Under the pieces are notes generated by a model. It saw only the letters and a list, made by a program, of their open reading frames with translations. It did not search any database and was not told where the DNA came from. A program made the position numbers and the translations under genes. Below are positions 1 to 64,000 of a DNA stretch of 64,000 bases, one piece after another. The DNA lies in the NCBI GenBank assembly GCA_938034385.1, contig CALHLC010000008.1, positions 1 through 64,000 on the forward strand, in the 5' to 3' direction. The DNA comes from an uncultured Bacteriovoracaceae bacterium. GTDB taxonomy: Bacteria; Bdellovibrionota; Bacteriovoracia; Bacteriovoracales; Bacteriovoracaceae. Every line of letters starts with the position of its first letter. Position 1 is the stretch's first letter.

Positions 1-55
1 TTTAACACAGAGGTTCTAGATTCTCTTGATATGATACAGTAAAGGGGTATTTCAC

Positions 56-2053
56 ATGGAAGTGGAACAAAACTTATACCAGGTCACTGGCCTGTCAAAG
101 CGCGTAAAAATTGAGAGTAAACCTCTCTCTCAAGGACGTTATCTTGTTGGGTCAATTGATAATTGTGATGTTGTCATAAGTCATTCTTCAATCAAATCAA
201 TTCATGCCGTTTTAGAAATCTTTGATAATAAAATCAGTATCTATAGTCTTGATGCTGATAGTGATATTTTAGTTAATGGTGAATCAAAAACTGTTTCAAC
301 TATTGAAGTTGGAGATACAGTTAAGTTAGGTCATGTTGTTGTGGACTTTGACTTATTTCATGGAAAAGGAATCCCAACAATCCCTTCTCAAAAAATTAAA
401 GGTGAAGATTTTTTTGCGAGTAAGTCTCATAGTGTTGAAAAAGATGAAAATGTAGAAGCTCCTTATCTTATTTATCCATTTGATAAAAATTATAACTTTG
501 CTGGTAGTGAATATATTTTTGAAGACAGTGATCAGATTTATCCGATTTTTAAGTATAACCACAGCAAAGCTGCAGTAGAAGTGATTATCATTCACAAAAA
601 TAGAATTTTTTCAGTTGATTATATTGGAAACCATGATGGTATCTATAAATTGATTGGAATGAAGTTAAAAGAAAAATCTAGTATAGAATATCCATACTTG
701 CAGAAAAAAGAATCAGTTGATTTTATAGAAGCAAAAGGGAATTCATTTTTTGTTAATAAGTTAAATGGTTATAATGCTAGGATCTTTTCTGATGACAAGT
801 CAAAGATAGACAGTGCTTCAATTAATATTGCCCCAAATGATATTATTTCATTTGTTAAAGCAGATCTTTCTATTGTTGTTAGAAATGTAGAGGCTCCACC
901 TGAAGTAAGAACGGCACCAATTATTCCAAGAGATAAGACATTATTATTTATGTGTTTGCTTGGACTTATGATTGTGTTGATTCCTTTGTTGTTTTTATAC
1001 AATATGAATATTGACAAAGAAAAACTCAAGAAAGAAAAAGCTCCGGAGAGAATTGCAAAGCTTTTATTTAAGAAAAAGCCTTTTGCAAAAATAAAACCAA
1101 AACCAACAACTACTAAGGCCAAGCCGACAACAACGAAGCCTAAGCCTACGACGACTAAACCTAAGCCAAAGCCAAAAAAGAAGCCGGCTAAGAAACCGAC
1201 TTTAGCAAAAAAGGCACCAGGACCAAAGTTACCAACAAAGAAATTAAAACCTAAGTTATTGAAGAAAGGTAAATTACCTAAGAAAACAAAAAATATTAAA
1301 AACCCCGCACCTCCAAATAAGAAGGTAGGGAAGGCAACATCTAGGCCTAAGAAAAATACTGCTCAATCTAACAGACCTGGAGCTAAAAAAGTTGGTAAGA
1401 ATGTATCAAAGAATACAGTAACTGTTTCGCCGACACCAAATTCGAAAGGTACAGTAGATGTCTTTAAGAATGATAAGTTCAAGTCTTCATTGAATAAACT
1501 TCTTGCTAAGGGTGGTCAATTTAAAGGAATTAAAACTCAAGGTTCTAGTGGTGGTGGAGCAGGTTCTCCTGGGTACTCTGGAGCTGTCGGTGTTACAGGC
1601 GGTGGTGGAGTAACTACTGCAAATGTATCAGGAAAGCTTGGAAGTCCGACGGGTGTAAAAAATGGGGTTGAAGGATTTGCCAGTGGTGCAGATGGATTAA
1701 CAAATGGAACAAAGACTTTTTATCAAGCTGGAATCCCTAGTGATACAGCGGTACTTGGTTCTATGGATCCAGACTTAATTAGAAAAATATTAAGAGATCA
1801 TATTCCTCAATTTAGGTACTGTTATCAAAAAGAACTTGATAAAACTAGCAAACGATTCAATGGAGTAGTGAAGATGGTATTTACCATTGGAGCTTCAGGT
1901 AGTGTTTCAAAAGCAGCAGTACAAAGTTCTAAAGTGCCAGGTTCTGTTAAATCATGTGTAAGAAATGTTTTAATGGGTATTCAGTTTCCTAAACCTCTTG
2001 GAGGAGGGAAGGTTGAAGTTGGTCAGCCGATAAACTTTTATCCTAAAGGTTAG
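56..2053 (+). CDS. FHA-TM-AgmX/PglI C-terminal domain protein (GltG-like)
   Basis: A 665-aa inner-membrane protein. Residues about 27-95 form an FHA (phosphothreonine-binding) domain that would sit in the cytoplasm. One hydrophobic helix spans about 294-317. A Lys/Pro/Thr-rich linker (about 340-460, with KPTTTKPK-like repeats) could cross the periplasm. A Gly-rich stretch (about 495-530) leads to a C-terminal TonB-like AgmX/PglI domain (about 570-665) with two Cys (FRYCYQ and KSCVRN). Myxococcus GltG is known to combine a cytoplasmic FHA domain, one membrane helix and a periplasmic TonB-like end, and it partners the AglRQS motor. The downstream TolQ/TolR genes support the comparison. The start follows AAGGGG. 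Family assignment is strong; a role in gliding or another envelope force-transducing complex is inferred. Confidence 0.8.
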   Translation: MEVEQNLYQVTGLSKRVKIESKPLSQGRYLVGSIDNCDVVISHSSIKSIHAVLEIFDNKISIYSLDADSDILVNGESKTVSTIEVGDTVKLGHVVVDFDLFHGKGIPTIPSQKIKGEDFFASKSHSVEKDENVEAPYLIYPFDKNYNFAGSEYIFEDSDQIYPIFKYNHSKAAVEVIIIHKNRIFSVDYIGNHDGIYKLIGMKLKEKSSIEYPYLQKKESVDFIEAKGNSFFVNKLNGYNARIFSDDKSKIDSASINIAPNDIISFVKADLSIVVRNVEAPPEVRTAPIIPRDKTLLFMCLLGLMIVLIPLLFLYNMNIDKEKLKKEKAPERIAKLLFKKKPFAKIKPKPTTTKAKPTTTKPKPTTTKPKPKPKKKPAKKPTLAKKAPGPKLPTKKLKPKLLKKGKLPKKTKNIKNPAPPNKKVGKATSRPKKNTAQSNRPGAKKVGKNVSKNTVTVSPTPNSKGTVDVFKNDKFKSSLNKLLAKGGQFKGIKTQGSSGGGAGSPGYSGAVGVTGGGGVTTANVSGKLGSPTGVKNGVEGFASGADGLTNGTKTFYQAGIPSDTAVLGSMDPDLIRKILRDHIPQFRYCYQKELDKTSKRFNGVVKMVFTIGASGSVSKAAVQSSKVPGSVKSCVRNVLMGIQFPKPLGGGKVEVGQPINFYPKG

Positions 2054-2054
2054 T

Positions 2055-2480
2055 TTGAAGGCTATTCATTTAATACTTCTATTCATTTTGATGAATTGTG
2101 CTAATTATCAACGAGTTCAAGATAGTGAATCAAAGCTTAGTTCAAACTCAGAGAAAAAATCTTCAAATATGGATGATTCTTCTTATGGTATTGAACCAAG
2201 TTTAATTGATAGAATTTTGAGACATTACCGCCCGGACTTTAAAGATTGTGCCAAAAGTAATTTGAACGATAAAGGGGAGAGATTTTTAGGAGCAATAATG
2301 TTTTCTTTTATTATTAATTATGAAGGTGATGTTTCAGAGGTTCACATGGATGAGAGTGTAAAGCCTTTTTCGATGATGGAGTGTACCGAGAAAGTTCTAC
2401 GGAAAATTAGATTCCCTAAACTAAGAAATAATAAATCAATAAAAGTTACCAAACCTTTAAACTTCGCTGCAAAGAAATGA
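2055..2480 (+). CDS. small lipoprotein with AgmX/PglI-type C-terminal domain
   Basis: 141 aa, TTG start one base after the preceding stop, so probably translationally coupled. The N-terminus is a lipoprotein signal ending at the lipobox-like LMNC, so Cys15 is the likely lipidation site. Residues about 50-141 repeat the C-terminal domain of the upstream FHA protein: a LIDRILRHYRPDFKDC helix, a strand-rich middle, a second Cys (MMECTEK) and a final PLNF strand resembling PINF upstream. The domain lacks the long linker and membrane helix of its neighbour, so it may be a lipid-anchored partner or alternative receptor of the same motor. No function has been established that I recognise. Confidence 0.75.
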   Translation: MKAIHLILLFILMNCANYQRVQDSESKLSSNSEKKSSNMDDSSYGIEPSLIDRILRHYRPDFKDCAKSNLNDKGERFLGAIMFSFIINYEGDVSEVHMDESVKPFSMMECTEKVLRKIRFPKLRNNKSIKVTKPLNFAAKK

Positions 2481-2881
2481 AAAAGAAATTGATATTGACA
2501 TTGTTTTTTCTCTTTAACTGTGCAAGTAAGAAAGGTTTTCTTGTTAATAATTATCAGCCCAAAGATAGGAGAATAGGCGAGACAATTCTTATAAATCATC
2601 AAGATTCAAAAAGTGCGTATTCAGAGACGATAAAATATTCTTTGAAAGAAAATATTGAATTGATGGAGAAATGTGTTGAGGATTCAAGTTATCCTATTCG
2701 TTTTGCTTTAAAGTTTACAATTACTACAAGCGGAAAAGTGATTGATAATTCTGTCGAAAAGTTAAGCGATAAAGAACAAAGAAAGTGCTTAAATAAAGTA
2801 CTTTCTACAATAAACTTTCAACAACCTATAGGGTTAGGAAATGTTCAAGTTTACCAATCCATCAATCTCAATCGTAATTAG
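2477..2881 (+). CDS. small lipoprotein, divergent AgmX/PglI-like domain
   Basis: 134 aa, overlapping the previous stop by four bases (ATGA). The signal peptide ends in the lipobox-like LFNC. The C-terminal half again follows the layout of its two upstream neighbours: a helix with Cys (LMEKCVED), a strand-turn-strand with a G-K-V turn, a second Cys (QRKCLNKV), then NFQQPIGLGNVQVYQSINL, which aligns with PKPLGGGKVEVGQPINF at the end of the FHA protein. It is the most divergent of the three. This suggests a family expanded in place. Function unknown; probably periplasmic and part of the same complex. Confidence 0.7.
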   Translation: MKKKLILTLFFLFNCASKKGFLVNNYQPKDRRIGETILINHQDSKSAYSETIKYSLKENIELMEKCVEDSSYPIRFALKFTITTSGKVIDNSVEKLSDKEQRKCLNKVLSTINFQQPIGLGNVQVYQSINLNRN

Positions 2882-2994
2882 AAAAACACTCAACTATTAA
2901 AGCAATATCTTCCTAGGAAAAAATCTCCTATATGCTCTGCGTGAGACTCATAAGTATAAGATATTATTAAGAACTATTTTTAAGGAGTTTACCT

Positions 2995-3717
2995 ATGGAA
3001 GGTACAGAGCAACAAGCACTAGAACAAATGCAAGGAATGGATCCAAACATGATGGAGCCAACAGTTGAGAGTTTAGGCTTTATCGATCAGATGGGAATGT
3101 ATTTCCAAGACGGTGGTTTTTTTATGATCATCATTGCCGCTGTTTGGGTAATAGGGTTAGTGATCGCTTTAGAGAGATTTTTAAAGCTTAATAAGTTAGA
3201 TGTAGATGGTTCATCGTTTATGAATGAATTACAAAGATATGTATTATCAAATGATATTCAAGGAGCAATCAGAGTTTGCTCTGGATCAGTCGCAGCTCTT
3301 CCGAAGGTTTTACAATCTGGATTGAAAAGAGCAACTCAATCTATGGATCAAGTTCAAAATGCAATTGATGCAACAGCATTAGAAGTGATTCCAAAAGTTG
3401 AAAGAAGACTTAATTATTTATCATTAATAGCAAATATTGCGACTTTACTTGGACTACTTGGAACAATTTTTGGATTGATTCAATCTTTTGAAGCCGTTGC
3501 AGCTGCAGATCCTGCTGAGAAAGCAGAGATGTTATCAAATGGTATTTCTAAAGCAATGCTTACAACTGCTGCTGGATTAATAGTAGCTATTTCATTGATG
3601 GTTTTACATTCAGTTTTATCTAGTAAAGCAGATAGAATTGTTAATTCAATTGATGAATTTGCTGTAAAGCTTTTAGATCTTATCGGGACAAAGAAAGAAA
3701 AAGATCAGGTAGCGTAG
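2995..3717 (+). CDS. MotA/TolQ/ExbB family proton channel (AglR-like)
   Basis: A 240-aa inner-membrane channel subunit with three hydrophobic segments: about 42-60 (FFMIIIAAVWVIGLVIAL), about 143-165 (LIANIATLLGLLGTIFGLIQ) and about 185-208. The conserved GLLGTIFGLI loop and the following helix are typical of TolQ/ExbB/AglR. These proteins form a pentamer around TolR/ExbD dimers and use proton flow to drive periplasmic motion. The N-terminus carries a Met/Gln/Glu-rich extension of about 30 residues. The start follows AAGGAG. Two TolR-type genes follow at three-base spacings, an aglR-aglQ-aglS order. It is distinct from the tolQ at 55977, so the genome has at least two such motors. Confidence 0.88.
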   Translation: MEGTEQQALEQMQGMDPNMMEPTVESLGFIDQMGMYFQDGGFFMIIIAAVWVIGLVIALERFLKLNKLDVDGSSFMNELQRYVLSNDIQGAIRVCSGSVAALPKVLQSGLKRATQSMDQVQNAIDATALEVIPKVERRLNYLSLIANIATLLGLLGTIFGLIQSFEAVAAADPAEKAEMLSNGISKAMLTTAAGLIVAISLMVLHSVLSSKADRIVNSIDEFAVKLLDLIGTKKEKDQVA

Positions 3718-3720
3718 AAA

Positions 3721-4257
3721 ATGTATACTTTACCAAGTAGAAGACAAAAGAAAAAAAGGAACGATAAGTTAAACTTAGTGCCTATCTTGGACTCTGTTTT
3801 TATCCTGATTTTCTTTTTACTTCTATCTGCTCAATTTATTAAGCTTTTTGAAATTAATAGTAATGTTCCGATCGTTTCAAGTAAAAGTCCTCCTCCTCCT
3901 AAAAAACAAAAGGAACCACTTTCTCTCACAGTTGAGATAAAAAAAGGTGAGCTTGTCTTTTTAACGGGAAGTAATCAAGTTGAATTAAAGAAGTTTCCAG
4001 CTAATACTGAGGGAGAATATCCTTTTGTTGAAGTGCATACTTTTTTAATTGAATTGAAAAAGAAACATATTGACGAGCAAACAATTATTTTTGAACCAGA
4101 TGAAGATATTGAGTATGAGCAAATCGTAAAGTTAATGGATACAGTTAGACTTTTAGAAAAAACCGATGAAACTATTTATAGAAAAGACGAGATAGAGGGA
4201 GATGTTCCTCTTGAGTTTTTATTCGATGATATAGTTTTTGGAAATATAACGAGTTAA
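3721..4257 (+). CDS. ExbD/TolR family biopolymer transport protein (first copy)
   Basis: 178 aa. A basic cytoplasmic N-terminus (RRQKKKRNDK) precedes a single membrane helix at about 23-42 containing the conserved proton-carrying Asp (VPILDSVFILIFFLLL). A PPPPKKQ linker and a periplasmic domain of about 120 residues follow. It is longer than classical TolR (about 140 aa). The gene starts three bases after the TolQ-like stop and ends three bases before a second TolR-like gene. AglQ or AglS would be the Myxococcus equivalent. Family certain, specific role inferred from context. Confidence 0.85.
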   Translation: MYTLPSRRQKKKRNDKLNLVPILDSVFILIFFLLLSAQFIKLFEINSNVPIVSSKSPPPPKKQKEPLSLTVEIKKGELVFLTGSNQVELKKFPANTEGEYPFVEVHTFLIELKKKHIDEQTIIFEPDEDIEYEQIVKLMDTVRLLEKTDETIYRKDEIEGDVPLEFLFDDIVFGNITS

Positions 4258-4260
4258 ATT

Positions 4261-4785
4261 ATGGCAAGAAATAGATCCATTCGATTTAGAAAACTTAGGA
4301 AATCTAAAGAACCGATGGATATTGATATCACGTCACTCTTAGATATTCTTGTTATCCTACTTGTCTTTTTATTAAAGGCCTATAGCTCCAATAATATTAT
4401 TATTAGTATTCCTAAAGGTATTACTATCCCAGATTCAACATCACAGTCATTTAATAATGCGGGTGTTATTATTCAAGTATCGAAAGAAAAAATCTTCGTT
4501 GATTCTCAAGAGGTTGTTGATTACTTTACAAACCCTGAAGGATTAGAAATTTATGGAGATGGAGGGAGACTAGTAACTCCTTTGTTTGATAGATTGGTGC
4601 AAGTTAGAGAAGAAATTGAGCTTGTTAAGCAACAGGCCAATATTGAAAAAGAGTTCTCCGGTATCGTTAATCTCGTCGTTGATAAAGAAATCAAGTATAT
4701 AGAGGTAAAACGAGTTCTTTATACAGCTGCACAAGCTGGTTTTAAGAGTTATAAATTCGTTGTATTGAGCCAAGAGCAAATGTAG
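4261..4785 (+). CDS. ExbD/TolR family biopolymer transport protein (second copy)
   Basis: 174 aa. A basic N-terminus (RFRKLRKSKEP) is followed by a membrane helix with the conserved Asp (DITSLLDILVILLVFLL, about 22-40). The periplasmic domain ends in a VKRVLYTAAQAGF-like segment typical of TolR/ExbD. Together with the preceding copy it gives a heterodimeric-type motor (one TolQ, two TolR), as known for AglRQS. It is the last gene of the cluster; the next gene is 123 bases away with its own ribosome-binding site. Confidence 0.85.
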   Translation: MARNRSIRFRKLRKSKEPMDIDITSLLDILVILLVFLLKAYSSNNIIISIPKGITIPDSTSQSFNNAGVIIQVSKEKIFVDSQEVVDYFTNPEGLEIYGDGGRLVTPLFDRLVQVREEIELVKQQANIEKEFSGIVNLVVDKEIKYIEVKRVLYTAAQAGFKSYKFVVLSQEQM

Positions 4786-4908
4786 TTCACTCAGAGCTAC
4801 TTCAAATGACATAATTTTCGTACTTAATCAGGTATTAAATTTTCGCTTCGATCTTTTCATCTTTTCCAGTATGATCAATTTACTTAAAATCATTACCAAG
4901 GAGAAAAA

Positions 4909-5442
4909 ATGAATTTAATCGAACAACTAATTGGACAATTAAACACGACTGAAAATACTGAGAAAATTGCAGGAGCTGTTGGGGCAGACAAAGGTACAAC
5001 TCAGAATGCACTTTCAAATATTATTCCTATCTTAACAAAAGCTCTTGGCAATCAAGATGCAAATGCTATGGGAAATCTTTTAGATCAAGCAAAAGCTGGA
5101 TCTGGAAATGCTCAAGATATGGTTTCTAACCTTCTTGGAAATAAGGCAAATCTTATTCAACAATTTTTAGGAAAAACTTCTAATATGGATCAAGCTCAAA
5201 GTGGAAACTTTTTAAATCAAGTTCTACCAATGGTAATGGGTGCTCTTGGTCAACAAAAACAAGAACAAGGATTAGATAATGCTCAATTTGCTTCAGCATT
5301 AAATGATTCAACAACTAAAGCAGCTCAAGGAAATAGTCAGTTTGGAATGCTAACTTCTTTATTAGACCAAGATGGTGACGGCGAGATCACGGACGACCTA
5401 CTTAATATTGGTAAAAGTATGTTAGGAAACATGTTTAGATAA
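4909..5442 (+). CDS. DUF937 domain protein with DxDxDG loop
   Basis: 177 aa, helical and rich in Gln, Asn and Gly, with no signal peptide. The pattern of paired helices (LIGQLNTTENTEKIAGAVG, NALSNIIPILTKALG, then LPMVMGALGQQ) matches the DUF937 family, whose function is unknown. Near the C-terminus, DQDGDGEITDDLLNIG looks like an EF-hand or dockerin-type calcium loop, with Asp at alternating positions then Gly-Glu-Ile. The start follows AAGGAG. It stands alone between the motor cluster and convergent polA and is followed by a strong hairpin. Confidence 0.75.
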   Translation: MNLIEQLIGQLNTTENTEKIAGAVGADKGTTQNALSNIIPILTKALGNQDANAMGNLLDQAKAGSGNAQDMVSNLLGNKANLIQQFLGKTSNMDQAQSGNFLNQVLPMVMGALGQQKQEQGLDNAQFASALNDSTTKAAQGNSQFGMLTSLLDQDGDGEITDDLLNIGKSMLGNMFR

Positions 5443-5454
5443 ATTTATAATGAG

Positions 5455-5485
5455 GCACGGATAATCTATTTATCCGTGCTTATTT
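5455..5485 (+). terminator. hairpin terminator between DUF937 gene and polA
   Basis: A perfect 10-bp stem (GCACGGATAA, 5455-5464, pairing with 5470-5479) with a 5-base loop is followed by TTATTT. It abuts the polA stop codon, so it probably ends transcription from both convergent genes, although the tail is weaker on the minus side. Confidence 0.75.
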
Positions 5486-8095
5486 CAAATCAAACCAAGA
5501 CTTTCCTTCGTTGATATCAACTTTTAATGGAACATCTAACTCAACAGCAGATTCCATTTCTTCTTTTACTAATTTTAAAATCTGATCTTTTTCATTTTTA
5601 GGGACTTCAAAAATCAATTCATCATGAACTTGAAGAATCATTTTCGTTTCTAATTTTTTCTTAGTTAGCTTTTCATGAATGTTGATCATTGCTATTTTGA
5701 TAATATCTGCAGCAGTCCCTTGAATTGGTGAGTTTATAGACATTCTTTCACCTACAGATTTGAGAGTTCTATTGCTAGCATGAATTTCCGGTATAGGTCT
5801 CTTACGACCATGTAAGGTAATAGAGTAGCCACTTTCCTCACAGGATTCTTTTAGCCCATCAAGGAATGACTTTACTTTATTGAACCTTTGAAAATAATGT
5901 TTAATATATTCAGCTGCCTCAGTTCTATCTATTCCTAAGGATTCTGAGAGGCCATAAGAAGATTGTCCATATATCAAGCCAAAATTAATTGCCTTTGCTT
6001 TACTCCTAATCTCGGGAGTCATATCTTTCATAGCAACACCAAAAACTTCACTTGCAACTTGAGCGTGAATATCTTCATTGTTTTTAAAAGCATTAACCAT
6101 CACTTCATCTTTACAAAAATGAGCGAGGATTCTCAGTTCAACTTGAGAATAATCAGCAGCAATAAAGACGTGATCTTTTTTAGGTATAAAGGCCTTTCGT
6201 ATCTTTCTTCCCATTTCGGACTTAACAGGGATATTTTGAAGATTTGGGTTTTCTGAACTTAATCTTCCAGTTGAGGCGATGGTTTGATTAAATTTTGTAT
6301 GAACCCTTTTATCATCATCTGAAATCAATTCAGGGATAGCATTAATATAAGTTGAGAGTAGCTTATCAATTTCTCTATACTGTAAAATGAGTTCTGGGAT
6401 AGGAGAAATTCCAGTTTGAGCTAGTTGAGATAAAACTGCAGAGTTCGTAGAATAACCTGTTTTAGTTTTCTTTAAAGCTGGCAGTTGAAGTTTTTCAAAT
6501 AGTAAATCAGCTACCTGTTTAGGAGATTTTAAATTCAATTTAAAATCAGTAAGTTCAAAGATAGTATCTTCTATCTCTTGAAGTTCTTTAGCGTACTCTT
6601 TACTAAGCTTCTCAAGGTACTTCTTATCAACTTGAATTCCAGTATTTTCCATCTCTGCTAGAATTGGATTTAGTTTATTATCCATATCAAAGTAAATCTT
6701 ATCTAAATCATTCACTTTCACTTCTCTAATTAATTTTTCTCCTAATTCTAAGAGGTCAGTCGAGTAACTAATAAGAGGAATTGATTTGTCAAGTTTTTTA
6801 TCAAAAACTTTTTCTTTTCCAAGTAAGTCTTTTATAAGGTTTGCAGGAGAGTTTTTTCTATGTGGAGACAGATTAAAATATAAAAGTGATAGATCATATA
6901 GAGTACATTTGATTTTAATGTTTTGAGACAAGGCAATCTTTATAATCTCTTTAGCATTAAAGCTATAAATGGTTAATCTGGAACTTAAAATTTCTTTTAA
7001 GAAACTATTGTCTTCATCAATATAAGAAAATCTAATTGTAGGACTACTAACGATAAGCTCACCATTGAACATTAAGACAGAAAGAGAGCTTGTTTTTTTT
7101 ATTTTACTTAGAAAATCAAATGCTTGTTTACGAATGAATATGATTTTACTTGTTAGATCATCTTCACTTTGAACAACATTTTCGATCTTGGTAGTGACTT
7201 TTTTGGACTTAGTCTCTTTAGGAGCTCTTGGACTTTTTTTTTGTTCATCATATAAGCGAGTCACAAATCTTTTAAAATTCAATCTTTCAAGAAACTCTCT
7301 CACTTCTGGACCAGTATAAAAATCTTGATACTCAAGTTCTTTTAAAGATTCTTTGATTTTCAAGTCACATTTTATTTGAATAAGCTTCTTAGATAAAATG
7401 GCGTCATCTTTATGGTTTGTTAAACCATTTAAAATTCTCTTATTTGTAAATTTATCTATGTTTTTAAAAACTGTATCAAGATCTCCATATTCAGCTAATA
7501 ATTTTGAAGCTCCCTTGGCACCGATTCCTTTAACACCGGGTATATTATCAGAAGCATCTCCAACTAATGTTAAATAATCAACAATTTGATTAGGATGAAC
7601 ACCCATTTTTTCATGAACTTCATCTGGGCCATAGATTTTACTTTTCATGGTATCGACCATTTTGACTTTTTCGTTCACAAACTGCATAAGATCTTTATCA
7701 CTGGAAGCGATTAGAATTTCATCAAATTTATCTTGAAATTGAGTTGCAACAGATCCAATGATGTCATCAGCTTCATAAAGAGGCATCTTTAATTTTGGTA
7801 ATTTTAAAACATCAATCATCTCATCAATTAAAGCAAACTGAGGAATTAAATCATCAGGTGGAGCTGAACGATTTGCTTTATAATCAACATAAATGTCATG
7901 CCTAAAAGATGGACCTTTAGAATCTTGAGCAATAAAAACATGTGTTGGAGCAAGGTCTTCAATTGCATTATTTAGCATATTAAAAACTCCATAGACTGAA
8001 TTAACAGGAGTTCCATCAGGCGCACTTAGTGGTCGAATGGCATAATAGGCCCTAAAGATAAAACTAGAGATATCAAAAATAAGAAGTTTTTTCAT
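5480..8095 (-). CDS. polA: DNA polymerase I, proofreading site apparently lost
   Basis: 871 aa. The N-terminal 5'-3' exonuclease/flap domain covers about 1-270 (LLIFDISSFIFRAYYA, then YEADDIIG and GVKGIGAKGASKLL). The polymerase domain has motif A (FIAADYSQVELRILAHF), motif B (RSKAKAINFGLIYGQSSYG) and motif C (LQVHDELIFE). The middle 3'-5' exonuclease-like region (about 300-480) is present but has no recognisable Asp-x-Glu in its first strand, which reads LSVLMFNGELIV where E. coli has FDTE. It is therefore probably a scaffold without proofreading, as is known for Taq-type PolA. The enzyme fills gaps and removes RNA primers in repair and lagging-strand synthesis. Transcribed alone. Confidence 0.95.
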   Translation of the reverse strand: MKKLLIFDISSFIFRAYYAIRPLSAPDGTPVNSVYGVFNMLNNAIEDLAPTHVFIAQDSKGPSFRHDIYVDYKANRSAPPDDLIPQFALIDEMIDVLKLPKLKMPLYEADDIIGSVATQFQDKFDEILIASSDKDLMQFVNEKVKMVDTMKSKIYGPDEVHEKMGVHPNQIVDYLTLVGDASDNIPGVKGIGAKGASKLLAEYGDLDTVFKNIDKFTNKRILNGLTNHKDDAILSKKLIQIKCDLKIKESLKELEYQDFYTGPEVREFLERLNFKRFVTRLYDEQKKSPRAPKETKSKKVTTKIENVVQSEDDLTSKIIFIRKQAFDFLSKIKKTSSLSVLMFNGELIVSSPTIRFSYIDEDNSFLKEILSSRLTIYSFNAKEIIKIALSQNIKIKCTLYDLSLLYFNLSPHRKNSPANLIKDLLGKEKVFDKKLDKSIPLISYSTDLLELGEKLIREVKVNDLDKIYFDMDNKLNPILAEMENTGIQVDKKYLEKLSKEYAKELQEIEDTIFELTDFKLNLKSPKQVADLLFEKLQLPALKKTKTGYSTNSAVLSQLAQTGISPIPELILQYREIDKLLSTYINAIPELISDDDKRVHTKFNQTIASTGRLSSENPNLQNIPVKSEMGRKIRKAFIPKKDHVFIAADYSQVELRILAHFCKDEVMVNAFKNNEDIHAQVASEVFGVAMKDMTPEIRSKAKAINFGLIYGQSSYGLSESLGIDRTEAAEYIKHYFQRFNKVKSFLDGLKESCEESGYSITLHGRKRPIPEIHASNRTLKSVGERMSINSPIQGTAADIIKIAMINIHEKLTKKKLETKMILQVHDELIFEVPKNEKDQILKLVKEEMESAVELDVPLKVDINEGKSWFDLK

Positions 8096-8142
8096 TGAGC
8101 CATTGCATAGTAAAAGCAGTATTTAGTCAATGAAAGAGTGAA

Positions 8143-8661
8143 TTATTGTAGGGGAGCTGGAGAGACTATTTCTTGAGTCCAATCTTGTATTGTATCGTTG
8201 ATTGTCTTTTTTTCTAAACAAGGATGATTAGCAATAACTGATGTGTTGGCGATCATGTCTCCATGTCTTTGAAATGATCCAATTTTAGAAACTAGATAGA
8301 CTTCAAAAATCACTACAGCACTAAAGAGGCATATTCCAATGATAGATCCGATAGGGCCACCAAAGAAAAATATTAGAGGAAGTGCTAAAAGAGCATTTCT
8401 AAAGATTGATTGCTTAATATTACAATAATTACCTGTTTCAAGGTCTATAACTCTTAAGCCTACTAGTTTTTTACCTATAGATTGACCTTCAAATAGAGAA
8501 TCAGATAGTACGATATAAAGAATACTAAAGAAGAGTCCCATGATTCCTGTGAATGCTGCAAATAGTAAAGAAATAGCTAAATCAATAGATTTCGCGACTA
8601 GACGGCCTTTCCTGGCCTTCTTTTCTACGCCCTGCCTTAATTGCCTTCTAAAATAGATCAA
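8143..8661 (-). CDS. RDD family membrane protein
   Basis: 172 aa, TTG start behind GAGGAAAAA. The RDD features are visible: Arg then Asp in the first helix region (KGRLVAKSIDLAISLLFAAF), the conserved QSIGKKLVGLRVID strand after the second helix, and a third helix starting RNALLALPLIFFF. Three or four membrane segments are predicted. RDD proteins are integral membrane proteins of mostly unknown role, some linked to ion or compatible-solute transport. It lies 48 bases upstream of polA on the same strand, so the two could be co-transcribed. Confidence 0.75.
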   Translation of the reverse strand: MIYFRRQLRQGVEKKARKGRLVAKSIDLAISLLFAAFTGIMGLFFSILYIVLSDSLFEGQSIGKKLVGLRVIDLETGNYCNIKQSIFRNALLALPLIFFFGGPIGSIIGICLFSAVVIFEVYLVSKIGSFQRHGDMIANTSVIANHPCLEKKTINDTIQDWTQEIVSPAPLQ

Positions 8662-8749
8662 TTTTTCCTCTCAATATCTATACCTTTTTAATAACAGATA
8701 ATATACTTTGATTTCAAGTAAAGTGGTGAAACCATAAAAGGATTACACG

Positions 8750-9073
8750 ATGGCAAATCTATTAGAAGTCGATGAGACGAATTTTGATGAAAAAGTACTC
8801 GGTCATACTGGCCCAGTTTTAGTTGATTTTTGGGCAGAGTGGTGTGGACCATGCAAGGCCTTAGCTCCAGTTTTGGATGAAATCGCTACTGAGATGGGTG
8901 AGAATGCAATGGTGGTAAAGGTTAATGTTGATAATGCTCAAAACCTTGCTCAAAAATATGGAATTAGAGGGATTCCAACTTTAGTCTTCTTTAAGGCAGG
9001 AGAAGTAAAAAGTACTCTTGTGGGAAATCAGCCTAAAGCAGAAATTTTAAAAAGTTTAAAAGAATTAGTTTAA
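8750..9073 (+). CDS. trxA: thioredoxin
   Basis: 107 aa, the usual length. It carries the active site WAEWCGPCKALAP (Cys pair in WCGPC), the buried Asp in VLVDFWAEW, and the cis-Pro in GIRGIPTLVFF. Cytoplasmic dithiol reductant for ribonucleotide reductase, methionine sulfoxide reductase and protein disulfides. Divergent from the RDD gene and followed by a bidirectional hairpin. Confidence 0.95.
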   Translation: MANLLEVDETNFDEKVLGHTGPVLVDFWAEWCGPCKALAPVLDEIATEMGENAMVVKVNVDNAQNLAQKYGIRGIPTLVFFKAGEVKSTLVGNQPKAEILKSLKELV

Positions 9074-9076
9074 AAA

Positions 9077-9108
9077 GTTGGGCAAGAGGATAAGTCTTCT
9101 TGCCCAAC
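9077..9108. terminator. bidirectional terminator between trxA and the Tyr-rich gene
   Basis: An 11-bp stem (GTTGGGCAAGA at 9077 pairing with TCTTGCCCAAC ending 9108) with a 10-base loop. Read on the minus strand it is followed by TTTTTAAA, a good Rho-independent tail for the convergent gene. On the plus strand the tail is weaker. Confidence 0.75.
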
Positions 9109-9136
9109 AATCTTAATTAAAGCTTAGCATAAAATA

Positions 9137-10627
9137 TTAATACTTATCTTCTAAATCTGGGTCAGAGTAATACTGATCTTGAATTGAACCAGTCTCATAC
9201 TCATCATATTCATATTGATAGTAAAGATCATGTTGATCATTATAATAATAATCTTTCTTGTATGATTCAATGTCATACCCTCCAACGTGGCTATCCTCTT
9301 TATTGAATTTATTAAAATAAGCATAATTTGAAGGTCTGAAAGTTTCTGCACATGTGAATCTAAGTGATTTTTCTTCTAGATTTAATTTATTTTTTTCAAT
9401 GGCACAATTATCATAACCTCTATTACAAGTCATTCTAAAGTAAGACTCAACTACTCTCATCGAATATTTATCAATGAGTTGGTAATTACATGTATCGGTT
9501 GAAGAGTATCTATGCATATAACCATTTATAACCCAATATGGATATCCATCAATAAAGTTAAATGTGTTGTTTTGATATTCTTGGTTTGTTTCTTCTACGC
9601 TTCTAAATATCCAATTTATATATAGTGCGTGTTGCATATCATTGTTGTGTAAAAACCTATAATACTGATAGCTAGTCCAGTCATACGAAATCGGTTCATA
9701 GTCATATGAAGTATATGAATATGGAACATGGAATACAGTGATGTAGTGATATCTAGCATGATAATAGTTAAACGGTCGCCAATAATAATAAGTACCGTAG
9801 TGCCTAGCATGGTGATATGGCAGGACACCATGAACAATTCTTTTATAAGGCCTTGTTACATAAGTTTTTCTTGGACGTTTCACAACATTATAAGAATAAT
9901 TTAGTTGATGACGTCTTTTATTGATCTTTTTAACATCTTGTTTTGATTTCGCAACTCGGTTATGACCATAGGTTCTTGTGTTTGAAACACCAGAAACAAC
10001 TTTTTTATTATGAACATTTGATTTCCCAACTCTAACAGTTACTTGCATTGCTTGTCTTCTCTTTGCTTGAGATTTTGATTCCATTTTTACTCGCGAGTTA
10101 TTTATACCTCGTGAAGAATCAGATCTTGAAGTCGAAGAATTAGACCTTGAAGGAACTTTAGAAGTTCTAGGCTTTATAACAACTGGTTCTTCTACTTCAT
10201 AGTCGTCGTAATCATAATCATAGGTCGTGTCAGTCTCTACTTCAGGTTCACTTTGGGCCTGCGATTCCCGCTCTCTTTGAGCATCTGCTTCCCGTTCTCT
10301 TTGAGCGTCTGCTTCCCGTTCTCTTTGAGCATCTGCTTCCCGCTCTCTTTGGGCACTTGCTTCTCGTTTTCTTTGAGCTTCTGCTTCTCGCTCTCTTTGG
10401 GCACTTGCTTCTCGTTTTCTTTGAGCATCAGCTTCTTCACGTTGTCTTTGTGCATTCGCTTCACGTTGTCTTTTCGCAGATTCAGAACTACTTCCTGATG
10501 AACGACTATTTGAAGACCCAGATTTTCGAGAAGAGCTAGACCTTTTTCTCCTCTGAGAAAAAGCTTCAGTGCTAAATAAGAATAAAAATAAAAAAAATAC
10601 AAATACATTGAAACGCCGGTGTTTCAT
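9137..10627 (-). CDS. secreted Tyr-rich protein with Arg/Glu repeats (paralog A)
   Basis: 496 aa, signal peptide MKHRRFNVFVFFLFLFLFSTEAFSQ. Residues about 27-55 are Ser/Arg-rich. Residues about 60-125 are an 8-residue charged repeat (AQRERE-AD type), likely a long helix or coiled coil. A Asp/Tyr cluster and a basic block (SRVKMESKSQAKRRQAM, about 180 on) follow. The C-terminal half is rich in Tyr and His (HHARHYGTYYYWRPF) with four Cys in a compact block (DTCNYQL, MTCNRGY, DNCAIE, FTCAETF), then an acidic Tyr tail. The start is set by AGGAGG seven bases upstream. It is paralogous to the gene at 10874-12301 over about the last 320 residues. I do not recognise the family; probably an exported structural or surface protein. 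Confidence 0.75.
   Translation of the reverse strand: MKHRRFNVFVFFLFLFLFSTEAFSQRRKRSSSSRKSGSSNSRSSGSSSESAKRQREANAQRQREEADAQRKREASAQREREAEAQRKREASAQREREADAQREREADAQREREADAQRERESQAQSEPEVETDTTYDYDYDDYEVEEPVVIKPRTSKVPSRSNSSTSRSDSSRGINNSRVKMESKSQAKRRQAMQVTVRVGKSNVHNKKVVSGVSNTRTYGHNRVAKSKQDVKKINKRRHQLNYSYNVVKRPRKTYVTRPYKRIVHGVLPYHHARHYGTYYYWRPFNYYHARYHYITVFHVPYSYTSYDYEPISYDWTSYQYYRFLHNNDMQHALYINWIFRSVEETNQEYQNNTFNFIDGYPYWVINGYMHRYSSTDTCNYQLIDKYSMRVVESYFRMTCNRGYDNCAIEKNKLNLEEKSLRFTCAETFRPSNYAYFNKFNKEDSHVGGYDIESYKKDYYYNDQHDLYYQYEYDEYETGSIQDQYYSDPDLEDKY
10267..10440 (-). repeat. 24-bp tandem coding repeats (Arg/Glu 8-mer)
   Basis: About seven degenerate 24-bp units, on the plus strand of the type TCTCTTTGAGCATCTGCTTC, encode the 8-residue QRERE repeat of the surrounding gene. 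Copies differ mainly at silent or conservative positions, which suggests expansion by slippage or recombination. Confidence 0.75.
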
Positions 10628-10721
10628 AATTCCTCCTTAGTATTTATATGAATTCTTTTCGATGTGTTTTTAATTAAGAACATTACTAGCGAGTTTTTGT
10701 AGTTATTAGAATAAAATAAAT

Positions 10722-10732
10722 CTAACTGTTAG
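10722..10732. promoter_or_regulatory. palindrome CTAACTGTTAG upstream of paralog A
   Basis: CTAAC-T-GTTAG is a perfect 5-bp inverted repeat with a one-base spacer, 94 bases upstream of the start codon. The same 11 bases, within a shared block TCTAACTGTTAGTAGTTTT, lie 96 bases upstream of paralog B. The conservation of sequence and distance suggests an operator or activator site for both genes. Confidence 0.55.
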
Positions 10733-10825
10733 TAGTTTTTAGAGGTGCGTTTTGACCAATGGAATTACGTTTGTTTTTTTATGTAGATTAAGAAAAATGA
10801 AAGAGCAACTAACATGATAGTTTTG

Positions 10826-10859
10826 TTAAAACGGGCAATAAGAAATACTTATTGCCCGA
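10826..10859 (-). terminator. terminator of paralog B
   Basis: A perfect 11-bp stem (CGGGCAATAAG at 10833-10843 with 10849-10859) and 5-base loop, just downstream of the minus-strand gene ending at 10874. On that strand it is followed by TTTTAAC. Confidence 0.75.
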
Positions 10860-10873
10860 ATTTATAAAGTTAA

Positions 10874-12301
10874 CTAACTTTCTGAAGAATAATATTGATC
10901 TTCAAGAGCTGGATCAGTGTAATACTGATCTTGGACTGAATCTGTATTGTATTCATCATATTCGTAGTCATAGTAAAGATCATATTGATCATCGTAATAA
11001 TAATCTTTTTTATACGACTCAACATTGTATCCACCTAAGTGACTATCTTGTTTATTATATTTGTTAAAATACTCATAGTTTTTAGGTCTAAATGTTTCAG
11101 CACATGTAAATCTAAAAGAATTTTCTAAGTGGTTCAGATTATTTCTTAAATTAGCACAAGTATCATATCCAACACTACAAGATTTATTAAAATAAGATTC
11201 AACAACTCTCATCGAATACTTATCAATAAGTTGATAATTACAAGAGTCAGTTGATGAATATCTATGCATATATCCATTGAAAACCCAGTATGGATAATTA
11301 TCAATAAAGTTAAAAGTATCGTTTTGATAATCACTATTAGTTTCTTCAACACTTCTAAATATCCAGTTCATGTAAAAAGCATTTTGCATATTATTGTTTT
11401 GTAAAAACCTATAATATTCATAGCTATTCCAGTCGTAAGGAATGGGCTCGTAATCATATGATGTGTAGGAATACGGAACATGAAAAGTTGTGATGTAGTG
11501 GTACCTAGCATGATAGTAATGAAATGGTCGCCAATAATAATATGTACCGTAATGTCTAGCATGGTGGTATGGCAGAGTTCCTACAACCACTCTTCTATAT
11601 GGACGAGTTACAAAACATTTCCTTGGACGATTAACAATAGTATTTGAATAGTTTAATCGATGTCTTCTATTGTTGATTTGCTTAACCACTCTTTTAGATC
11701 TGGCAACTCGATTTTGACCGTAGATTCTAGTGTTGGATACACCAGAAACAACTTTTCTGTTGTGAACATTAGACCTGCCAACTCTAGCAGTGACTTGTTT
11801 GGCTTGTCTTTGTTTTGCATTTGCTCTTGATTCAACTTTTACTCTAGAACTAATTCTTTTTGATTGAACTCTTGATCTATTAGTAGATCTTGATGGTTTT
11901 GAAGCCGAAGAGTTTGATCTTGTTTGTGCTCTAGAAGTATTCGAACTTGAGTTAGATCTTGAAGGTCTTGAACTTGAAGCTGACGAACTAGATCTTGATG
12001 GCCTTGAAGTATTTGCACGAGAGCTAGACCTTGAAGGTTTTGAACTCGATGCTGAAGAACTAGATCTCGAAGGTGCTGATCTTGAAGAAGATGAACTTGA
12101 ACTAGATCTTGAAGGTGCTGATCTTGAAGAAGACGAGCTAGAACTAGATCTCGAAGAGCTTGAACTTGAAGAACTTGAACTTGACTTTGAAGAGCCAGAT
12201 CTTGATGAGCTAGATCGTTTTCTTCTTTGGCCAAAAGTTTCTAGCGAAAAAATAGCTAGAAATAAAAATAACATAAAACGATACGTCGAATGTCGCCGCA
12301 T
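10874..12301 (-). CDS. secreted Tyr-rich protein with Ser/Arg-rich N-terminus (paralog B)
   Basis: 475 aa from the ATG at 12301, chosen because AGGAGG lies seven bases upstream; an in-frame start 15 codons earlier has no such site. The signal peptide (MRRHSTYRFMLFLFLAIFSLETFGQ) is followed by about 110 residues of Ser/Arg/Pro low complexity (repeats of RSSSSASSS and SRPSRS type). From about residue 150 it closely follows paralog A: KVVSGVSNTRIYGQNRVA, HHARHYGTYYYWRPF, the four-Cys block and an acidic Tyr-rich tail. The two genes are tandem, same strand, each with its own terminator and upstream palindrome, so they are a local duplication whose N-terminal low-complexity segments have been replaced or have diverged fast. 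Function unknown; exported. Confidence 0.75.
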   Translation of the reverse strand: MRRHSTYRFMLFLFLAIFSLETFGQRRKRSSSSRSGSSKSSSSSSSSSSSRSSSSSSSSRSAPSRSSSSSSSSRSAPSRSSSSASSSKPSRSSSRANTSRPSRSSSSASSSRPSRSNSSSNTSRAQTRSNSSASKPSRSTNRSRVQSKRISSRVKVESRANAKQRQAKQVTARVGRSNVHNRKVVSGVSNTRIYGQNRVARSKRVVKQINNRRHRLNYSNTIVNRPRKCFVTRPYRRVVVGTLPYHHARHYGTYYYWRPFHYYHARYHYITTFHVPYSYTSYDYEPIPYDWNSYEYYRFLQNNNMQNAFYMNWIFRSVEETNSDYQNDTFNFIDNYPYWVFNGYMHRYSSTDSCNYQLIDKYSMRVVESYFNKSCSVGYDTCANLRNNLNHLENSFRFTCAETFRPKNYEYFNKYNKQDSHLGGYNVESYKKDYYYDDQYDLYYDYEYDEYNTDSVQDQYYTDPALEDQYYSSES

Positions 12302-12397
12302 TGATTCCTCCTTTGTAATGTGAATTAATTTCCTAGAAAAACACAAGTGTAATGAGTCTTTTTATCTTATTAAATAAGCTTGATAAATTATAAAGTT

Positions 12398-12408
12398 CTA
12401 ACTGTTAG
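12398..12408. promoter_or_regulatory. palindrome CTAACTGTTAG upstream of paralog B
   Basis: An identical copy of the 11-base inverted repeat at 10722, here 96 bases upstream of the chosen start. The flanking TAGTAGTTTT is also shared. On the coding strand both sites read CTACTAACAGTTAGA. Confidence 0.55.
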
Positions 12409-12530
12409 TAGTTTTGAGAGAGTCACTTTGCACTTGCTAAATTGAATTTAAAGACCTTTCGCTAATTAAAAAAACATTAGAGAATAAAAAATAACATTTA
12501 GAAATTCAGTGGTGTCACTTTGAAGAGTGC

Positions 12531-12839
12531 CTATGCCACTTTTGATATTTGATTTTTCGATTCGGTGTCATCTTGTCTTGTTTTAATTAATTTTAACTTC
12601 TTTCTTCTGAATCTCCATTGTCTTTGCAGACAATAAACTGAAACGAAGATAACCAATCCAAGAAAGAAGTTATTATTTAGAGTAACTTGTTCTCGTAATA
12701 AGGAGTAGAAAAAATCTTTTTCTTGAATCCTCAAAGTTTCACCATATATATTAAATCTGAAGAAGAGGTATAGATTAAAACCAAAAGAAGCTGTTGCTAT
12801 AAAAAGTGAAAATAGAAAAATTTTTAATGGGTTAAACAA
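12531..12839 (-). CDS. small two-helix membrane protein
   Basis: 102 aa, TTG start behind AGGAG (TAGGAGAAGAG-TTG). Two hydrophobic segments are visible: about 5-28 (LKIFLFSLFIATASFGFNLYLFF) and about 55-73 (NNFFLGLVIFVSVYCL). A strongly basic cytoplasmic tail (RQWRFRRKKLKLIKTR) ends the protein. No family recognised. The insertion sequence begins 72 bases upstream of the start codon, so the native promoter may have been displaced. Confidence 0.55.
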   Translation of the reverse strand: MFNPLKIFLFSLFIATASFGFNLYLFFRFNIYGETLRIQEKDFFYSLLREQVTLNNNFFLGLVIFVSVYCLQRQWRFRRKKLKLIKTRQDDTESKNQISKVA

Positions 12840-12895
12840 CTCTTCTCCTATGATTATCTGACAGGGATTATTCGGAAAAAGACTGAAAAACTTAA

Positions 12896-12911
12896 GTACT
12901 TTAATAGAGTG
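12896..12911. repeat. target-site duplication, left copy (16 bp)
   Basis: GTACTTTAATAGAGTG directly abuts the left end of the insertion sequence and is repeated exactly at 14223-14238. Long target duplications are known for the IS1202-type group. Confidence 0.9.
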
Positions 12912-12937
12912 TGTGGTTTCCTCGCGATAATGTCCTA
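12912..12937 (+). repeat. IS left terminal inverted repeat
   Basis: 26 bp starting TGTGGTTTCC and ending AATGTCCTA, matching the inverted right end at 23 of 26 positions. Confidence 0.85.
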
Positions 12938-13014
12938 TTCTTAATTCCCAGCGATTATGTCATAAACAATTTACTCAACTAATTCTTGTATCATTGTTAT
13001 ATCAAGGAGTTGAG

Positions 13015-14157
13015 ATGGGAGAAATCGTCATGAGTAAAAAAGATCAAAAAATGTATGATCAAGCTATTCAAGTAATCTGTAAAAGGTTAAGTATCCAGGA
13101 ATTTGCTGAACTCAATTCACTATCATACAGACAATCTCAAAGAATTATTAAAAAAGTAAAAAGCAAAGGTATGAAAGGAGTTAAACACGGAAACCTGGGA
13201 AAAATTCCTCATAACAAAACACCTAGTGAGTTAGAACTAGATATTTTAAGCCTCCTAAAGGGAAAGTACTATGACTTCAATCTCACCCACTTCAAAGAAA
13301 TGATCCACGTACATGAAGGAATTGAGATAGGAAAAAATGTCATTCATCGAATTGCAAAAACTAATGGATTAATTAAAAGACCTAAGAGAAGGTTGAAAAA
13401 GAAAGTTCATAAACTACGTCCTCGTATGCCACAAGAAGGCATGCTGATTCAGTTTGATGGATCACAACATGTTTGGTTCGGAGGTTTTGAATCAGATCTT
13501 ATTGCAGGAATTGACGATGCTACTGGCAAGGTTCTTGGAGCTGAGTTTTTTATAGGAGAAACTAGTTTAAATTGTATGAAAGTGATGAAAGAAATTATCC
13601 AAGCTCATGGAGTTCCTCATGCGTTTTACTTAGATAAGGCCGGAGCCTTTGGTAAAGATGATCGCGATAAGTCATCGACTCAGATAGGAAGAGCTCTTAC
13701 ATCAATTGGAAGTGATATTATTCTTGCTAACTCACCTCAGGCGAAAGGTAAGATTGAGAGGCTTTGGGATACTCTTCAAGATCGGTTAATCGCAGAGCTT
13801 AGGTTTTATGAAATCAAAACAGTTCCATCAGCAAATAAGTTTTTGAGAGAAGATTTTCTTCCACGTTTTAATCAAAACTTTTCTTACCCAGCGAGAAGCT
13901 CTCAAAAGGCTTACCTCGAGTGTATTGATAATTTAGATAATATCTTTTGTATGAAGGAGAATCGGAAAATAACAACTGGAAATACTTTTAGCTGGAACTC
14001 TCAAGTCTACATCATACAAGGAGAGCGAAACTATCGCTTTAGGACAATCAATATTAATACTCATTATGATGGACATGTTAGCTTCGACATCTTAGGTAAA
14101 GCGGTTGAAGTAAAGGCATATAAATCTACTCCACGAAACTTAGGTTTAGCGGCATAA
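13015..14157 (+). CDS. IS transposase, integrase-core DDE (IS1202/ISNCY type)
   Basis: 380 aa from the ATG at 13015, chosen because AAGGAG lies six bases upstream; an upstream in-frame TTG at 12994 has no site. An N-terminal helix-turn-helix (IQEFAELNSLSYRQSQRIIKKV) and a second DNA-binding segment precede an rve-type catalytic core. The presumed DDE residues are Asp in LIQFDGSQH, Asp in FYLDKAGAF and Glu in SPQAKGKIERLWDTLQ. The QFDGS, IDDATGKVLGA and NSPQAKGKIER blocks are characteristic of the ISNCY/IS1202 group. The reading frame is uninterrupted, so the element may be active. Confidence 0.9.
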   Translation: MGEIVMSKKDQKMYDQAIQVICKRLSIQEFAELNSLSYRQSQRIIKKVKSKGMKGVKHGNLGKIPHNKTPSELELDILSLLKGKYYDFNLTHFKEMIHVHEGIEIGKNVIHRIAKTNGLIKRPKRRLKKKVHKLRPRMPQEGMLIQFDGSQHVWFGGFESDLIAGIDDATGKVLGAEFFIGETSLNCMKVMKEIIQAHGVPHAFYLDKAGAFGKDDRDKSSTQIGRALTSIGSDIILANSPQAKGKIERLWDTLQDRLIAELRFYEIKTVPSANKFLREDFLPRFNQNFSYPARSSQKAYLECIDNLDNIFCMKENRKITTGNTFSWNSQVYIIQGERNYRFRTININTHYDGHVSFDILGKAVEVKAYKSTPRNLGLAA

Positions 14158-14196
14158 ACAAAATACCGAGATAGGACATAATCGCTAGGAAATAAA

Positions 14197-14222
14197 TAGG
14201 ACATTATCGCAGGGAAACGACA
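14197..14222 (-). repeat. IS right terminal inverted repeat
   Basis: 26 bp ending GGGAAACGACA; its reverse complement begins TGTCGTTTCC and matches the left end except at three positions. Confidence 0.85.
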
Positions 14223-14238
14223 GTACTTTAATAGAGTG
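14223..14238. repeat. target-site duplication, right copy (16 bp)
   Basis: An exact repeat of GTACTTTAATAGAGTG found at 12896-12911. Confidence 0.9.
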
Positions 14239-14390
14239 CTAATTAGCTCTAAGCTGAAGAGAGAATGCCAACAAAAATAGGCGTATATTTTTATCATTTA
14301 AGCCTGAAGTACTTAGAGTCCTATGATTTAAGATAAAACAAGCCTAACAAGTTTAAACTTTATAAGTACAAAGAACCTGGGGAGGGGAAT

Positions 14391-14741
14391 ATGAAAAAAA
14401 TGTTAATTTTAGGTGCACTACTTTTTACAAGTCAATCATTTGCAAAAGATGGAAATGTGGATTGTGGTAATAGCAAGTGTTATTGTGTCGTTGATAATTG
14501 CTCTACAACTGGAAATGGACAAGATTGGGCAGGAGATGAAGACCTAAGAGGCCAATGCATGGTTTGTGATGATGAAGGGGTAACTTGTAATAAAGATAAT
14601 GGGTCGTGTTCGACTAGTGTTGTTGTAAAAAAATCATTAATTATCTCTAAGAAACCATATAACTATTATAGAGGTAATACCTCTTCTAGTAGATCTTATA
14701 GAAGTACTAGACCTTCAAGAAGTTCTTATAGAAGAAATTAA
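14391..14741 (+). CDS. small secreted Cys-rich protein with Ser/Arg/Tyr tail
   Basis: 116 aa. Signal peptide MKKMLILGALLFTSQSFA precedes a compact segment with nine Cys (about 24-75: DCGNSKCYCVVDNC, then QCMVCDDEGVTC and GSCST), likely disulfide-bonded or metal-binding. The tail is Ser/Arg/Tyr-rich (SSSRSYRSTRPSRSSYRRN), reminiscent of the low-complexity part of paralog B at 10874-12301. A strong GGGGAGGGG site precedes the start. Family not recognised. Confidence 0.65.
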   Translation: MKKMLILGALLFTSQSFAKDGNVDCGNSKCYCVVDNCSTTGNGQDWAGDEDLRGQCMVCDDEGVTCNKDNGSCSTSVVVKKSLIISKKPYNYYRGNTSSSRSYRSTRPSRSSYRRN

Positions 14742-14764
14742 AAAGTATGCTATAGGGAGTTAGT

Positions 14765-15724
14765 TTAGGTTTCTGATTTTTGAATTAAGTTATTTAAAAA
14801 CGTAGAAAAGCTAACTCCATGTTTTTCCATCATTTTTGGAAAAAGTGAAATATTTGTCATGCCAGGAAATGTGTTAATCTCATTTACGTAAATTTTATCT
14901 TTTGTTTTAAAAAAATCAATTCGAGATAAATGTCTCAAATTCATGATTTCAAAGACTTCTTTAGTAATAAGTTTTATCTCTGAAGCTTCAATTTCATCTA
15001 GAGTGGCTTCGACTTTAATATTTGTTGTAGATTCATTCGAGTACTTTTCATCAAAGTCATAAAATTTATCATTGGTTATTATTTCTCCTGGTTTTGAAAA
15101 ATGAGCTTCGTTATTAAATTCGAAGGCAGCTACTTCTAATTCTCGGCCTTCAATAAACTTTTCTAATAATACAAATTTAGAGAATTTAAATGCTTCTTTT
15201 GTATAATGATAAGCTTGCTCTAAATTCTTAGGATGGTAGCAGCCAATTGAAGATCCTTCACTATTAGCTTTGATGAAAATATTTTGATGCTTTTCAAAAA
15301 AATTCTCAATTGCTTTAGAATCAAAGTTGTATAAAGGAATAAAAGGAACCGTAGATATTCCAAAACTATCGAGAATAGACTTAGTTGTTAATTTATTAAA
15401 GCAATTTAAACTCTCTTGAGCTTTGCATCCCAAAAATGGGATATTAAGAAGTTCAAGCATTGCAGGGATTTTTCCATCTTCTCCAGGACGACCATGAATA
15501 CAAGGAATGACAAAGTCGATAACTTCAATCTGTTTGTTTTTAAGTAAACCTTCTTGAGTGAGTAACACTTTTTGATCATCTAAAATCCAATCACCATTTT
15601 TTTTAATTTCAATTTCAAAAACTTTAAAGTTAGGATCAATCTGGCTTACCAAATAGTCTTTTGATTTACGTGAGATCTCATGTTCACTTCCACCACCGCC
15701 AAATAAAACTAGAACTTTTTTCAT
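14765..15724 (-). CDS. ddl: D-alanine--D-alanine ligase
   Basis: 319 aa. It joins two D-Ala with ATP for peptidoglycan precursors. The N-terminal domain begins VLVLFGGGGSEHEISRKS, with the conserved Glu-His. CIHGRPGEDGKIPAMLELL is the classical H-G-x2-G-E-D-G block. Later come IKANSEGSSIGC (ATP-grasp), LEKFIEGRELEVAAF and the metal-binding end DFF...YVNEINTFPGMTNISLFP. It lies one base downstream of thrS on the same strand, so they form an operon. Confidence 0.93.
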   Translation of the reverse strand: MKKVLVLFGGGGSEHEISRKSKDYLVSQIDPNFKVFEIEIKKNGDWILDDQKVLLTQEGLLKNKQIEVIDFVIPCIHGRPGEDGKIPAMLELLNIPFLGCKAQESLNCFNKLTTKSILDSFGISTVPFIPLYNFDSKAIENFFEKHQNIFIKANSEGSSIGCYHPKNLEQAYHYTKEAFKFSKFVLLEKFIEGRELEVAAFEFNNEAHFSKPGEIITNDKFYDFDEKYSNESTTNIKVEATLDEIEASEIKLITKEVFEIMNLRHLSRIDFFKTKDKIYVNEINTFPGMTNISLFPKMMEKHGVSFSTFLNNLIQKSET

Positions 15725-15725
15725 T

Positions 15726-17486
15726 TTAGTAACGATCTCTTAACTTCTCAGGAGTAAATTCATTATTTAAGTCAACGACAAGTTTTTTGAATTCTTCTAG
15801 AGAGTAATCAGTCGTACTTTGTTCTCCATACTTTCGAACACTAATTTGATCAGAGTTCATTTCGTTATCACCTATAACAATCATAAATGGAGTTTTTGAT
15901 TTTTGAATCTCACGTGTTTTCTTGCCAAGGGACTCATTTCTTTTGTCTATACTAACTCTTGCTCCAATTTTTTTAAGCTCAGAGCATAAATTATCACAAA
16001 ATTTTTCATGGCTTTCTAAATTAACAGGAACAATTTTAATTTGCTCTGGCGTTAACCAAAATGGAAAAACTCCAGCACAATGCTCCGTATAGACACCAAT
16101 AAACCGCTCGAGAGACCCAAGTAGGGCCCTGTGAATAACGACAGGTCTTTTATCTTGTCCGTCAGAGTCAGTATATTTTAAATCAAATCTTTCAGGTAAT
16201 AAGAAGTCTAGTTGAATAGTCCCAAGTTGATGATATCTTTTTAGTGCATCAGCTATTTCTATATCAATCTTTGGTCCATAAAAAGCACCGTCCCCTTCTT
16301 TGATAACAAATTCGTGACCTGAGTTTTCAAGAGACTTTCTAAGAGCGTCCTCAGCTTGGTCCCAAGTTGCATCATCTCCCATCTTTTTATCAGGCCTTGT
16401 AGAGAGATTTACTTTTATATCTGTAAATCCCATATGCTCATAACAGATAAAAAACATTTCCATAAGTTTTTGAATTTCATCTTGAATGCCTTCTGGTTGG
16501 ATAAATATATGAGCATCATCTTGGCAAAAAGTTCGAACCCTTGTTAACCCAGAAACAGCTCCAGATCTTTCATATCTATGAAGTCTACCAAAGTCAGCAT
16601 ATCTCATCGGAAGATCCCGGTAGCTATACTTGTAATGGTTAAACATCAACATATGACATGGGCAATTCATTGGCTTAAGTGCAAATTCACGATCATCGAT
16701 TGGAGTGAAGTACATGTTCTCTTTGTAGTTTTCGTAATGGCCACTGGTATGCCATAGATTCACATCTAATACTTGTGGAGTAATAACTTCATCGTAATCA
16801 TACTTAGTATAAATATTTCTCATGAAATCAACTAATCTATTATAGATGAAGGCACCTTTGGGCATAAAAAATGGACTGGCCGGCGAAACTTCTTCAAAGT
16901 GAAAAAGCTTGAGATCTTTTCCAATCTTTCTATGATCACGCTTTTTCGCTTCTTCTAGAAAGTGAAGATGTTCTTTCAATTCTTCTTTTGATTTAAAGCA
17001 AGCGGCATAAACTCTTTGAAGTACTGGTCTTTTCTCATCTCCGCGCCAATAAGCTCCGGTAGTACTTAATATCTTAAAACTAAAAGGGATTTGGCCAGTA
17101 TGCTCTACATGTGGACCACGACAAAGGTCAAAAAAGTTTTCACCTTGAGTGTAGTAAGTAATTTCCTCACCCTCAGGTAAATCTTTTATCAACTCAAGCT
17201 TTAAATCTTGTTTTTCTTTTTCAAATTTCTTTAAAGCATCTTCTCTTGAAATTACATGTCTCTCTATTGGGAGTTTTGCTTTAATTATTTTTTGCATTCT
17301 TTTTTGAATTTCTTTTAAATGCGCATCTGTGATTCTAGTTTGCATATCGATGTCATAATAAAATCCATGTTCTATTACTGGACCTATTCCTAACTTAACG
17401 TCTTCATCAGGAAACATTTCGGTTATTGCTTGGGCCATTATATGAGCAGCAGAATGACGAATTGTGTCTAAGGGTTGTTCTTGCAT
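15726..17486 (-). CDS. thrS: threonyl-tRNA synthetase lacking the N-terminal TGS domain
   Basis: 586 aa against about 640 in E. coli. The protein starts directly in the editing domain (IRHSAAHIMAQA has the HxxxH; FFDLCRGPHVEH has the Cys and His), so the TGS domain of about 60 residues is missing. The class II catalytic domain carries the zinc ligands (PMNCPCHM, the His in SYRDLPMRYADFGRLHR and VIHRALLGSLERFIG). A C-terminal anticodon-binding domain follows. GGAGAAAAA seven bases upstream supports this start, so the short form seems real. Charges tRNA-Thr and edits Ser-tRNA-Thr. No T-box leader is visible upstream. Confidence 0.93.
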   Translation of the reverse strand: MQEQPLDTIRHSAAHIMAQAITEMFPDEDVKLGIGPVIEHGFYYDIDMQTRITDAHLKEIQKRMQKIIKAKLPIERHVISREDALKKFEKEKQDLKLELIKDLPEGEEITYYTQGENFFDLCRGPHVEHTGQIPFSFKILSTTGAYWRGDEKRPVLQRVYAACFKSKEELKEHLHFLEEAKKRDHRKIGKDLKLFHFEEVSPASPFFMPKGAFIYNRLVDFMRNIYTKYDYDEVITPQVLDVNLWHTSGHYENYKENMYFTPIDDREFALKPMNCPCHMLMFNHYKYSYRDLPMRYADFGRLHRYERSGAVSGLTRVRTFCQDDAHIFIQPEGIQDEIQKLMEMFFICYEHMGFTDIKVNLSTRPDKKMGDDATWDQAEDALRKSLENSGHEFVIKEGDGAFYGPKIDIEIADALKRYHQLGTIQLDFLLPERFDLKYTDSDGQDKRPVVIHRALLGSLERFIGVYTEHCAGVFPFWLTPEQIKIVPVNLESHEKFCDNLCSELKKIGARVSIDKRNESLGKKTREIQKSKTPFMIVIGDNEMNSDQISVRKYGEQSTTDYSLEEFKKLVVDLNNEFTPEKLRDRY

Positions 17487-17720
17487 TTTTTCTCCACTAA
17501 ATTGGCATTTAAAGTACTTATAATATAGATGTTTGTATATTCATGCTCAAATGTAAGTTTATTAAAAAGTAGATGTAAGAAAAAATTACCAACCTCTATA
17601 ATTTCAAGAGCTTAACGTAATTCTTTTTGTTTACTTTGATCTTGACCCGTTGTAAGTTAATGACAATTTTATCGTGAGGATTACGGTAAAACTTCATTAA
17701 ATAACCATAGGGGAATAACT

Positions 17721-19001
17721 ATGATGAATATGGAAGCTTTTCAAGAAATCCAGAAAAAACTCACGAGTGTAAGAAATCCGATTGTTACTATGGGTAGCAA
17801 TTCAATGACTTCTGCTCCAACTAACACTGAATCTAAGGGAACTACTACTAGAGAGATGGGGCAAAACTATTATCAACTAGCTAAGCTTCATTATGATAAA
17901 GCAGATTTAGAAAAAGCAGAAAAGTTTTTTCTAAAGTCTTTAGATGCATGTGTTCTTCCTGAGGATACTTTTGCGATGATGAAAATCTGTGGTTTTTTAA
18001 TTCGGGTTTATTCTGAGTTTTTAAGACAAGATGAAGTTAGAAATTATGTAGAATTATCTCAATTATTATTAAATGCAGCTTTTTCTAATCCTGAATGGAG
18101 TGCAAAAGCAGATTATTTCTTCTATATGGGTGCTACTAAGACTTATGTTGGAGACTTTGAAGAAGCAATCAACAATTTCAATATTGCTTTCAAGAAGGCT
18201 CAAGAGTCGAATGAACCTGAATTGGTTGCAAAGTCATTATTATTTATGGCACACAACCAATATTTAATGGGTCATTTTGAGCAAACAGAGAATCTACTTG
18301 CTCAGTTAGAACAATTGTTAACGATTTTAAATAAAGGCTACTTGAAAGGTAGTATGAATATCCTTTACGGAAATATTTATAACCACAAAGGTGAATACAA
18401 GAAAGCTTTGGAGTATTTCAAAAAATCATCTGAAGAGCTTAATAAGAAAGTATGTTGGAACCTATTTGGATATACATGCCTTGGTATGGGAAAGAGTTAT
18501 AAGAAAATGGGGAATTATAAGAAGGCCCTTTTATATTTTGAAATGGCTAAAAACCATACGAATAGAAATTTTAAGAAATTACACCAGAAAATCGATGGTG
18601 AGATAAGCGAAGTAAATGATTCAAACATTGATTTTGTTATCGATAAGACAGAAAGAATTATTAAAGAAAAAACTCTTGGAGTGATAGATTTTAAACATAG
18701 ATTTGTTCTTCTTGAGATTTTATATTTACTAGCTTCAAACCCTGGTAAGTTTTTTGATAAAGAAGATCTTTCAAGAGATATCTGGAGAGAAGAGTATAAC
18801 CCTCTTATTCACGATAAGCTTATTTATACAAGTATCTCTAGGCTTAGAAAGTTAATTGAACCAAGTGGTGAGAAAAATAAATATATCGTTAGAGGAAAAG
18901 ATGGTTATACATTTAGTCCTCATGTAAAGGTTAGGTTTTGTCACAACACTCCTCAATCAAGAGAGTCAATTGGAAACGTAGAGATTGGATCACCTTTATA
19001 A
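17721..19001 (+). CDS. TPR protein with C-terminal OmpR/PhoB-type winged helix
   Basis: 426 aa, cytoplasmic. After a Ser/Thr-rich N-terminus, residues about 50-285 are tetratricopeptide repeats (YYQLAKLHYDKADLEKAEKFFLKSL, then KALEYFKKSSEELN and KALLYFEMAKNH). The C-terminal region (about 320-405) matches a Trans_reg_C winged helix: FVLLEILYLLASNPGKFF, then IYTSISRLRKLIEP and IVRGKDGYTFSP. There is no receiver domain, so the TPR array is the likely sensor or protein-binding part. The start follows AGGGG. It stands alone after a 234-bp divergent intergenic region and overlaps the next gene by 17 bases. DNA targets unknown. Confidence 0.8.
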   Translation: MMNMEAFQEIQKKLTSVRNPIVTMGSNSMTSAPTNTESKGTTTREMGQNYYQLAKLHYDKADLEKAEKFFLKSLDACVLPEDTFAMMKICGFLIRVYSEFLRQDEVRNYVELSQLLLNAAFSNPEWSAKADYFFYMGATKTYVGDFEEAINNFNIAFKKAQESNEPELVAKSLLFMAHNQYLMGHFEQTENLLAQLEQLLTILNKGYLKGSMNILYGNIYNHKGEYKKALEYFKKSSEELNKKVCWNLFGYTCLGMGKSYKKMGNYKKALLYFEMAKNHTNRNFKKLHQKIDGEISEVNDSNIDFVIDKTERIIKEKTLGVIDFKHRFVLLEILYLLASNPGKFFDKEDLSRDIWREEYNPLIHDKLIYTSISRLRKLIEPSGEKNKYIVRGKDGYTFSPHVKVRFCHNTPQSRESIGNVEIGSPL

Positions 19002-19524
19002 AAAATTATTTTTTATCTTAATACTCTCAAGTATTAGTTTTTCTAAGGAAGTAAACTTTGAAGACAAGGTTTACTTCCGAATAGACCAAAGCTACTTCTC
19101 AGGTTACGAGCTTGATAAATCAATAGATGAGCTGAATTTTTTTAAATGCCTTTTTGGGAATGCAAATCTATTCAAATCAATTGATATCAATTCAATTAAC
19201 CAAATTAAAAATCAATCAAAATATGATGAAGCTTCAAAAAATAAAGACTTTTTAAAATACCTAAACCTTTTAAATTTTGGTGATAATTTAAGAAGTGCAA
19301 AAATCAATTATAAAGAGTCTACAAATATCAAAGAAGCGATTAAGAGAACCAATTGCACGACAAAAACTAAGAAACTTTCAAGTTTTGAAGTTGCAAAGAA
19401 ATATATGAAATTAGAGATTTTTTTAACATCAAGATTTAAGTTCTCTGAGGGCAGTGTCGAAAAAAATATTAATGAGTTCTATGATTCCCTCATTAATCAA
19501 TATGAATTTGAACAATTCCAATAA
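18985..19524 (+). CDS. secreted protein of unknown function
   Basis: 179 aa, TTG start inside the end of the TPR regulator gene (17-base overlap). The N-terminus (MDHLYKKLFFILILSSISFSKE) is a Sec signal peptide. The mature part is Lys/Asn-rich and helical with two Cys (NFFKCLFGN and KRTNCTTKT), possibly a disulfide. Coupled to the regulator upstream, and the acetyltransferase gene begins before its stop. No family recognised. The overlap makes the exact start less certain. Confidence 0.55.
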   Translation: MDHLYKKLFFILILSSISFSKEVNFEDKVYFRIDQSYFSGYELDKSIDELNFFKCLFGNANLFKSIDINSINQIKNQSKYDEASKNKDFLKYLNLLNFGDNLRSAKINYKESTNIKEAIKRTNCTTKTKKLSSFEVAKKYMKLEIFLTSRFKFSEGSVEKNINEFYDSLINQYEFEQFQ

Positions 19525-19957
19525 ACCAATAATTAAATCTTCCCTAGAGAAAAGATCAGATTTATCTTGGATCATTTCAATTGATAGCTTGGAGATGGAC
19601 TATCCTTGGGATCAGGCCATGTGGAATACATCAAAAAATAATCCTAATATGTATTTATATTCTTATTCTGATGAGTCAGGATTTTGTTTGTTTGAAGATG
19701 GCGATGTATTTCACATTTATAAGATCGTGATTAGTTCTAAGTTTAGACGTTTAGGGTTAGCTGCTGGCTTAATTGAGTCTCTTAAGATTGACGCAGTAGG
19801 AAAAGATATTTATTTAGAAGTGAGTGATCACAATCAAGCAGCCCTCAAATTCTACCAATCAATGGGCTTTAAAGAGCTATTTCATCAAAAGAAGTTTTAT
19901 TCAGATGGAGCAGGGTGCTTTAAGCTGTCTCTAAACACTCTTGAGATTGATTTTTAG
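19502..19957 (+). CDS. GNAT family N-acetyltransferase (RimI-like)
   Basis: 151 aa from the ATG at 19502. The frame is open to 19454 with other possible starts; 19502 gives the usual RimI length. The acetyl-CoA motif A is VISSKFRRLGLAAGLIESL (R-R-x-G-x-A), followed by IYLEVSDHNQAALKFYQSMGF, the conserved motif B of RimI-like enzymes. FHIYKIVISSKF is the substrate-facing strand. Whether it acetylates ribosomal protein S18 or another target cannot be told from sequence. It overlaps the preceding gene by 23 bases and is followed by a terminator. Confidence 0.8.
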   Translation: MNLNNSNKPIIKSSLEKRSDLSWIISIDSLEMDYPWDQAMWNTSKNNPNMYLYSYSDESGFCLFEDGDVFHIYKIVISSKFRRLGLAAGLIESLKIDAVGKDIYLEVSDHNQAALKFYQSMGFKELFHQKKFYSDGAGCFKLSLNTLEIDF

Positions 19958-20015
19958 CATTATTATTGGTAATAATTAAGCTCTCTTTAGTTAGTTGAGA
20001 AATAGTTGTTTATAT

Positions 20016-20044
20016 AAGGGTGGCCTGGACCACCCTTTTTTATT
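20016..20044 (+). terminator. Rho-independent terminator before rimP
   Basis: An 8-bp stem (AAGGGTGG / CCACCCTT) with a 6-base loop and a T-rich tail (TTTTTTATT). It separates the acetyltransferase gene from the rimP operon. Confidence 0.85.
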
Positions 20045-20065
20045 GGCTAAAGATTTGGAAGGTGA

Positions 20066-20593
20066 ATGAAAAGAACTGGGTTAGAGCAAAAACTTTATGA
20101 AGCATGTGCTGACGTTGTTAGTGAATGTGGATATTTGCTTTATGATTTTGAGTATTTAGGTGCTCAAAAACTTTTAAGAATTTTTATTATGGATGAAGCT
20201 ACGTCTTCAGCCGTCTTGGATGATTGTGTAAAAGTCGATAGGGCCTTATCACCGGTGTTTGAAGACAATGATTGGATTCCAGAAGATATTACCTTAGAAG
20301 TTTCTTCACCTGGGATTTATAGAAAATTAAAAACAAGGCAACATTATGATTGGAGCCTTGGGAAGCGAATACAAGTAAAGTTCAGAGGAAGCCCTGTTTC
20401 ATTTTCTGGTGATAAAAAAGCGCAGAAGTATTTAAAGGGTAGAGTTGTTGTTGGAGTATTAGAGCAGATCGGAGCAGATGAGAATTTTGAAATAAAGTTA
20501 AATGCGAATGAATCCGGTCAAGAGATAGGAGTTGTTCTCTTACAAGAACAAGTGATTAGAGCTCAGTGGGAGCCAGTAATTAAAAGTTTTTAA
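20066..20593 (+). CDS. rimP: ribosome maturation factor RimP
   Basis: 175 aa. The N-terminal domain (GYLLYDFEYLGAQKLLRIFIM, then DDCVKVDRALSPVFE) and the conserved LEVSSPGIYRKLKTRQHYDWSLGK block are diagnostic. RimP binds free 30S subunits and assists assembly of the S12 region. First gene of the rimP-nusA-infB-rbfA-truB operon; nusA follows 25 bases later. Confidence 0.93.
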   Translation: MKRTGLEQKLYEACADVVSECGYLLYDFEYLGAQKLLRIFIMDEATSSAVLDDCVKVDRALSPVFEDNDWIPEDITLEVSSPGIYRKLKTRQHYDWSLGKRIQVKFRGSPVSFSGDKKAQKYLKGRVVVGVLEQIGADENFEIKLNANESGQEIGVVLLQEQVIRAQWEPVIKSF

Positions 20594-20618
20594 AGTTTAA
20601 AATATAAGGAGAAAGTAG

Positions 20619-22049
20619 ATGAGCTTTTCTGATTTAGATTTAAGTAAAGTTATCGATCTTATTGGTAAAGAAAGAGGCGTGAAAAAAGAGATTGTTATAG
20701 GTGCAATTGAGCAAGCCTTTATCGTAACAGCTAGAAAGAAGTACGGAATTCAAGGAGAGTTTGAAGCTAAGTATAGTGAAGATGATGGTGACATAGAGAT
20801 CTTTCAATATAAAACAGTAGTAGATTCAGTTAAAGATAAAATTATTGAAATTAATATGGATGATGCCAAAGGTCTAGATGAAGAAGCTGAACTTGGTGAC
20901 CAACTTGGAATGAAATTAGAAGACGTTACTTTTTCAAGAGTTGATATTCAAACAGCTAAGCAAATTATTTTTCAAAAAGTTAGAGATGCTGAAAGAGATA
21001 TTTTATTTTCTGAGTTTAAACATAGAGAAGGTGAAGTTATCACTGGTATTGCTCGAAGGTTTGAAAGAGGAAACGTTATGGTTGATCTTGGAAAAGCTGA
21101 AGCGATTCTTCCTAGAAGAGAAATCATTTATGGAGAGAGTTTTAAGCCTGGTGATAGAATCCAAGCTTATCTATCTGAAGTTGTCATGACTAATAGAGGT
21201 CCAGAGATAAGATTAACAAGAACTAGTCCTTTATTTTTAATGAAACTATTTGAAACAGAAGTTCCAGAGATAGCTGATGGAACTATTGAAGTGATGGCAG
21301 CGGCTAGAGAGCCAGGTCATAGAGCAAAGATTGCTGTTTTTACATCTGATAGAGAAATAGATCCAGTTGGAGCTTGTGTTGGTCTTAAGGGATCAAGAGT
21401 TCAAACTATAGTAAATGAATTACAAGGTGAGAAAATTGATATTGTAAGGTGGTCAGAAGATCTAACTACTTTTACAAGATCTGCTCTCGCTCCTGCTGAT
21501 ATTCAATCAATTAGCTTAAACGGTGATGAGAAAATCATAGACGTTATTGTTGAAGATGATCAATTAGCTCTTGCAATCGGAAGACGTGGACAAAACGTTA
21601 GACTTGCAGCTATGTTAACTGGTTGGAAAGTAAATATTGTTTCTAAGAATAAACTTCAAGAGAAAATCAAAACATCTGTTGAGAGTTTCATTACTCTTGA
21701 AGGTATTAATGAAGCAGTTGCTCAAATGTTAGTTCAAAACGGCGTAATGAACGCTATTGATTTAAGTGCAAGCTCACCTGAAGAGATTTCTAGAATATTA
21801 GGAACTGATGAAGCCAGAGCTCAAGAATATATCGAGCTTGGATCTGCTGCTATAGAAAAAGGCCTTGTAGATATAGTTGGAGAGGATGAAGAAGACGAAG
21901 AAATTGTTTCAGCTTCAGCAATTCCAGGAAGACATAGCTTTATTAGAGGCAATGAAGCAGGTGGAGCAGGTGAGAAAGAAGGTAGTGATAAATTTAGTGA
22001 TGCCGAGAGAAGATTAAGAGAAGAATTAGCGGCATTTAAATTGAAATAA
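20619..22049 (+). CDS. nusA: transcription termination/antitermination protein NusA
   Basis: 476 aa. The N-terminal RNA-polymerase-binding domain (about 1-130) is followed by an S1 domain (about 135-205: EGEVITGIARRFERGNVMVDLGKAEAILPRRE) and two KH domains (about 230-350: DPVGACVGLKGSRVQTIVNEL and LAIGRRGQNVRLAAMLTGW). A C-terminal helical repeat (ILGTDEARAQEYIELGSAA) and an acidic/Gly-rich tail complete it. It modulates pausing, termination and antitermination. Ribosome-binding site AAGGAG. Confidence 0.96.
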   Translation: MSFSDLDLSKVIDLIGKERGVKKEIVIGAIEQAFIVTARKKYGIQGEFEAKYSEDDGDIEIFQYKTVVDSVKDKIIEINMDDAKGLDEEAELGDQLGMKLEDVTFSRVDIQTAKQIIFQKVRDAERDILFSEFKHREGEVITGIARRFERGNVMVDLGKAEAILPRREIIYGESFKPGDRIQAYLSEVVMTNRGPEIRLTRTSPLFLMKLFETEVPEIADGTIEVMAAAREPGHRAKIAVFTSDREIDPVGACVGLKGSRVQTIVNELQGEKIDIVRWSEDLTTFTRSALAPADIQSISLNGDEKIIDVIVEDDQLALAIGRRGQNVRLAAMLTGWKVNIVSKNKLQEKIKTSVESFITLEGINEAVAQMLVQNGVMNAIDLSASSPEEISRILGTDEARAQEYIELGSAAIEKGLVDIVGEDEEDEEIVSASAIPGRHSFIRGNEAGGAGEKEGSDKFSDAERRLREELAAFKLK

Positions 22050-22077
22050 AGTTTTATAAATTTTTTAAGGTGAATTA

Positions 22078-24684
22078 ATGAGTAAGAAAGTTTACGAATT
22101 AGCAAAAGAATTAGAATTAAGCTCGATTGAGTTAGTCGAAAAGATTAGAGACATGGGAATCAATGTGAGAAATCACATGGTGAAACTCAGTGAAGAAGAT
22201 CTTGGAACGATTATGAAATCGATCAATGAATCTAAGGCAGCAGCTGCAGCTCCAGCTAAGAAAAAGAAAAAAACTGTGAGAAAGAAAAAAGCAGTTAAAA
22301 AGAAAGTTGTAAAAAAGAAGACTAGTAAAGCTCAAGCTGCTGAAGCTGAAAAGCCAATTGTAGAAAAAGTTGAAGTTAAAAAGAAAATAGTTCGAAAGAA
22401 AAAAGCAACTAAAGAAGCTGAGATTGAAGCTAAAAAAGAAGCAAGAGCTCAAGAGAAGTTTGAAAAAGAACAAATGACTCAAGGTCTGCGAGTTGTAAAA
22501 CAAGCTGATGTTCCGACACCGGTAGAAGCTGCTACAGAAGCTCCAGTTGAGAAAAAAGAAAATGAAATTTTTAAAGAAAAGGTTCACAAATTTACTCCCG
22601 TCTTTATTCCAAAGCCGGGAGATAAACCTAAAGAAGCTGATAAGCCAGTAAGAAGATTTACAAACCCTGCTCCAGGAACAACTGCTGCAGGAGCTGGAAA
22701 AGGCAAAAAGAGAAGTATTGGAGATCTAGCTGCGATCGTAAGTAAGCGTGGACCAGATAAATCAAAAGATATTCAAAAAATTAGAGTAGCTGAGAATATG
22801 AGGCTTGCTTCTAATGTCATGGGTAACGGAGTCTATGTTCCAGCACGAAAAAAGAAAGTCTATGTTGGAGAAACCCGAAATACAATTATTACTTCTGTTA
22901 AGGATATAAAGCGAGTGGTAAGAATTCATGATGTTATAACTGCTGAAGACCTTGCTAAAAAGTTAAGCGAAAAATTTAAAAGCTTTTCTAATAAATGTAC
23001 TGATATGAATTTATTAGTGAAAAAAGAAGACTATATAGGATTGCAATTAGCCAGTGAGATTGCAGCCGTTTATGATTACAAAATTGAAAATATAGCTTTT
23101 AATGAAGAAGCTATATTGAATACTAAAGTAAGTGCTGAAGAAAAATCTAATGATCCGTTAAGAAACCCAATTGTGACAGTAATGGGTCACGTTGATCATG
23201 GGAAAACAACACTTTTAGATACAATAAGAAAAGAAAAAGTTGCAGATGGTGAAGCTGGAGGGATTACTCAGCATATCGGAGCCTATTCAGTTAAGGTAAA
23301 TGATTCAACAGTTACTTTTTTAGATACTCCTGGTCACGCAGCTTTTGCTTCAATGAGACAACGGGGAGCGGATGTTACTGATGTTGTGATTTTAATTGTT
23401 GCAGCTGATGATGGTGTAATGCCTCAGACAAAAGAGTCTATTAAGTTTATCCAAAAAGCTAATAAGCCAATGATCGTTGCTGTGAATAAAATGGATAAAG
23501 AAGGTGCAACTGCTGAGAAAATCAAGCAAGAACTAATGCAATTTGGAATAACTCCGGAAGAATGGGGAGGAGATACTCAATTTGTTAATATTTCAGCTCT
23601 AAAAGGCGAAGGGATAGATTCACTTCTTGAAGCAATCTTACTTCAAGCTGAAATTTTAGAATTAAAGGCAAGCCCTAAAGGTCAAGCTGAAGGAATAATC
23701 ATTGAATCTAAAATTGAAACAGGAAGAGGACCAGTTTGTACTGTGCTTGTACAAAAAGGAACATTGAAAAAAGGTGACGCCGTTGTAGTAGGTGAAGCCT
23801 ATGGACGAGCTAGAAGTTTAATGGATCACGCGGGTAAGATGTTAAAAGATGTTGGTCCATCTATGCCTGTTCAAATATTTGGATTAGATACAACTCCTAG
23901 TCCTGGTGAAGTTTTAAATGTTGTAAAAAATGAAAGAGAAGCTAAAAAGATTGTTGAAAATAGAGTCTCTGAAAGAAAAGAATTAGCAGTTGCTTCTAAG
24001 AAGAAGATGTCGCTTGAGGATTTCTTTGGTGCGGCTCCAGGAGATGGAGTAGAAAAGAAAGTCTTAAAGCTTATTATTAGAGCAGATGTTCTTGGTTCTT
24101 TTGAGGCGATAAAAAATTCTCTTGAAGCTATGGGTAATGATGAAGTTGCAGTTGAAGTTGTTGGTGGTGGTGCAGGAGCGATATCAGATAGTGATGTAAA
24201 CTTTGCTGAATCAGTTGAAGGATACATTATTGGTTTTAATATGAGGCCTGTCACTTCAGCTAGAAAGTTATCTGCTCAAAAAGGTATAGATATTAAGACT
24301 TATTCAATTATTTATGAATTATTAGATGATGTGAAGCTTGCTCTTGAAGGTATGTTAGCTCCAGAGAGAATTGAAGTTTATATTGGTAGAGCAAAAGTTA
24401 AAGAGACTTTTAATATTCCAAGAATTGGTAAGATCGCTGGATCTGAAGTTATTGATGGAAAAATTGCTAAAGGTTGTAATATCAGACTTCTTAGAGAAGA
24501 GAGAATTTTATTTGATGGAAAACTATCAACTCTTAAGAGATTTAAAGACGAAGTTAAAGAAGTTAAAAATGGTCTTGAATGTGGTATTGCTCTTGAAGGT
24601 TATGATGACGTATTAGCTGGAGATTTATTTGAAGCTTATATGCTTGAAGAGAAGAAAAGATCTCTAGATGAGAGTAGAGCATAA
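22078..24684 (+). CDS. infB: translation initiation factor IF-2
   Basis: 868 aa. The IF2-N motif (YELAKELELSSIELVEKI) is followed by a long Lys/Ala-rich linker (about 55-230) and a second IF2-N-like segment (ITAEDLAKKLSEKF). The GTPase domain has G1 VTVMGHVDHGKTTLLDTI, G3 FLDTPGHAAFASMR, G4 NKMDKEG and G5 ISALKGEG. Domains II-IV follow (GRGPVCTVLVQKG, RADVLGSFEAI, GYIIGFNMRP). It positions initiator fMet-tRNA on the 30S subunit with GTP. Third gene of the operon. Confidence 0.97.
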   Translation: MSKKVYELAKELELSSIELVEKIRDMGINVRNHMVKLSEEDLGTIMKSINESKAAAAAPAKKKKKTVRKKKAVKKKVVKKKTSKAQAAEAEKPIVEKVEVKKKIVRKKKATKEAEIEAKKEARAQEKFEKEQMTQGLRVVKQADVPTPVEAATEAPVEKKENEIFKEKVHKFTPVFIPKPGDKPKEADKPVRRFTNPAPGTTAAGAGKGKKRSIGDLAAIVSKRGPDKSKDIQKIRVAENMRLASNVMGNGVYVPARKKKVYVGETRNTIITSVKDIKRVVRIHDVITAEDLAKKLSEKFKSFSNKCTDMNLLVKKEDYIGLQLASEIAAVYDYKIENIAFNEEAILNTKVSAEEKSNDPLRNPIVTVMGHVDHGKTTLLDTIRKEKVADGEAGGITQHIGAYSVKVNDSTVTFLDTPGHAAFASMRQRGADVTDVVILIVAADDGVMPQTKESIKFIQKANKPMIVAVNKMDKEGATAEKIKQELMQFGITPEEWGGDTQFVNISALKGEGIDSLLEAILLQAEILELKASPKGQAEGIIIESKIETGRGPVCTVLVQKGTLKKGDAVVVGEAYGRARSLMDHAGKMLKDVGPSMPVQIFGLDTTPSPGEVLNVVKNEREAKKIVENRVSERKELAVASKKKMSLEDFFGAAPGDGVEKKVLKLIIRADVLGSFEAIKNSLEAMGNDEVAVEVVGGGAGAISDSDVNFAESVEGYIIGFNMRPVTSARKLSAQKGIDIKTYSIIYELLDDVKLALEGMLAPERIEVYIGRAKVKETFNIPRIGKIAGSEVIDGKIAKGCNIRLLREERILFDGKLSTLKRFKDEVKEVKNGLECGIALEGYDDVLAGDLFEAYMLEEKKRSLDESRA

Positions 24685-24690
24685 GTAGAG

Positions 24691-25047
24691 ATGAAGAAAA
24701 AAGAGAGCTTTTCCAAAAAGAAATTTGAAGAAAGAATTCTAAATGAATTAAATCAAATCATTCGAACTAAATTAACTGATCCAAGAGTCCAATTTGTAAG
24801 TCTTACTAGTGTTGATTTAAATAGTGATTTTTCAGTAGCCACTGTTTATTGGGATACTTTTAATGCAGGAACAAGAGGTGACGCCTCTAGTGCGATGAAA
24901 GGTATGTCTGGAAAGCTCAGAACAGAGCTTTCAAAAATTATGAATCTTAGACATACACCATCATTAAACTTTTTATATGACTCTCAATTTGAAGATGCTA
25001 ATAAAATCTCTGAATTATTAAAAAGTGCTAGAGAAACAGACTCTTAA
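24691..25047 (+). CDS. rbfA: 30S ribosome-binding factor RbfA
   Basis: 118 aa. A KH-like domain with IIRTKLTDPRVQFVSLTSVDLNSDFSVATVYWD, the classical DPR...VT/S-V-x-L-S-x-D block, and the LRHTPSLNFLYD end. Needed for 16S 5'-end maturation and cold growth. Seven bases after infB. Confidence 0.93.
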   Translation: MKKKESFSKKKFEERILNELNQIIRTKLTDPRVQFVSLTSVDLNSDFSVATVYWDTFNAGTRGDASSAMKGMSGKLRTELSKIMNLRHTPSLNFLYDSQFEDANKISELLKSARETDS

Positions 25048-25056
25048 AGCTTCTAA

Positions 25057-25992
25057 GTGAATTTAGAAATAGACCCATTTATTTTCAATATCTATAAACC
25101 AAGAGAGATTACTTCTTTTGATGCAATTAGAACTCTAAAACGTACTACTTTAAAAGGGATCAAAAAAATTGGTCACTTTGGAACTCTAGATCCATTTGCT
25201 GAAGGTCTTTTACTTATTGGCATTAATTCTGCAACAAGACTTAATAATTATATTCATGATGGTTTATCTAAAACTTATATTGCTCATGGAATTCTTGGAA
25301 AAGAAAGCAATACCGGAGATGTAACTGGTGAGATCAACAAAATAGATAATTCTGAAAAGTTAACTCAAGAGATTGCTAAACTTGATATTCGTTTTATTGA
25401 AAAAAAATTAACAGAGAAATTTATCGGAGATTATTGGCAAGCTCCTCATGCTTTTTCAGCGGCAAAGTTCGAAGGTAAAAAACTATATGAATATGCTCGA
25501 GCTGGGATAGAGATCAAAAAAGAAAAAAAATTAAAAAAAGTTTATAGCTTAAAAGTTCTTGAATATAATTTCCCTGAATTAGTGATTGAATTTAAAGTCA
25601 GCTCTGGAACCTATATAAGAACTTTATTTTCTGAGTGTGCAAATTACCTAGGGACACTAGGTTACCTAGATAAATTAATTAGAACTCAAATTGGATCTGT
25701 TTTTTCAAATGATATGGATCTAGATAATCATAGTCTTGAGGAGATAAATGTTGATCTTGAAGCACTACTGCCTTTTGGATCTGTTTGTTTAGATGAGATG
25801 ATGATGAGTAAGATGATTCATGGAAATCCAGTTAAATTAGATCAGGTACCTGGAAATAGCTCTATTGATGAGAAATTTTGTGGAATTGTGCCTGAAATAG
25901 AGAAAATGTATTGGGTCAAAGATGAAAACTTGAAGATTCGCTCCTTGGGTGGTCTTTTAAATGATCAATTAAGGCCAGTTATTAACTTCTGA
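25057..25992 (+). CDS. truB: tRNA pseudouridine-55 synthase TruB
   Basis: 311 aa, GTG start with no clear ribosome-binding site, so probably coupled to rbfA nine bases upstream. The catalytic Asp is in KIGHFGTLDPFAEGLLLIGI. PHAFSAAKFEGKKLYEYARAG and SSGTYIRTLFSECANYLG are the remaining TruB motifs. It makes psi-55 in the T-loop of tRNAs. The N-terminal FNIYKPREITSFDAI is the usual KP-G-T-S segment, slightly divergent. Last gene of the operon. Confidence 0.93.
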   Translation: MNLEIDPFIFNIYKPREITSFDAIRTLKRTTLKGIKKIGHFGTLDPFAEGLLLIGINSATRLNNYIHDGLSKTYIAHGILGKESNTGDVTGEINKIDNSEKLTQEIAKLDIRFIEKKLTEKFIGDYWQAPHAFSAAKFEGKKLYEYARAGIEIKKEKKLKKVYSLKVLEYNFPELVIEFKVSSGTYIRTLFSECANYLGTLGYLDKLIRTQIGSVFSNDMDLDNHSLEEINVDLEALLPFGSVCLDEMMMSKMIHGNPVKLDQVPGNSSIDEKFCGIVPEIEKMYWVKDENLKIRSLGGLLNDQLRPVINF

Positions 25993-25996
25993 TTAG

Positions 25997-26025
25997 TTTA
26001 AAAATTCTAAAAATTTTAGTATAAT
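25997..26025 (+). promoter_or_regulatory. candidate sigma-70 promoter for the ferredoxin gene
   Basis: A perfect TATAAT (26020-26025) is preceded at 17 bases by TTTAAA (25997-26002, four of six matches to TTGACA). It sits in the gap between truB and the ferredoxin gene. Confidence 0.4.
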
Positions 26026-26053
26026 TCATAAAAGAGTTTCTTTTGGAGAAGTC

Positions 26054-26905
26054 ATGACAACAAGTTTTATTGCTCTTGGAATTGCTGTAACTTTAGTATT
26101 GGGCCTAGTCATTGGACTTGGGTTTGCCAGCTTAGGCTTTGGAGTTTTAGATAAACTCTTTGGGAGAGCAAAATTAAACATACTTAGGGCCACTGAGTTT
26201 GATCATGGTTTTGCATTTTCTTTTCTTTGGAATGCAGCAAAAGAACCAGCAAGAATCGATACAATTAAAGTTGGATTATATAATCCGTATGGAAAGCCAA
26301 AGCAAATGGAAGTTACTAGAAGCTTTGATGCTGAAGATTCATCTTTTGCTAGAGAGCTTGATATGGGTAAAACTTTTTTAAGTCTTCTTGGAGCTAAAGG
26401 AATTGAAAAAGCTAGAGTTCAAGTTCAAGTTAGCTCAACTAAGAGTGGGAAGTTTTTTAACTTTGAATATCCTGGAACAAAATTTAGAGACTTATTAACG
26501 AATGCTAAAAAAACGGTAAGTGATTTAAATGAAAGTAAGTCCGTTAATACTCCAGCTAGAATTTCTATTCCGGATAGAACATTTATTGCTGATACAGTTG
26601 CTGGTAAAGGTGCTCAATTAGCAATTGCTACAAACCCTGCTTTTGAAGCTTACTTTGCTAATCAAGGCGGAGGTGGAGTAGCGGTGGCAGATGCTCCGGC
26701 AAGAGAGAATTTCACTCTTAAGAAAGTATGGATTGAACCAGGGTGTATTGTTTGCAATGCTTGTGAAGATATTTATCCCGAAGTCTTTGATGTTCAGGCT
26801 GATAATTGTATTATTAGGCCAGGTTCACCACTAGATGATGGATTGAGAGTCGAGGAAGCTGCTGAAGCATGTCCTGTCGAAGTTATTAAATTTGAACCAG
26901 CTTAA
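26054..26905 (+). CDS. membrane-anchored ferredoxin
   Basis: 283 aa. One N-terminal membrane helix (about 4-32: FIALGIAVTLVLGLVIGLGF) is followed by a strand-rich domain of unknown type (about 40-205) and a C-terminal single-cluster ferredoxin domain (about 222-283) with CIVCNAC and a distal Cys in EACPVEVIKF. Four Cys could hold one [4Fe-4S] cluster. Fusion of a membrane anchor and a novel middle domain to a ferredoxin suggests electron delivery to a membrane partner, which is not encoded nearby. It has its own promoter-like sequence. Confidence 0.75.
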   Translation: MTTSFIALGIAVTLVLGLVIGLGFASLGFGVLDKLFGRAKLNILRATEFDHGFAFSFLWNAAKEPARIDTIKVGLYNPYGKPKQMEVTRSFDAEDSSFARELDMGKTFLSLLGAKGIEKARVQVQVSSTKSGKFFNFEYPGTKFRDLLTNAKKTVSDLNESKSVNTPARISIPDRTFIADTVAGKGAQLAIATNPAFEAYFANQGGGGVAVADAPARENFTLKKVWIEPGCIVCNACEDIYPEVFDVQADNCIIRPGSPLDDGLRVEEAAEACPVEVIKFEPA

Positions 26906-27055
26906 TATTATCTTTAGAATTCAAAACTCTTTTTTAAGATAAAAAATTCAGACTTTTCTAAGTCGGTCTATAGATTTTACATATTCTAATCAATTGACAT
27001 TGCGTCGTGTTATAAGTGCCTACAAAATTGTTTTCATTCATAAAAAGGAGAAAAA

Positions 27056-27553
27056 ATGAATAAGTTTATTGTATGTACTTTATTGCTTTCTGGATTGTCT
27101 GTATTTGCTCAAGATAAAGATAAGGTATCGACTGGTCACAAAAGTGTTATTAGCTCAGATCTTAAATCAGTTGGAGACACTTGTGCTTCGAACTTTGAAT
27201 CAGTAATGACTCAACTAGCTCAGGTTTATAATTCTGAGAGAACATCTGTAACTGTAAAATATGAGCATGCTGTATCTTATGAGAAGAAAGTAGAACTTTA
27301 TGACATGAGAACTATTAAGAACGAAAGTGGTAAAACGAAGCAAAAGATTAACTCTAGAATAGAGTTCCTTGAGGACAATACTCCTGCAAATTTTTCTGGT
27401 TCTGTTTCATTTTATGATATTCCTTCAGACATAGATGCTGATGCAACAGTTAAGAAAGATTTAAGTGCTGTACTTGTTGAGTTAGGTCTTTTATCAAGAG
27501 AACTAAAGCTAAAATGTGCAAATTCAATTGCTGATAAAAAGAGCCAACTTTAA
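27056..27553 (+). CDS. secreted protein of unknown function
   Basis: 165 aa. Signal peptide MNKFIVCTLLLSGLSVFAQ with strong AAGGAG upstream. The mature part is a small soluble domain with two Cys (GDTCASNF and LKCANSIA) that may pair. The last 20 bases of the signal-peptide coding sequence are identical to those of the gene at 28789. Ends in a Rho-independent terminator. No family recognised. Confidence 0.6.
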   Translation: MNKFIVCTLLLSGLSVFAQDKDKVSTGHKSVISSDLKSVGDTCASNFESVMTQLAQVYNSERTSVTVKYEHAVSYEKKVELYDMRTIKNESGKTKQKINSRIEFLEDNTPANFSGSVSFYDIPSDIDADATVKKDLSAVLVELGLLSRELKLKCANSIADKKSQL

Positions 27554-27561
27554 AAACTATA

Positions 27562-27590
27562 AGGACCCGCTTCAAAGCGGGTCTTTTTTA
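27562..27590 (+). terminator. Rho-independent terminator
   Basis: Stem GACCCGCT / AGCGGGTC with TCAA loop and TTTTTTA tail. The start codon of the next gene follows three bases after the tail. Confidence 0.9.
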
Positions 27591-27592
27591 TT

Positions 27593-28651
27593 ATGAAAAA
27601 AATATTTATTCTTTCTATTTTTCTTATAAACTCTTCGCTTTTTTCTCAAGAAGTGATGAGTCAAAAAACTCACCTTTATAAAGAAGCAGCAAAGAAGTAC
27701 TTAAATCCAATTGCTCTTTTAAATGAACTGAGAAATAAGAATTTAAGCAATTATAATAAATATTTAAAAAACTCAATTAATAAAAAGTCATCAGACTTAC
27801 AAGAGCAATCAAATAAGTGCTCTGTTGTATGTCCTGAGAATTTTGATATTTTAAAAAGAAATAGCTCAAATTATGAGCAGATAGAAAAGAACACATTAAC
27901 TTTTCTAAACTCCCCTGATGATTTTGAAGAAATTATGACTAAAGAGTATGGGTTTTGTTGGGGACATGCTTCACTAACTAACCAACTAAGAAATTTGGCA
28001 TTTTTTGATCCAGAAAATACTCAAGAGACAACTTTATTTACAAGAGGAACTAAAGAGTGGAGAAGGCATATTAACTCTCTGCTTAGAGATGTATTTAATT
28101 TTAAACCTAGAGTTTTTCCTCATTTAAGTTCAATTGAAGATTTATCTTTAAACTTTGAAGAAGAGTTGAAAATATTAGTTACAAAAAAATGGGCAAAAAA
28201 TGCTATCTCTATTGATAGTTATATAAATAGATTTCGAAATAAGAATACCTATAAAAGAAGTAAAATAAAAAAAATGATGGAAGTTCTACAAAGTAGACTA
28301 GAATTGGGGCAAACGCCTGAGGTTATTTTTAATATTTGGGACAGTGCTGATTGGATACATGTTTCTTTAGTTTCTGGGGTAAGTTTTAATAAATATGACT
28401 CATCTTATACGATAGAACTTGATGATAATAAATTGTTCAATAATGATTCAAACTTAGTTCATGAGAAGAGCAAGATTCATGTCGATTTAATTTCTCAAAA
28501 AATCACTTACAATAATGGTGTTAAATTTGGAACCTTAACAAATAAGATTGGAAGATTAGCTCTAACGGATAGAGGTTTTCAAATGTACAATAAGATTCTT
28601 CCAAGGCTAAGGAAGTTTTGTATGGCCCAGACGAATTGTGATAAAAATTAG
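27593..28651 (+). CDS. secreted protein, possible papain-fold (Cys/His) enzyme
   Basis: 352 aa, signal peptide MKKIFILSIFLINSSLFSQ. The segment YGFCWGHASLTNQL (Cys122-Trp) resembles the catalytic Cys-Trp of papain-like peptidases. A later ADWIHVSLVSGV (His256) followed by a strand ending in Asp277-Asp278 could supply the rest of a triad. This is pattern-level inference and no family is confirmed. Two other Cys (CSVVC, 76 and 80) and a C-terminal pair (KFCMAQTNC) could form disulfides. The ATG lies directly behind a terminator tail with no Shine-Dalgarno sequence, which is unusual; expression may depend on read-through or a leaderless transcript. Confidence 0.6.
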   Translation: MKKIFILSIFLINSSLFSQEVMSQKTHLYKEAAKKYLNPIALLNELRNKNLSNYNKYLKNSINKKSSDLQEQSNKCSVVCPENFDILKRNSSNYEQIEKNTLTFLNSPDDFEEIMTKEYGFCWGHASLTNQLRNLAFFDPENTQETTLFTRGTKEWRRHINSLLRDVFNFKPRVFPHLSSIEDLSLNFEEELKILVTKKWAKNAISIDSYINRFRNKNTYKRSKIKKMMEVLQSRLELGQTPEVIFNIWDSADWIHVSLVSGVSFNKYDSSYTIELDDNKLFNNDSNLVHEKSKIHVDLISQKITYNNGVKFGTLTNKIGRLALTDRGFQMYNKILPRLRKFCMAQTNCDKN

Positions 28652-28788
28652 TGATAAGAGCAACTCAAGGCCTTTAAATTACAAATTATTAGACAACTTT
28701 AGTAGATTTTACATCCCTTTTATTTTTAGAAAACAAACAATAGTAAGATTCTCCGACATTTGTATTTATTCAAAAAAAGGAGAACAAA

Positions 28789-29556
28789 ATGAATAAGATT
28801 CTTGTGTTTGTTTTATTATTTTCGGGATTGTCTGTATTTGCTCAGGAAAATAGTTTGCAAAAAGTATTGTCTGCAGATGAAGGACTAGTTGAAGGTGGCT
28901 CTAGTAGTGACCAAAGAGGATTTATTGGTTTAGGACTATCAATGAAATCAAACTCTAAAAATGGAAGTGCTCTTGGACTTGGTTTTTATGCTCGTACGGG
29001 TACTGAATACGACTATCTTACTGGAGAAATCAAAGGAGATATTTTTGCTTCTAAAATGAAGTTTGATGATCAAGAGAATGTTTTAGAGTTAGGAACAGAA
29101 ATTTCTTCGGCTCTTAATATTTTTAATTTAAACGTAGAAACAAGATATTCAAAAAATGTGAATAATTTTGATGAATTTACAGTGAATCCAAGTTGGAAAA
29201 TTGGAAATGGAGCATCACCTCAAGTTGGTCTTTTATTAGGTAAATATACTTCAAAATTTAGTGAAGAAGGTGATGTAAATGGAGCAACTGTAATGCCAAA
29301 TATTAAAGTCCAAGGAACATTATTTCGTACAAGAGGTGATAAAAAATCAGTGAATGTTAACTTGCAAGCTGGTTATGGTTTTGGAAAAGTAGATGAAGAA
29401 AAGCGTGCGAGAGCATTAGCTATAGGAACTATCGATTACACTAGTGAAGGGGTAATGATATATTTTAGCTCAAGGTATGATTTTCTTAAAGCAAAAAAGT
29501 CTTGGGAGTCGACAGGTCTTTTAAATCTAGGGGTAAAGTTACCCTTAACAAAATAA
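28789..29556 (+). CDS. outer-membrane beta-barrel-like protein
   Basis: 255 aa. Signal peptide MNKILVFVLLFSGLSVFAQ, site AAGGAG. The mature part shows alternating short beta-strands with Gly turns (GFIGLGLSMKS, SALGLGFYARTG, VNLQAGYGFGK, VMIYFSSRYDF) typical of a small beta-barrel of 8-10 strands, although it ends in TK rather than a terminal aromatic residue. Shares signal-peptide DNA with the gene at 27056. Porin-like or structural role unknown. Confidence 0.6.
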   Translation: MNKILVFVLLFSGLSVFAQENSLQKVLSADEGLVEGGSSSDQRGFIGLGLSMKSNSKNGSALGLGFYARTGTEYDYLTGEIKGDIFASKMKFDDQENVLELGTEISSALNIFNLNVETRYSKNVNNFDEFTVNPSWKIGNGASPQVGLLLGKYTSKFSEEGDVNGATVMPNIKVQGTLFRTRGDKKSVNVNLQAGYGFGKVDEEKRARALAIGTIDYTSEGVMIYFSSRYDFLKAKKSWESTGLLNLGVKLPLTK

Positions 29557-29570
29557 TTATTTTAGTAAAG

Positions 29571-30452
29571 TTAAAAAAGATGCTCTTCGAAACTATTAGA
29601 CTTAGATTCGAAGAGCTTTTTAAATTCATATTTAAACTGAGATTTCTTCAGAAGTTTAGCTCCCCAAAAGTCTTTATCATGGTCAAAAATTACGCTTAAA
29701 TCATTTTCTATGATCCAGTCATAAATCTTTAACCTCTCTAAAGAAATATCTCCAGGATGAAGATCGTACCCCATTGTCCAGGCAATATTTAAATGATGAC
29801 TTGTAGGAAGAAGATCTCCCATATAAATAACTTTTTTATCATAAGGCAAAACTTGAAATGGAGTATGTCCATGGCTGGTTATAAAATTTAGTTCATAATC
29901 TTGCTCAATTAGAATTTGATTAGATTGTTGAGTAAGCCAATTCAGTTGATCTTTTTGCTCATACCAGTTAACCAAAGGTTCAAAAAACTCTTTATGAAAA
30001 GATCCTTTGTCTCTTGGGGTTGGATTTAAAGAATAATCAAAGTGTTTTTTGTGAAGATGAAAAGTTGCGTTGGGAAAAAGTGGAGTCAAGCCATCTTTAG
30101 TACCAAGTCCACCTACATGGTCAAAGTGAAGGTGGGTTACAATGACATCTGTAATATCATTACAAGTTAGTTTTAAGTTGGCTTCTAAGACAGTTGATAT
30201 TGGATTAAAGTTTTCACGAATTCCAAATCTTTTATCAAATTTTTCTCCGTGATAATCGCCTACACCAAGATCGATAATGATATTTTTTGATTGGGTTTGA
30301 ATGAGAAACATTCGGCAATTCATTTCAATTCGATTTAACTCATCGGCTACTATTTTTTTTGACCATAAAGGTTTTGGTACTATGCCGAACATAGCACCGC
30401 CATCAAGCTTTAAATGAGATGGATAAATAGAGTAATATTTCATGATTTTCAT
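29571..30452 (-). CDS. MBL-fold metallo-hydrolase
   Basis: 293 aa, no signal peptide. The metal-binding motif VTHLHFDHVGGLG (H-x-H-x-D-H) is present. Further ligands are likely in ITSHGHTPFQV, the bridging Asp in IYMGDLLPTSHH, and His in FDHDKDFW. It belongs to the AHL-lactonase/MBL-type hydrolases; the substrate cannot be told. A nearby in-frame ATG three codons later is an alternative start. Its 3' end contains the terminator of the convergent gene. Confidence 0.85.
   Translation of the reverse strand: MKIMKYYSIYPSHLKLDGGAMFGIVPKPLWSKKIVADELNRIEMNCRMFLIQTQSKNIIIDLGVGDYHGEKFDKRFGIRENFNPISTVLEANLKLTCNDITDVIVTHLHFDHVGGLGTKDGLTPLFPNATFHLHKKHFDYSLNPTPRDKGSFHKEFFEPLVNWYEQKDQLNWLTQQSNQILIEQDYELNFITSHGHTPFQVLPYDKKVIYMGDLLPTSHHLNIAWTMGYDLHPGDISLERLKIYDWIIENDLSVIFDHDKDFWGAKLLKKSQFKYEFKKLFESKSNSFEEHLF
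29582..29621 (+). terminator. terminator of the beta-barrel gene, inside the MBL gene
   Basis: A perfect 10-bp stem (GCTCTTCGAA at 29582-29591 with 29607-29616), 15-base loop, then TTTTT. It lies within the last 17 codons of the convergent MBL hydrolase gene. Confidence 0.75.
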
Positions 30453-30639
30453 TTTTTATTGGTTGAGTTAACCCATTTTGCTCGAGATTCATTGAAATCA
30501 TTTAGACTCAAGAGAAGAAACTTAACGGGATTTATTTACAAATGTTTTTTGTTTTCCTTGTTCATCTATTCATTGAAAATACTACCTCTATCACATAATC
30601 TAGTCCACAAAGAATCTAAGTTATATATGAGGAGACTTC

Positions 30640-31809
30640 ATGAACGTTCATGAGTATCAGGCTAAGGCCTTGATGAGAAAATTTAATATCAGCGTATTAG
30701 ATGGAGAAGTTGCAAAGACTGCAAGTGAAGCCGTTGAAGTCGCAAAAAAACTTGGTGGAAACATTTGGGTTGTAAAAGCTCAAATTCATGCTGGAGGACG
30801 AGGCCTTGGTGGGGGAGTAAAACTAGCAAAGTCTTTAGATGAAGTAGAACAATTTGCAAAAGAAATTATCGGTATGCAATTAGTGACTCATCAAACAGGT
30901 CCTGAAGGAAAGAAAGTCCAAAAAGTTTTAGTCGAAGCAGGTTGTGATATTGCCCAAGAATATTATTTTGGAATTGTTCTCGATAGAGACAATGGAAAAA
31001 TTACAATGATGGCCTGTGAAGAAGGTGGAGTTAATATTGAAGATGTTGCTCATGATACACCTGAGAGAATTATAAAAGTTGGTATAGATCCAGCTACAGG
31101 GTTTACTCCTTATGTTGGGAGAAAGCTTGCTTTTGCTATAGGCCTTGAAGGCGACACGATGAAAAAGTGTGTGAAGTTTTTAAGTGGACTTTACGAGCTT
31201 TACACTCAAAAAGATTGTTCTGTTGCAGAGATAAATCCTTTAGTTGTTACTAAGCAAGGAGATGTAATTGCTCTTGATGCAAAATTAAACTTTGATGAAA
31301 ATGCTCTTTTTAGACATCCAGATATTGAAGAATTAAGAGATCCAACAGAAGAGTCAGCAGATGAGCTTGAAGCTAGTAAGTTTGGTCTTTCTTATATTTC
31401 TCTCGATGGAAATATTGGGTGTCTTGTAAATGGTGCAGGGCTTGCAATGGCGACTATGGATATTATTAAAATCTTTGGTGGTGAACCAGCAAACTTCTTA
31501 GATGTAGGAGGGGGAGCAACTAAAGAAACTGTAGAGAAAGCTTTTAAAATAATTTTAAATGATAAAAATGTTAAAGCGATATTAGTAAATATTTTCGGTG
31601 GAATCATGAAATGTGATATCATCGCTGAAGGTATTATAGCAGCAGCGAAATCTCTTGATTTAAAAGTTCCTCTAATTGTTAGATTAGAAGGAACGAATGT
31701 TTCTTTAGGAAAGAAACTATTACAAGAATCAGGTTTAGCAATTACTGCAGCAAATGATTTAGGAGACGCCGCTAAAAAAGCAGTGTCTGCAGCAAAAGGA
31801 GAGCTCTAA
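30640..31809 (+). CDS. sucC: succinyl-CoA synthetase, beta subunit
   Basis: 389 aa. ATP-grasp N-terminus ([33 protein letters not shown]). LEINPL-type segment [14 protein letters not shown], and the C-terminal [15 protein letters not shown]...[18 protein letters not shown], the CoA-ligase domain. With SucD it converts succinyl-CoA to succinate with nucleotide triphosphate formation in the TCA cycle. GAGGAG precedes the start. Its stop overlaps the sucD start by one base. Confidence 0.96.
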
Positions 31810-32675
31810 TGTCTATCTTAGTAAATAGAGATTCACGACTTATTACTATTGGTCTTACTGGAAAACAGGGGACATTTCATACCCTTCAATCAAGAGATTA
31901 CGGAACTAATGTTGTTGGAGGTGTTACTCCTGGTAAAGGTGGAATGGTTCATGAAGGGATTCCAGTTTATAATTCAACTTTTCAAGCTGTTAAAGAAACA
32001 GAAGCAAATGTTGCTATGATTTTTGTTCCACCTAAGTTTGCTGCTGACTCAATTTTAGAATCTATAGATGCAGGAGTAGAATTAATTATAGCGATCACTG
32101 AAGGAATTCCTATTAATGATATGGTAAAAGTTAAGTCTGTTTTGAATAATTCAAAATCACGACTAATTGGACCAAATTGTCCTGGGATTATTACTCCAGG
32201 AGAGTGTAAAGTTGGGATAATGCCAGGACATATTCATATGCCTGGAAGTGTTGGAGTTATTTCTAGATCAGGGACTTTAACTTATGAAGCTGTTTATCAA
32301 TTAACTCAAAGAGATATTGGTCAATCAACTTGTGTAGGTATTGGAGGAGATCCTGTAAATGGTACAAACTTCATTGATTGTTTAGATTTATTTGAAAAAG
32401 ATAAAGATACTGAAGCAGTTATTATGATTGGAGAGATTGGTGGTAGTGCTGAAACTGATGCTGCTAGATGGATCCGAGATAATATGAATAAACCTGTTGT
32501 TAGCTTTATCGCTGGTGCAAGTGCTCCAAAAGGTAAGAGAATGGGACACGCTGGAGCAATTATCTCTGGTGGTGATGATACAGCGGAAGCAAAATTTAAA
32601 GTATTAGAAGAATGTGGAGTTACAATTGCTAGAAGCCCTGCTGAGTTAGGTGAAAAGCTAGCAAGCGTATTATAA
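31809..32675 (+). CDS. sucD: succinyl-CoA synthetase, alpha subunit
   Basis: 288 aa. CoA-binding Rossmann start ([18 protein letters not shown]), [23 protein letters not shown], and the phosphohistidine in [14 protein letters not shown]. Overlaps sucC by one base (TAATG), ensuring equal translation. ndk follows 19 bases later. Confidence 0.96.
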
Positions 32676-32694
32676 AAATTTAAGGAGAATTATT

Positions 32695-33114
32695 ATGGAA
32701 AGAACATTAAGTATTATTAAGCCAAATGCAGTAGAAGATAACAATATAGGAAATATTATTGGGAGATTTGAAAAAGAAGGATTAAATATTGCTGGAGCAA
32801 AGATGGTTCATCTTTCAAAAGAAAAAGCTGAAGGATTTTATATTGAGCACAAAGAGAGACCATTTTTTGGATCTTTAGTCGGATTTATGACTTCAGGGCC
32901 AGTTTTATTAATGGTACTTGAGGGACCAGGAGCGATCTTAAAAAATAGAGAAATCATGGGTGCAACAAACCCTGAAGAAGCTGCTGAAGGAACTTTAAGA
33001 AAGCTTTATGCTAAAAGTTTAGAAGCTAATGCAGTTCATGGATCTGATTCAGCTCAATCTGCTGATAGAGAGATTTCTTATTTCTTTGAAGGAACTGAAT
33101 TATTTAAAAGATAA
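32695..33114 (+). CDS. ndk: nucleoside-diphosphate kinase
   Basis: 139 aa, the usual length. [18 protein letters not shown], the [18 protein letters not shown] loop and the active-site His in [16 protein letters not shown]. It exchanges phosphate between nucleoside di- and triphosphates. The sucC-sucD-ndk order links nucleotide formation by succinyl-CoA synthetase to the NTP pool. Confidence 0.96.
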
Positions 33115-33139
33115 GAATTTTTTATATCGATCTATATTA

Positions 33140-33168
33140 GGGAGCAATTAATATTGCTCCCTTTTTTA
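33140..33168 (+). terminator. terminator of sucCD-ndk
   Basis: 9-bp stem GGGAGCAAT / ATTGCTCCC, TAAT loop and TTTTTTATTTT tail. The tail overlaps the stop codon of the convergent carboxypeptidase gene. Confidence 0.88.
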
Positions 33169-34431
33169 TTTTACTTCTAATTTTCTTGTTTCAGTTGTTC
33201 CATCACTTAATTTGATATTGAAAGTATATTTTCCTATAGGAAGTACTTTATAGAACTCGCCACCATGGAAATTAAAGCTTCCTAAATTTCTTTTCATAGG
33301 TTTTGTTTGAACAACTTCTACTTTTCCATTTTTACTGTTGGAATTAAGCTTAAAGCCAGCTCCTGAATGAATTATTTTTATATAGTTAAATAATGACTTT
33401 CTATTATCTTTATAAAATTTTGAAATCGTTGAATAGTCAGGATACTTAGTGTTTGAAAGCTCGATAGTTACTTGTAGATCATTGTGCCAATGATAACTCC
33501 AATCTTGCATTCCACCATCTACTTCATACCAATCACTTCCATTAATAATCCCTTCTGGAAACTCTGGGTTATCTCTCATTGGTTGATTAAAGCTTGCATA
33601 GTATTTAGAGAACTTAACAACAAATTTATCCATAGGATGCCTTTGAGATTTGGTATCCCAAGGGTAGTTCACTACTACTGCACCACCATGAAAATTTGCA
33701 CTAAAGGAGAAGTGACGTTCTTTTTGCCACTTCATAATGGCCTGAGTCTCTGGCTCTCTACCATCTGGAGTATTATCATCATCATTAGTAGTAAAGTCTG
33801 GAAAATTTCTATTTAAATCAACTCCATTAGCATTGGCCCTTTTGGGTACTTCACTTCCATCAGGATTCATTGAAGGCATTATAAAGATTTCTGTATTATT
33901 AACTAATTGAACGACTTTCTTATTTTTCTTTTGATACATCGATAAAAGATCTTCAATAAAGAGAATCAACAACTCTCTACCTACTATTTCATCACCATGC
34001 ATACTGGATATATATTTAAACTCTGGTTCAAATTCATCCTTGTTGGGATTATCTGAAATCTTCATAACCCATAGGTCTCTGCCTTCTACAGACTTACCTA
34101 TACTAAAGAGTTTAGTTATGTTGGGATATTTTCTTGCCAATTTTTTTAGTTTTTTTGTATTGTCATCAAAGCTTGGATAGCTGATTAGAGATTTTCTTAT
34201 TTTTTGAAAGCCTGCTTTAAAACCATTCTTTTTTAATAATTTTAAAGTGCCCTTTTTTCCATAAACTTCAAAGAAATTCTTATGAACATGATCAACGATG
34301 AAGTTATGCTTTGTTTGTAACTTTTTTATTTTTTTTGAATAACTAGATTTTACAATAATTGACTCTTCAAGAACTTGGTTTTTTGAAAAAACAGTTTGAG
34401 AAAAAATGATCATGAGGATGATAAGTTTCAC
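33166..34431 (-). CDS. secreted M14 zinc carboxypeptidase
   Basis: 421 aa, signal peptide MKLIILMIIFSQTVFSK. After an N-terminal propeptide-like segment (about 20-80), the M14 catalytic domain shows the zinc ligands His145 and Glu148 (SSMHGDEIVGRELL), NPDGSEVPKRAN, substrate residues in VDLNRNFPDF (Asn207-Arg208), His248 (NFHGGAVVVNYPWDT) and the catalytic Glu324 (VTIELSNTKYPD). A C-terminal domain of about 70 residues resembles the transthyretin-like regulatory domain of carboxypeptidase D/N (KVLPIGKYTFNIKLSDG). Subfamily M14B/carboxypeptidase-D-like is likely. Acts in periplasm or outside, removing C-terminal residues from peptides. Confidence 0.9.
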   Translation of the reverse strand: MKLIILMIIFSQTVFSKNQVLEESIIVKSSYSKKIKKLQTKHNFIVDHVHKNFFEVYGKKGTLKLLKKNGFKAGFQKIRKSLISYPSFDDNTKKLKKLARKYPNITKLFSIGKSVEGRDLWVMKISDNPNKDEFEPEFKYISSMHGDEIVGRELLILFIEDLLSMYQKKNKKVVQLVNNTEIFIMPSMNPDGSEVPKRANANGVDLNRNFPDFTTNDDDNTPDGREPETQAIMKWQKERHFSFSANFHGGAVVVNYPWDTKSQRHPMDKFVVKFSKYYASFNQPMRDNPEFPEGIINGSDWYEVDGGMQDWSYHWHNDLQVTIELSNTKYPDYSTISKFYKDNRKSLFNYIKIIHSGAGFKLNSNSKNGKVEVVQTKPMKRNLGSFNFHGGEFYKVLPIGKYTFNIKLSDGTTETRKLEVK

Positions 34432-34586
34432 AATGGCTCCTAGTTATAATTATATTCAATATTCTAAGTTCTCTAATACGGGATATCCACTAATGACTTT
34501 GAAATGAAAGGTATTTTTTTCTTCTGTCTCTTTAGGTTTTCTTCAAATGTTATATTGAGATATATAGAATTATAGAGAGGTGGAAG

Positions 34587-37289
34587 ATGAGTAAAAGACT
34601 CAAGTTTTTAGTGTTAATTAGTTTCTTCGTACTTAGCGGTATTGCAAAAGATGATCTAAAAGTTATTTGTGATTATTACTTAACGGCTTACTTAGCTGAA
34701 AATCCAAATTTAGAAATTTCAAAACTTGGAAGTAGGAATAAGGTAGTAAAAGTAGACCAAAAATTTAGAAAAAAGTTTTTAGCAGCATCAGCTGATCAAG
34801 GGTCTTTAAAATTAGTAGTAAATTCTGTTATGGCGGACCTGAGAAATGAATCAACTAGAATATTATCACGACTTAAAAAGTTTAAAGGTGCGGCTAAAGT
34901 AGATGAAGCATCACAAACCTATGATGTCTTGGTGATTGGTGCAGGGGTCCAAGATGGTATTTTACAAAATTCATTCAAACAATTCTCTCCTGATTTAAAG
35001 GTCGTTAGTGTTGAACAATCAAACCTAGTTGCAAATACCTTTGGAATGTCTCCTGATTTTTTTAGAATTAATAGTACAAATCGAAAAGAAGACTTTTTTG
35101 TGAATGCAAGACCAGGTAAGGGAAATATTAATAGACTCTCTGGTGGGAGTATCCAGATCCCTGACCTTTCTGCCGAGAAATATCCAAGAGCAGGAAATAT
35201 ATTTAATGCTACAGTTTTAAATAGAGCAAATTCTAATGGTTCAGTTTTATTTCAAACAAAGGTTTTAAAAGTAGAAGATTCTAAAGTTTTAAATACTAAA
35301 TTTCCTGCACGTTATAAAGTTACAATTCAAAACGGTAAAGATACATTTGAGCTCTATGCAAATCATATTTCTATCCCAAGTGGTCTTGGGACTGAATCTT
35401 TAAGGATAACAGATAAGAAAACAGTTGATTTAATTGCCAAAGAGAGAAAGAAAATTGCAAGGATGACAAAAAGATCAACTAAGCTTCCTGGAGTAATGAC
35501 GTTTAATGATGCTAGACAATTAGCTACTCTTCTAGATCAACCATTTAAAGGTTATGCAGGTAAAGAAGTGATGGTTGTAGGAGAAGGGGATTCTGGTAAG
35601 GTTACTCTTGAATATTTATTCAAGGAAGCTCCAGATGCTGCTTATAAAAATGATAAAGCACAAGTTGGAGAAGTTGCAGGTGTTACTTGGGCAGGAGCAA
35701 CTGAACAAACATGTAAAGCCTATATTACTGGAAATAGGGTAAGATATTCTAAAATCGCTGCGGCACTTAAAAATAATACTCTAACTCCTTTAGATTCTAA
35801 ATTAGTTTCAATAAAGATAGTGAAAGTTAATGGCGTAGAGCGATATCAAGTTAATTTTAGTGATGGTCGGAAAAAAGTAGTTGATCATTTAATCTTATCA
35901 ACAGGATTTCAAAAGAAATATGGAGAGCTATTAACAAGTATTACAGGCTCTACAGCAGGAGATCTACAAAGAGCAGAGCTCTTAGATCCAGTTAAGACTC
36001 CACTTGTCGGAGGAAATAAGAAAGTTACTGTCGCTTATAAGTTATCTGATACATCTTTGAATGACGGAACTGAAATATCTCACAATATTTATGTTCATGG
36101 GCCAGCTGTTAATTTAATTAAAGATGAATCTATAGAACTACTTGAAGGGGTACCACAAAATAGTGTTTCTATTTTCAACAACGGAGATAGAAATTATGCG
36201 GCTGGATTTAAAATTGCTCAAGATATTAAACCGCAAGGTTTTAAGAGGGTTCCTAAACCAAACAAAATGAAGATTGAAAACGTAAATAAAAACCAAAGTG
36301 AGGGTTATCTCTTTTCAATCTTTGATTCGTCTAGATATGGATCAACGAGCTTGAATGCAGAGTATTATTTATTAGCCAAGACATTAGAGAAATTAGAAAG
36401 ATTTGATTTTAGTTCAGTAAGTAAGAACTTCTCAATTAAAATATCTAAAACTTCTAAGGATAATGTTTTTGAATTCAGAACAGATTTCGCTAGTCCTCAG
36501 GTACGAGATATACTCATTACTTTACAAAATGATGTTGAAATTCAAAAACTAATAAGTTTGTTTATTGGGAAGGATAAGAAGAAGAATGTCTTAGACTTTG
36601 ATCTTTTCTCTAATAGTAAAGGATTTGATTTAAAAAAATCAGCTTTGAGTATTTATAAAACGAATGATACTCCAATATCTGGGAGGACGATAAAACCTAA
36701 AAAGGAAAAAGCAGACTACCCAGGGCTATTTAAAATAGAGCCTTTAGAGACCGCTGTAAAAAAAGTTGATTCTTCTCTTAAGAATATTAAACCAAAAGCA
36801 GAAGATTTATTTTGGGAGATTACAAATCGTAAGCTAAATGTTTATATTGAAAAGAGTAAAAATGGAAACGAACAGCTTTATCAATCATTAAAGTTAGATG
36901 GTAAAAAAGATTACATTGTACAAAGTGGTGCAGGGATTGAGTTTGTCTCAAAAAAGGACGAAGCCTATGTTGTTTATTCTTCTTATGATGCTACTGATAA
37001 AAGTTACCTAAGAATTCGAGGACTTACGAAAGGTTCGAGAAAAAGTATAAATGTTAACATTAAAGCCGTTAAGAAATTTGATGATTATACAACTTCAAGA
37101 CCTACATACGTAAATAAAGTAGAGAATCTCAAGTTTAAGAAAGATGTTTTAGAGGCAGAAATTGAAACAAGTACTGTCTTTTTTACTTCGAGAGAAGCTT
37201 ATGAAGAAAGACGTAAAATTATAGTAAATCTCAAAACGGGTAAAACGGAATCCAAAGTTATCAAGAAAGACTTGAATGGAGTATTTTAA
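34587..37289 (+). CDS. exported flavoprotein-like oxidoreductase, 900 aa
   Basis: Sec-type signal MSKRLKFLVLISFFVLSGIAK. Residues about 112-145 form a dinucleotide-binding start (YDVLVIGAGVQDG, then a Glu ending the second strand in VVSVEQ). A second Rossmann motif (KEVMVVGEGDSGKVTLEYLF, about 330) and a VDHLILSTGFQKKYG segment give the layout of two-dinucleotide-binding flavin monooxygenase or thioredoxin-reductase-like enzymes. About 350 residues after the oxidoreductase part are of unknown type. No twin-arginine motif is seen, so how a flavoprotein would be exported is unclear; it may be cofactor-free or fold outside. Transcribed alone, followed by a long inverted repeat. Confidence 0.7.
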   Translation: MSKRLKFLVLISFFVLSGIAKDDLKVICDYYLTAYLAENPNLEISKLGSRNKVVKVDQKFRKKFLAASADQGSLKLVVNSVMADLRNESTRILSRLKKFKGAAKVDEASQTYDVLVIGAGVQDGILQNSFKQFSPDLKVVSVEQSNLVANTFGMSPDFFRINSTNRKEDFFVNARPGKGNINRLSGGSIQIPDLSAEKYPRAGNIFNATVLNRANSNGSVLFQTKVLKVEDSKVLNTKFPARYKVTIQNGKDTFELYANHISIPSGLGTESLRITDKKTVDLIAKERKKIARMTKRSTKLPGVMTFNDARQLATLLDQPFKGYAGKEVMVVGEGDSGKVTLEYLFKEAPDAAYKNDKAQVGEVAGVTWAGATEQTCKAYITGNRVRYSKIAAALKNNTLTPLDSKLVSIKIVKVNGVERYQVNFSDGRKKVVDHLILSTGFQKKYGELLTSITGSTAGDLQRAELLDPVKTPLVGGNKKVTVAYKLSDTSLNDGTEISHNIYVHGPAVNLIKDESIELLEGVPQNSVSIFNNGDRNYAAGFKIAQDIKPQGFKRVPKPNKMKIENVNKNQSEGYLFSIFDSSRYGSTSLNAEYYLLAKTLEKLERFDFSSVSKNFSIKISKTSKDNVFEFRTDFASPQVRDILITLQNDVEIQKLISLFIGKDKKKNVLDFDLFSNSKGFDLKKSALSIYKTNDTPISGRTIKPKKEKADYPGLFKIEPLETAVKKVDSSLKNIKPKAEDLFWEITNRKLNVYIEKSKNGNEQLYQSLKLDGKKDYIVQSGAGIEFVSKKDEAYVVYSSYDATDKSYLRIRGLTKGSRKSINVNIKAVKKFDDYTTSRPTYVNKVENLKFKKDVLEAEIETSTVFFTSREAYEERRKIIVNLKTGKTESKVIKKDLNGVF

Positions 37290-37302
37290 TACGAATAAAA
37301 CA

Positions 37303-37347
37303 CAATCAAAGTTTATCTAAATTTGAAATTAAAATAAACTTTGATTG
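37303..37347. repeat. 14-bp perfect inverted repeat (possible terminator)
   Basis: CAATCAAAGTTTAT (37303-37316) pairs perfectly with 37334-37347 across a 17-base loop, directly downstream of the oxidoreductase stop. No T tract follows, so it may stabilise the 3' end or act as a weak terminator. Confidence 0.6.
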
Positions 37348-37458
37348 ATTACTTTGCTGCGTTGCTGTATTTGTGGGTTTTGGATTTTTTTACTCTTTCA
37401 TAAAACAAATCTTAACTTTTGTTATTATCAATTTAGAAGATTTGAGATAAATTTAAGC

Positions 37459-37893
37459 ATGAATTTACAACAATGGTTTGATGCGTACGGAGTTTCACAT
37501 AAAAATAATACGAATATTATAATTCATAAGTTTTGTGTTCCAGCAATTTTATGGTCAGTGATAGTACTTTTATCATCGATCCCTGTTCCTTCATTTTTCT
37601 TAGTAGTTCCTTATCTAAATTGGGCCAGCATTATTGCATGCTTTGCTCTAATTTTTTACTTCACATTAGGAATTAAGCCATTTGTAGTGATGCTACTTCA
37701 ACTAGGAATCTCTTTTTTTACACTTAGATTTCTTCCTCCTTCACAAATGGCAATAATTGGTTTGAGCGTTTTTGTGATTGCTTGGATTCTTCAATTTGTT
37801 GGACATAAAATTGAAGGCAAGAAACCATCATTTATTGAAGATCTCAAATTTTTATTAATTGGTCCTTTATGGATTATTAAAGGTCTTTTTTAG
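37459..37893 (+). CDS. Mpo1/DUF962-like membrane protein
   Basis: 144 aa from the ATG at 37459; the frame is open further upstream but MNLQQWFDAYGVSHKNNTN is the usual family start. Features are the conserved His (NTNIIIHKFCVPAILW), four membrane segments, and FVGHKIEGKKPSFIEDLKFLLIGPLWI, the C-terminal H-x4-KKP motif. Homologous to yeast Mpo1 (YGL010w), an iron-dependent dioxygenase of 2-hydroxy fatty acids; the bacterial role is inferred only. Confidence 0.85.
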   Translation: MNLQQWFDAYGVSHKNNTNIIIHKFCVPAILWSVIVLLSSIPVPSFFLVVPYLNWASIIACFALIFYFTLGIKPFVVMLLQLGISFFTLRFLPPSQMAIIGLSVFVIAWILQFVGHKIEGKKPSFIEDLKFLLIGPLWIIKGLF

Positions 37894-38339
37894 AGTTCCT
37901 GAGAAAGCTCTGTTGGGCCATCTTGGTTATTATCTAATTCAGGAACATAAGTATTTCTTGGAGTCACTGTCTCTGTTTCTCTTCTAAAGCTTCCGATTGG
38001 CTCTATGCTATCATTTTCAAAAGAAGCATAAGGGCATGGGTGCTTTAAACATCTAATTATTGATTTGTTTCTGGCTGGAGTTAAGTCAATAAACGATTTT
38101 TTAAATTCATCAATTTGTCTTTGAAGTTCAGCTTGTTTGATATTGATTTCAGTTAATGCAAGGTACTTTCTGTAGTTATAATCATCATATTCTCCAGCAA
38201 GAGATCTAGATCTCAAAGGAGAAACAGGATATTGTCGAACTGGTCGATAAAATGCATCAGCAGGATCTAGTGCCATATTCCTATAAGTTCCTAAAGCTGA
38301 ACTTGAAATTAATAAAAATGACATAATAAAAAACTTCAT
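37890..38339 (-). CDS. secreted protein of unknown function
   Basis: 149 aa. Signal peptide MKFFIMSFLLISSSALGT. The mature part is Tyr/Arg-rich at first (RPVRQYPVSPLRSRSLAG), then a helix (LTEINIKQAELQRQIDEFKKSF), a Cys pair (IRCLKHPCPY) and an acidic tail. The 3' end overlaps the convergent Mpo1-like gene by four bases. Family not recognised. Confidence 0.6.
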   Translation of the reverse strand: MKFFIMSFLLISSSALGTYRNMALDPADAFYRPVRQYPVSPLRSRSLAGEYDDYNYRKYLALTEINIKQAELQRQIDEFKKSFIDLTPARNKSIIRCLKHPCPYASFENDSIEPIGSFRRETETVTPRNTYVPELDNNQDGPTELSQEL

Positions 38340-38443
38340 TATATTCTCCTGTACCTAAGTAATTGCAAGGCTCATGCCATGAAAAAAATACAAACTTGAT
38401 CAATAATTCTAAGGACTTAAGGGATTCCTGGCTTGTTAGAAGC

Positions 38444-38458
38444 GTCTAAGTCTTAGAC
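38444..38458. promoter_or_regulatory. 15-base palindrome upstream of carD-like gene
   Basis: GTCTAAG-T-CTTAGAC is a perfect 7-bp inverted repeat with one central base. It lies in the divergent region between the secreted-protein gene and the CarD-like gene, 63 bases before the latter's chosen start. Candidate operator. Confidence 0.45.
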
Positions 38459-38521
38459 ACCTGTAAAGATTACTGACATGCAAATATGGCATCCTAAAAC
38501 ATGCTAGACTCGTTGTGTTAT

Positions 38522-39004
38522 ATGAAAACTAAATATCAAATTTCAGATTATCTTGTTTGCCCCGGACACGGTGTAGGTCAGGTTGTTGATATCTCTTCAA
38601 GAGAGATTGCAGGAACGACTTTAAATACTGTGACAGTTCAATTATTAAATAATGGAATGAAGATGATCTACCCAGAGAACTCTTCAGAGATTAGAGCACT
38701 AGTTACTACTTCTGAAGTAGAGGACTTATTTAGCTTATTATCAGATCATGAAGTAAATCCAAGCAGAGAGACTTGGAATAGAAGATATAGAGACTATATG
38801 GCAAAGGTAAACTCAGGATCTATTCTTGAGATTGCTGATGTTTTAAGGTCATTATTAATCATTCAATTTTCTAAAAAATTAAGCTTTAGTGAGAAGAAAA
38901 TGGTCGATCTTTGTAAAGATCTAATGATTAAAGAGATCGCTATTACAACTGGTTCTACTGAAAAAGAAGTAGATCAGAGAATCGAAGCTATTTTTACTAA
39001 TTAA
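38522..39004 (+). CDS. CarD/CdnL family transcription regulator
   Basis: 160 aa from the ATG at 38522; an in-frame ATG at 38501 is an alternative and neither has a clear ribosome-binding site. The N-terminal RNA-polymerase-interacting Tudor-like domain reads YLVCPGHGVGQVVDISSREIAG, with the family's G-H-G-V-G motif, then TVTVQLLNNGMKMIYP. The C-terminal helical half (NRRYRDYMAKVNSGSILEIADVL) would contact upstream promoter DNA. CdnL-type proteins stabilise the open complex, notably at rRNA promoters. Confidence 0.88.
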   Translation: MKTKYQISDYLVCPGHGVGQVVDISSREIAGTTLNTVTVQLLNNGMKMIYPENSSEIRALVTTSEVEDLFSLLSDHEVNPSRETWNRRYRDYMAKVNSGSILEIADVLRSLLIIQFSKKLSFSEKKMVDLCKDLMIKEIAITTGSTEKEVDQRIEAIFTN

Positions 39005-39053
39005 TTCTAAATTTAAATCTAAAGATGTATTATGAAGCCTCAAGGAGAATCTC

Positions 39054-40493
39054 ATGAGTGTTCGAGTACGTTTTGCCCCTAGTCCTACAGGTTATTTACA
39101 CATTGGTGGAGCTAGGACAGCTCTCTATAACTACCTTTATGCCAAAGCTAATAATGGAACATTTGTTTTTAGAGTAGAAGATACAGACCTTGAAAGAAGC
39201 AAGAAAGAATACGAGGTAGCACAATTACAAGATTTAAGGTGGCTTGGAATAGACTATGACGAAGGCCCTGAAAAGCCTGGTGAGTATGGGCCTTATAGAC
39301 AATCTGAACGGACTCATATTTATGAAGAGTATGCCAAAAAATTAGTCGATTCAGGTCTTGCTTATTATGACTTTTGTACAGATGAAGAATTAGAGGCCAT
39401 GAAAGAGCGGGCCATGAAAGAAGGACGACCTCCTCATTATGAAGGAAAGTGGAGAAACTCAGAATACTTTGAAGAAGCTGCTAATAAACTAGCAGCAGGT
39501 GAAAAAGCTGCCATTCGTTTTAAAGCTCCCAAAAAATCCTATGTAGTTAATGATGAAGTCCGAGGGAGAGTTGTCTTTCCTGAAAATATGGTTGGAGACT
39601 TTGTAATTATTAGATCTAATGGTTTACCAGTTTATAATTTTTGTTGTGTGGTTGATGATATGTTAATGAAAATTACTTATGTGATTAGAGGTGAAGAGCA
39701 TTTAAATAACTCTGTCAGGCAACTAATGATTTATGAAGCTTTAGGTGGAACGCCTCCTGCCTTTGCACATGTTTCATTATTGATTAACAAAGATAGGCAA
39801 AAACTTTCAAAAAGGGACGGAGTAACTTCTGTGACAAAATATAAAGAAGAGTCATACCTTCCAGAGGCCTTGATTAATTATCTATGTCTTTTAGGATGGT
39901 CACACCCTGATGAAAAAGAAATTTTTGCTATAGATGATATAGGACCAGCTTTTGATGCAAAGAGATTTGCAAAATCAGCAGCTATTTATGACCTTGAAAA
40001 GCTTAAATGGGTGAATGGTATGCATTTAAGAGCTCTTCCTCCTTTAGAGCTTAAGGCAAAGATTGAAGAATTTATAAGTAAGGATCATTTTTATTTTTCT
40101 CAAACAGATGCTTGGAAAGAAGCATCTATCGAGTTATTAAAAAATCAAATTGAATTTTTCTCTGATTTTCAAACAAGACTAGACTCTGATCTTTTAAATG
40201 GAGAGGTTAACAGGTCTGAAAAACTTGAAGATGTTCTAAGTTGGGACACAACTAAGCAGATTATAAACTTCTTAAAAGAAAAATTATCTAGCATTGATGA
40301 ATCATTTATTTCTAAAGAAGTATTTCAAGAGATTTTTAAAACTTTAAAAACTGAACTAAGTTTAAAAGGAAAACCCTTATTCATGGGAACAAGGGTTAGT
40401 CTTACAGGGCAAGATCATGGGCCTGAACTTGGTGATCTAGTACCTTTAATTCCTTTGGATATTATAAAAAAAAGACTTAAGATTTTATCTTAA
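39054..40493 (+). CDS. gltX: glutamyl-tRNA synthetase
   Basis: 479 aa, class I. RFAPSPTGYLHIGGARTALYNYL contains the HIGH-type motif; KLSKRDGVTSV is the KMSKS-type loop. FRVEDTDLERS and IRGEEHLNNSVRQLMIYEAL are also classical. The C-terminal anticodon-binding half is present. The SWIM-like zinc cysteines of some GluRS are absent. It charges tRNA-Glu, and possibly tRNA-Gln in a transamidation pathway. Ribosome-binding site AAGGAG. Confidence 0.96.
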   Translation: MSVRVRFAPSPTGYLHIGGARTALYNYLYAKANNGTFVFRVEDTDLERSKKEYEVAQLQDLRWLGIDYDEGPEKPGEYGPYRQSERTHIYEEYAKKLVDSGLAYYDFCTDEELEAMKERAMKEGRPPHYEGKWRNSEYFEEAANKLAAGEKAAIRFKAPKKSYVVNDEVRGRVVFPENMVGDFVIIRSNGLPVYNFCCVVDDMLMKITYVIRGEEHLNNSVRQLMIYEALGGTPPAFAHVSLLINKDRQKLSKRDGVTSVTKYKEESYLPEALINYLCLLGWSHPDEKEIFAIDDIGPAFDAKRFAKSAAIYDLEKLKWVNGMHLRALPPLELKAKIEEFISKDHFYFSQTDAWKEASIELLKNQIEFFSDFQTRLDSDLLNGEVNRSEKLEDVLSWDTTKQIINFLKEKLSSIDESFISKEVFQEIFKTLKTELSLKGKPLFMGTRVSLTGQDHGPELGDLVPLIPLDIIKKRLKILS

Positions 40494-40501
40494 CTCTTGC
40501 T

Positions 40502-41209
<708 letters not shown>

Positions 41210-41368
41210 TTATAATCTCCTTGTTATAATTAATTATCTGGCTAATTATTCGGTAGATTTTTAAAAATCTTAACTTTGTTGATATTTAAGAGAAAAGGAG
41301 GATTCTAGGTTGATTTAAACTATAACTTCGATTCATCATCAATAGGCTATAATTGCCTTTTTCTTAGA

Positions 41369-42433
41369 TTAAGATCGCTTCAAGATAGTAAGAGCTTCAA
41401 GATGAGCACTCTGTGGATATGCATCAAAAGGAATAACTTTAATGATTTTGAATTTCTTAAGAGTTGCGATATCTCTAAACATTGTAGAAGGATCGCAGCT
41501 TAAATAGAAAATCGTTTCTAGATTTTTTTGATTTGAAACTAATTGAGAGAGATTTTTTAGTCCAGATCTTGGTGGATCTAAAAATAAGAAATCATAATTA
41601 TTCTCTAGTAAATCGAGAAAGTTTTTATTATAAATGTCCGTTTCAACAAAGGTGATTCCTTGTTCAGAAATTGGATTTGAGATTTTATAGTCATAAGCTT
41701 TCAGGGAATCTACTTTTAATTTAAGAATTTTAGAGTAGTTTCCTGATCCACAAAATAGTTCTAATCCTTTAAGGTGTTTAGTTAAATATTTATTAATAGA
41801 AGTTTTAATAAGTTCATTAATTTTTGTATTACCTTGATTGAATCCTAAGTTTGTATGTAAAAGGTCACTATCGTCTAACCTATCATCTAGAAAAACCTTG
41901 TCAGTTTTAATTTTATTGAAATTTTTACGAAGGTAAACTAATTGATTTTGAGTTTTAGGGTTTAAAATTTTACACTCTTTTATATCAATTACTTGATTTG
42001 AAGACTTAGAGTGAAATCCTAAGGACATATCGTCTTTATGGATTTGAGCTCGATTTTTATAATTAAACTCTTGATCGTAAATAATATCAGATAAGAACTC
42101 ATTGATATTAAGATTGTTGTATCTGGCCAAAGATTTTAAGATATTTAATTTCTCTCTTAATTGAGCAGGATAATTTGCAATCATCCAAGAACATCCTCCA
42201 CAACTTTTTAAATCATTTCCTTGATAAATACATGGAGGATCTCTACGATCAGGGCTTTTTTTGATGAGTTTGTTTAGTTTTGCATAACCATAAGACTTTT
42301 TCTCGGTGGTGATTTCAAAGTGACCTATATCTCCCGGCCATACACCTTCTACATAAAAAATCTTTCCATTTGAATGTTTTATGACTCCTAACCCTTTATA
42401 GCTAAGAGACTCTACAATTGCTTCAAATTCCAT
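41369..42433 (-). CDS. RlmD/TrmA-type RNA (uracil-5-)-methyltransferase
   Basis: 354 aa. An N-terminal TRAM-like domain (about 1-55) is followed by an iron-sulfur motif (CIYQGNDLKSCGGCSW). The SAM-binding motif is GLELFCGSGNYSKIL. Then come FLFLDPPRSGLKNL and the catalytic-Cys region FYLSCDPSTMFRDIATL. The family makes 5-methyluridine in 23S rRNA (RlmC/RlmD) or tRNA (TrmA); this sequence does not decide which site. It is divergent from uvrB. Confidence 0.85.
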   Translation of the reverse strand: MEFEAIVESLSYKGLGVIKHSNGKIFYVEGVWPGDIGHFEITTEKKSYGYAKLNKLIKKSPDRRDPPCIYQGNDLKSCGGCSWMIANYPAQLREKLNILKSLARYNNLNINEFLSDIIYDQEFNYKNRAQIHKDDMSLGFHSKSSNQVIDIKECKILNPKTQNQLVYLRKNFNKIKTDKVFLDDRLDDSDLLHTNLGFNQGNTKINELIKTSINKYLTKHLKGLELFCGSGNYSKILKLKVDSLKAYDYKISNPISEQGITFVETDIYNKNFLDLLENNYDFLFLDPPRSGLKNLSQLVSNQKNLETIFYLSCDPSTMFRDIATLKKFKIIKVIPFDAYPQSAHLEALTILKRS

Positions 42434-42489
42434 GAGCCACCATACGATGAGCTATTTCTAGCGTCAAAAAAAGATGTTAGTATAGTGAA

Positions 42490-44478
42490 ATGTTTACGCT
42501 AGAATCTAAATATTCTCCCAAAGGTGATCAACCTAATGCTATCAAAGAATTAACAGAGAATTTTAAAAATGGTGAGAAATATCAAACTCTTCTAGGAGTA
42601 ACCGGTTCTGGAAAAACCTTTACTATGGCCAATGTTATTAAAAACCTTGGCAAAAAAACACTGATTTTAGCTCATAATAAGACTCTTGCAGCTCAGTTAT
42701 ATGAGGAATTTAGAGCATATTTTCCCAATAATAGTGTTGAGTACTTTGTCTCTTATTATGATTATTATCAGCCAGAAGCTTACGTTCCAGGAAGTGATAC
42801 TTATATAGAAAAAGATTCATCAGTAAATGATGATATTGATAAATTACGGCATTCAGCGACACGTAGTTTAGTAGAAAATGAAGATGTTATTGTTGTTTCT
42901 TCAGTGAGTTGTATTTATGGAATTGGAGCTCCAGAAGAGTATGGAAATCACAGAGTAAAACTTTTTAAAGGTAATAAGATTGTTCGAAATGATTTAATCA
43001 ATACTCTCATTGATATTCGATTTCAAAGAAATGACATTGATTTTTCAAGAGGTTCATTTCGAATTCGTGGGGACTTATTAGAAGTCTTTCCAAGTAATGA
43101 AGATGAAGTAGCTATTAGAATAGAATTTTTTGATGATGAAATTGATTCGATTCACCTCGTAGATCCTTTGCGAGGAAAAATTATTAAAGAGCTAGAAAAA
43201 GTTGTAATTTATCCAACATCTCATTATGTTGTGTCTAAAGAATATCAAAAAAGAGCCATTGAAACTATAAAGACTGAACTTAGAGAAAGATTACAATTTT
43301 TAAATGGTGAAGAAAAATTAGTTGAAGCCTCTAGATTGCAGCAAAAGACATTACTTGATTTAGAAATGATGGAAGAGCTTGGGTATTGTAATGGAATTGA
43401 AAATTACTCTCGACATTTAACAGGGAGTGAACCAGGAGAACCTCCCCCAACCTTGATTGATTTTTTTGGCGATGATTTTTTACTTATTATAGATGAGTCT
43501 CATATGACAGTTCCTCAAGTTGGTGGAATGTATAGAGGGGATAGGTCTAGAAAAGAAACTTTAGTTGAGCATGGCTTTAGACTCCCAAGTGCTCTTGATA
43601 ATAGACCTCTTAACTTTCAAGAATTTGAATCTAAGTATCACAATGTCTTATTTGTTTCAGCAACACCTGGAAATTATGAATTAGAACAAACTCAAGGAGA
43701 AGTTATAGAGCAAATTATTAGGCCTACAGGTCTGCTAGATCCTCTCGTTGAAGTTCGTGATTCAAAAAACCAAGTAGAAGATTTCTTATTTGAAGCTAGG
43801 AAAGTTATTCGAGCTGGATTTAGAGTTTTAATTACAACTCTTACTAAAAAGTTAGCAGAGGATTTAACTGAGTATTATAAAAGTCTTGGCGTGAAAATTG
43901 AATACCTTCACTCTGATGTTGATACTCTTGATAGGGTTAAAATTCTAAGACGTTTAAGACAAGGAGACTTTGATATATTAGTAGGAATTAATCTTCTAAG
44001 AGAAGGACTAGACCTTCCAGAAGTAAGCCTTGTTGGGATTATGGATGCTGACCGAGAAGGTTTTTTAAGATCAACAAGGGCCTTAGTTCAAACTATTGGT
44101 AGAGCAGCTAGGAATGATGAAGGGAAGGTTATTTTATATGGTCTTGGGATAACTAAGAGTATGAAAGAGGCAATTGATGTTACTAAAGAAAGACGAGCAA
44201 AGCAGACAAAGTTTAATGAATTAAATGGAATTATTCCCAAAACAATTATGAAAGAAGTTAAAGAGGGTGTACTGGAGTCCTTGGGGAAGAGTTCAAAAAG
44301 CACGAAAAAGAAAAAGAAAGAGTATGATTTAGAACAATTATCTAAACCTGAGATAGAAAAGATGATCATTGATGCTCAAGCTAAGATGAAAGAACATGCC
44401 AATAATCTAGAGTTTGAAGATGCTCTTGGTCTTCGAGAAGAGATTAAAGAATTAAAAAAACTTGTATTATTTTATTAA
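42490..44478 (+). CDS. uvrB: excinuclease ABC subunit B
   Basis: 662 aa. Walker A GVTGSGKTFTMANVI, the DNA-clamping beta-hairpin region EYFVSYYDYYQPEAYVPGSD, DEAD-like IIDESHMTVPQ, helicase motifs V/VI (INLLREGLDLPE, QTIGRAARN), and a C-terminal UVR domain (KMKEHANNLEFEDALGLREEI) that contacts UvrC. Central damage-verifying helicase of nucleotide excision repair. Its stop overlaps the convergent phosphoesterase gene by four bases. Confidence 0.97.
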   Translation: MFTLESKYSPKGDQPNAIKELTENFKNGEKYQTLLGVTGSGKTFTMANVIKNLGKKTLILAHNKTLAAQLYEEFRAYFPNNSVEYFVSYYDYYQPEAYVPGSDTYIEKDSSVNDDIDKLRHSATRSLVENEDVIVVSSVSCIYGIGAPEEYGNHRVKLFKGNKIVRNDLINTLIDIRFQRNDIDFSRGSFRIRGDLLEVFPSNEDEVAIRIEFFDDEIDSIHLVDPLRGKIIKELEKVVIYPTSHYVVSKEYQKRAIETIKTELRERLQFLNGEEKLVEASRLQQKTLLDLEMMEELGYCNGIENYSRHLTGSEPGEPPPTLIDFFGDDFLLIIDESHMTVPQVGGMYRGDRSRKETLVEHGFRLPSALDNRPLNFQEFESKYHNVLFVSATPGNYELEQTQGEVIEQIIRPTGLLDPLVEVRDSKNQVEDFLFEARKVIRAGFRVLITTLTKKLAEDLTEYYKSLGVKIEYLHSDVDTLDRVKILRRLRQGDFDILVGINLLREGLDLPEVSLVGIMDADREGFLRSTRALVQTIGRAARNDEGKVILYGLGITKSMKEAIDVTKERRAKQTKFNELNGIIPKTIMKEVKEGVLESLGKSSKSTKKKKKEYDLEQLSKPEIEKMIIDAQAKMKEHANNLEFEDALGLREEIKELKKLVLFY

Positions 44479-45614
44479 GCGTTAAAAGGTCTATAAGGAG
44501 TTTGGGAATGTCCTTTCCACTCTAGTAAATCAAACGAAACATTTCTTTGAAACTCAGATAATTCATAATCCAATTCGTTCACTTCAATTAAAACATATGT
44601 AAGAGGATATCCAGTTTTAGTAGAGAAATCTAAGCTGATTGTTTTCGTCCAAGTTCCTGAATTAACATAAGCAGTACCGTCGTTGTAAAATCGATAAGCC
44701 GGAAAATGAGTGTGACCATTAATTAAAATCTTCGCTTCGTCATTTCCTTCGAAAAACTTTCTAGTCAATACTTCATAGTTTTCAAATAAGACTAATTCTT
44801 CACTAATATCTTTCCAGATTTTTTTTAGATTAAATTTTGATAAATATAAACTCCAAAAACGAAACATTGCAAAATAATAAACATTGGCAAACATGAATCT
44901 GAGGGTAAAGAAAGTATCAAAGATTAATCCATTAATAAGAAAGTTTCGAATAGGAGTTATTTGATTAATATAATGCCTTTCAGCTTTAAATTTATTTAAA
45001 ACAAAGTGACAATAATATGTCCCCCAAGGTGGAAGAAAATATCTTTCCCCATCTTTACCTTCAACTACGGATTGAGCAGGGTCAAATAGGTGAGCTTTTT
45101 CATACTCATGTCCATGTTGGATGAAGACGCCTTTAGCTGCTTTGTAAGTGGTTTCTTCCCAGAAAATATTAATTTTTGATCTATTGGAAGTTGAAAAAAA
45201 ACTTAAAAACTTTTCTCTAACTTTAGGAAGAATTAGTTCAGCATCATGATTCCCAATAATATAAGTAATACTTTTATTGGGAGAACATAAAAATTCATCA
45301 ATAGCATCAAAGACTCTTGGGTGACCTTGATAGATAAGTTTCAATTTTTCTATTGTGGCAGTTTCACTCCAAAAATCGTCATCGAAATATTGAATATAAG
45401 GAACAGTAGCAAAGTCAATAAAATCACCATTAATGACTAAATCAATCTCTTGGTTTTCAAATTTACCTTTTGAATAATATTCAAAAAAAGCAACTAACTC
45501 ATCATCGTGAAAGAAATCTTCAAGAATATTTTTTTGTCCAAAAATATATTGACCAGCACCCAGATGTGTATCTGAGATGACAAGGACAAGTTTTTTAGGT
45601 TTTTCAAAGTTCAT
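44475..45614 (-). CDS. calcineurin-like metallophosphoesterase
   Basis: 379 aa. All metal-binding blocks are present: VISDTHLGAG, VINGDFIDF, YIIGNHDAEL, FIQHGHEYEK and LINGHTHFPAYRF. A hydrophobic-aromatic insert (about 215-265: FDTFFTLRFMFANVYYFAMFRF) suggests membrane association. The substrate is unknown; a role in lipid or nucleotide pyrophosphate hydrolysis is possible but not shown. It shares a 63-bp divergent promoter region with the DUF420 gene. Confidence 0.85.
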   Translation of the reverse strand: MNFEKPKKLVLVISDTHLGAGQYIFGQKNILEDFFHDDELVAFFEYYSKGKFENQEIDLVINGDFIDFATVPYIQYFDDDFWSETATIEKLKLIYQGHPRVFDAIDEFLCSPNKSITYIIGNHDAELILPKVREKFLSFFSTSNRSKINIFWEETTYKAAKGVFIQHGHEYEKAHLFDPAQSVVEGKDGERYFLPPWGTYYCHFVLNKFKAERHYINQITPIRNFLINGLIFDTFFTLRFMFANVYYFAMFRFWSLYLSKFNLKKIWKDISEELVLFENYEVLTRKFFEGNDEAKILINGHTHFPAYRFYNDGTAYVNSGTWTKTISLDFSTKTGYPLTYVLIEVNELDYELSEFQRNVSFDLLEWKGHSQTPYRPFNA

Positions 45615-45677
45615 AGTGTATATATATATTGTAATTTTTAGGTTTTAATCCATCTACTACTTTTAGGACTAAATAAG

Positions 45678-46208
45678 ATGAAATCAGAGAAAATCGTAAC
45701 AAGGTGTTTAATTTTAATCAGTTTAGCGGCACTGGCCTTCCTAATATGGTTAATTTATTTCAATTCTGCACCACTTAACTCTACTAATACTCCATGGCTA
45801 AAACATATGGCAGGAGTAAATGCTGGCTTTAATTTTCTTTCGGCGTGTTCACTTATTTTAGGTTTTAAGGCAATAAAATCTGGAAATAGAGAAAAACACA
45901 TAAAACTTATGAAGCTCGCCTTTTTTTTCTCATTCTTATTTTTAATTGGTTATATTATTTATCACTACTTTCATGGTGAAACGAAATTCTTATCTCAAGG
46001 CCCAGTTAGATATGTCTATTTCTTTATTTTAATAAGTCATATTATTTTATCAGCTTTTACTCTTCCTTTGGTTTTAATAACATTTTACTATGGTCTAAGT
46101 GCTAAGTATGAAAAGCATAAGAAGATAGTGAAGTGGACATTTCCTATTTGGTTATATGTCTCTCTTACAGGTGTAATTATTTATTTTATGTTGAAGTTTA
46201 TTGGTTAG
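45678..46208 (+). CDS. DUF420 membrane protein
   Basis: 176 aa with five hydrophobic segments. TPWLKHMAGVNAGFNFLSACSLILGFKAIKSGNREKHIKLM, YIIYHYFHGETKF, YFFILISHIILSAFTLPLVLIT and KHKKIVKWTFPIWLYVSLTGVIIYFML match the DUF420/YozB family. Members have conserved His and are often found near cytochrome oxidase genes, where an assembly role is suspected; none is adjacent here. Confidence 0.85.
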   Translation: MKSEKIVTRCLILISLAALAFLIWLIYFNSAPLNSTNTPWLKHMAGVNAGFNFLSACSLILGFKAIKSGNREKHIKLMKLAFFFSFLFLIGYIIYHYFHGETKFLSQGPVRYVYFFILISHIILSAFTLPLVLITFYYGLSAKYEKHKKIVKWTFPIWLYVSLTGVIIYFMLKFIG

Positions 46209-46219
46209 AAATTGGGAAT

Positions 46220-46250
46220 AAAAAAAGCATCTAAATCTAGATGCTTTTTA
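46220..46250. terminator. bidirectional terminator between DUF420 gene and rpsT
   Basis: AGCATCT / AGATGCT stem, extended by an A run before and a T run after, so it works on either strand. Confidence 0.85.
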
Positions 46251-46272
46251 ATTATAAAAATTTAAAGAAAAT

Positions 46273-46533
46273 TTATATTTTGTTAACTCTAGAAGCTAAT
46301 CTAGATGTTAATCTAGCTGCAGTCTTTTTATTCATTGCACTAGATTTTGAAACTTTAGATAAAAGTGATTGAGCTTTAGTATATAAACCAAGTGCTATCT
46401 CTTTATTCCCTTCAGAAACTGCCTTATCTAATTTTTTAATAGCAGTTCTCATTGCTGATTTTTTCATTCTATTGATTGCTCGTCTTTTTGTATTTTGTCT
46501 TGCTCTTTTCGCTGCTGATTTGTGATTTGCCAA
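46273..46533 (-). CDS. rpsT: 30S ribosomal protein S20
   Basis: 86 aa, the usual length. N-terminus ANHKSAAKRARQNTKRRAINRMKKSAMRT and the C-terminal KKTAARLTSRLASRVNK. Initiates with TTG behind AAGGAG, the same rare start used by E. coli rpsT, where it takes part in autogenous control by S20. A TATAAT lies about 32 bases upstream of the start codon on its strand. Confidence 0.95.
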   Translation of the reverse strand: MANHKSAAKRARQNTKRRAINRMKKSAMRTAIKKLDKAVSEGNKEIALGLYTKAQSLLSKVSKSSAMNKKTAARLTSRLASRVNKI

Positions 46534-46565
46534 AACAATACTCCTTTGCTTTCTGTAAGATGGTT

Positions 46566-46571
46566 ATTATA
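46566..46571 (-). promoter_or_regulatory. candidate rpsT -10 box
   Basis: Perfect TATAAT on the minus strand 32 bases before the rpsT start codon. A convincing -35 box was not found. Confidence 0.35.
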
Positions 46572-46607
46572 CTCAATCTTATTTTTAATGGTTTTTTATG
46601 TTAGATC

Positions 46608-46630
46608 AGACAATTTGACAAGCATTGTCT
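46608..46630. promoter_or_regulatory. inverted repeat AGACAAT-N9-ATTGTCT
   Basis: Perfect 7-bp arms around a 9-base spacer, 49 bases upstream of the 3-hydroxybutyryl-CoA dehydrogenase gene. The spacer includes TTGACA, so a repressor bound here could block a -35 box. The half-site ATTGTCTA recurs at 49985 ahead of the thiolase gene. Confidence 0.45.
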
Positions 46631-46679
46631 AAAAATAGCGCGGATAGTCATAAATGATCTATTTTTTAAAAGGACTCTC

Positions 46680-47534
46680 ATGTTAGAAAATATCAAAACT
46701 ATTGGAATTGTAGGAGCTGGTCAGATGGGGCGAGGGATCGCTCAGGTTGCGGCCATGACTGGTTATTCAACTATTCTATTCGATATTTCTGAAGACTCTC
46801 TAGAGACGGCTTTTGCCAATATTACAAAACAACTCAATCGTGGACTTGAAAAAGGAAAATGGGATCAAAATCTTGTGGACTCGACAATGAGTAAGCTTAC
46901 TAGAGCTACTGATATGAATGCTCTCAGTGATTGCGATATCGTTATAGAGGCAGCAACAGAGAATAAAAAAATTAAATTTGATATCTTTAAAAAGCTTGAT
47001 GAAGTCTGTAAGCCAGAATGTATTCTTGCAAGTAACACTTCATCGATTTCAATTTCTGAGATTGCTAGTCATACGGACAGAGAAGATAGAGTAGTGGGAA
47101 TGCATTTTATGAATCCAGTGCCAGTGATGAAACTTGTAGAAGGCATTAGAGGAGATAAAACAGATGAGAAGATTTTTAATATTACAGCTGATCTTGCTGA
47201 GAGTATGGGAAAAGTATTTGTTCGATCAAATGATGCTCCTGGATTTATTGTAAATAGAGTTTTAATGCCCATGATTAATGAAGCTATCTTTGCTGTTCAT
47301 GATGGGGTTGCAAGTGCTGAAGATGTAGACGCAGCAATGAAGCTTGGAACGAATCAACCTATGGGCCCATTAGTCCTTGCTGACTTTATAGGTCTTGATA
47401 CTTGTCTAGCAATTATGAATGTTCTCTACGATGGTTTTAAAACTGAAAAATATAAACCTTGTCCCTTGCTTGAGCAATATGTAAGTGAAGGGCGATTAGG
47501 TAGAAAAGTAAAACACGGATTTTATAAATATTAG
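46680..47534 (+). CDS. 3-hydroxybutyryl-CoA dehydrogenase
   Basis: 284 aa. NAD-binding start IKTIGIVGAGQMGRGIAQVAA, LASNTSSISISEIASHTDREDRVVG, MHFMNPVPVMKLVEGIRG (catalytic His), and the C-terminal dimerisation region (GPLVLADFIGLDTCLAIM, GRLGRKVKHGFYKY). Interconverts 3-hydroxybutyryl- and acetoacetyl-CoA. Located eight bases before an acyl-CoA dehydrogenase gene. Together with the thiolase at 50026 it covers three steps of short-chain acyl-CoA breakdown; the crotonase step is not encoded here. Confidence 0.93.
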   Translation: MLENIKTIGIVGAGQMGRGIAQVAAMTGYSTILFDISEDSLETAFANITKQLNRGLEKGKWDQNLVDSTMSKLTRATDMNALSDCDIVIEAATENKKIKFDIFKKLDEVCKPECILASNTSSISISEIASHTDREDRVVGMHFMNPVPVMKLVEGIRGDKTDEKIFNITADLAESMGKVFVRSNDAPGFIVNRVLMPMINEAIFAVHDGVASAEDVDAAMKLGTNQPMGPLVLADFIGLDTCLAIMNVLYDGFKTEKYKPCPLLEQYVSEGRLGRKVKHGFYKY

Positions 47535-47542
47535 GAATAGAT

Positions 47543-48685
47543 ATGTTATTAGATGAGAATTATGTAGAACTAAAAGATTTAGCAAAAAAGTTTTCTGACT
47601 CAGAAGTTGGACCTATTGCGATGAGTATAGATCATGAAGGAAAAATTCCTGCGGAGCTTATCAAAAAACTTGGAGAGACTGGATTTTTAGGGACTTTTAT
47701 TCCTGAAGAATATGGTGGAGCCGGAATGGACTATATGGATTACTCCATTGTAGTTGAAGAGTTATCAAGAAATTGTGCCTCTACAGGAGTTTTAGTTTCT
47801 GCTCATAGTTCATTATGTATGTGGCCTATTTTAAACTTTGGAACTGATGATCAAAAAAAGAAATATCTTCCAGGCCTTGCTAGTGGTGAAAAAATTGGGT
47901 GCTTTTGCTTGAGTGAACCAAATGCTGGATCTGATGCTGGCTCGTTAACAACTATGGCTGAAGATAAAGGTGATCATTGGGAATTAAATGGTGTGAAAAA
48001 TTGGATCACTAATGGAAAAGAGGCTGGAGTTGCCATTGTATTTGCAAAGACAAAAAAGACTGATGATTATAAAGGTATCTCTGCTTTCATTGTTGATACT
48101 GATTATCCAGGTTGGAATATTATAAAAATTGAAGAAAAGCTTGGAATTAAAGGTTCTTCAACAGCTCAAATAGCTCTAGATAAAGTAAAAGTTCCAAAAG
48201 ATAACTTACTCGGAACTCCAGAAAAAGGCTTTAGAGTTGCCATGGCCACTCTTGATGGTGGAAGAATTGGAATAGCTGCTCAGGCCTTAGGGATTGCTCA
48301 AGGAGCATTTAATTACGCTCTTAATTATTCCAATGAGAGAGTTCAATTTGGAAAGCCAATTAGTGCACTTCAAGGAATTCAGTTTATATTAGCAGATATG
48401 AGTACGAAAATTGCAGCATCTAGATTACTTATCTATGATGCTAGTCATAGAAAGAATATGAAAATACCTTATTCTCTACAATCAGCTCATGCAAAGTTAT
48501 TTGCAGCAGAAGCAGCTATGTGGATTAGTACTAAGGCCATTCAAGTTTGTGGTGGGAATGGGTATACGAAAGAATATCCTGTAGAGAGATTTTTTAGAGA
48601 TGCAAAGATTACGGAAATCTATGAAGGGACCTCTGAAATCCAAAGGATAGTAATAGCAGCAAATGAATTAAAAGGATTAAAATAA
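47543..48685 (+). CDS. short-chain acyl-CoA dehydrogenase (butyryl-CoA type)
   Basis: 380 aa. FAD-binding GCFCLSEPNAGSDAGSL and WITNG motifs, RVQFGKPISALQGIQF, and catalytic Glu in ITEIYEGTSEIQRIVIA. Oxidises acyl-CoA to enoyl-CoA, passing electrons to ETF (not encoded here). The short-chain preference is inferred from its neighbours. The stop overlaps the start of the histone-like gene by one base (TAATG). Confidence 0.92.
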   Translation: MLLDENYVELKDLAKKFSDSEVGPIAMSIDHEGKIPAELIKKLGETGFLGTFIPEEYGGAGMDYMDYSIVVEELSRNCASTGVLVSAHSSLCMWPILNFGTDDQKKKYLPGLASGEKIGCFCLSEPNAGSDAGSLTTMAEDKGDHWELNGVKNWITNGKEAGVAIVFAKTKKTDDYKGISAFIVDTDYPGWNIIKIEEKLGIKGSSTAQIALDKVKVPKDNLLGTPEKGFRVAMATLDGGRIGIAAQALGIAQGAFNYALNYSNERVQFGKPISALQGIQFILADMSTKIAASRLLIYDASHRKNMKIPYSLQSAHAKLFAAEAAMWISTKAIQVCGGNGYTKEYPVERFFRDAKITEIYEGTSEIQRIVIAANELKGLK

Positions 48686-49497
48686 TGGCCAAGAAGAAAA
48701 AAGCTAAGAAAAAAGTAGCAAAGAAAAAGACTAAGAAAAAAGTAGCGAAGAAAAAGACTAAGAAAAAAGTAGCGAAGAAAAAGACTAAGAAAAAAGTAGC
48801 TAAAAAGAAGGCTAAGAAGAAAGTTGCGAAAAAAGCTAAGAAAAAAGTAGCTAAGAAGGCTAAAAAGAAAGCTAAGAAAAAAATAGCCAAGAAAGCTAAA
48901 AAGAAAGCCAAGAAAAAAGTAGCAAAAAAAGCTAAAAAGAAAGCAAAGAAAAAAGTAGCTAAGAAGAAAGCTAAGAAAAAAGTAACGAAAAAGAAAGTTG
49001 TAAAAGTAAAAAAGTTAACTAAAAAAGAGTTAAAAGAGATAGCTAAGCAGCAAGCAATTAAAGAAGCAGAGGAATTCAAAGCAAAAGAATTACGTGAAGG
49101 ATATGTGAGAAACCTTGCTGATTTTTTTAATTGGCAAGATTACCAAGAATCAATTGCAACTTTAGAGTTATTTACTCCTAATGATGATGAGTGTTTAGAA
49201 AGTGGATGTGAAAACATCAGATCAACGGGAATGTTTTGTCGACTTCATTATGTAAAAAATTGGAAAGATATTATAGGGAAAAAGGATATTTTAAAGTCTG
49301 GAAAGTTACAGGGATATATCCAAGAACTTATTCAAACGAATAAAATACACCTAGTTGAAAGTATGCTTAATGATCTAAGAGATCCTGTTTCATTTAGACA
49401 GGCATTGATTGATTTGAAAATCATCGAAGACTTTGATCTTGATGAATTTGAAGGGATCGATGATGGTGATGATTTAGATGACTTTGGAATGGTTTAA
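48685..49497 (+). CDS. histone H1-like Lys-rich protein with C-terminal zinc-finger-like domain
   Basis: 270 aa. Residues 1-113 are almost only Lys, Ala, Val and Thr in KKKVAKKKT-type repeats, as in bacterial H1-like nucleoid proteins. A short helix follows (about 114-140), then a domain with DECLESGCENIRSTGMFC and RLHY, where C-x4-C-x8-C-x2-H could bind zinc, a helix (LQGYIQELIQTNK) and an acidic tail. A basic DNA-binding arm fused to a putative zinc domain suggests nucleoid binding. Odd in being translationally coupled to acyl-CoA dehydrogenase. Confidence 0.7.
   Translation: MAKKKKAKKKVAKKKTKKKVAKKKTKKKVAKKKTKKKVAKKKAKKKVAKKAKKKVAKKAKKKAKKKIAKKAKKKAKKKVAKKAKKKAKKKVAKKKAKKKVTKKKVVKVKKLTKKELKEIAKQQAIKEAEEFKAKELREGYVRNLADFFNWQDYQESIATLELFTPNDDECLESGCENIRSTGMFCRLHYVKNWKDIIGKKDILKSGKLQGYIQELIQTNKIHLVESMLNDLRDPVSFRQALIDLKIIEDFDLDEFEGIDDGDDLDDFGMV
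48721..48801 (+). repeat. 27-bp tandem repeat in the histone-like gene, three copies
   Basis: Three consecutive 27-bp units starting AAGAAAAAGACTAAGAAAAA differ only at the last base of the third. They encode a 9-residue Lys-rich repeat; more degenerate copies continue to about 49000. Confidence 0.9.
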
Positions 49498-49500
49498 GAA

Positions 49501-49953
49501 TTAAGATTCTCTTAGGATTTCTTCTGTCTTGATGGAAAGAGAAATATTTTCTCTGGTTATTTTATAATGATATTTTTCTTTCCTAAAATCATATTCTGTC
49601 CATCTAAGTAAATACTCGAAGTCTTTTTGGTTCTCACTTATATCTTTAAAAATAATTCCAGCGATATCTAAAACTGAATCTTTTGCCTTTTTAAACTCTC
49701 TTTCCGAATTTTTTTCTTTTTCACTTAAATCTTTTGAAATAAAAAGAGAAATAGGAGACTTGAGTTCTTCCTCAGGAACGTAAGAAATAATAATGACTAA
49801 TTCATCAACATGATGAAAGCCAAAACTTTGGATACTTGCACTACTGAAATCTAGCTTTTCTTTAAAATATTCTCCAAAGCTTTGAGAGATAGATTGACGC
49901 CATTGTTTAGGAAGTTCAATCCCTGTAATCTCTTCATATTTTCTAAAGAACAT
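49501..49953 (-). CDS. protein of unknown function
   Basis: 150 aa, no signal peptide or membrane helix. The N-terminus (FRKYEEITGIELPKQWRQSISQSFGEYF) is helical; the middle has strands (DELVIIISYVPEE) and the rest is charged helix. Preceded by AAAGGA. Ends three bases from the convergent histone-like gene. No family recognised. Confidence 0.55.
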   Translation of the reverse strand: MFFRKYEEITGIELPKQWRQSISQSFGEYFKEKLDFSSASIQSFGFHHVDELVIIISYVPEEELKSPISLFISKDLSEKEKNSEREFKKAKDSVLDIAGIIFKDISENQKDFEYLLRWTEYDFRKEKYHYKITRENISLSIKTEEILRES

Positions 49954-50025
49954 AATATTTCCTTTTCTTTATTCTTAGCATAAGATTGTCTACATCAAGA
50001 GAGCTTTTTTAGTAAAGGATATTTC

Positions 50026-51180
50026 ATGACTGTTTATATTTTAGAGGGAAAAAGAACTCCTCAAGGATCTTTTTTAGGAAATTTATCACCATTGAGTGCT
50101 CCGGAGCTTGCAAGCTTTCCTATTAAGGACTGTTTGAAGTCAGCAGAAGTCTCAGATGTAGATCAAGTCTATATGGGCCAAGTTCTTCAAGCAGGAGTTG
50201 GACAAGCTCCAGCAAGACAAGCTGCTTTAAAAGCAGGCCTTCCAGAGTCTGTACCTTGTGTCACAGTTAATAAAGTTTGTGGATCTGGATTACAAGCAAT
50301 TATAGATGGAGCTAGGTCTATCATGGTTGGAGATCATGATTTAGTTATAAGCGGCGGGATGGAGAGTATGTCTAATGCTCCACATTTAATTGACGGCTAT
50401 AGATCAGGGAAAAAACTTGGTAATCAAACTCTTAAAGATTCAATGGTAAATGATGGCCTTTGGGATCCATATACTAATAGACATATGGGAAGTTGTGCAG
50501 AGGAATGTGTGAGTAAATATGATTTCTCAAGAGAACAATTAGATGATTTTTCGATTGAATCATTTAAGAGAGCTCAAAACGCTCAAGCACAAAATCTTTT
50601 CGATTCTGAAATTTCACCAGTACTTATTAAGTCTAGAAAAGGTGAGGTTGAAGTTTCTCAAGATGAAGGACCAGCTAAAGCAAATTTTGAAAAAATGAAG
50701 ACTCTAAGACCAGTCTTTGATAAAGAAGGTGCAATTACAGCAGCCAATGCTTCTACATTAAATGATGGAGCTGCCAGTTTATTATTAAGCTCAGAAAAAT
50801 TTAAAGATAAAGCAAAGTTCAAAATTGTATCTTGGGCCTCTCATGCCCAAAACCCTACTTGGTTTACAACAGCTCCAGTAAAAGCGATGGAGAAAAATTT
50901 AGAAAAATCAGGTTTAAAAGTAGAAGACATCGATTTCTTTGAAATCAATGAAGCTTTTGCTGCAGTCACTATGGCAGCGATGAAAGATTTATCTATCGAT
51001 CATAAGAAAGTGAATATTTATGGAGGTGCTGTAAGTCTTGGTCATCCTATTGGATGCTCTGGAGCGAGACTGGTTGTAACTTTGATGAATGTTCTTGAAA
51101 AAAATAATGCAAAAAGAGGTTTAGCAAGTTTATGCATTGGAGGCGGAGAGGCCTTAAGTATTATAATCGAGCGGATCTAA
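50026..51180 (+). CDS. acetyl-CoA C-acetyltransferase (thiolase)
   Basis: 384 aa. Acyl-accepting Cys in TVNKVCGSGLQAI, GGMESMSNAPHL, the FFEINEAFAAV strand with NEAF, the His in GGAVSLGHPIGCSGARLVV and the second Cys in LASLCIGGGEAL. Condenses or cleaves acetoacetyl-CoA, completing the acyl-CoA pathway begun at 46680. A half-site ATTGTCTA upstream resembles the palindrome before the dehydrogenase. The 3' end overlaps the convergent gene by 20 bases. Confidence 0.94.
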   Translation: MTVYILEGKRTPQGSFLGNLSPLSAPELASFPIKDCLKSAEVSDVDQVYMGQVLQAGVGQAPARQAALKAGLPESVPCVTVNKVCGSGLQAIIDGARSIMVGDHDLVISGGMESMSNAPHLIDGYRSGKKLGNQTLKDSMVNDGLWDPYTNRHMGSCAEECVSKYDFSREQLDDFSIESFKRAQNAQAQNLFDSEISPVLIKSRKGEVEVSQDEGPAKANFEKMKTLRPVFDKEGAITAANASTLNDGAASLLLSSEKFKDKAKFKIVSWASHAQNPTWFTTAPVKAMEKNLEKSGLKVEDIDFFEINEAFAAVTMAAMKDLSIDHKKVNIYGGAVSLGHPIGCSGARLVVTLMNVLEKNNAKRGLASLCIGGGEALSIIIERI

Positions 51181-51802
51181 GAGTTTTTATCTTTACTTTT
51201 TTTATAACCTTATCACCTTTATAAAATAGAAGAGTCTTCATTTTTATAGGCACTATTGAAATCTGGACCTTCATTTTATCGAATTGTATTTCTTGATTCT
51301 TTAGTATGAGGTAATTTTTAAATTTTGCTGCTTGATTTGAATAGACTGATTTAATTTTTATAAATCGGTAGATTGGGTTCACATCAGATGTTGTTAATCC
51401 ATCGATTAGAGCAACATGTAAATCATAAATTGTACTTGTTTCAAGGTGAGAAATATTTTCAACTTTAGCTTTCATTAAGGGCTTTTCAGTCAACATATTC
51501 TTAATAAATTCAAAAGATTTTTTTAGGTTTAATATATCTCTATTTAGTACATTGACCCAGTCTCTTTCTAATTGAGAGATTTTTAAATGTTTCTCTCTTA
51601 TATTGTTTAAATAAAAATCAAAAGCATTGAATTCATTAGTCTGGCAATTTAATGAGTCAGCTTTAAGTTTACCTTTTTGACTTATTTTAATTACTAAACT
51701 TTTGATTTGAATATCGATCTTGATCATTTCGCTATCAGATCTAGAGATACAATCTGACGAGTAAAGGTTTAGACAAATAAGTAGTGGTATTAGTATTTTC
51801 AT
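51161..51802 (-). CDS. secreted protein of unknown function
   Basis: 213 aa from the ATG at 51802, chosen because the signal peptide MKILIPLLICLNLYS starts there; a GTG 18 bases earlier is in frame. The mature part has two Cys near the start (SDCISRS, LNCQTN) and long helices alternating with strands (KVQISIVPIKMKTLLFYKG). Its 3' end overlaps thiolase by 20 bases on the opposite strand. Family not recognised. Confidence 0.6.
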   Translation of the reverse strand: MKILIPLLICLNLYSSDCISRSDSEMIKIDIQIKSLVIKISQKGKLKADSLNCQTNEFNAFDFYLNNIREKHLKISQLERDWVNVLNRDILNLKKSFEFIKNMLTEKPLMKAKVENISHLETSTIYDLHVALIDGLTTSDVNPIYRFIKIKSVYSNQAAKFKNYLILKNQEIQFDKMKVQISIVPIKMKTLLFYKGDKVIKKVKIKTLRSARL

Positions 51803-51966
51803 GACGCCACTATCCGCCACTTTGAAAAATATTTAAATGATAAATGTTAATAAATTACTTACATTTGAGTGGGAATTAATCCTTACTACCGATAATTTCG
51901 ATCTAAGAGCAATGATTCTTAACATATTTAACATTAAAGTTTTACGCTCAAGCTTCGATAAGAATT

Positions 51967-53388
51967 ATGATGAAATATTTAGGATTAATTTTAATATTGT
52001 TTGCATGTACTAAAGTCCCTGTTGGGCCAGTAACAACTGGACCAAGCCAGGATATCCCGGAAGTAAAGGTGGAAGTGAGGGAACAATGTTCTAATTTTAC
52101 TCCTACTCCGGTTGATATTCTTATGCTTGTAGACAATTCAGGGTCAGTTCCTTTTCTAAAAGCAGACCTTGCAAATGCAGTTCGAAAAATTGCTAAAGCA
52201 GCAGGACAGTTTTTTAATTACAGGATTTATATTGCTCCTTTAATAGCTCCTCCAGGAGAAACCATAGAACAAAGAAGGCAATATCAATTAATTCAAAATA
52301 GTCCTACTGGAAGTCAGTTGAGTGCTCAAGTAATTACTCCAGATCAAATAAGTATTGCTAATCTTAGAAATGTTCCTAGAGAACTTGGTTTTAGAAGAGC
52401 AAGGGATATGATTAAGGCGAATTCATTTATTGAGAGACCGTTTTTAGATAATGTCTTTAGAAAGGAAGCTTATCAAATGACAATTCTTATCTCTAATGGA
52501 GATGATGATGATTATGACTTCATTGATATGTTTGGAAATAAAAAAGATAGAAACTCGTTTGCGACTAGATTATCTGAACTTCAAACACTTAAGGCAAGCT
52601 TAAGTCTGAAGCAAATGAGATTCATAACAGTTGTGAATCATAATAAATGTGGAACAACAGTGAGAGAACCTGGACTAAGATATAAAGCAATGTCTGCTCA
52701 TATATACTCAGGACAACAAATAAATGATTCAAATGTTTCACTTACACCAGATAGTTATAATTTATGTGGGAGTAATTTAGATAATGTTTTTGATCGACTT
52801 GCTGAAACTGTGAAAAACTTTAAAAAAGGTCACACTTATAAGTTTTGGCCACTAGGACAAAGCTCAGATTTTGATCCAGAAAAGTTAGTTGTAAGAAAGA
52901 AAATTAGCGGAGAGACATTACAAAAAGATAATACATTTAGTGGATTTACAGTACTTCCAAACTTTACTCCAGGATTAGATATTATCGATAGATCTGTGCA
53001 TCCAAGTACTCAAGCCGTGCCAGCAGAGAATTACTCAGGATTTTTTGTTGAGCTTCATGGTGCTGGAAGAGTTACTTATCCTGACTGCTTAATTGTACGA
53101 AAAGAAGATTTTGATAAATTTTTCGGATTTGTTGTTTGGGGAGAAGGATTTTCAGAACCAGACTTATCAACCTTAAAAGTCTTTATTAATGGTCAAGAAA
53201 TTGCCAAATCACTTTGGGAATATATGGGACATCAAGAGTCTGTGAATGTTTTAGTTCAGGGTGCTTCAAACTTATCTGCAGCAACTCCAGGAATCTTTAA
53301 AACAGGGTTTACTATTAGACTAAAGCAGGGAGCGGTCCATAGTGATGGTGATAAAGTTGAAGTTAGATACAAAGCTAAAACATTATAG
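51967..53388 (+). CDS. lipoprotein with von Willebrand factor A domain
   Basis: 473 aa. The N-terminus MMKYLGLILILFACTK ends in a lipobox (LFAC). Residues about 48-270 form a vWA domain with a MIDAS motif VDNSGSV (D-x-S-x-S equivalent). The second half is of unknown type (about 330-470, strand-rich, LKVFINGQEIAKSLWEYMG). The vWA fold mediates metal-dependent protein contacts on the cell surface. It begins a + strand run of envelope genes reaching tolB. No ribosome-binding site is obvious before the ATG-ATG start. Confidence 0.8.
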   Translation: MMKYLGLILILFACTKVPVGPVTTGPSQDIPEVKVEVREQCSNFTPTPVDILMLVDNSGSVPFLKADLANAVRKIAKAAGQFFNYRIYIAPLIAPPGETIEQRRQYQLIQNSPTGSQLSAQVITPDQISIANLRNVPRELGFRRARDMIKANSFIERPFLDNVFRKEAYQMTILISNGDDDDYDFIDMFGNKKDRNSFATRLSELQTLKASLSLKQMRFITVVNHNKCGTTVREPGLRYKAMSAHIYSGQQINDSNVSLTPDSYNLCGSNLDNVFDRLAETVKNFKKGHTYKFWPLGQSSDFDPEKLVVRKKISGETLQKDNTFSGFTVLPNFTPGLDIIDRSVHPSTQAVPAENYSGFFVELHGAGRVTYPDCLIVRKEDFDKFFGFVVWGEGFSEPDLSTLKVFINGQEIAKSLWEYMGHQESVNVLVQGASNLSAATPGIFKTGFTIRLKQGAVHSDGDKVEVRYKAKTL

Positions 53389-53489
53389 AGAGAGTCTTTC
53401 GCTCAAGTAAGAAAACCAATTTCAAATATTTCAGTATTTTATGTTATATTATTAGTTGAAGATTAACTTTAAATAGCAGGTTAGTAGAC

Positions 53490-54290
53490 ATGGATGAGAA
53501 ATGGTATTTTGTTGAAAATGAAGAACGAAAAGGCCCAATAAGTAAGAATGACGTTTTTAAACTTCTTCAAGCAGGAAAACTCAATAGTGGAAGTTTTGTT
53601 TGGAAGCAAGGTTTAGATAATTGGAAAAGAGTATCTGACTTAGAAGACTTTGCTCAAAAAGATGAAGACCTTAGATCTTTACGGGAAGAAAAAACACAAC
53701 CTTTTTTAAGCATACAGAACCTACCTTTAGACAAAGCACTAACTTTTGATTTAGTAGAAAAAGATTCAAAATCAATTTATATAAAAACTGGTTTAGATAG
53801 AGGACAGCGAGCTCAAGAGTTCGGACCTTTTGATCTTGATATGTTAAAGCAATTATACAAGTCAAAAAGAATTAATGGAAAAACACTAATTTTCTTTCCT
53901 GGGTTAGATGTATGGAGAGTCTTGGCTTCATTTGAAGACTTTGAGAAAAACTTTAATGAACTGCCACCAGTTATTAGTGACGAAGACAAGAGAGCTTGGG
54001 AGCGAAAACCATTTACAGCAAGACTCTTTTTTACAAATGAAGATAAGTTCTTTGAAGGTATTTGTAAGGATATCTCTCTTGGTGGAATGATGGTTCTTAT
54101 AAATAGCTTTGTTTGTCAGCTAGGAGATGTCATTTCCTTAAACGTACACCCTGATCAAGAAGAATATCAATTTGTAACGAAAGCAAAGGTTGTAAGGATT
54201 TTAGATAATAATACAGGCTTTTCATTACAATTTGTTGATCTCTCTCCTGAAGCAACAAGTGCTATTAAGTCTTTTTTAGCTAATGGCTAA
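53490..54290 (+). CDS. GYF-GYF-PilZ domain protein
   Basis: 266 aa, soluble. Two GYF_2-type domains are visible: residues 1-55 (WYFVENEERKGPISKNDVFKLL, then VWKQGLDNWKRVSDLEDF) and about 90-150 (FGPFDLDMLKQLYKSKRI, LIFFPGLDVWRVLASFEDF). A PilZ domain follows (about 165-265) with the D-x-S-x-x-G motif in CKDISLGGMMV. The upstream arginines (ERKPFTARLF) are not in exact RxxxR spacing, so c-di-GMP binding is uncertain. GYF domains bind Pro-rich peptides, for example in Myxococcus GltJ. It could link second-messenger input to a Pro-rich envelope partner. Confidence 0.8.
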   Translation: MDEKWYFVENEERKGPISKNDVFKLLQAGKLNSGSFVWKQGLDNWKRVSDLEDFAQKDEDLRSLREEKTQPFLSIQNLPLDKALTFDLVEKDSKSIYIKTGLDRGQRAQEFGPFDLDMLKQLYKSKRINGKTLIFFPGLDVWRVLASFEDFEKNFNELPPVISDEDKRAWERKPFTARLFFTNEDKFFEGICKDISLGGMMVLINSFVCQLGDVISLNVHPDQEEYQFVTKAKVVRILDNNTGFSLQFVDLSPEATSAIKSFLANG

Positions 54291-54346
54291 AAATCTAAAT
54301 TTACACCTTAAAGCTTATCAAGTTAAAATTAGTAAAAGGATTTAAA

Positions 54347-54856
54347 GTGAAATATTTATTATTTGTGGTGTTTTTAATTTCGTGTTCTTCTCTTTCTGAA
54401 AATCAAGTCTTAGTTGGGAGTGATTCATTCTCAGGAGGATCTTATAAAGGTCAACAATGGAGTGAAGACTTAAAGTTTAAAAGAGTGAGTTGGTATTCGA
54501 AGGCACACCTTGCTTATGATTCTTATATCAGTAAATTCGAACCCAATGGTCAATTTAGAAGTTTAATCACTGCAAATGATCAAGCTCAAATCAATAGTTG
54601 TGCAGATATATTAGTGACTTTTAATACTAGTAACTTTCATAGGGCCTTACGTGATTCTGAGATGAGAGAGTTATTAAAACCTCAAGGGTTTGAAGTAATA
54701 AGTGTTCCTGGTTTAGTCAAAAATTTAAAGCTACATCCTGACTACACAAGATTAAAACTTCATATGTATAGAGCAATGGTCTTTTGTTCCAAAGGTCCTG
54801 TTTCAATGATTAATTTAAACTTGGCTAATTATAAGGATATCTCTCTTACTTTATGA
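54347..54856 (+). CDS. small lipoprotein of unknown function
   Basis: 169 aa, GTG start behind AAAGGA. Signal peptide with lipobox LISC (MKYLLFVVFLISCSSLSEN). The mature part has a strand/helix mix (DILVTFNTSNFHRALRDSEMRELL) and two Cys. First of three overlapping exported-protein genes (54347, 54853, 55175) that form one operon. Family not recognised. Confidence 0.65.
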   Translation: MKYLLFVVFLISCSSLSENQVLVGSDSFSGGSYKGQQWSEDLKFKRVSWYSKAHLAYDSYISKFEPNGQFRSLITANDQAQINSCADILVTFNTSNFHRALRDSEMRELLKPQGFEVISVPGLVKNLKLHPDYTRLKLHMYRAMVFCSKGPVSMINLNLANYKDISLTL

Positions 54857-55197
54857 AAAGATATTTACTACTACTACTACTGAGTTTTTCTAGTCTTGCT
54901 GGTACGACCTATATGAAATCTCAATTTGGCTTAATCTTTGACTCCTCGTCGATTAATAAAGAAGTCGTTGATATGTCTGTTTGTGGAGAGAAATTTGAGC
55001 TACTTGAAAAGGTAGAAATAGGATTCTCAAAATTAAAGCTTAATGGAAAGGTTGTTTATATAAATGATATGAATTTGAGTGAAATAAAACCGACATGTCT
55101 TAATGAAAAGAATAAAGAGTTTTTTAAGAACCTAGATTTAACACCTCAAGAAATGGAATATTGGGCTCAATTAAATGAAAAAATTATTACTGATTAG
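54853..55197 (+). CDS. small exported protein (SH3-like?)
   Basis: 114 aa, overlaps the previous stop by four bases (ATGA). Signal peptide MKRYLLLLLLSFSSLAG. The strands IFDSSSINKEVVDMSVCGEKFELLEKVEIGFSKLKLNGKVVYI resemble a small bacterial SH3-type fold, but this is a guess. Two Cys (SVCGEK and PTCLNE). Second gene of the three-gene operon. Confidence 0.6.
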   Translation: MKRYLLLLLLSFSSLAGTTYMKSQFGLIFDSSSINKEVVDMSVCGEKFELLEKVEIGFSKLKLNGKVVYINDMNLSEIKPTCLNEKNKEFFKNLDLTPQEMEYWAQLNEKIITD

Positions 55198-55885
55198 TTT
55201 ATGCTTTTTACCTTTAAGTATATTAGGGGAAGTAAGTAGTTTTAATGAGGTCTTGAGAAAAGATGGGCTACTTCCTTTAAGGGAAAAAACTTTAAATAAA
55301 AACCTCCAAAGACTTAATGAAAAGAAAAGGTTTTTAGAACAAGCCTATCAATATGTTCCTGATGAAAAAGAAATATTAAATGTAATATCTAAACTTTGGT
55401 TGGTGAGTAATATAAAAACTTTAAAATGGGACAAGCAATTGACTCATTTTATTAATAAGCAGCCTAAGACATCAATCCTTTATCATAGTGATCAGAGACT
55501 TTTAAACTTTGTTTTACCTCTAAAAGAGAACTTTTTAATAGTATTGAATTCTAAATATATGAAACTTTTAGACCTAAATGAACAAGAAGAAAAAATCATG
55601 CTTGATTTATTACTAGATAGATTCAAGCAAGAGTTTGTGGCTAGAAAAGTGATACATCCTTTTATCGTTGAGAATATGAATAAGAAATCACTAGTTAAGA
55701 AAGAATATGTTTTAAAATCAGTTTCTCTATTAAATAAATTTATTGAAAATAATAACTTCTCACTCATTGACTCTAAAAAGATTTCGAAATTTTCAGACGA
55801 ACACAAAGAGAAGGACTACTTTGTTAGATCATTGAAAACTCTTCTGTATAAAAAATCTTTAGTCCATAGAACCTTGCAACTTTAA
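55175..55885 (+). CDS. exported helical protein of unknown function
   Basis: 236 aa, starting 23 bases inside the previous gene. Signal peptide MKKLLLISLCFLPLSILG. The mature part is Lys/Leu-rich and mainly helical (LNKNLQRLNEKKRFLEQAY), with a central strand region (LLNFVLPLKENFLIVLNSKYM). Third gene of the operon; tolQ begins 91 bases later. Family not recognised. Confidence 0.6.
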   Translation: MKKLLLISLCFLPLSILGEVSSFNEVLRKDGLLPLREKTLNKNLQRLNEKKRFLEQAYQYVPDEKEILNVISKLWLVSNIKTLKWDKQLTHFINKQPKTSILYHSDQRLLNFVLPLKENFLIVLNSKYMKLLDLNEQEEKIMLDLLLDRFKQEFVARKVIHPFIVENMNKKSLVKKEYVLKSVSLLNKFIENNNFSLIDSKKISKFSDEHKEKDYFVRSLKTLLYKKSLVHRTLQL

Positions 55886-55976
55886 ATACATATTTCATAT
55901 TGCTAGACTAGATCACTCTGTTTTTAGAGTTAATCTTAAATGTTAAACTATCCTTTGAAACTTTACAGGAGAAAGT

Positions 55977-56672
55977 GTGGATATATTTAAAATTATTTTA
56001 GAATCTAGCATTATAGTTCAGCTAGTCCTTTTGCTGCTTATTATTATGTCAGTTGCTTCTTGGGCCGTGGTTTTTCATTATTATAAGTATTATAAAAGTC
56101 TTCATGCTTTAAATGAAAAATTTAAAAGCAATTTTTTTAAAGATGGAGTTGCTACATTAGGCTCCATGTCTGAGTTTAGCTCCAGAATAGATAAGTTTAA
56201 AAGCTCTCCTCTTCACTCTCTATGGAAAGTCTTTCATAAAGAGTTAAATAAAATTAACAAGAAGCTAAAGATTAAGGATGACCAAAGTTTAGCTAGCTAC
56301 TTGGCCCTTGGTGATTTTAGCAATTTTGAAAGATCCTTGGATCAAGAAATTTATGATCAAATCCATGATATTGATAAGCATAGAACTCTTCTTGCCAGTA
56401 TTGCTACAGTTGCTCCTTTTGTAGGGCTTTTTGGAACTGTATGGGGAATTATAAATTCTTTCACAGGATTGGCCGATGGTGGTGCTGGAACAATTGAAGC
56501 TGTTGCTCCAGGAATCTCTGAAGCATTAGTGGCTACGGCTGTAGGTTTATTTGCTGCTATTCCAGCTTCATGGTTTTTTAATTATTTTTCTAAAAATCTG
56601 AAAAAGGTAAAACTTGAATTAGAGTCGTTTTCTAAAGATTTATTAAATATCTTAAAATATTATTCAATTTAA
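55977..56672 (+). CDS. tolQ: TolQ proton-channel subunit
   Basis: 231 aa, GTG start behind AGGAGA. Three membrane segments; the family signature is ASIATVAPFVGLFGTVWGIINSF, with EALVATAVGLFAAIPASWFFNYF after it. With TolR it forms the proton-driven motor that moves TolA. The closely following tolR, tolA and tolB genes settle the assignment as Tol rather than ExbB. Stabilises the outer membrane and its constriction at division. Confidence 0.93.
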   Translation: MDIFKIILESSIIVQLVLLLLIIMSVASWAVVFHYYKYYKSLHALNEKFKSNFFKDGVATLGSMSEFSSRIDKFKSSPLHSLWKVFHKELNKINKKLKIKDDQSLASYLALGDFSNFERSLDQEIYDQIHDIDKHRTLLASIATVAPFVGLFGTVWGIINSFTGLADGGAGTIEAVAPGISEALVATAVGLFAAIPASWFFNYFSKNLKKVKLELESFSKDLLNILKYYSI

Positions 56673-56683
56673 GGAGGTTTGCA

Positions 56684-57094
56684 ATGGGACTTCGAACTTC
56701 AAATGATGATGAGATAATGGCTGAAATAAATGTAACACCCTTAGTGGATGTTATGTTGGTTTTACTTGTAATTTTTATGATTAGTGCACCTTTAATGTAC
56801 AATGGAATAAGCTTAAAGCTACCAAAGACTCAAAAAGTTAATAATTTACAATTAAGTAGTGAGAAAATCATTCTATCTATTGATCAAACAGAAGACTTTT
56901 ATCTAGGTGATCAGAAAGTATTAAAATCTGAGTTAATAGAAATGCTACAAGAGTTAAAGAAAGTAAAAAACACAGAAGATATTTTTGTAAGAGCAGATGC
57001 GAGAGTTAAATATGGAACAGTTGCTCAAACTTTTGCTTATTTAAAATCTCAAGGAATTACGTCAGTATCTTTGATTACTGAAATTGAAAAGTAG
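56684..57094 (+). CDS. tolR: TolR
   Basis: 136 aa, typical length. The membrane helix has the conserved Asp (INVTPLVDVMLVLLVIFMISAPL). The periplasmic part ends VKYGTVAQTFAYLKSQGITSVSLIT, as in TolR/ExbD. Preceded by AAGGAGG. Distinct from the two longer TolR-like proteins at 3721 and 4261. Confidence 0.93.
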   Translation: MGLRTSNDDEIMAEINVTPLVDVMLVLLVIFMISAPLMYNGISLKLPKTQKVNNLQLSSEKIILSIDQTEDFYLGDQKVLKSELIEMLQELKKVKNTEDIFVRADARVKYGTVAQTFAYLKSQGITSVSLITEIEK

Positions 57095-57101
57095 GGAATA
57101 A

Positions 57102-58016
57102 TTGAAAAGAGGAATTATATTCTCGTTATTATTTCACTTTATTATGATAGGACTGTTTTTTTTCTTAGAAGCAGGGCCTTTTTCTGATAAGTCAAAATCG
57201 AAGTTGCCCCCTAAGTTTAAAGTGATTAGAGACTCTGTTAAGGTTGATTTGGTAGGACTTCCTGATTTAACAAAGAAAGAACTTGAGAGTTTACCTCGAT
57301 TTACAAAACCAACTCCGAAGAAGTCTATTAAACCTACTTCTAAAAAGAAAACTAAAACTAAAGTGACTTTAGATGAGCCTGAGTCAGATGTTGTAAAACT
57401 TCAAAAAAAGAAAAAAGCTGAAGCTAAGAAGAAAGCTGAAGCTAAGAAAAAAGCTAAAGCTAAGAAAAAAGCTGAAGCTAAGAAAAAAGTTGAAGAAGAG
57501 AAGAAAGCAGAAGAACAGAGGAAAGCAGAGGAAGAGAAGAAAGCTGAAGAAGAGAAGAAAGCAGAAGAAGAGAGGAAAGTAGAAGAAGAAAGAAAAGCAG
57601 AGGAAGAAAGAAAAGCAGAGGAAGATCGAAAGAGATTGGAAACCGTCAATGATTTAGAAGAACTCGTAAAAGCAGGGAATAAAGTTTCCAAAGGAAGTTC
57701 AATAGATTCAGAAAATGAATCTCAAAACGATATACATCTTGAATCTGAAAAATATGGACTAAGTGTTAATCAAATAGTTAAGGCCAATTGGAAACTACCT
57801 ACGAGCTTAAAAGATAAGGACTTACAGTGTTCAATTCGATTATTTATTGACCAGAATGGTAAGCTTATTAAACAAGAAATCTTAAATGGCTCAGGAGATG
57901 ATGAATACGACAAGATTGTTCAGGAGACGGTCGAAATGTCAGGTCCTTATCCAGAACCGGAAAAGAGTGTGAGAGATTATGTTTTAAATGGTAATCTTGT
58001 ATTAGTATTTCCTTAA
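57102..58016 (+). CDS. tolA: TolA-like protein with TonB-type C-terminus
   Basis: 304 aa, TTG start. An N-terminal membrane anchor (FSLLFHFIMIGLFFFLEAG) is followed by a long Lys/Glu/Ala helix (about 100-185, KKAEAKKKAEEEKK-type repeats), the classical TolA domain II. A C-terminal domain (about 225-304: VNQIVKANWKLPTSLKDKDLQCSIRLFIDQNGKLIK) matches TonB_C/TolA domain III. The position between tolR and tolB supports the name. It transmits TolQR force to TolB/Pal. Confidence 0.88.
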   Translation: MKRGIIFSLLFHFIMIGLFFFLEAGPFSDKSKSKLPPKFKVIRDSVKVDLVGLPDLTKKELESLPRFTKPTPKKSIKPTSKKKTKTKVTLDEPESDVVKLQKKKKAEAKKKAEAKKKAKAKKKAEAKKKVEEEKKAEEQRKAEEEKKAEEEKKAEEERKVEEERKAEEERKAEEDRKRLETVNDLEELVKAGNKVSKGSSIDSENESQNDIHLESEKYGLSVNQIVKANWKLPTSLKDKDLQCSIRLFIDQNGKLIKQEILNGSGDDEYDKIVQETVEMSGPYPEPEKSVRDYVLNGNLVLVFP

Positions 58017-58028
58017 AAAAGAGTTGAT

Positions 58029-59306
58029 ATGAAGATATTAAAATTAGTTATTCTTTTAGTTTTAAGTTCAAAAGCATGGTCTCAGTCATATACTACTATA
58101 AATGTAGGCCAGGCAGGTTTAGCTTTAGAGAAGATGATTATCCTTTCTTATAATTGCAATGCTGCACTAGATAATAAGATGGTTGGAACAATTAGATCAG
58201 ATTTTGTTTTTTATGAAGATAAAATTAGAGTTGATCTACGTTCAACAAATACCAGTTTTTCTAATAACCTTAAGCGATTATACAGTGATGGGTATTCAAG
58301 GTTAACAGAGGTTAATTGTGCAAATAATAAGATTGATATCTATAATACGAGATCAAACTCTCTTATTAAGTCATTACCTTTACTTAATCATGAAAATACT
58401 AGAACGAGAGCTCATTTAAACGCTGACAATATTTACCAAACGCTTTATGGAAAAAAATCCTTATTTACTTCTAAATTAACTTTTTCTGCCAGTGGGAATA
58501 CAAGTTTAAGAAAAACGAAAAAAGAACTTTTTATCTGTGACTTTGATGGAGGGAATTTAAAGCAACTTACAAATCATGGTGGAATAGTTTTGTCTCCAGC
58601 TTTTTCTCCAGATAATAGAAGAATCATTTATAGTTTAATACCACCACGTTCACGAGATATAGTTTTATATGAGCATAACTTGGATACCGGGCTTACTCGT
58701 GTGATCCTTGATAAGAAAGGACTTATCATCGGAGCTGTTTATACTGCCGATGGTGCAGGAATTTATCTGACTATTAGTAATAGAAGTAATGCTGATATTT
58801 ATTATATGAATGTTTCAACAAAAGCCTTAAGAAGAGTGACTAATCATAGATCTGAAGATGTTGATCCAGCAATTAATAAGGCCGGAAACTTAATGAGTTT
58901 TCTTTCAGGAAGAGCGGGAAGAGCGATGATTTATTCAATGGATCCTATTACAGGAGAGCCTGCTTCAAGGCCAAAGCGAATAAGTTATGTTGGTAAAGTA
59001 AATGCAACACCTAGGTTTTCTCCAGATGGGAGCGAAATAGTGTTCTCATCTTGGAAAGATAATACATTTGATATTTTTAGGTTTTATGCCAATGGACAGT
59101 CTTTAGTTAGACTCACATCGAACTTTGGTTCAAATGAGAATCCGACCTTCTCACCTGAGGGCCAATTTATTGCCTTTTCATCAAAAAGAGTGATCAGTCG
59201 ACGACAGCTTGATCAAAATTTATACATTATGACTCGAGATGGTAAGAATATAAGACCAATTACGAAAAACATTGGACAGTGCTCTTCTCCACGCTTCTCT
59301 AACTAG
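58029..59306 (+). CDS. tolB: TolB
   Basis: 425 aa, signal peptide MKILKLVILLVLSSKAWSQ. The N-terminal domain (about 20-160) precedes a six-bladed WD40-like beta-propeller whose repeats read SPAFSPDNRRIIYSL, SFLSGRAGRAMIYSMD, TPRFSPDGSEIVFSSWK and NPTFSPEGQFIAFSSKR. It binds Pal and TolA in the periplasm. A pal gene does not follow in this window, although it often does elsewhere. Confidence 0.93.
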   Translation: MKILKLVILLVLSSKAWSQSYTTINVGQAGLALEKMIILSYNCNAALDNKMVGTIRSDFVFYEDKIRVDLRSTNTSFSNNLKRLYSDGYSRLTEVNCANNKIDIYNTRSNSLIKSLPLLNHENTRTRAHLNADNIYQTLYGKKSLFTSKLTFSASGNTSLRKTKKELFICDFDGGNLKQLTNHGGIVLSPAFSPDNRRIIYSLIPPRSRDIVLYEHNLDTGLTRVILDKKGLIIGAVYTADGAGIYLTISNRSNADIYYMNVSTKALRRVTNHRSEDVDPAINKAGNLMSFLSGRAGRAMIYSMDPITGEPASRPKRISYVGKVNATPRFSPDGSEIVFSSWKDNTFDIFRFYANGQSLVRLTSNFGSNENPTFSPEGQFIAFSSKRVISRRQLDQNLYIMTRDGKNIRPITKNIGQCSSPRFSN

Positions 59307-59369
59307 TTGAAATTATAAAGAAAAAGTGTAAAAAATACAGTACTTGATAAAATTTATCTTGTAAAATTT

Positions 59370-59405
59370 TTACGCACTGCTATACTGATATTGATTACGC
59401 ATTGC
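59370..59405. promoter_or_regulatory. direct repeat TTACGCA(C/T)TGC upstream of the regulator gene
   Basis: Two 11-base copies (59370-59380 and 59395-59405) differing at one base, spaced 25 bases start to start, in the 144-bp gap between tolB and the regulator gene. Candidate operator; possibly autoregulatory. Confidence 0.4.
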
Positions 59406-59450
59406 ACATAAATAAATGCTTTTTAATATTTAACCGTATAGGAGTTCAAC

Positions 59451-60941
59451 ATGATCAAGATTAACCTTAATGAGTCAAACTTAAGACCTTCAGCTTTAGA
59501 AGCACTACTTCTTAGTGAGCTAAAAGAGGAAGTGTTTTTTCCAGAACTATCTAAGCATTTACACTTAATGACTGGAGATTGTGTTGAAATTCACCTCTGC
59601 TTTAATGATGAGTCTACGCAATTAATTGCTAGAGATGGTATTTGTATTCAAGGTTCTGATGTTCAAGCTAGAGGAATGGGACCTGCAGGATATGTAGCAA
59701 AAACTAAGAGATTCTATTACAGCAATAACGTTTCTAGGGATCCAGTTTTCTCATCTGTATCAAGAGCAGCTCATATAAACTCTGAATTAATCGTTCCAGT
59801 AAATTTAACTGATAAAGTTATTGCAACTATTCATATTCAATCATCTGATGCTGATAAGAAATTCTCAGAGCAGGATGCATTATCAATAATGGAATTTTTA
59901 AACGATATCAAAACTCCTCTTACAAACGTTAATCTTTACTTAATGGCTAAATACTTAAATCAAGAATTATTATTAAAAGTAAAAAATCAAACTCCTTCAC
60001 TAGAGACGAACAATGCTGAAGTTGAAAGAGTTGAAATGATTGGAAAGCACCCAGACTTTTTAAAGTCACTTTCTATGGCTTCAAGAGTAGCTGCTCAAGA
60101 TATTCCTGTTCTTATCCAAGGTGAAACTGGAGTAGGGAAAAGACTTTTAGGGAAGAAGATTCATACTATGAGTCAAAGAAAGCATAGCTCTTTTAGAGTA
60201 ATTGAATGTGCTACTTTAAATGATGAGTCTTTAGAAAAAGAGATCTTTGGATGTTTAGATAGAAAGGGATCTTTAGAACTAGGAAATAATGGAACAGTTT
60301 TATTTAATGAGATTGGACTTTTAAGCCCTAAACTACAAGCAATGGTTTTTAATTTTTTAACAACAGGAATGATCGCTAGAGTTGGATCTGAAAAAGATAT
60401 TAATTTAAACGTTAGAGTAATCGCTACTTCAAAAAGACCTCTTATAGGATATGTTAATGAAAACAAATTAAGAGAAGACTTATACTATAGATTAGCTACT
60501 GTTCAAATAGACCTTCCTTCTTTAAGACAAAGAGGCGAAGATGTGAAACTTATCGCTAATCACTTCTTAAACAATAATAAATCTGAGAAAAAATTCTTAA
60601 CAGCTGGAGCAATGGATCAGTTATTAGACTTTGCTTGGGAATCAAATGTTATTGAATTAAGAAATGCAATGGAGAGAACTTACGCTTTAACTGATGGTAA
60701 ATTTGTAGAGAAAATTGAAATGAATGGTTTTTCTAAGCCTGAAAAGAAAGAAGAAGTTATTACTAGAGAGCCAGCTTTTGAGCCAATCTCAATCTCTGAA
60801 ATAGAAAAAAGACATATCTGTAAAACTCTAGAATTCCATGGTGGAAATAAAACTAGAGCTGCAAAGTCTCTAGGAGTAACAGTAAAGACTCTTTATAATA
60901 AACTTCACAGTTATGGTTTAGTTAGCAAAAACGTACAATAA
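59451..60941 (+). CDS. NtrC-family regulator (GAF-AAA-Fis) lacking the GAFTGA loop
   Basis: 496 aa. An N-terminal GAF domain (about 15-165) is followed by an AAA+ domain (about 195-420) with Walker A (QGETGVGKRLLGKKI), sensor-like VRVIATSKRP and the R-finger region REDLYYRLATVQIDLPSLRQRGEDV. The C-terminal Fis-type HTH is GNKTRAAKSLGVTVKTLYNKL. The GAFTGA sigma-54 loop is absent: EIFGCLDRKGSLELGNNGTV replaces it with a deletion. The Walker B Asp is Asn (VLFNEIG). It is therefore unlikely to remodel sigma-54 polymerase and may act as a repressor or a sigma-70 regulator. Terminated by a hairpin. Confidence 0.85.
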   Translation: MIKINLNESNLRPSALEALLLSELKEEVFFPELSKHLHLMTGDCVEIHLCFNDESTQLIARDGICIQGSDVQARGMGPAGYVAKTKRFYYSNNVSRDPVFSSVSRAAHINSELIVPVNLTDKVIATIHIQSSDADKKFSEQDALSIMEFLNDIKTPLTNVNLYLMAKYLNQELLLKVKNQTPSLETNNAEVERVEMIGKHPDFLKSLSMASRVAAQDIPVLIQGETGVGKRLLGKKIHTMSQRKHSSFRVIECATLNDESLEKEIFGCLDRKGSLELGNNGTVLFNEIGLLSPKLQAMVFNFLTTGMIARVGSEKDINLNVRVIATSKRPLIGYVNENKLREDLYYRLATVQIDLPSLRQRGEDVKLIANHFLNNNKSEKKFLTAGAMDQLLDFAWESNVIELRNAMERTYALTDGKFVEKIEMNGFSKPEKKEEVITREPAFEPISISEIEKRHICKTLEFHGGNKTRAAKSLGVTVKTLYNKLHSYGLVSKNVQ

Positions 60942-60951
60942 TTAACTTATA

Positions 60952-60984
60952 AAATGGCACTTTTATTCTATGAAAGTGCCATTT
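60952..60984 (+). terminator. hairpin after the NtrC-family gene
   Basis: A perfect 12-bp stem, AAATGGCACTTT (60952-60963) with 60973-60984, and a 9-base loop. The tail TTTCTC is short, but the stem is strong. Confidence 0.7.
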
Positions 60985-61073
60985 CTCACTATTTCACCAA
61001 ATCCCTTACTTGATCTCCTCACTCATCTTCTGTAGAATGCACTTAGAATATAATCATCATTGGTGGGCAATAC

Positions 61074-61277
61074 ATGGCAAGAAAGAAAGGTTCTAAAAAG
61101 AAAAAAGCTAAAAAAGTTAAGCTTAGTCCTGAGGTTAAAGAGTTCCGAAGCTCTGAAGAAGTTGTTTCTTTTTACAGATTTATTCATGATAATAACTTAA
61201 GGCATGAAGCTAGAGTTATTTTAGATACAGTTTTGAGTTATATCGATATCCCTCGAAAAAGACGTTCTAAAAAATAA
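61074..61277 (+). CDS. small Lys-rich protein
   Basis: 67 aa. The basic start MARKKGSKKKKAKKVKLSPEV resembles the arm of the histone-like protein at 48685. A helical middle (SSEEVVSFYRFIHDNNLRHEARVILDTVLSYI) and a basic end (PRKRRSKK) complete it. A small nucleic-acid-binding or ribosome-associated role is possible. The ATG is preceded by GGTGGGCAATAC, a weak site. It lies 33 bases upstream of the HD gene. Confidence 0.6.
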   Translation: MARKKGSKKKKAKKVKLSPEVKEFRSSEEVVSFYRFIHDNNLRHEARVILDTVLSYIDIPRKRRSKK

Positions 61278-61310
61278 ATTCTTAAACTTATAGTCACGGA
61301 TGATTAGTAT

Positions 61311-62726
61311 ATGAAAAAAGCAAAGAAAAGATTGATCTATGATGTCCTCTATGGATTTATTAGATTAACTCCTATTGAATGGGAAATCATTCACACACCT
61401 TATTATCAAAGATTAAAATGGATTAAGCAGTTAGGTTTTTCCTTTTACACTTATCCAGGAGCAGAACATTCTCGATTTGGACATTCCTTAGGTGTTATGA
61501 ACAATGCTCATGCGATACTTGTTCAAATTGGAGAAAATGCTAGTGATGAAGAATTATTCTCAGGAGAGTTAAGCTCTGCCATGGCCAAGGAGCATCAAAG
61601 CATAAGAATTGCAGCACTCTTACATGATATAGGATCATTTTGTTTTTCTCATACTGTTGAAAATGCTTATATCAAATATTCCGAGTCAAATAACTCTAAG
61701 AACAGAGACCAGAAAGATGATCATGAACATTTAGGTTCTTTTATTATTAAAAGGACTGATAATAAGTTTGGAATCACTAGAATCTTAAATAAGTATGGAT
61801 TAAATGTTCAAAAAATTTCAGATCTTGTGAAAGGAATTGATTCAAATATTTTAGCAAATCAAGTCCTGCATTCAGAGATAGATTGTGACAGAATGGATTA
61901 CCTCTTACGGGATGCTCACTACACTGGACTTCATTACGGTAATTATGATCGTGACTACCTTTTGAATCACTTTCAAGCTCGTGAGATTTCTGGTCAAAAG
62001 ATTTTAACCATTCATGAGAAAGCGATAAATTGTGTTCAGGACTTCTTGATCTCTAGATTTGCATGGTATTCTCAGGTAGTGCGCTCTGCTAGAGGAGCAA
62101 AGTTCGACGCAATAGCAGCGGAAGTGTCGTTTTATCTATTAAAAAATGGAATGATTTATAGATATCAAGAGTTACTAGATTTAATAGAAAATGATCCAAC
62201 AAGATTTTTTACTTTTAATGATTCGTACTTCATGACTACTCTTCAAGATCATTATAATTCAGGGAACTTTAAAAAAGATAAGGGCATATTGGATATGGTT
62301 GAGTCGCTTTTATTTTCTAAAAGCCCTGCTCGAATTAAACATCCAGTTTTTAATCAAAGAATTTTAGATCAAAACAATACAACTGATAATCAAAAGATTA
62401 TGAAAAAGGCCCGTGATAAATTTAATGAACTTTATGATTATGTAAAAAAGCATGGTAGTGATGCTGATTGGATGATAGAAGATTTTCCCAAAAAAGATAT
62501 TTACTTGGCAAAGTCTCACAAGAGATTAGTCAAAGATACTCAAGGATCCAACCTATTACTTGAAAGAGATCCAGTTAAGATTTGTTATACTAATGGCGAT
62601 GTTTATCTGCTTTCAAACTTGGAAAACAACCTTGTAAGCAAGCTCCAAAATACATTTAATTTTATGCCTCACGTTTTTTGCTCTAGAGGAGCCCATGACT
62701 TACTAAAAAAGTCAGGATTGTTGTAA
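61311..62726 (+). CDS. HD-domain phosphohydrolase (dGTPase/SamHD1-like)
   Basis: 471 aa. The HD metal motif is spread over EHSRFGHSLGVMNNA, IRIAALLHDIGSFCFSH (His-Asp) and DCDRMDYLLRDAHYTGLHYG, with the distal Asp, as in SamHD1/YdhJ-type deoxynucleotide triphosphohydrolases. The opening YGFIRLTPIEWEIIHTPYYQRLKWIKQLG is also typical. Substrate not proven; likely a dNTP or related nucleotide. Soluble. Confidence 0.85.
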   Translation: MKKAKKRLIYDVLYGFIRLTPIEWEIIHTPYYQRLKWIKQLGFSFYTYPGAEHSRFGHSLGVMNNAHAILVQIGENASDEELFSGELSSAMAKEHQSIRIAALLHDIGSFCFSHTVENAYIKYSESNNSKNRDQKDDHEHLGSFIIKRTDNKFGITRILNKYGLNVQKISDLVKGIDSNILANQVLHSEIDCDRMDYLLRDAHYTGLHYGNYDRDYLLNHFQAREISGQKILTIHEKAINCVQDFLISRFAWYSQVVRSARGAKFDAIAAEVSFYLLKNGMIYRYQELLDLIENDPTRFFTFNDSYFMTTLQDHYNSGNFKKDKGILDMVESLLFSKSPARIKHPVFNQRILDQNNTTDNQKIMKKARDKFNELYDYVKKHGSDADWMIEDFPKKDIYLAKSHKRLVKDTQGSNLLLERDPVKICYTNGDVYLLSNLENNLVSKLQNTFNFMPHVFCSRGAHDLLKKSGLL

Positions 62727-62820
62727 ATTTAGTCTTTTTAATCAAGTTAGCCCTTCTTTACTTTGCTAGCTCGCTCTCCAAAAGTTAAAATATATAAAGA
62801 ATCTTGGGTGGGATAGGTAC

Positions 62821-63537
62821 ATGGAAAGTCAGTCTACATTTAGAAGTCAAAAATCAATAAAATTTCAGGAAAGCAAGGTGAAATATTTTAGCTTTAAAGA
62901 AGTGGATGTTTTTTCGAAGCAAAACCACCTTTTAAGAAAAGTGAGTCTTGAAATTTTTCGAGGAGACTTTAAATTTGTAACAGGAAGAACAGGAGCAGGG
63001 AAAACAACTTTGTTAAACCTAATTGCAGATGATTGTCCTAAATTTACAATTCATGGGAAAGTTCACAGAGAAGAATCAACTTCAACCAATTCAATATTCG
63101 TATCTAGAGTTTTTCAAGACTTAAAAGTTTTTAAAGAAATGAGTGTGCTCAAAAATTTAGAATATTGCTTTGATTCAAATCTTTATTCAAGAACTAGTTT
63201 CGAAAAAGAAGTTCAAGATTATTCACGAATGCTAGGTATTAGAGATAAGTTAAACTCGACTCTCGAGCAATGCAGTGGTGGGATTATTCAAAAAGTGGCT
63301 ATTTTAAGGGCCATCTTATCAAAGCCAGATGTAATTCTCGCAGATGAGCCGACTAGCTCATTAGATAAAGCAAGTTCATTAACAGTTTATGAAATATTTA
63401 AATTATTAAATAAGAACTTTGGAACAACGATAGTCTGGGCCACACATGATAGGGACTTAGTTAGAAGTTTAAGTGGTGAAATTATTCATATTGAAAATGG
63501 AAAACTTACTCATCAAGGAAGTACATGTTTTATTTAA
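62821..63537 (+). CDS. ftsE: FtsE-type ABC ATPase
   Basis: 238 aa. Walker A VTGRTGAGKTTLLNLI, Q-loop RVFQDLKVFKEMSV, signature LEQCSGGIIQKVAILRAIL, Walker B VILADEPTSSLD and the His-loop IVWATHDRDLV. An N-terminal extension of about 25 residues precedes the usual start. Overlap with an FtsX-like gene identifies it as FtsE, which with FtsX controls peptidoglycan hydrolases at the septum. Confidence 0.87.
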   Translation: MESQSTFRSQKSIKFQESKVKYFSFKEVDVFSKQNHLLRKVSLEIFRGDFKFVTGRTGAGKTTLLNLIADDCPKFTIHGKVHREESTSTNSIFVSRVFQDLKVFKEMSVLKNLEYCFDSNLYSRTSFEKEVQDYSRMLGIRDKLNSTLEQCSGGIIQKVAILRAILSKPDVILADEPTSSLDKASSLTVYEIFKLLNKNFGTTIVWATHDRDLVRSLSGEIIHIENGKLTHQGSTCFI

Positions 63538-64000
63538 ATATATTTTTACAATCACTATATAAGAATAAAGTACGAGGAATTATTTATCTTGGATTATGCT
63601 TTTCTATTGTTTTTGTCTCGATATACAAAAATTCTATTATTGAGGTTATGAAAAACAATCTATCCTACTTGCAAAGCGAAGTAAGTTTTCAGGTAGCGGT
63701 TGATGATTCATTCCAGAATAAAAAGAAGATAGAACAATCAAAGAGCTTGGCAGGTGTTTCATCCGTAGCACAACTACAAAGTTCAGAAGTCTTAAATAAG
63801 CTAGGGCAAGTTTCAGAGCAGTATAATGTTAGCTTAGATGAAATAACGAACGAAATTTCTATTTACAAAATCTCTCTTGAGCCTGCTATTAGCTCTAGAA
63901 ACCAAAAGCTTGTAAGAAAGTATTTTGAAAAACTATTGCAAGGTTCAGATAGCATTATATCTCCTTTAGACTTTCCTAGTGCAGCTCTTAGTAAGCAAAC
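63525..64000 (+). CDS. ftsX: FtsX-like permease, 5' part only
   Basis: 158 codons are present before the window ends; no stop is reached. The ATG at 63525 lies 13 bases inside the ftsE end. It reads MFYLNIFLQSLYKNKVRG, then a membrane helix (IIYLGLCFSIVFVSIY) and a periplasmic segment starting KNSIIEVMKNNL, matching the cytoplasmic stub, TM1 and extracellular loop of FtsX. The rest of the protein lies outside the window. Confidence 0.7.
   Translation, partial: MFYLNIFLQSLYKNKVRGIIYLGLCFSIVFVSIYKNSIIEVMKNNLSYLQSEVSFQVAVDDSFQNKKKIEQSKSLAGVSSVAQLQSSEVLNKLGQVSEQYNVSLDEITNEISIYKISLEPAISSRNQKLVRKYFEKLLQGSDSIISPLDFPSAALSKQ

What the first reader, a model, noticed from the sequence alone, without database searches (positions are those of the whole stretch)
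56..4785. Agl/Glt-like envelope motor cluster with three AgmX-type partners
One TolQ-type and two TolR-type genes (aglRQS order) follow an FHA-TM-Pro/Lys-AgmX protein and two lipoproteins carrying the same C-terminal domain. In Myxococcus, GltG (FHA, one TM, TonB-like end) works with the AglRQS motor to drive gliding. The cluster is separate from the tolQRAB set at 55977-59306. The two lipid-anchored paralogs are an addition I do not know from the described Glt system. If the organism is a predator, the cluster may power surface gliding or prey attachment.
Basis: partly seen in the sequence, partly recalled or inferred. Interest (0 to 1): 0.68.

Follow-up and report, generated by a model that had tools for sequence, protein, structure and literature searches.

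The report
Gliding-type motor operon with extra lipoproteins
This is the downstream half of a proton-driven envelope-machine operon of the kind that powers gliding in myxobacteria and prey contact in Bdellovibrio, a known kind of system, here with two small lipoproteins that carry a copy of the machine's own force-transmitting end domain.

Summary
Window 56-4785 encodes a GltG-like protein (FHA, one TM, TonB-type tail), two short lipoproteins with the same tail fold, a TolQ-type channel and two TolR-type proteins. The window starts at a contig end; the neighbouring contig overlaps it by 124 identical bases and carries the rest of the operon (OMP_myx, GltC, GltD position, GltE, CglF). Two sister genomes have it unbroken. 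The TolQ-like protein falls in one clade with the TolQ of both TolQ-TolR-TolR triplets of gliding myxobacteria, apart from TolQ and ExbB (support 100/99). It is one of four Agl/Glt-type core sets in a Bdellovibrionota genome, a kind described for Bdellovibrio in 2010-2011. Gliding itself is not shown. GltJ was not found and the GltG equivalog cut-off is not met. The lipoproteins are real TonB-fold proteins, but lipo1 is missing from three congeners and lipo2 diverges fast. About 11 of 50 family gltG loci (six genera) have such a lipoprotein. Their role is inferred: a lipid-anchored copy of the GltG docking domain that holds, or competes for, GltG's partner. Ordinary machine, new accessory variant.

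The parts
1..42 (+). 3' end of the CglF/GltF-like gene (80 aa; most of it lies on contig C7)
   Evidence: 124-base exact overlap of C7 and the window; NF033764 CglF 20.6 bits, E 3e-4, below its cut-off of 90; same gene order in G001 and G002
56..2053 (+). GltG-like force transducer: FHA, one TM, Pro/Lys linker, TonBC tail (665 aa)
   Evidence: NF033760 GltG 87.8 bits, E 6e-25, far below the equivalog cut-off of 650
119..349 (+). FHA / YscD-type cytosolic domain of the GltG-like protein (aa 22-98)
   Evidence: PF16697 E 4e-12, PF00498 E 1.9e-6
941..997 (+). single transmembrane helix of the GltG-like protein (aa 296-314); no His
   Evidence: hydropathy
1763..2038 (+). AgmX/PglI (TonBC) tail of the GltG-like protein (aa 570-661)
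   Evidence: NF033768 69.5 bits
2055..2480 (+). lipo1: short lipoprotein (TTG start, lipobox LMNC) with the same tail domain; only in this genome within the genus
   Evidence: NF033768 42.7 bits; AlphaFold model and TonB/TolA matches Z 5-7.7; absent in G001-G003
2477..2881 (+). lipo2: short lipoprotein with a diverged tail domain, conserved in the genus
   Evidence: NF033768 25.5 bits; profile comparison 96.8%; model and TonB/TolA matches Z up to 8.8; orthologs with a plain lipobox
2995..3717 (+). AglR-type TolQ-like proton channel subunit (240 aa)
   Evidence: PF01618 97 bits; tree; TM2 and TM3 Thr kept
3721..4257 (+). TolR-like subunit 1 (AglQ position), membrane Asp kept
   Evidence: PF02472 54 bits; alignment
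4261..4785 (+). TolR-like subunit 2 (AglS position), membrane Asp kept
   Evidence: PF02472 46 bits; alignment

Best explanation
The genes are the downstream half of one Agl/Glt-type core complex, a proton-driven machine that spans the envelope. Shown by sequence: an AglR-type TolQ plus two TolR-like proteins with intact proton-path residues; a GltG-like transducer with a cytosolic FHA domain, one TM, a Pro/Lys linker and a TonB-type tail; and, on the adjoining contig, an OMP_myx barrel and GltC-like, long TPR (GltD position), GltE-like and CglF/GltF-like genes. Inferred from Myxococcus: proton flow through the channel moves the GltG rod across the cell wall so that its tail engages outer-membrane partners and transmits force to the surface, for gliding or prey contact. 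Inferred and new: lipo1 and lipo2 are lipid-anchored periplasmic copies of the GltG tail, probably in the outer membrane, that bind or compete for the same partners and tune the GltG contact rather than power it.
For: Motor in the Agl-type clade with both TolQ-TolR-TolR triplets of Archangium and Hyalangium, 100/99. Conserved Asp and Thr residues. Tail, FHA and GltC, GltE, CglF, OMP_myx models match. Operon continuity by the 124-base overlap and by G001 and G002. Synteny across the family. Fold of both lipoproteins. Literature: GltG-AglR interaction and core complex, TonBC model, aglS Bd0838 mutant fails to attach to prey.
Against: Equivalog cut-offs for GltG, GltC, GltE and CglF are not reached. 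No GltJ beyond a tail match and no Roadblock/LC7 (MglB) match. Set I is not a demonstrated ortholog of AglRQS; sets I, III and IV split inside this lineage. No phenotype is known for this organism. Nothing tests the role or the membrane of the lipoproteins.
Confidence: 0.68

Rival explanations
1. The same core complex serves another job, such as movement or anchoring inside the prey, prey exit, or moving a surface polymer as Nfs does on Myxococcus spores; surface gliding is the work of another of the four sets.
For: Four sets in this genome. In B. bacteriovorus the four operons have different expression times: Bd0412-0420 early in prey, Bd2368-2377 at exit. Paralogous clusters in M. xanthus do not serve motility and G3 is the Nfs sporulation system.
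Against: Set I is the set most regularly found across the family (20 of 25 genomes), as expected of a general function; Bd0838 of another such set is needed for prey attachment.
Confidence: 0.35
2. It is a TonB/ExbBD-type or Tol-Pal-type energizer for transport or envelope upkeep, not an Agl/Glt machine.
For: TolQ/ExbB/TolR models match at low score; TonB-type tail.
Against: Agl-type clade apart from TolQ and ExbB with 100/99 support; two TolR-like genes; FHA on the transducer; GltC, GltE, CglF and OMP_myx genes in the same operon; a separate tolQRAB set exists.
Confidence: 0.04
3. The two lipoproteins are drifting by-products of tail duplication with no part in the machine.
For: lipo1 is found only in the window's genome within its genus, and its best match is the tail of the set IV GltG, 37.9%. 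lipo2 has dN 0.21 against 0.03 for gltG. Most genera lack any tail lipoprotein in this slot.
Against: lipo2 is under purifying selection (dN/dS about 0.08, dS saturated) and keeps the Cys pair and fold. Separate lipoprotein lineages sit in the same slot after gltG in six genera, and one follows a GltG-like gene in another system of G017.
Confidence: 0.3

Closest known systems
Agl/tonB-like 'gliding' operons of Bdellovibrio bacteriovorus (Bd0412-0420, Bd0828-0838, Bd1473-1483, Bd2368-2377)
   Same: Four sets per genome; AglR/Q/S plus Glt core genes; same phylum (PMC2797640, PMC3169522)
   Different: No tail lipoproteins are mentioned in the papers read here; orthology of set I with one of the four operons is not established
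AglRQS-Glt gliding machine of Myxococcus xanthus
   Same: AglR-type motor with two TolR-like proteins, GltG with FHA, TM and TonBC tail, GltC, GltE, GltF/CglF-like genes
   Different: GltJ not found; GltH, GltI and GltK not tested; genes in one operon rather than three clusters; two extra tail lipoproteins
Nfs spore-coat system of Myxococcus xanthus
   Same: Paralogous Glt-type core driven by the same kind of motor
   Different: Sporulation function; no evidence of sporulation here
TonB and TolA C-terminal domains (PDB 5lw8, 6i97, 2x9a, 1tol)
   Same: Fold of the tail domain of lipo1 and lipo2
   Different: TonB and TolA tails belong to inner-membrane anchored proteins; two of the three tails here are on lipoproteins

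Membership tests
Agl/Glt-type core complex (Luciano et al. 2011) | TolQ-like subunit in the AglR-type clade, apart from TolQ/ExbB | tested here: met
   100/99 support, 65 rows; SH-aLRT 98 in an 85-row tree
Agl/Glt-type core complex (Luciano et al. 2011) | Two TolR-like subunits with the proton Asp next to the TolQ-like gene | tested here: met
Agl/Glt-type core complex (Luciano et al. 2011) | GltG-type transducer: FHA, one TM, TonBC tail | tested here: met
Agl/Glt-type core complex (Luciano et al. 2011) | GltC, GltD and GltE in the same operon | tested here: met
   GltC E 3e-33, GltE E 4e-7 with stronger general TPR matches; GltD only by TPR content, size and position
Myxococcus-type gliding machine | GltG equivalog score (NF033760, 650 bits) | tested here: not met
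   87.8 bits; Archangium and Hyalangium GltG score 995-1072
Myxococcus-type gliding machine | GltJ | tested here: not met
   Only tail matches, best 36 bits against a cut-off of 450
Myxococcus-type gliding machine | GltH, GltI, GltK | not tested
   Reported absent from B. bacteriovorus as well
Myxococcus-type gliding machine | Motor-dependent surface gliding | not testable with these tools
   Needs a cultured strain and deletions
AgmX/PglI (TonBC) tail domain, NF033768 | Curated score of 40 bits, lipo1 | tested here: met
   42.7 bits
AgmX/PglI (TonBC) tail domain, NF033768 | Curated score of 40 bits, lipo2 | tested here: not met
   25.5 bits, E 1e-5; the fold and Cys pair agree all the same
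Bacterial lipoprotein | Signal peptide with lipobox Cys | tested here: inconclusive
   LMNC and LFNC have an unusual Asn at -1 in the window; orthologs read LISC and FLSC; no dedicated predictor was available
TonB/ExbBD or Tol-Pal energizer | TolQ-like subunit groups with TolQ or ExbB | tested here: not met
TonB/ExbBD or Tol-Pal energizer | His in the transducer TM | tested here: not met
   No His in the GltG TM of the window or relatives; none in that of Archangium and Hyalangium GltG

The most novel reading that the evidence does not exclude
Outer-membrane lipoproteins with a TonB-fold domain are working parts of an Agl/Glt machine: they take over, hold or release the partner that the motor-driven GltG tail grips, a hand-off between an inner-membrane-anchored and an outer-membrane-anchored copy of one domain.
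Probability: 0.2. Interest if true: 0.65.

Novelty: new variant of a known kind. Interest (0 to 1): 0.36.

Why it matters
A 2026 review of gliding calls the motor, adhesins and force path of Bdellovibrio gliding a major open challenge (PMC13104615). This locus gives a compact, syntenic Agl/Glt core in a related lineage and a small, deletable accessory, a lipid-anchored copy of the transducer's docking domain, that could show where GltG makes contact at the outer membrane.

Tried and rejected
A first tail alignment was too divergent for the genome-contig scan, so a four-row alignment was used. PDB sequence search with GltG: no match up to E 0.1; with AglR: TolQ, ExbB and one designed repeat protein. 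Which myxobacterial triplet is AglRQS and which is M2 could not be settled from lengths. A tree of tail domains to date lipo1 was unresolved. Lipoprotein forms among the 80 loci brought in by AgmX tails: none in 84 tails, but that set was chosen by tail similarity and is no survey. Promoter scan: fewer promoter-like sites than in shuffles, not used. The stops reported inside the best Arf hit (C47) were not followed as a broken MglA; a clear 195-aa MglA-like protein is on C31. TonB/ExbBD and Tol-Pal membership was rejected on the tree.

Full report
What is there. HMM searches give FHA plus the AgmX/PglI tail on the 665-aa protein, the tail on lipo1 (just over the curated cut-off) and weakly on lipo2, MotA/ExbB on the TolQ-like protein and ExbD/TolR on the last two. 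The separate tolQRAB set is real.

The cluster is larger. The window is the start of contig C8. A search with the GltG-like protein found its first 23 residues again at the start of contig C7. The reverse complement of C7 ends with exactly the first 124 bases of the window, and the same 124-base overlap exists in sister genome G003. C7 carries, in the same direction, an OMP_myx barrel, a GltC-like protein, a 958-aa TPR protein in the GltD position, a TPR lipoprotein of GltE type and an 80-aa CglF-like protein. In sister genomes G001 and G002 the order runs unbroken on one contig, so the join is sound.

Four sets. The genome has seven MotA/TolQ/ExbB proteins: TolQ of the tol set, an ExbB-like one, a MotA-like one and four in Agl/Glt-type sets. 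These are I (C7/C8), II (C22), III (C47) and IV (C23 and C36, taken together because their genes are complementary; no sequence overlap was found). This parallels the four agl/tonB-like operons of B. bacteriovorus (PMC2797640; PMC3169522).

Family of the motor. A scan for the tail domain in named genomes brought in Archangium violaceum, A. lansinium and Hyalangium versicolor. Each has nine or ten MotA/TolQ/ExbB matches, and exactly two TolQ-TolR-TolR triplets per genome score 173-184 bits against a TolQ model made from the window-type sets; all others score 89 or less. In a 65-row maximum-likelihood tree all Agl-type proteins, the window's included, form one side of a branch with 100/99 support, apart from TolQ and ExbB (an 85-row quick tree agrees, SH-aLRT 98). 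Sets I, III and IV form one clade within it, so these paralogs arose inside this lineage, and set I cannot be equated with a particular Bd operon or with AglRQS itself. Both TolR-like proteins keep the membrane Asp, and the TolQ-like protein keeps the Thr residues of TM2 and TM3.

Conservation. A set I GltG is found in 20 of the 25 family genomes searched first, the window's included. In most genera the order is OMP-GltC-GltD-GltE-CglF-GltG, with the TolQ-TolR-TolR block convergent to it. In the window's genus that block follows gltG in the same direction.

The lipoproteins. The tails of lipo1, lipo2, other short lipoproteins and the GltG proteins share an invariant Cys pair and a Gly over 30 sequences. 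Profile comparison places lipo1 (98.5%) and lipo2 (96.8%) with GltG tails. AlphaFold models (mean pLDDT 86.1 for lipo2, 81.7 for lipo1) match TonB and TolA C-terminal domains in nearly all top rows: Z 5-7.7 for lipo1, where unrelated rows lie mostly at 4.5 and below; Z up to 8.8 for lipo2, where some unrelated rows reach 5-6. Orthologs of lipo2 have a plain lipobox. lipo1 is absent in G003, whose GltG is 96% identical, and in G001 and G002. Its best match is the tail of the set IV GltG, 37.9%. lipo2 is 64% identical to its G003 ortholog against 94-97% for GltG and the motor, yet dN/dS is low, about 0.08 with saturated dS. Among about 50 gltG loci looked at in the family, 11 in six genera have one or two such lipoproteins directly after gltG. 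A tree separates the lipo2 of this genus from a second type in five other genera. Lipoproteins with the same domain away from gltG occur in this genome (C44, C5) and in relatives.

How it most likely works. Shown: the parts list, the motor family, the residues and the domain folds. Inferred from Myxococcus: proton flow drives the channel, GltG transmits the stroke through the cell wall, and its tail grips an outer-membrane partner (PMC3169522; PMC5349195). Inferred here: the lipoproteins are lipid-anchored copies of that gripping domain and so probably bind the same partner or compete for it. What the machine does in this organism is open. In B. bacteriovorus an aglS (Bd0838) transposon mutant does not attach to prey (PMC6561027), other sets peak early in the prey or at exit (PMC12546842), and cGAMP signalling controls gliding (PMC9140294). 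An MglA-like GTPase is present, but no Roadblock/LC7 (MglB) match was found. That the organism is a predator is likely from its phylum but not shown.

Verdict. The machine is a known kind. The TonB-fold lipoproteins after gltG are an accessory variant that no paper found here describes; their role is untested.

Noticed in passing
L052:11080-11619 (set II, contig C22): The first TolR-like protein of set II lacks the membrane Asp (reads LPFMSLL) that the second one keeps, so this motor may carry only one proton-binding TolR type.
   Followed up: no
L058:10885-11241 and L059:5646-6047 (own genome); L308-L317 (relatives): Short lipoproteins with the TonBC tail also occur away from any gltG, in the window's genome and in at least eight relatives.
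   Followed up: partly
L079:9954-12643 (G017): A different operon of TolQ, one TolR, a GltG-like protein without the long N-terminal part, and a 131-aa tail lipoprotein: the pairing of transducer and tail lipoprotein recurs.
   Followed up: partly
L050:16178-17368 and L051:13499-14719: Sister genomes G002 and G001 have a 396-406 aa protein without a confident family match directly after the second TolR gene; the window has none there.
   Followed up: no
window 55977-59450: The tolQRAB set is followed by a sigma-54-type regulator (59451-60941) and not directly by pal.
   Followed up: no
window 1-124 and L047:1-124: Contigs C8 and C7 share 124 identical end bases, as do C41 and C30 of G003: both assemblies break at the same place inside gltG.
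   Followed up: yes
L307:1318-1905 (contig C31): An MglA-like 195-aa GTPase gene lies after recR, but no Roadblock/LC7 (MglB) match was found in the genome.
   Followed up: partly

Follow-up and report, generated by a model that had tools for sequence, protein, structure and literature searches.

A tandem pair of predicted exported four-Cys proteins from Bacteriovoracaceae with variable low-complexity arms

Genes A and B, two adjacent paralogs of an uncultured Bacteriovoracaceae bacterium (GCA_938034385.1), belong to a family of proteins in which a repeat arm of variable length, nearly always net-basic, is joined to a fixed module composed of a Tyr/Arg/His-rich linker, a 97-residue four-Cys domain and, usually, a Tyr-rich acidic tail. 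This arm is free to change in sequence but mostly retains its charge and low complexity. Based on their build, their charge pattern and the constraint that acts on them, we suggest with a probability of roughly one-half that A and B are order-specific exported structural proteins of an envelope or matrix in which the arm would serve as a replaceable charged spacer. Judged by its sequence, gene A is a mosaic that combines a B-type gene with a 5′ segment of the type found in a third paralog, C.

Genes A and B at the trxA locus

The window, i.e., the whole stretch of 64,000 nt analyzed here, is contig C8 of a genome of 2.67 Mb in 66 contigs. Gene A (9137..10627, 496 aa) and gene B (10874..12301, 475 aa counted from the ATG at 12301) are encoded in head-to-tail order on the minus strand, with trxA on one side and a small gene (12531-12839) on the other, in a neighborhood of trxA, polA, ddl and thrS (named by eye from the sequence). 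The earlier note had described two adjacent genes with collinear cores of ca. 320 residues, and we indeed find both open reading frames in place, with cores of 317 aa in A (9140..10090, minus strand) and 322 aa in B (10877..11842, minus strand) that are collinear and 77% identical across 320 residues. Both include the four-Cys domain of 97 aa (9344..9634 in A and 11096..11386 in B, minus strand). The core was likewise correctly described as Tyr-rich with four conserved Cys, given a tyrosine content of 14.8% in A and 14.9% in B and four Cys common to both (residues 380, 401, 408 and 426 of A), to which B adds a fifth at residue 229. The dN/dS of the cores (0.139/1.454, with dS near saturation) indicates that both genes are kept by selection and speaks against either being a pseudogene.

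Upstream of its core, A comprises a predicted signal peptide with a T8 run (10559..10627), a Ser/Arg leader (10481..10558), a QRE block of 24-nt repeats that is kin to the arm of paralog C (residues 50-124; 10256..10480), an acidic Tyr/Asp linker, QSEPEVETDTTYDYDYDDYEVEEP (10184..10255), and a B-type Ser/Arg remnant adjoining the core (10091..10162), all on the minus strand; B carries a Ser/Arg arm of 128 aa (11843..12226, minus strand). All signal peptide calls rest on hydrophobicity rather than SignalP. The tandem repeats of the arms are real at the DNA level, with 8.6 copies of 24 nt in A and overlapping periods of 36, 42 and 72 nt in B, and net charge is +0.21 per residue for the B arm and nearly neutral (+0.013) for the QRE block of A. 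The two arms had been called wholly different, but the first ca. 29 residues and the QRRKRSSSSR leader are similar, and A retains the Ser/Arg remnant. The proposal of a modular exported protein with a fixed core module and a variable arm stands, with export predicted from the signal peptide. No lipobox, LPXTG-like anchor or transmembrane helix was noticed on informal inspection of A and B.

A terminator of its own had been assigned to each gene, and terminator-like stem-loops indeed lie 3′ of both, one between A and trxA (9077..9108, no strand assigned; −21.5 kcal/mol for the stretch folded) and one behind B (10832..10858, minus strand; −18.6 kcal/mol for the stretch folded), but only the stem-loop at 9077-9108 passed a stricter scan, and this one is common to A and the convergent trxA. 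Past the small gene upstream of B, the window holds an ISNCY-family transposase gene (12994-14157; NCBIfam NF033594, 333 bits) without a match at this locus in the congeners G001, G002 and G003. We also note a threonyl-tRNA synthetase-like open reading frame (15726-17486, named by eye) of 586 aa, with equal length in L001; the usual length of this enzyme is about 640 residues, and the N-terminal TGS domain is perhaps missing.

A four-Cys domain family of the order

Neither the core nor the domain matched Pfam, NCBIfam or PHROGs at curated score, with best hits at chance level, and a profile search of PDB sequences with an E limit of 5 gave no match, so that the core is in no recognized family, as the earlier note had it. 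A description of the family was not evident in the literature searched, with subscription papers and preprints outside its scope. By its core, the closest named relative is found in a metagenome-assembled Bacteriovoracaceae genome (L001), and a search of the own genome returned four copies, i.e., A, B, C (contig C19, 52% to B) and D (contig C62, 37%). We built a domain profile of 97 positions from 35 sequences (mean column identity 50%), among which a W, an R-Y motif, the four C, a D and an E are invariant; A and B have all of these within a 97-residue domain and thus fall within the definition of the family. The profile found 100 matches across 74 of the 129 genomes available for the order. 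It found none in the remaining 239 of the 368 phylum genomes searched, for which at most 13 candidates per genome were scored and a weak member may have been missed. AlphaFold2 models from three-row alignments, drawn from the window and L001 sequences only, were of low confidence, with a pLDDT of 32.0 for the core and 36.6 for the domain region. An origin as horizontal cassette or from phages was rejected, as plasmid and phage searches gave no match and none of 16 pattern matches in viral contigs was confirmed.

Members usually consist of a signal peptide, a basic arm, the Tyr/Arg/His-rich linker, the domain and an acidic Tyr tail. Arms span 51 to 407 residues among the 75 members with an arm of at least 40 residues, 68 of which are net-positive (>0.05 per residue; family median +0.15) and 7 near neutral. 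Tails of at least 20 residues are negative in 55 of 65 members and neutral or positive in 8 of 65, chiefly in a subfamily with longer C-terminus. These charge counts omit L002 (a second copy of A), L116 (a split gene), L125 (a weak and partial entry) and arms below 40 residues, and B was computed separately. Arm chemistry is varied, including Ser/Arg, Pro/Arg/Asn, Gly/Arg/Asn and Lys/Arg/Asp types with Arg common throughout, though the arm boundary of this survey is crude (60 residues back from the domain) and for A, B and C includes part of the conserved core. One subfamily (L020, L027, L033, L043, L044, L099, L110 and L122) has Ser-rich arms, a Lys-rich C-terminal extension of ca. 120 residues and further Cys; its member L027 has no Pfam match.

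Across 100 neighborhood entries, in which A and L116 each count twice, a VanY carboxypeptidase gene lies upstream and co-directional in 24 (same orientation in 24/24; 15 of the 68 entries with at least 900 nt of upstream sequence) and a 4HBT thioesterase gene lies downstream and convergent on the other strand in 32 (32/32). Both are present in 22, and about a third of the entries in other genera have either. The arrangement VanY, family gene, convergent 4HBT was seen, with either neighbor or both present, at L038:5284-10058 and in 33 other entries from many genera, with constant orientation. This locus is presumably ancestral; D sits there and A, B and C do not, which suggests that these three are derived copies. 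The trxA locus holds a single family gene in each of the three congeners G001, G002 and G003 (the G001 contig ends just beyond the gene).

A VWA gene lies downstream of paralog C and matches the model of Bdellovibrio MIDAS adhesins weakly and in part (E 6e-11, 42 bits, cut-off 700). C and this gene form an island (L037:5501-9241) absent from the same site in G003, where neither C nor the VWA gene left a trace between DedA and an HI0933-like gene (names by eye); a G003 relative of the VWA gene (71%) lies on another contig. In its signal peptide (L004:437-520, contig C19), C has a T7 run instead of the T8 run of A and the G003 gene, which sets its start codon and arm in different frames. This could equally reflect a hypermutable switch, a broken gene or a sequencing error.

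Origin and age of the arm of gene A

The core and the arm of A point to different paralogs. The core tree unites A, B and G3_B with support of 99/99 and places C outside the trxA-locus clade at 90/92. Residues 50-140 of A, on the other hand, align to C with a score of 239 against a mean of 90 for composition-keeping shuffles (z = 16.0, reached by 0/300), and to B with a score of just 54 (z = 0.8, reached by 75/300). A regex search for QRE/KRQR-type arms, which covered 82 distinct members plus B, found them in A and C only (3/84 entries, with A counted twice). The likeness continues into the 5′ leader, in which an 18-base block, ACATCGAAAAGAATTCAT (10648..10665, minus strand), is identical in A and C only; it lies 38 nt ahead of A and 39 nt ahead of C, is absent ahead of B and G3_B, and has no other exact site genome-wide (one further site has 2 mismatches).

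The C-type tract of A thus spans the sequence between the 5′ leader and the QRE arm, both included, and is flanked by B-type sequence on both sides. From residue ca. 156 onward, A continues with the Ser/Arg remnant and then the core, and on the other side an element at −105, AACTACTAACAGTTAG, occurs upstream of A (10722..10737, minus strand) and of B (12398..12413, minus strand) within a 35-nt block ca. 105 nt ahead of both starts. The 16-mer has no further site in the genome with up to 1 mismatch. Its 11-base palindromic center also lies upstream of the G003 gene and one G001 paralog, a degenerate form precedes C and D, and exact copies occur in just 3 of 83 upstream regions of a wider set without B, which marks it as a genus-level feature. 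The signal peptide is a weak witness for the mosaic because those of G1_B and C are equally close to that of A.

Core tree, arm score, leader block and Ser/Arg remnant together bear out the idea that an arm was exchanged between paralogs. That A and C instead gained their QRE arms separately, by repeat expansion of a Ser/Arg leader, is very unlikely. Both blocks do consist of 24-nt repeats, low-complexity charged helices can converge, and residues 50-127 of A show a compositional match to TolA in NCBIfam (E 3.4e-4, 20 bits, cut-off 59), but the likeness of A and C persists against composition-keeping shuffles (z = 16) and extends beyond the repeats to 18 exact leader bases and a collinear signal and leader, though the likeness of the signal is in part ancestral, as G1_B scores equally. 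With regard to direction, we favor that a C-type tract moved into A, since one tract suffices. An old C-type copy with core and promoter overwritten by B would yield the same mosaic, and gene conversion between tandem copies is common; we consider this course unlikely, as the upstream element and the core would then have to be two separate B-type tracts, where otherwise a single C-type tract is enough, and as Ser/Arg remnants adjoin the block on the side that faces the core.

From the sequences at hand, the exchange is real, but old and single. The arms of A and C are ca. 53% identical in protein and ca. 70% in DNA, so that their exchange is not recent. With one genome per species, the 123 member pairs that are at least 70% identical in the domain have a median domain identity of 78% and a median arm identity of 45%, and the closest species pairs (domain/arm identity of 99/99, 98/86 and 93/83%) keep near-identical arms, which speaks for arms that drift fast and are not switched. 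At a single locus, the arm length of the A/B-type gene has drifted between 318 and 220 residues (by one arm definition); the arm of the G002 gene at the trxA locus reads N and was left out. In the 66 contigs of the genome, the KRQR unit occurs only at A and C and the B arm DNA only at B, leaving no silent cassette for either arm, and no inverted repeats were found at 8600-13200. As arms also track relatedness, we rejected programmed switching by a phase- or antigen-variable cassette system, and the rapid exchange or slippage of the arm that the earlier note had envisaged finds no support.

Possible functions and systems of similar build

If A and B are structural proteins of envelope or matrix, the four-Cys domain would form two disulfides after export, and the oppositely charged arm and tail may tether these proteins either to one another or to anionic polymers of the envelope, with tyrosines contributing to the packing or cross-linking of the layer. 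The arm would be a replaceable spacer of which slippage alters the length and which recombination between paralogs could swap without breaking function. A and B would probably supply two such spacers, a flexible basic Ser/Arg arm and a nearly neutral, probably helical QRE arm.

Alternatively, family members could be periplasmic peptidoglycan-associated factors that work with the upstream VanY-type carboxypeptidase and thread or bind the anionic wall with their basic arm. The constant arrangement with VanY (upstream and on the same strand in 24/24) and 4HBT (downstream and on the opposite strand in 32/32), which occur together in 22/100 entries, fits this doubtful reading, but most members, including A, B and C, are located elsewhere, a common location is no proof of common work, and no wall-binding domain was matched. 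A role as prey-contact adhesins, with the four-Cys domain binding a ligand on prey or in the environment and the arm forming a stalk that sets its reach, seems distinctly unlikely. The order is named for predators, the VWA gene behind C weakly and partially matches the MIDAS adhesin model, and a second member, in G002, is also near a VWA gene; yet such neighbors occur at only 2 member sites in 140 loci, the inspection of A and B (not systematic) noticed no anchor, and the host is a predator only putatively. The likelihoods given to the structural, wall-associated and adhesin readings are not exclusive, as these overlap. A resting-cyst coat was rejected after a literature search gave nothing usable.

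Among known systems, the structural reading finds its closest likeness in the CotG proteins of the spore coat. CotG genes sit in a cotH-cotB-cotG neighborhood, whereas A and B are flanked by trxA, polA, ddl and thrS, and endospores are not known from the order. According to PMC9765600, CotG and CotG-like proteins of Bacillus are modular with central positive tandem repeats that act as spacers, these repeats vary in sequence between species with modular structure and mostly charge kept, and deletion of the charged repeats was contrasted with their substitution by differently charged ones. A and B share the modular build with tandem repeats that would likewise act as spacers, and positive repeats are seen in the B arm (+0.21) and the family median (+0.15) but hardly in the QRE block of A (+0.013). 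The likeness would be in working only, without sequence homology (no family match), and unlike CotG, A and B have a signal peptide, the four-Cys domain and the acidic Tyr tail. The QRE block of A also resembles the charged Ala/Glu/Lys repeats of the TolA helical domain (NCBIfam TIGR02794, E 3.4e-4), but the match is confined to the arm and scores 20 bits against a curated cut-off of 59.45, and the membrane anchor and C-terminal domain of TolA have no match in A. A gene broadly of the type of the Bdellovibrio MIDAS adhesins covered in PMC11003981 adjoins paralog C; unlike these adhesins, A and B gave no match to a VWA or MIDAS domain.

More tentatively, and rather unlikely as a whole, the order might share a structural layer built from one disulfide module and interchangeable charged spacers, with paralogs trading whole arms together with leader and signal. 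If true, arm trading would re-tune the reach and charge of the envelope, and non-sporing bacteria would have a modular coat convergent with CotG. With members in over half of the order's genomes (74/129) and a place outside Pfam, NCBIfam, PHROGs and PDB sequence space as searched, the four-Cys family, which the rest of the phylum sample lacked in these searches, is a candidate for envelope biology particular to this group, which is known for predation. The set of A, B and C is a natural experiment on whether low-complexity arms are selected for their sequence or only for length and charge.
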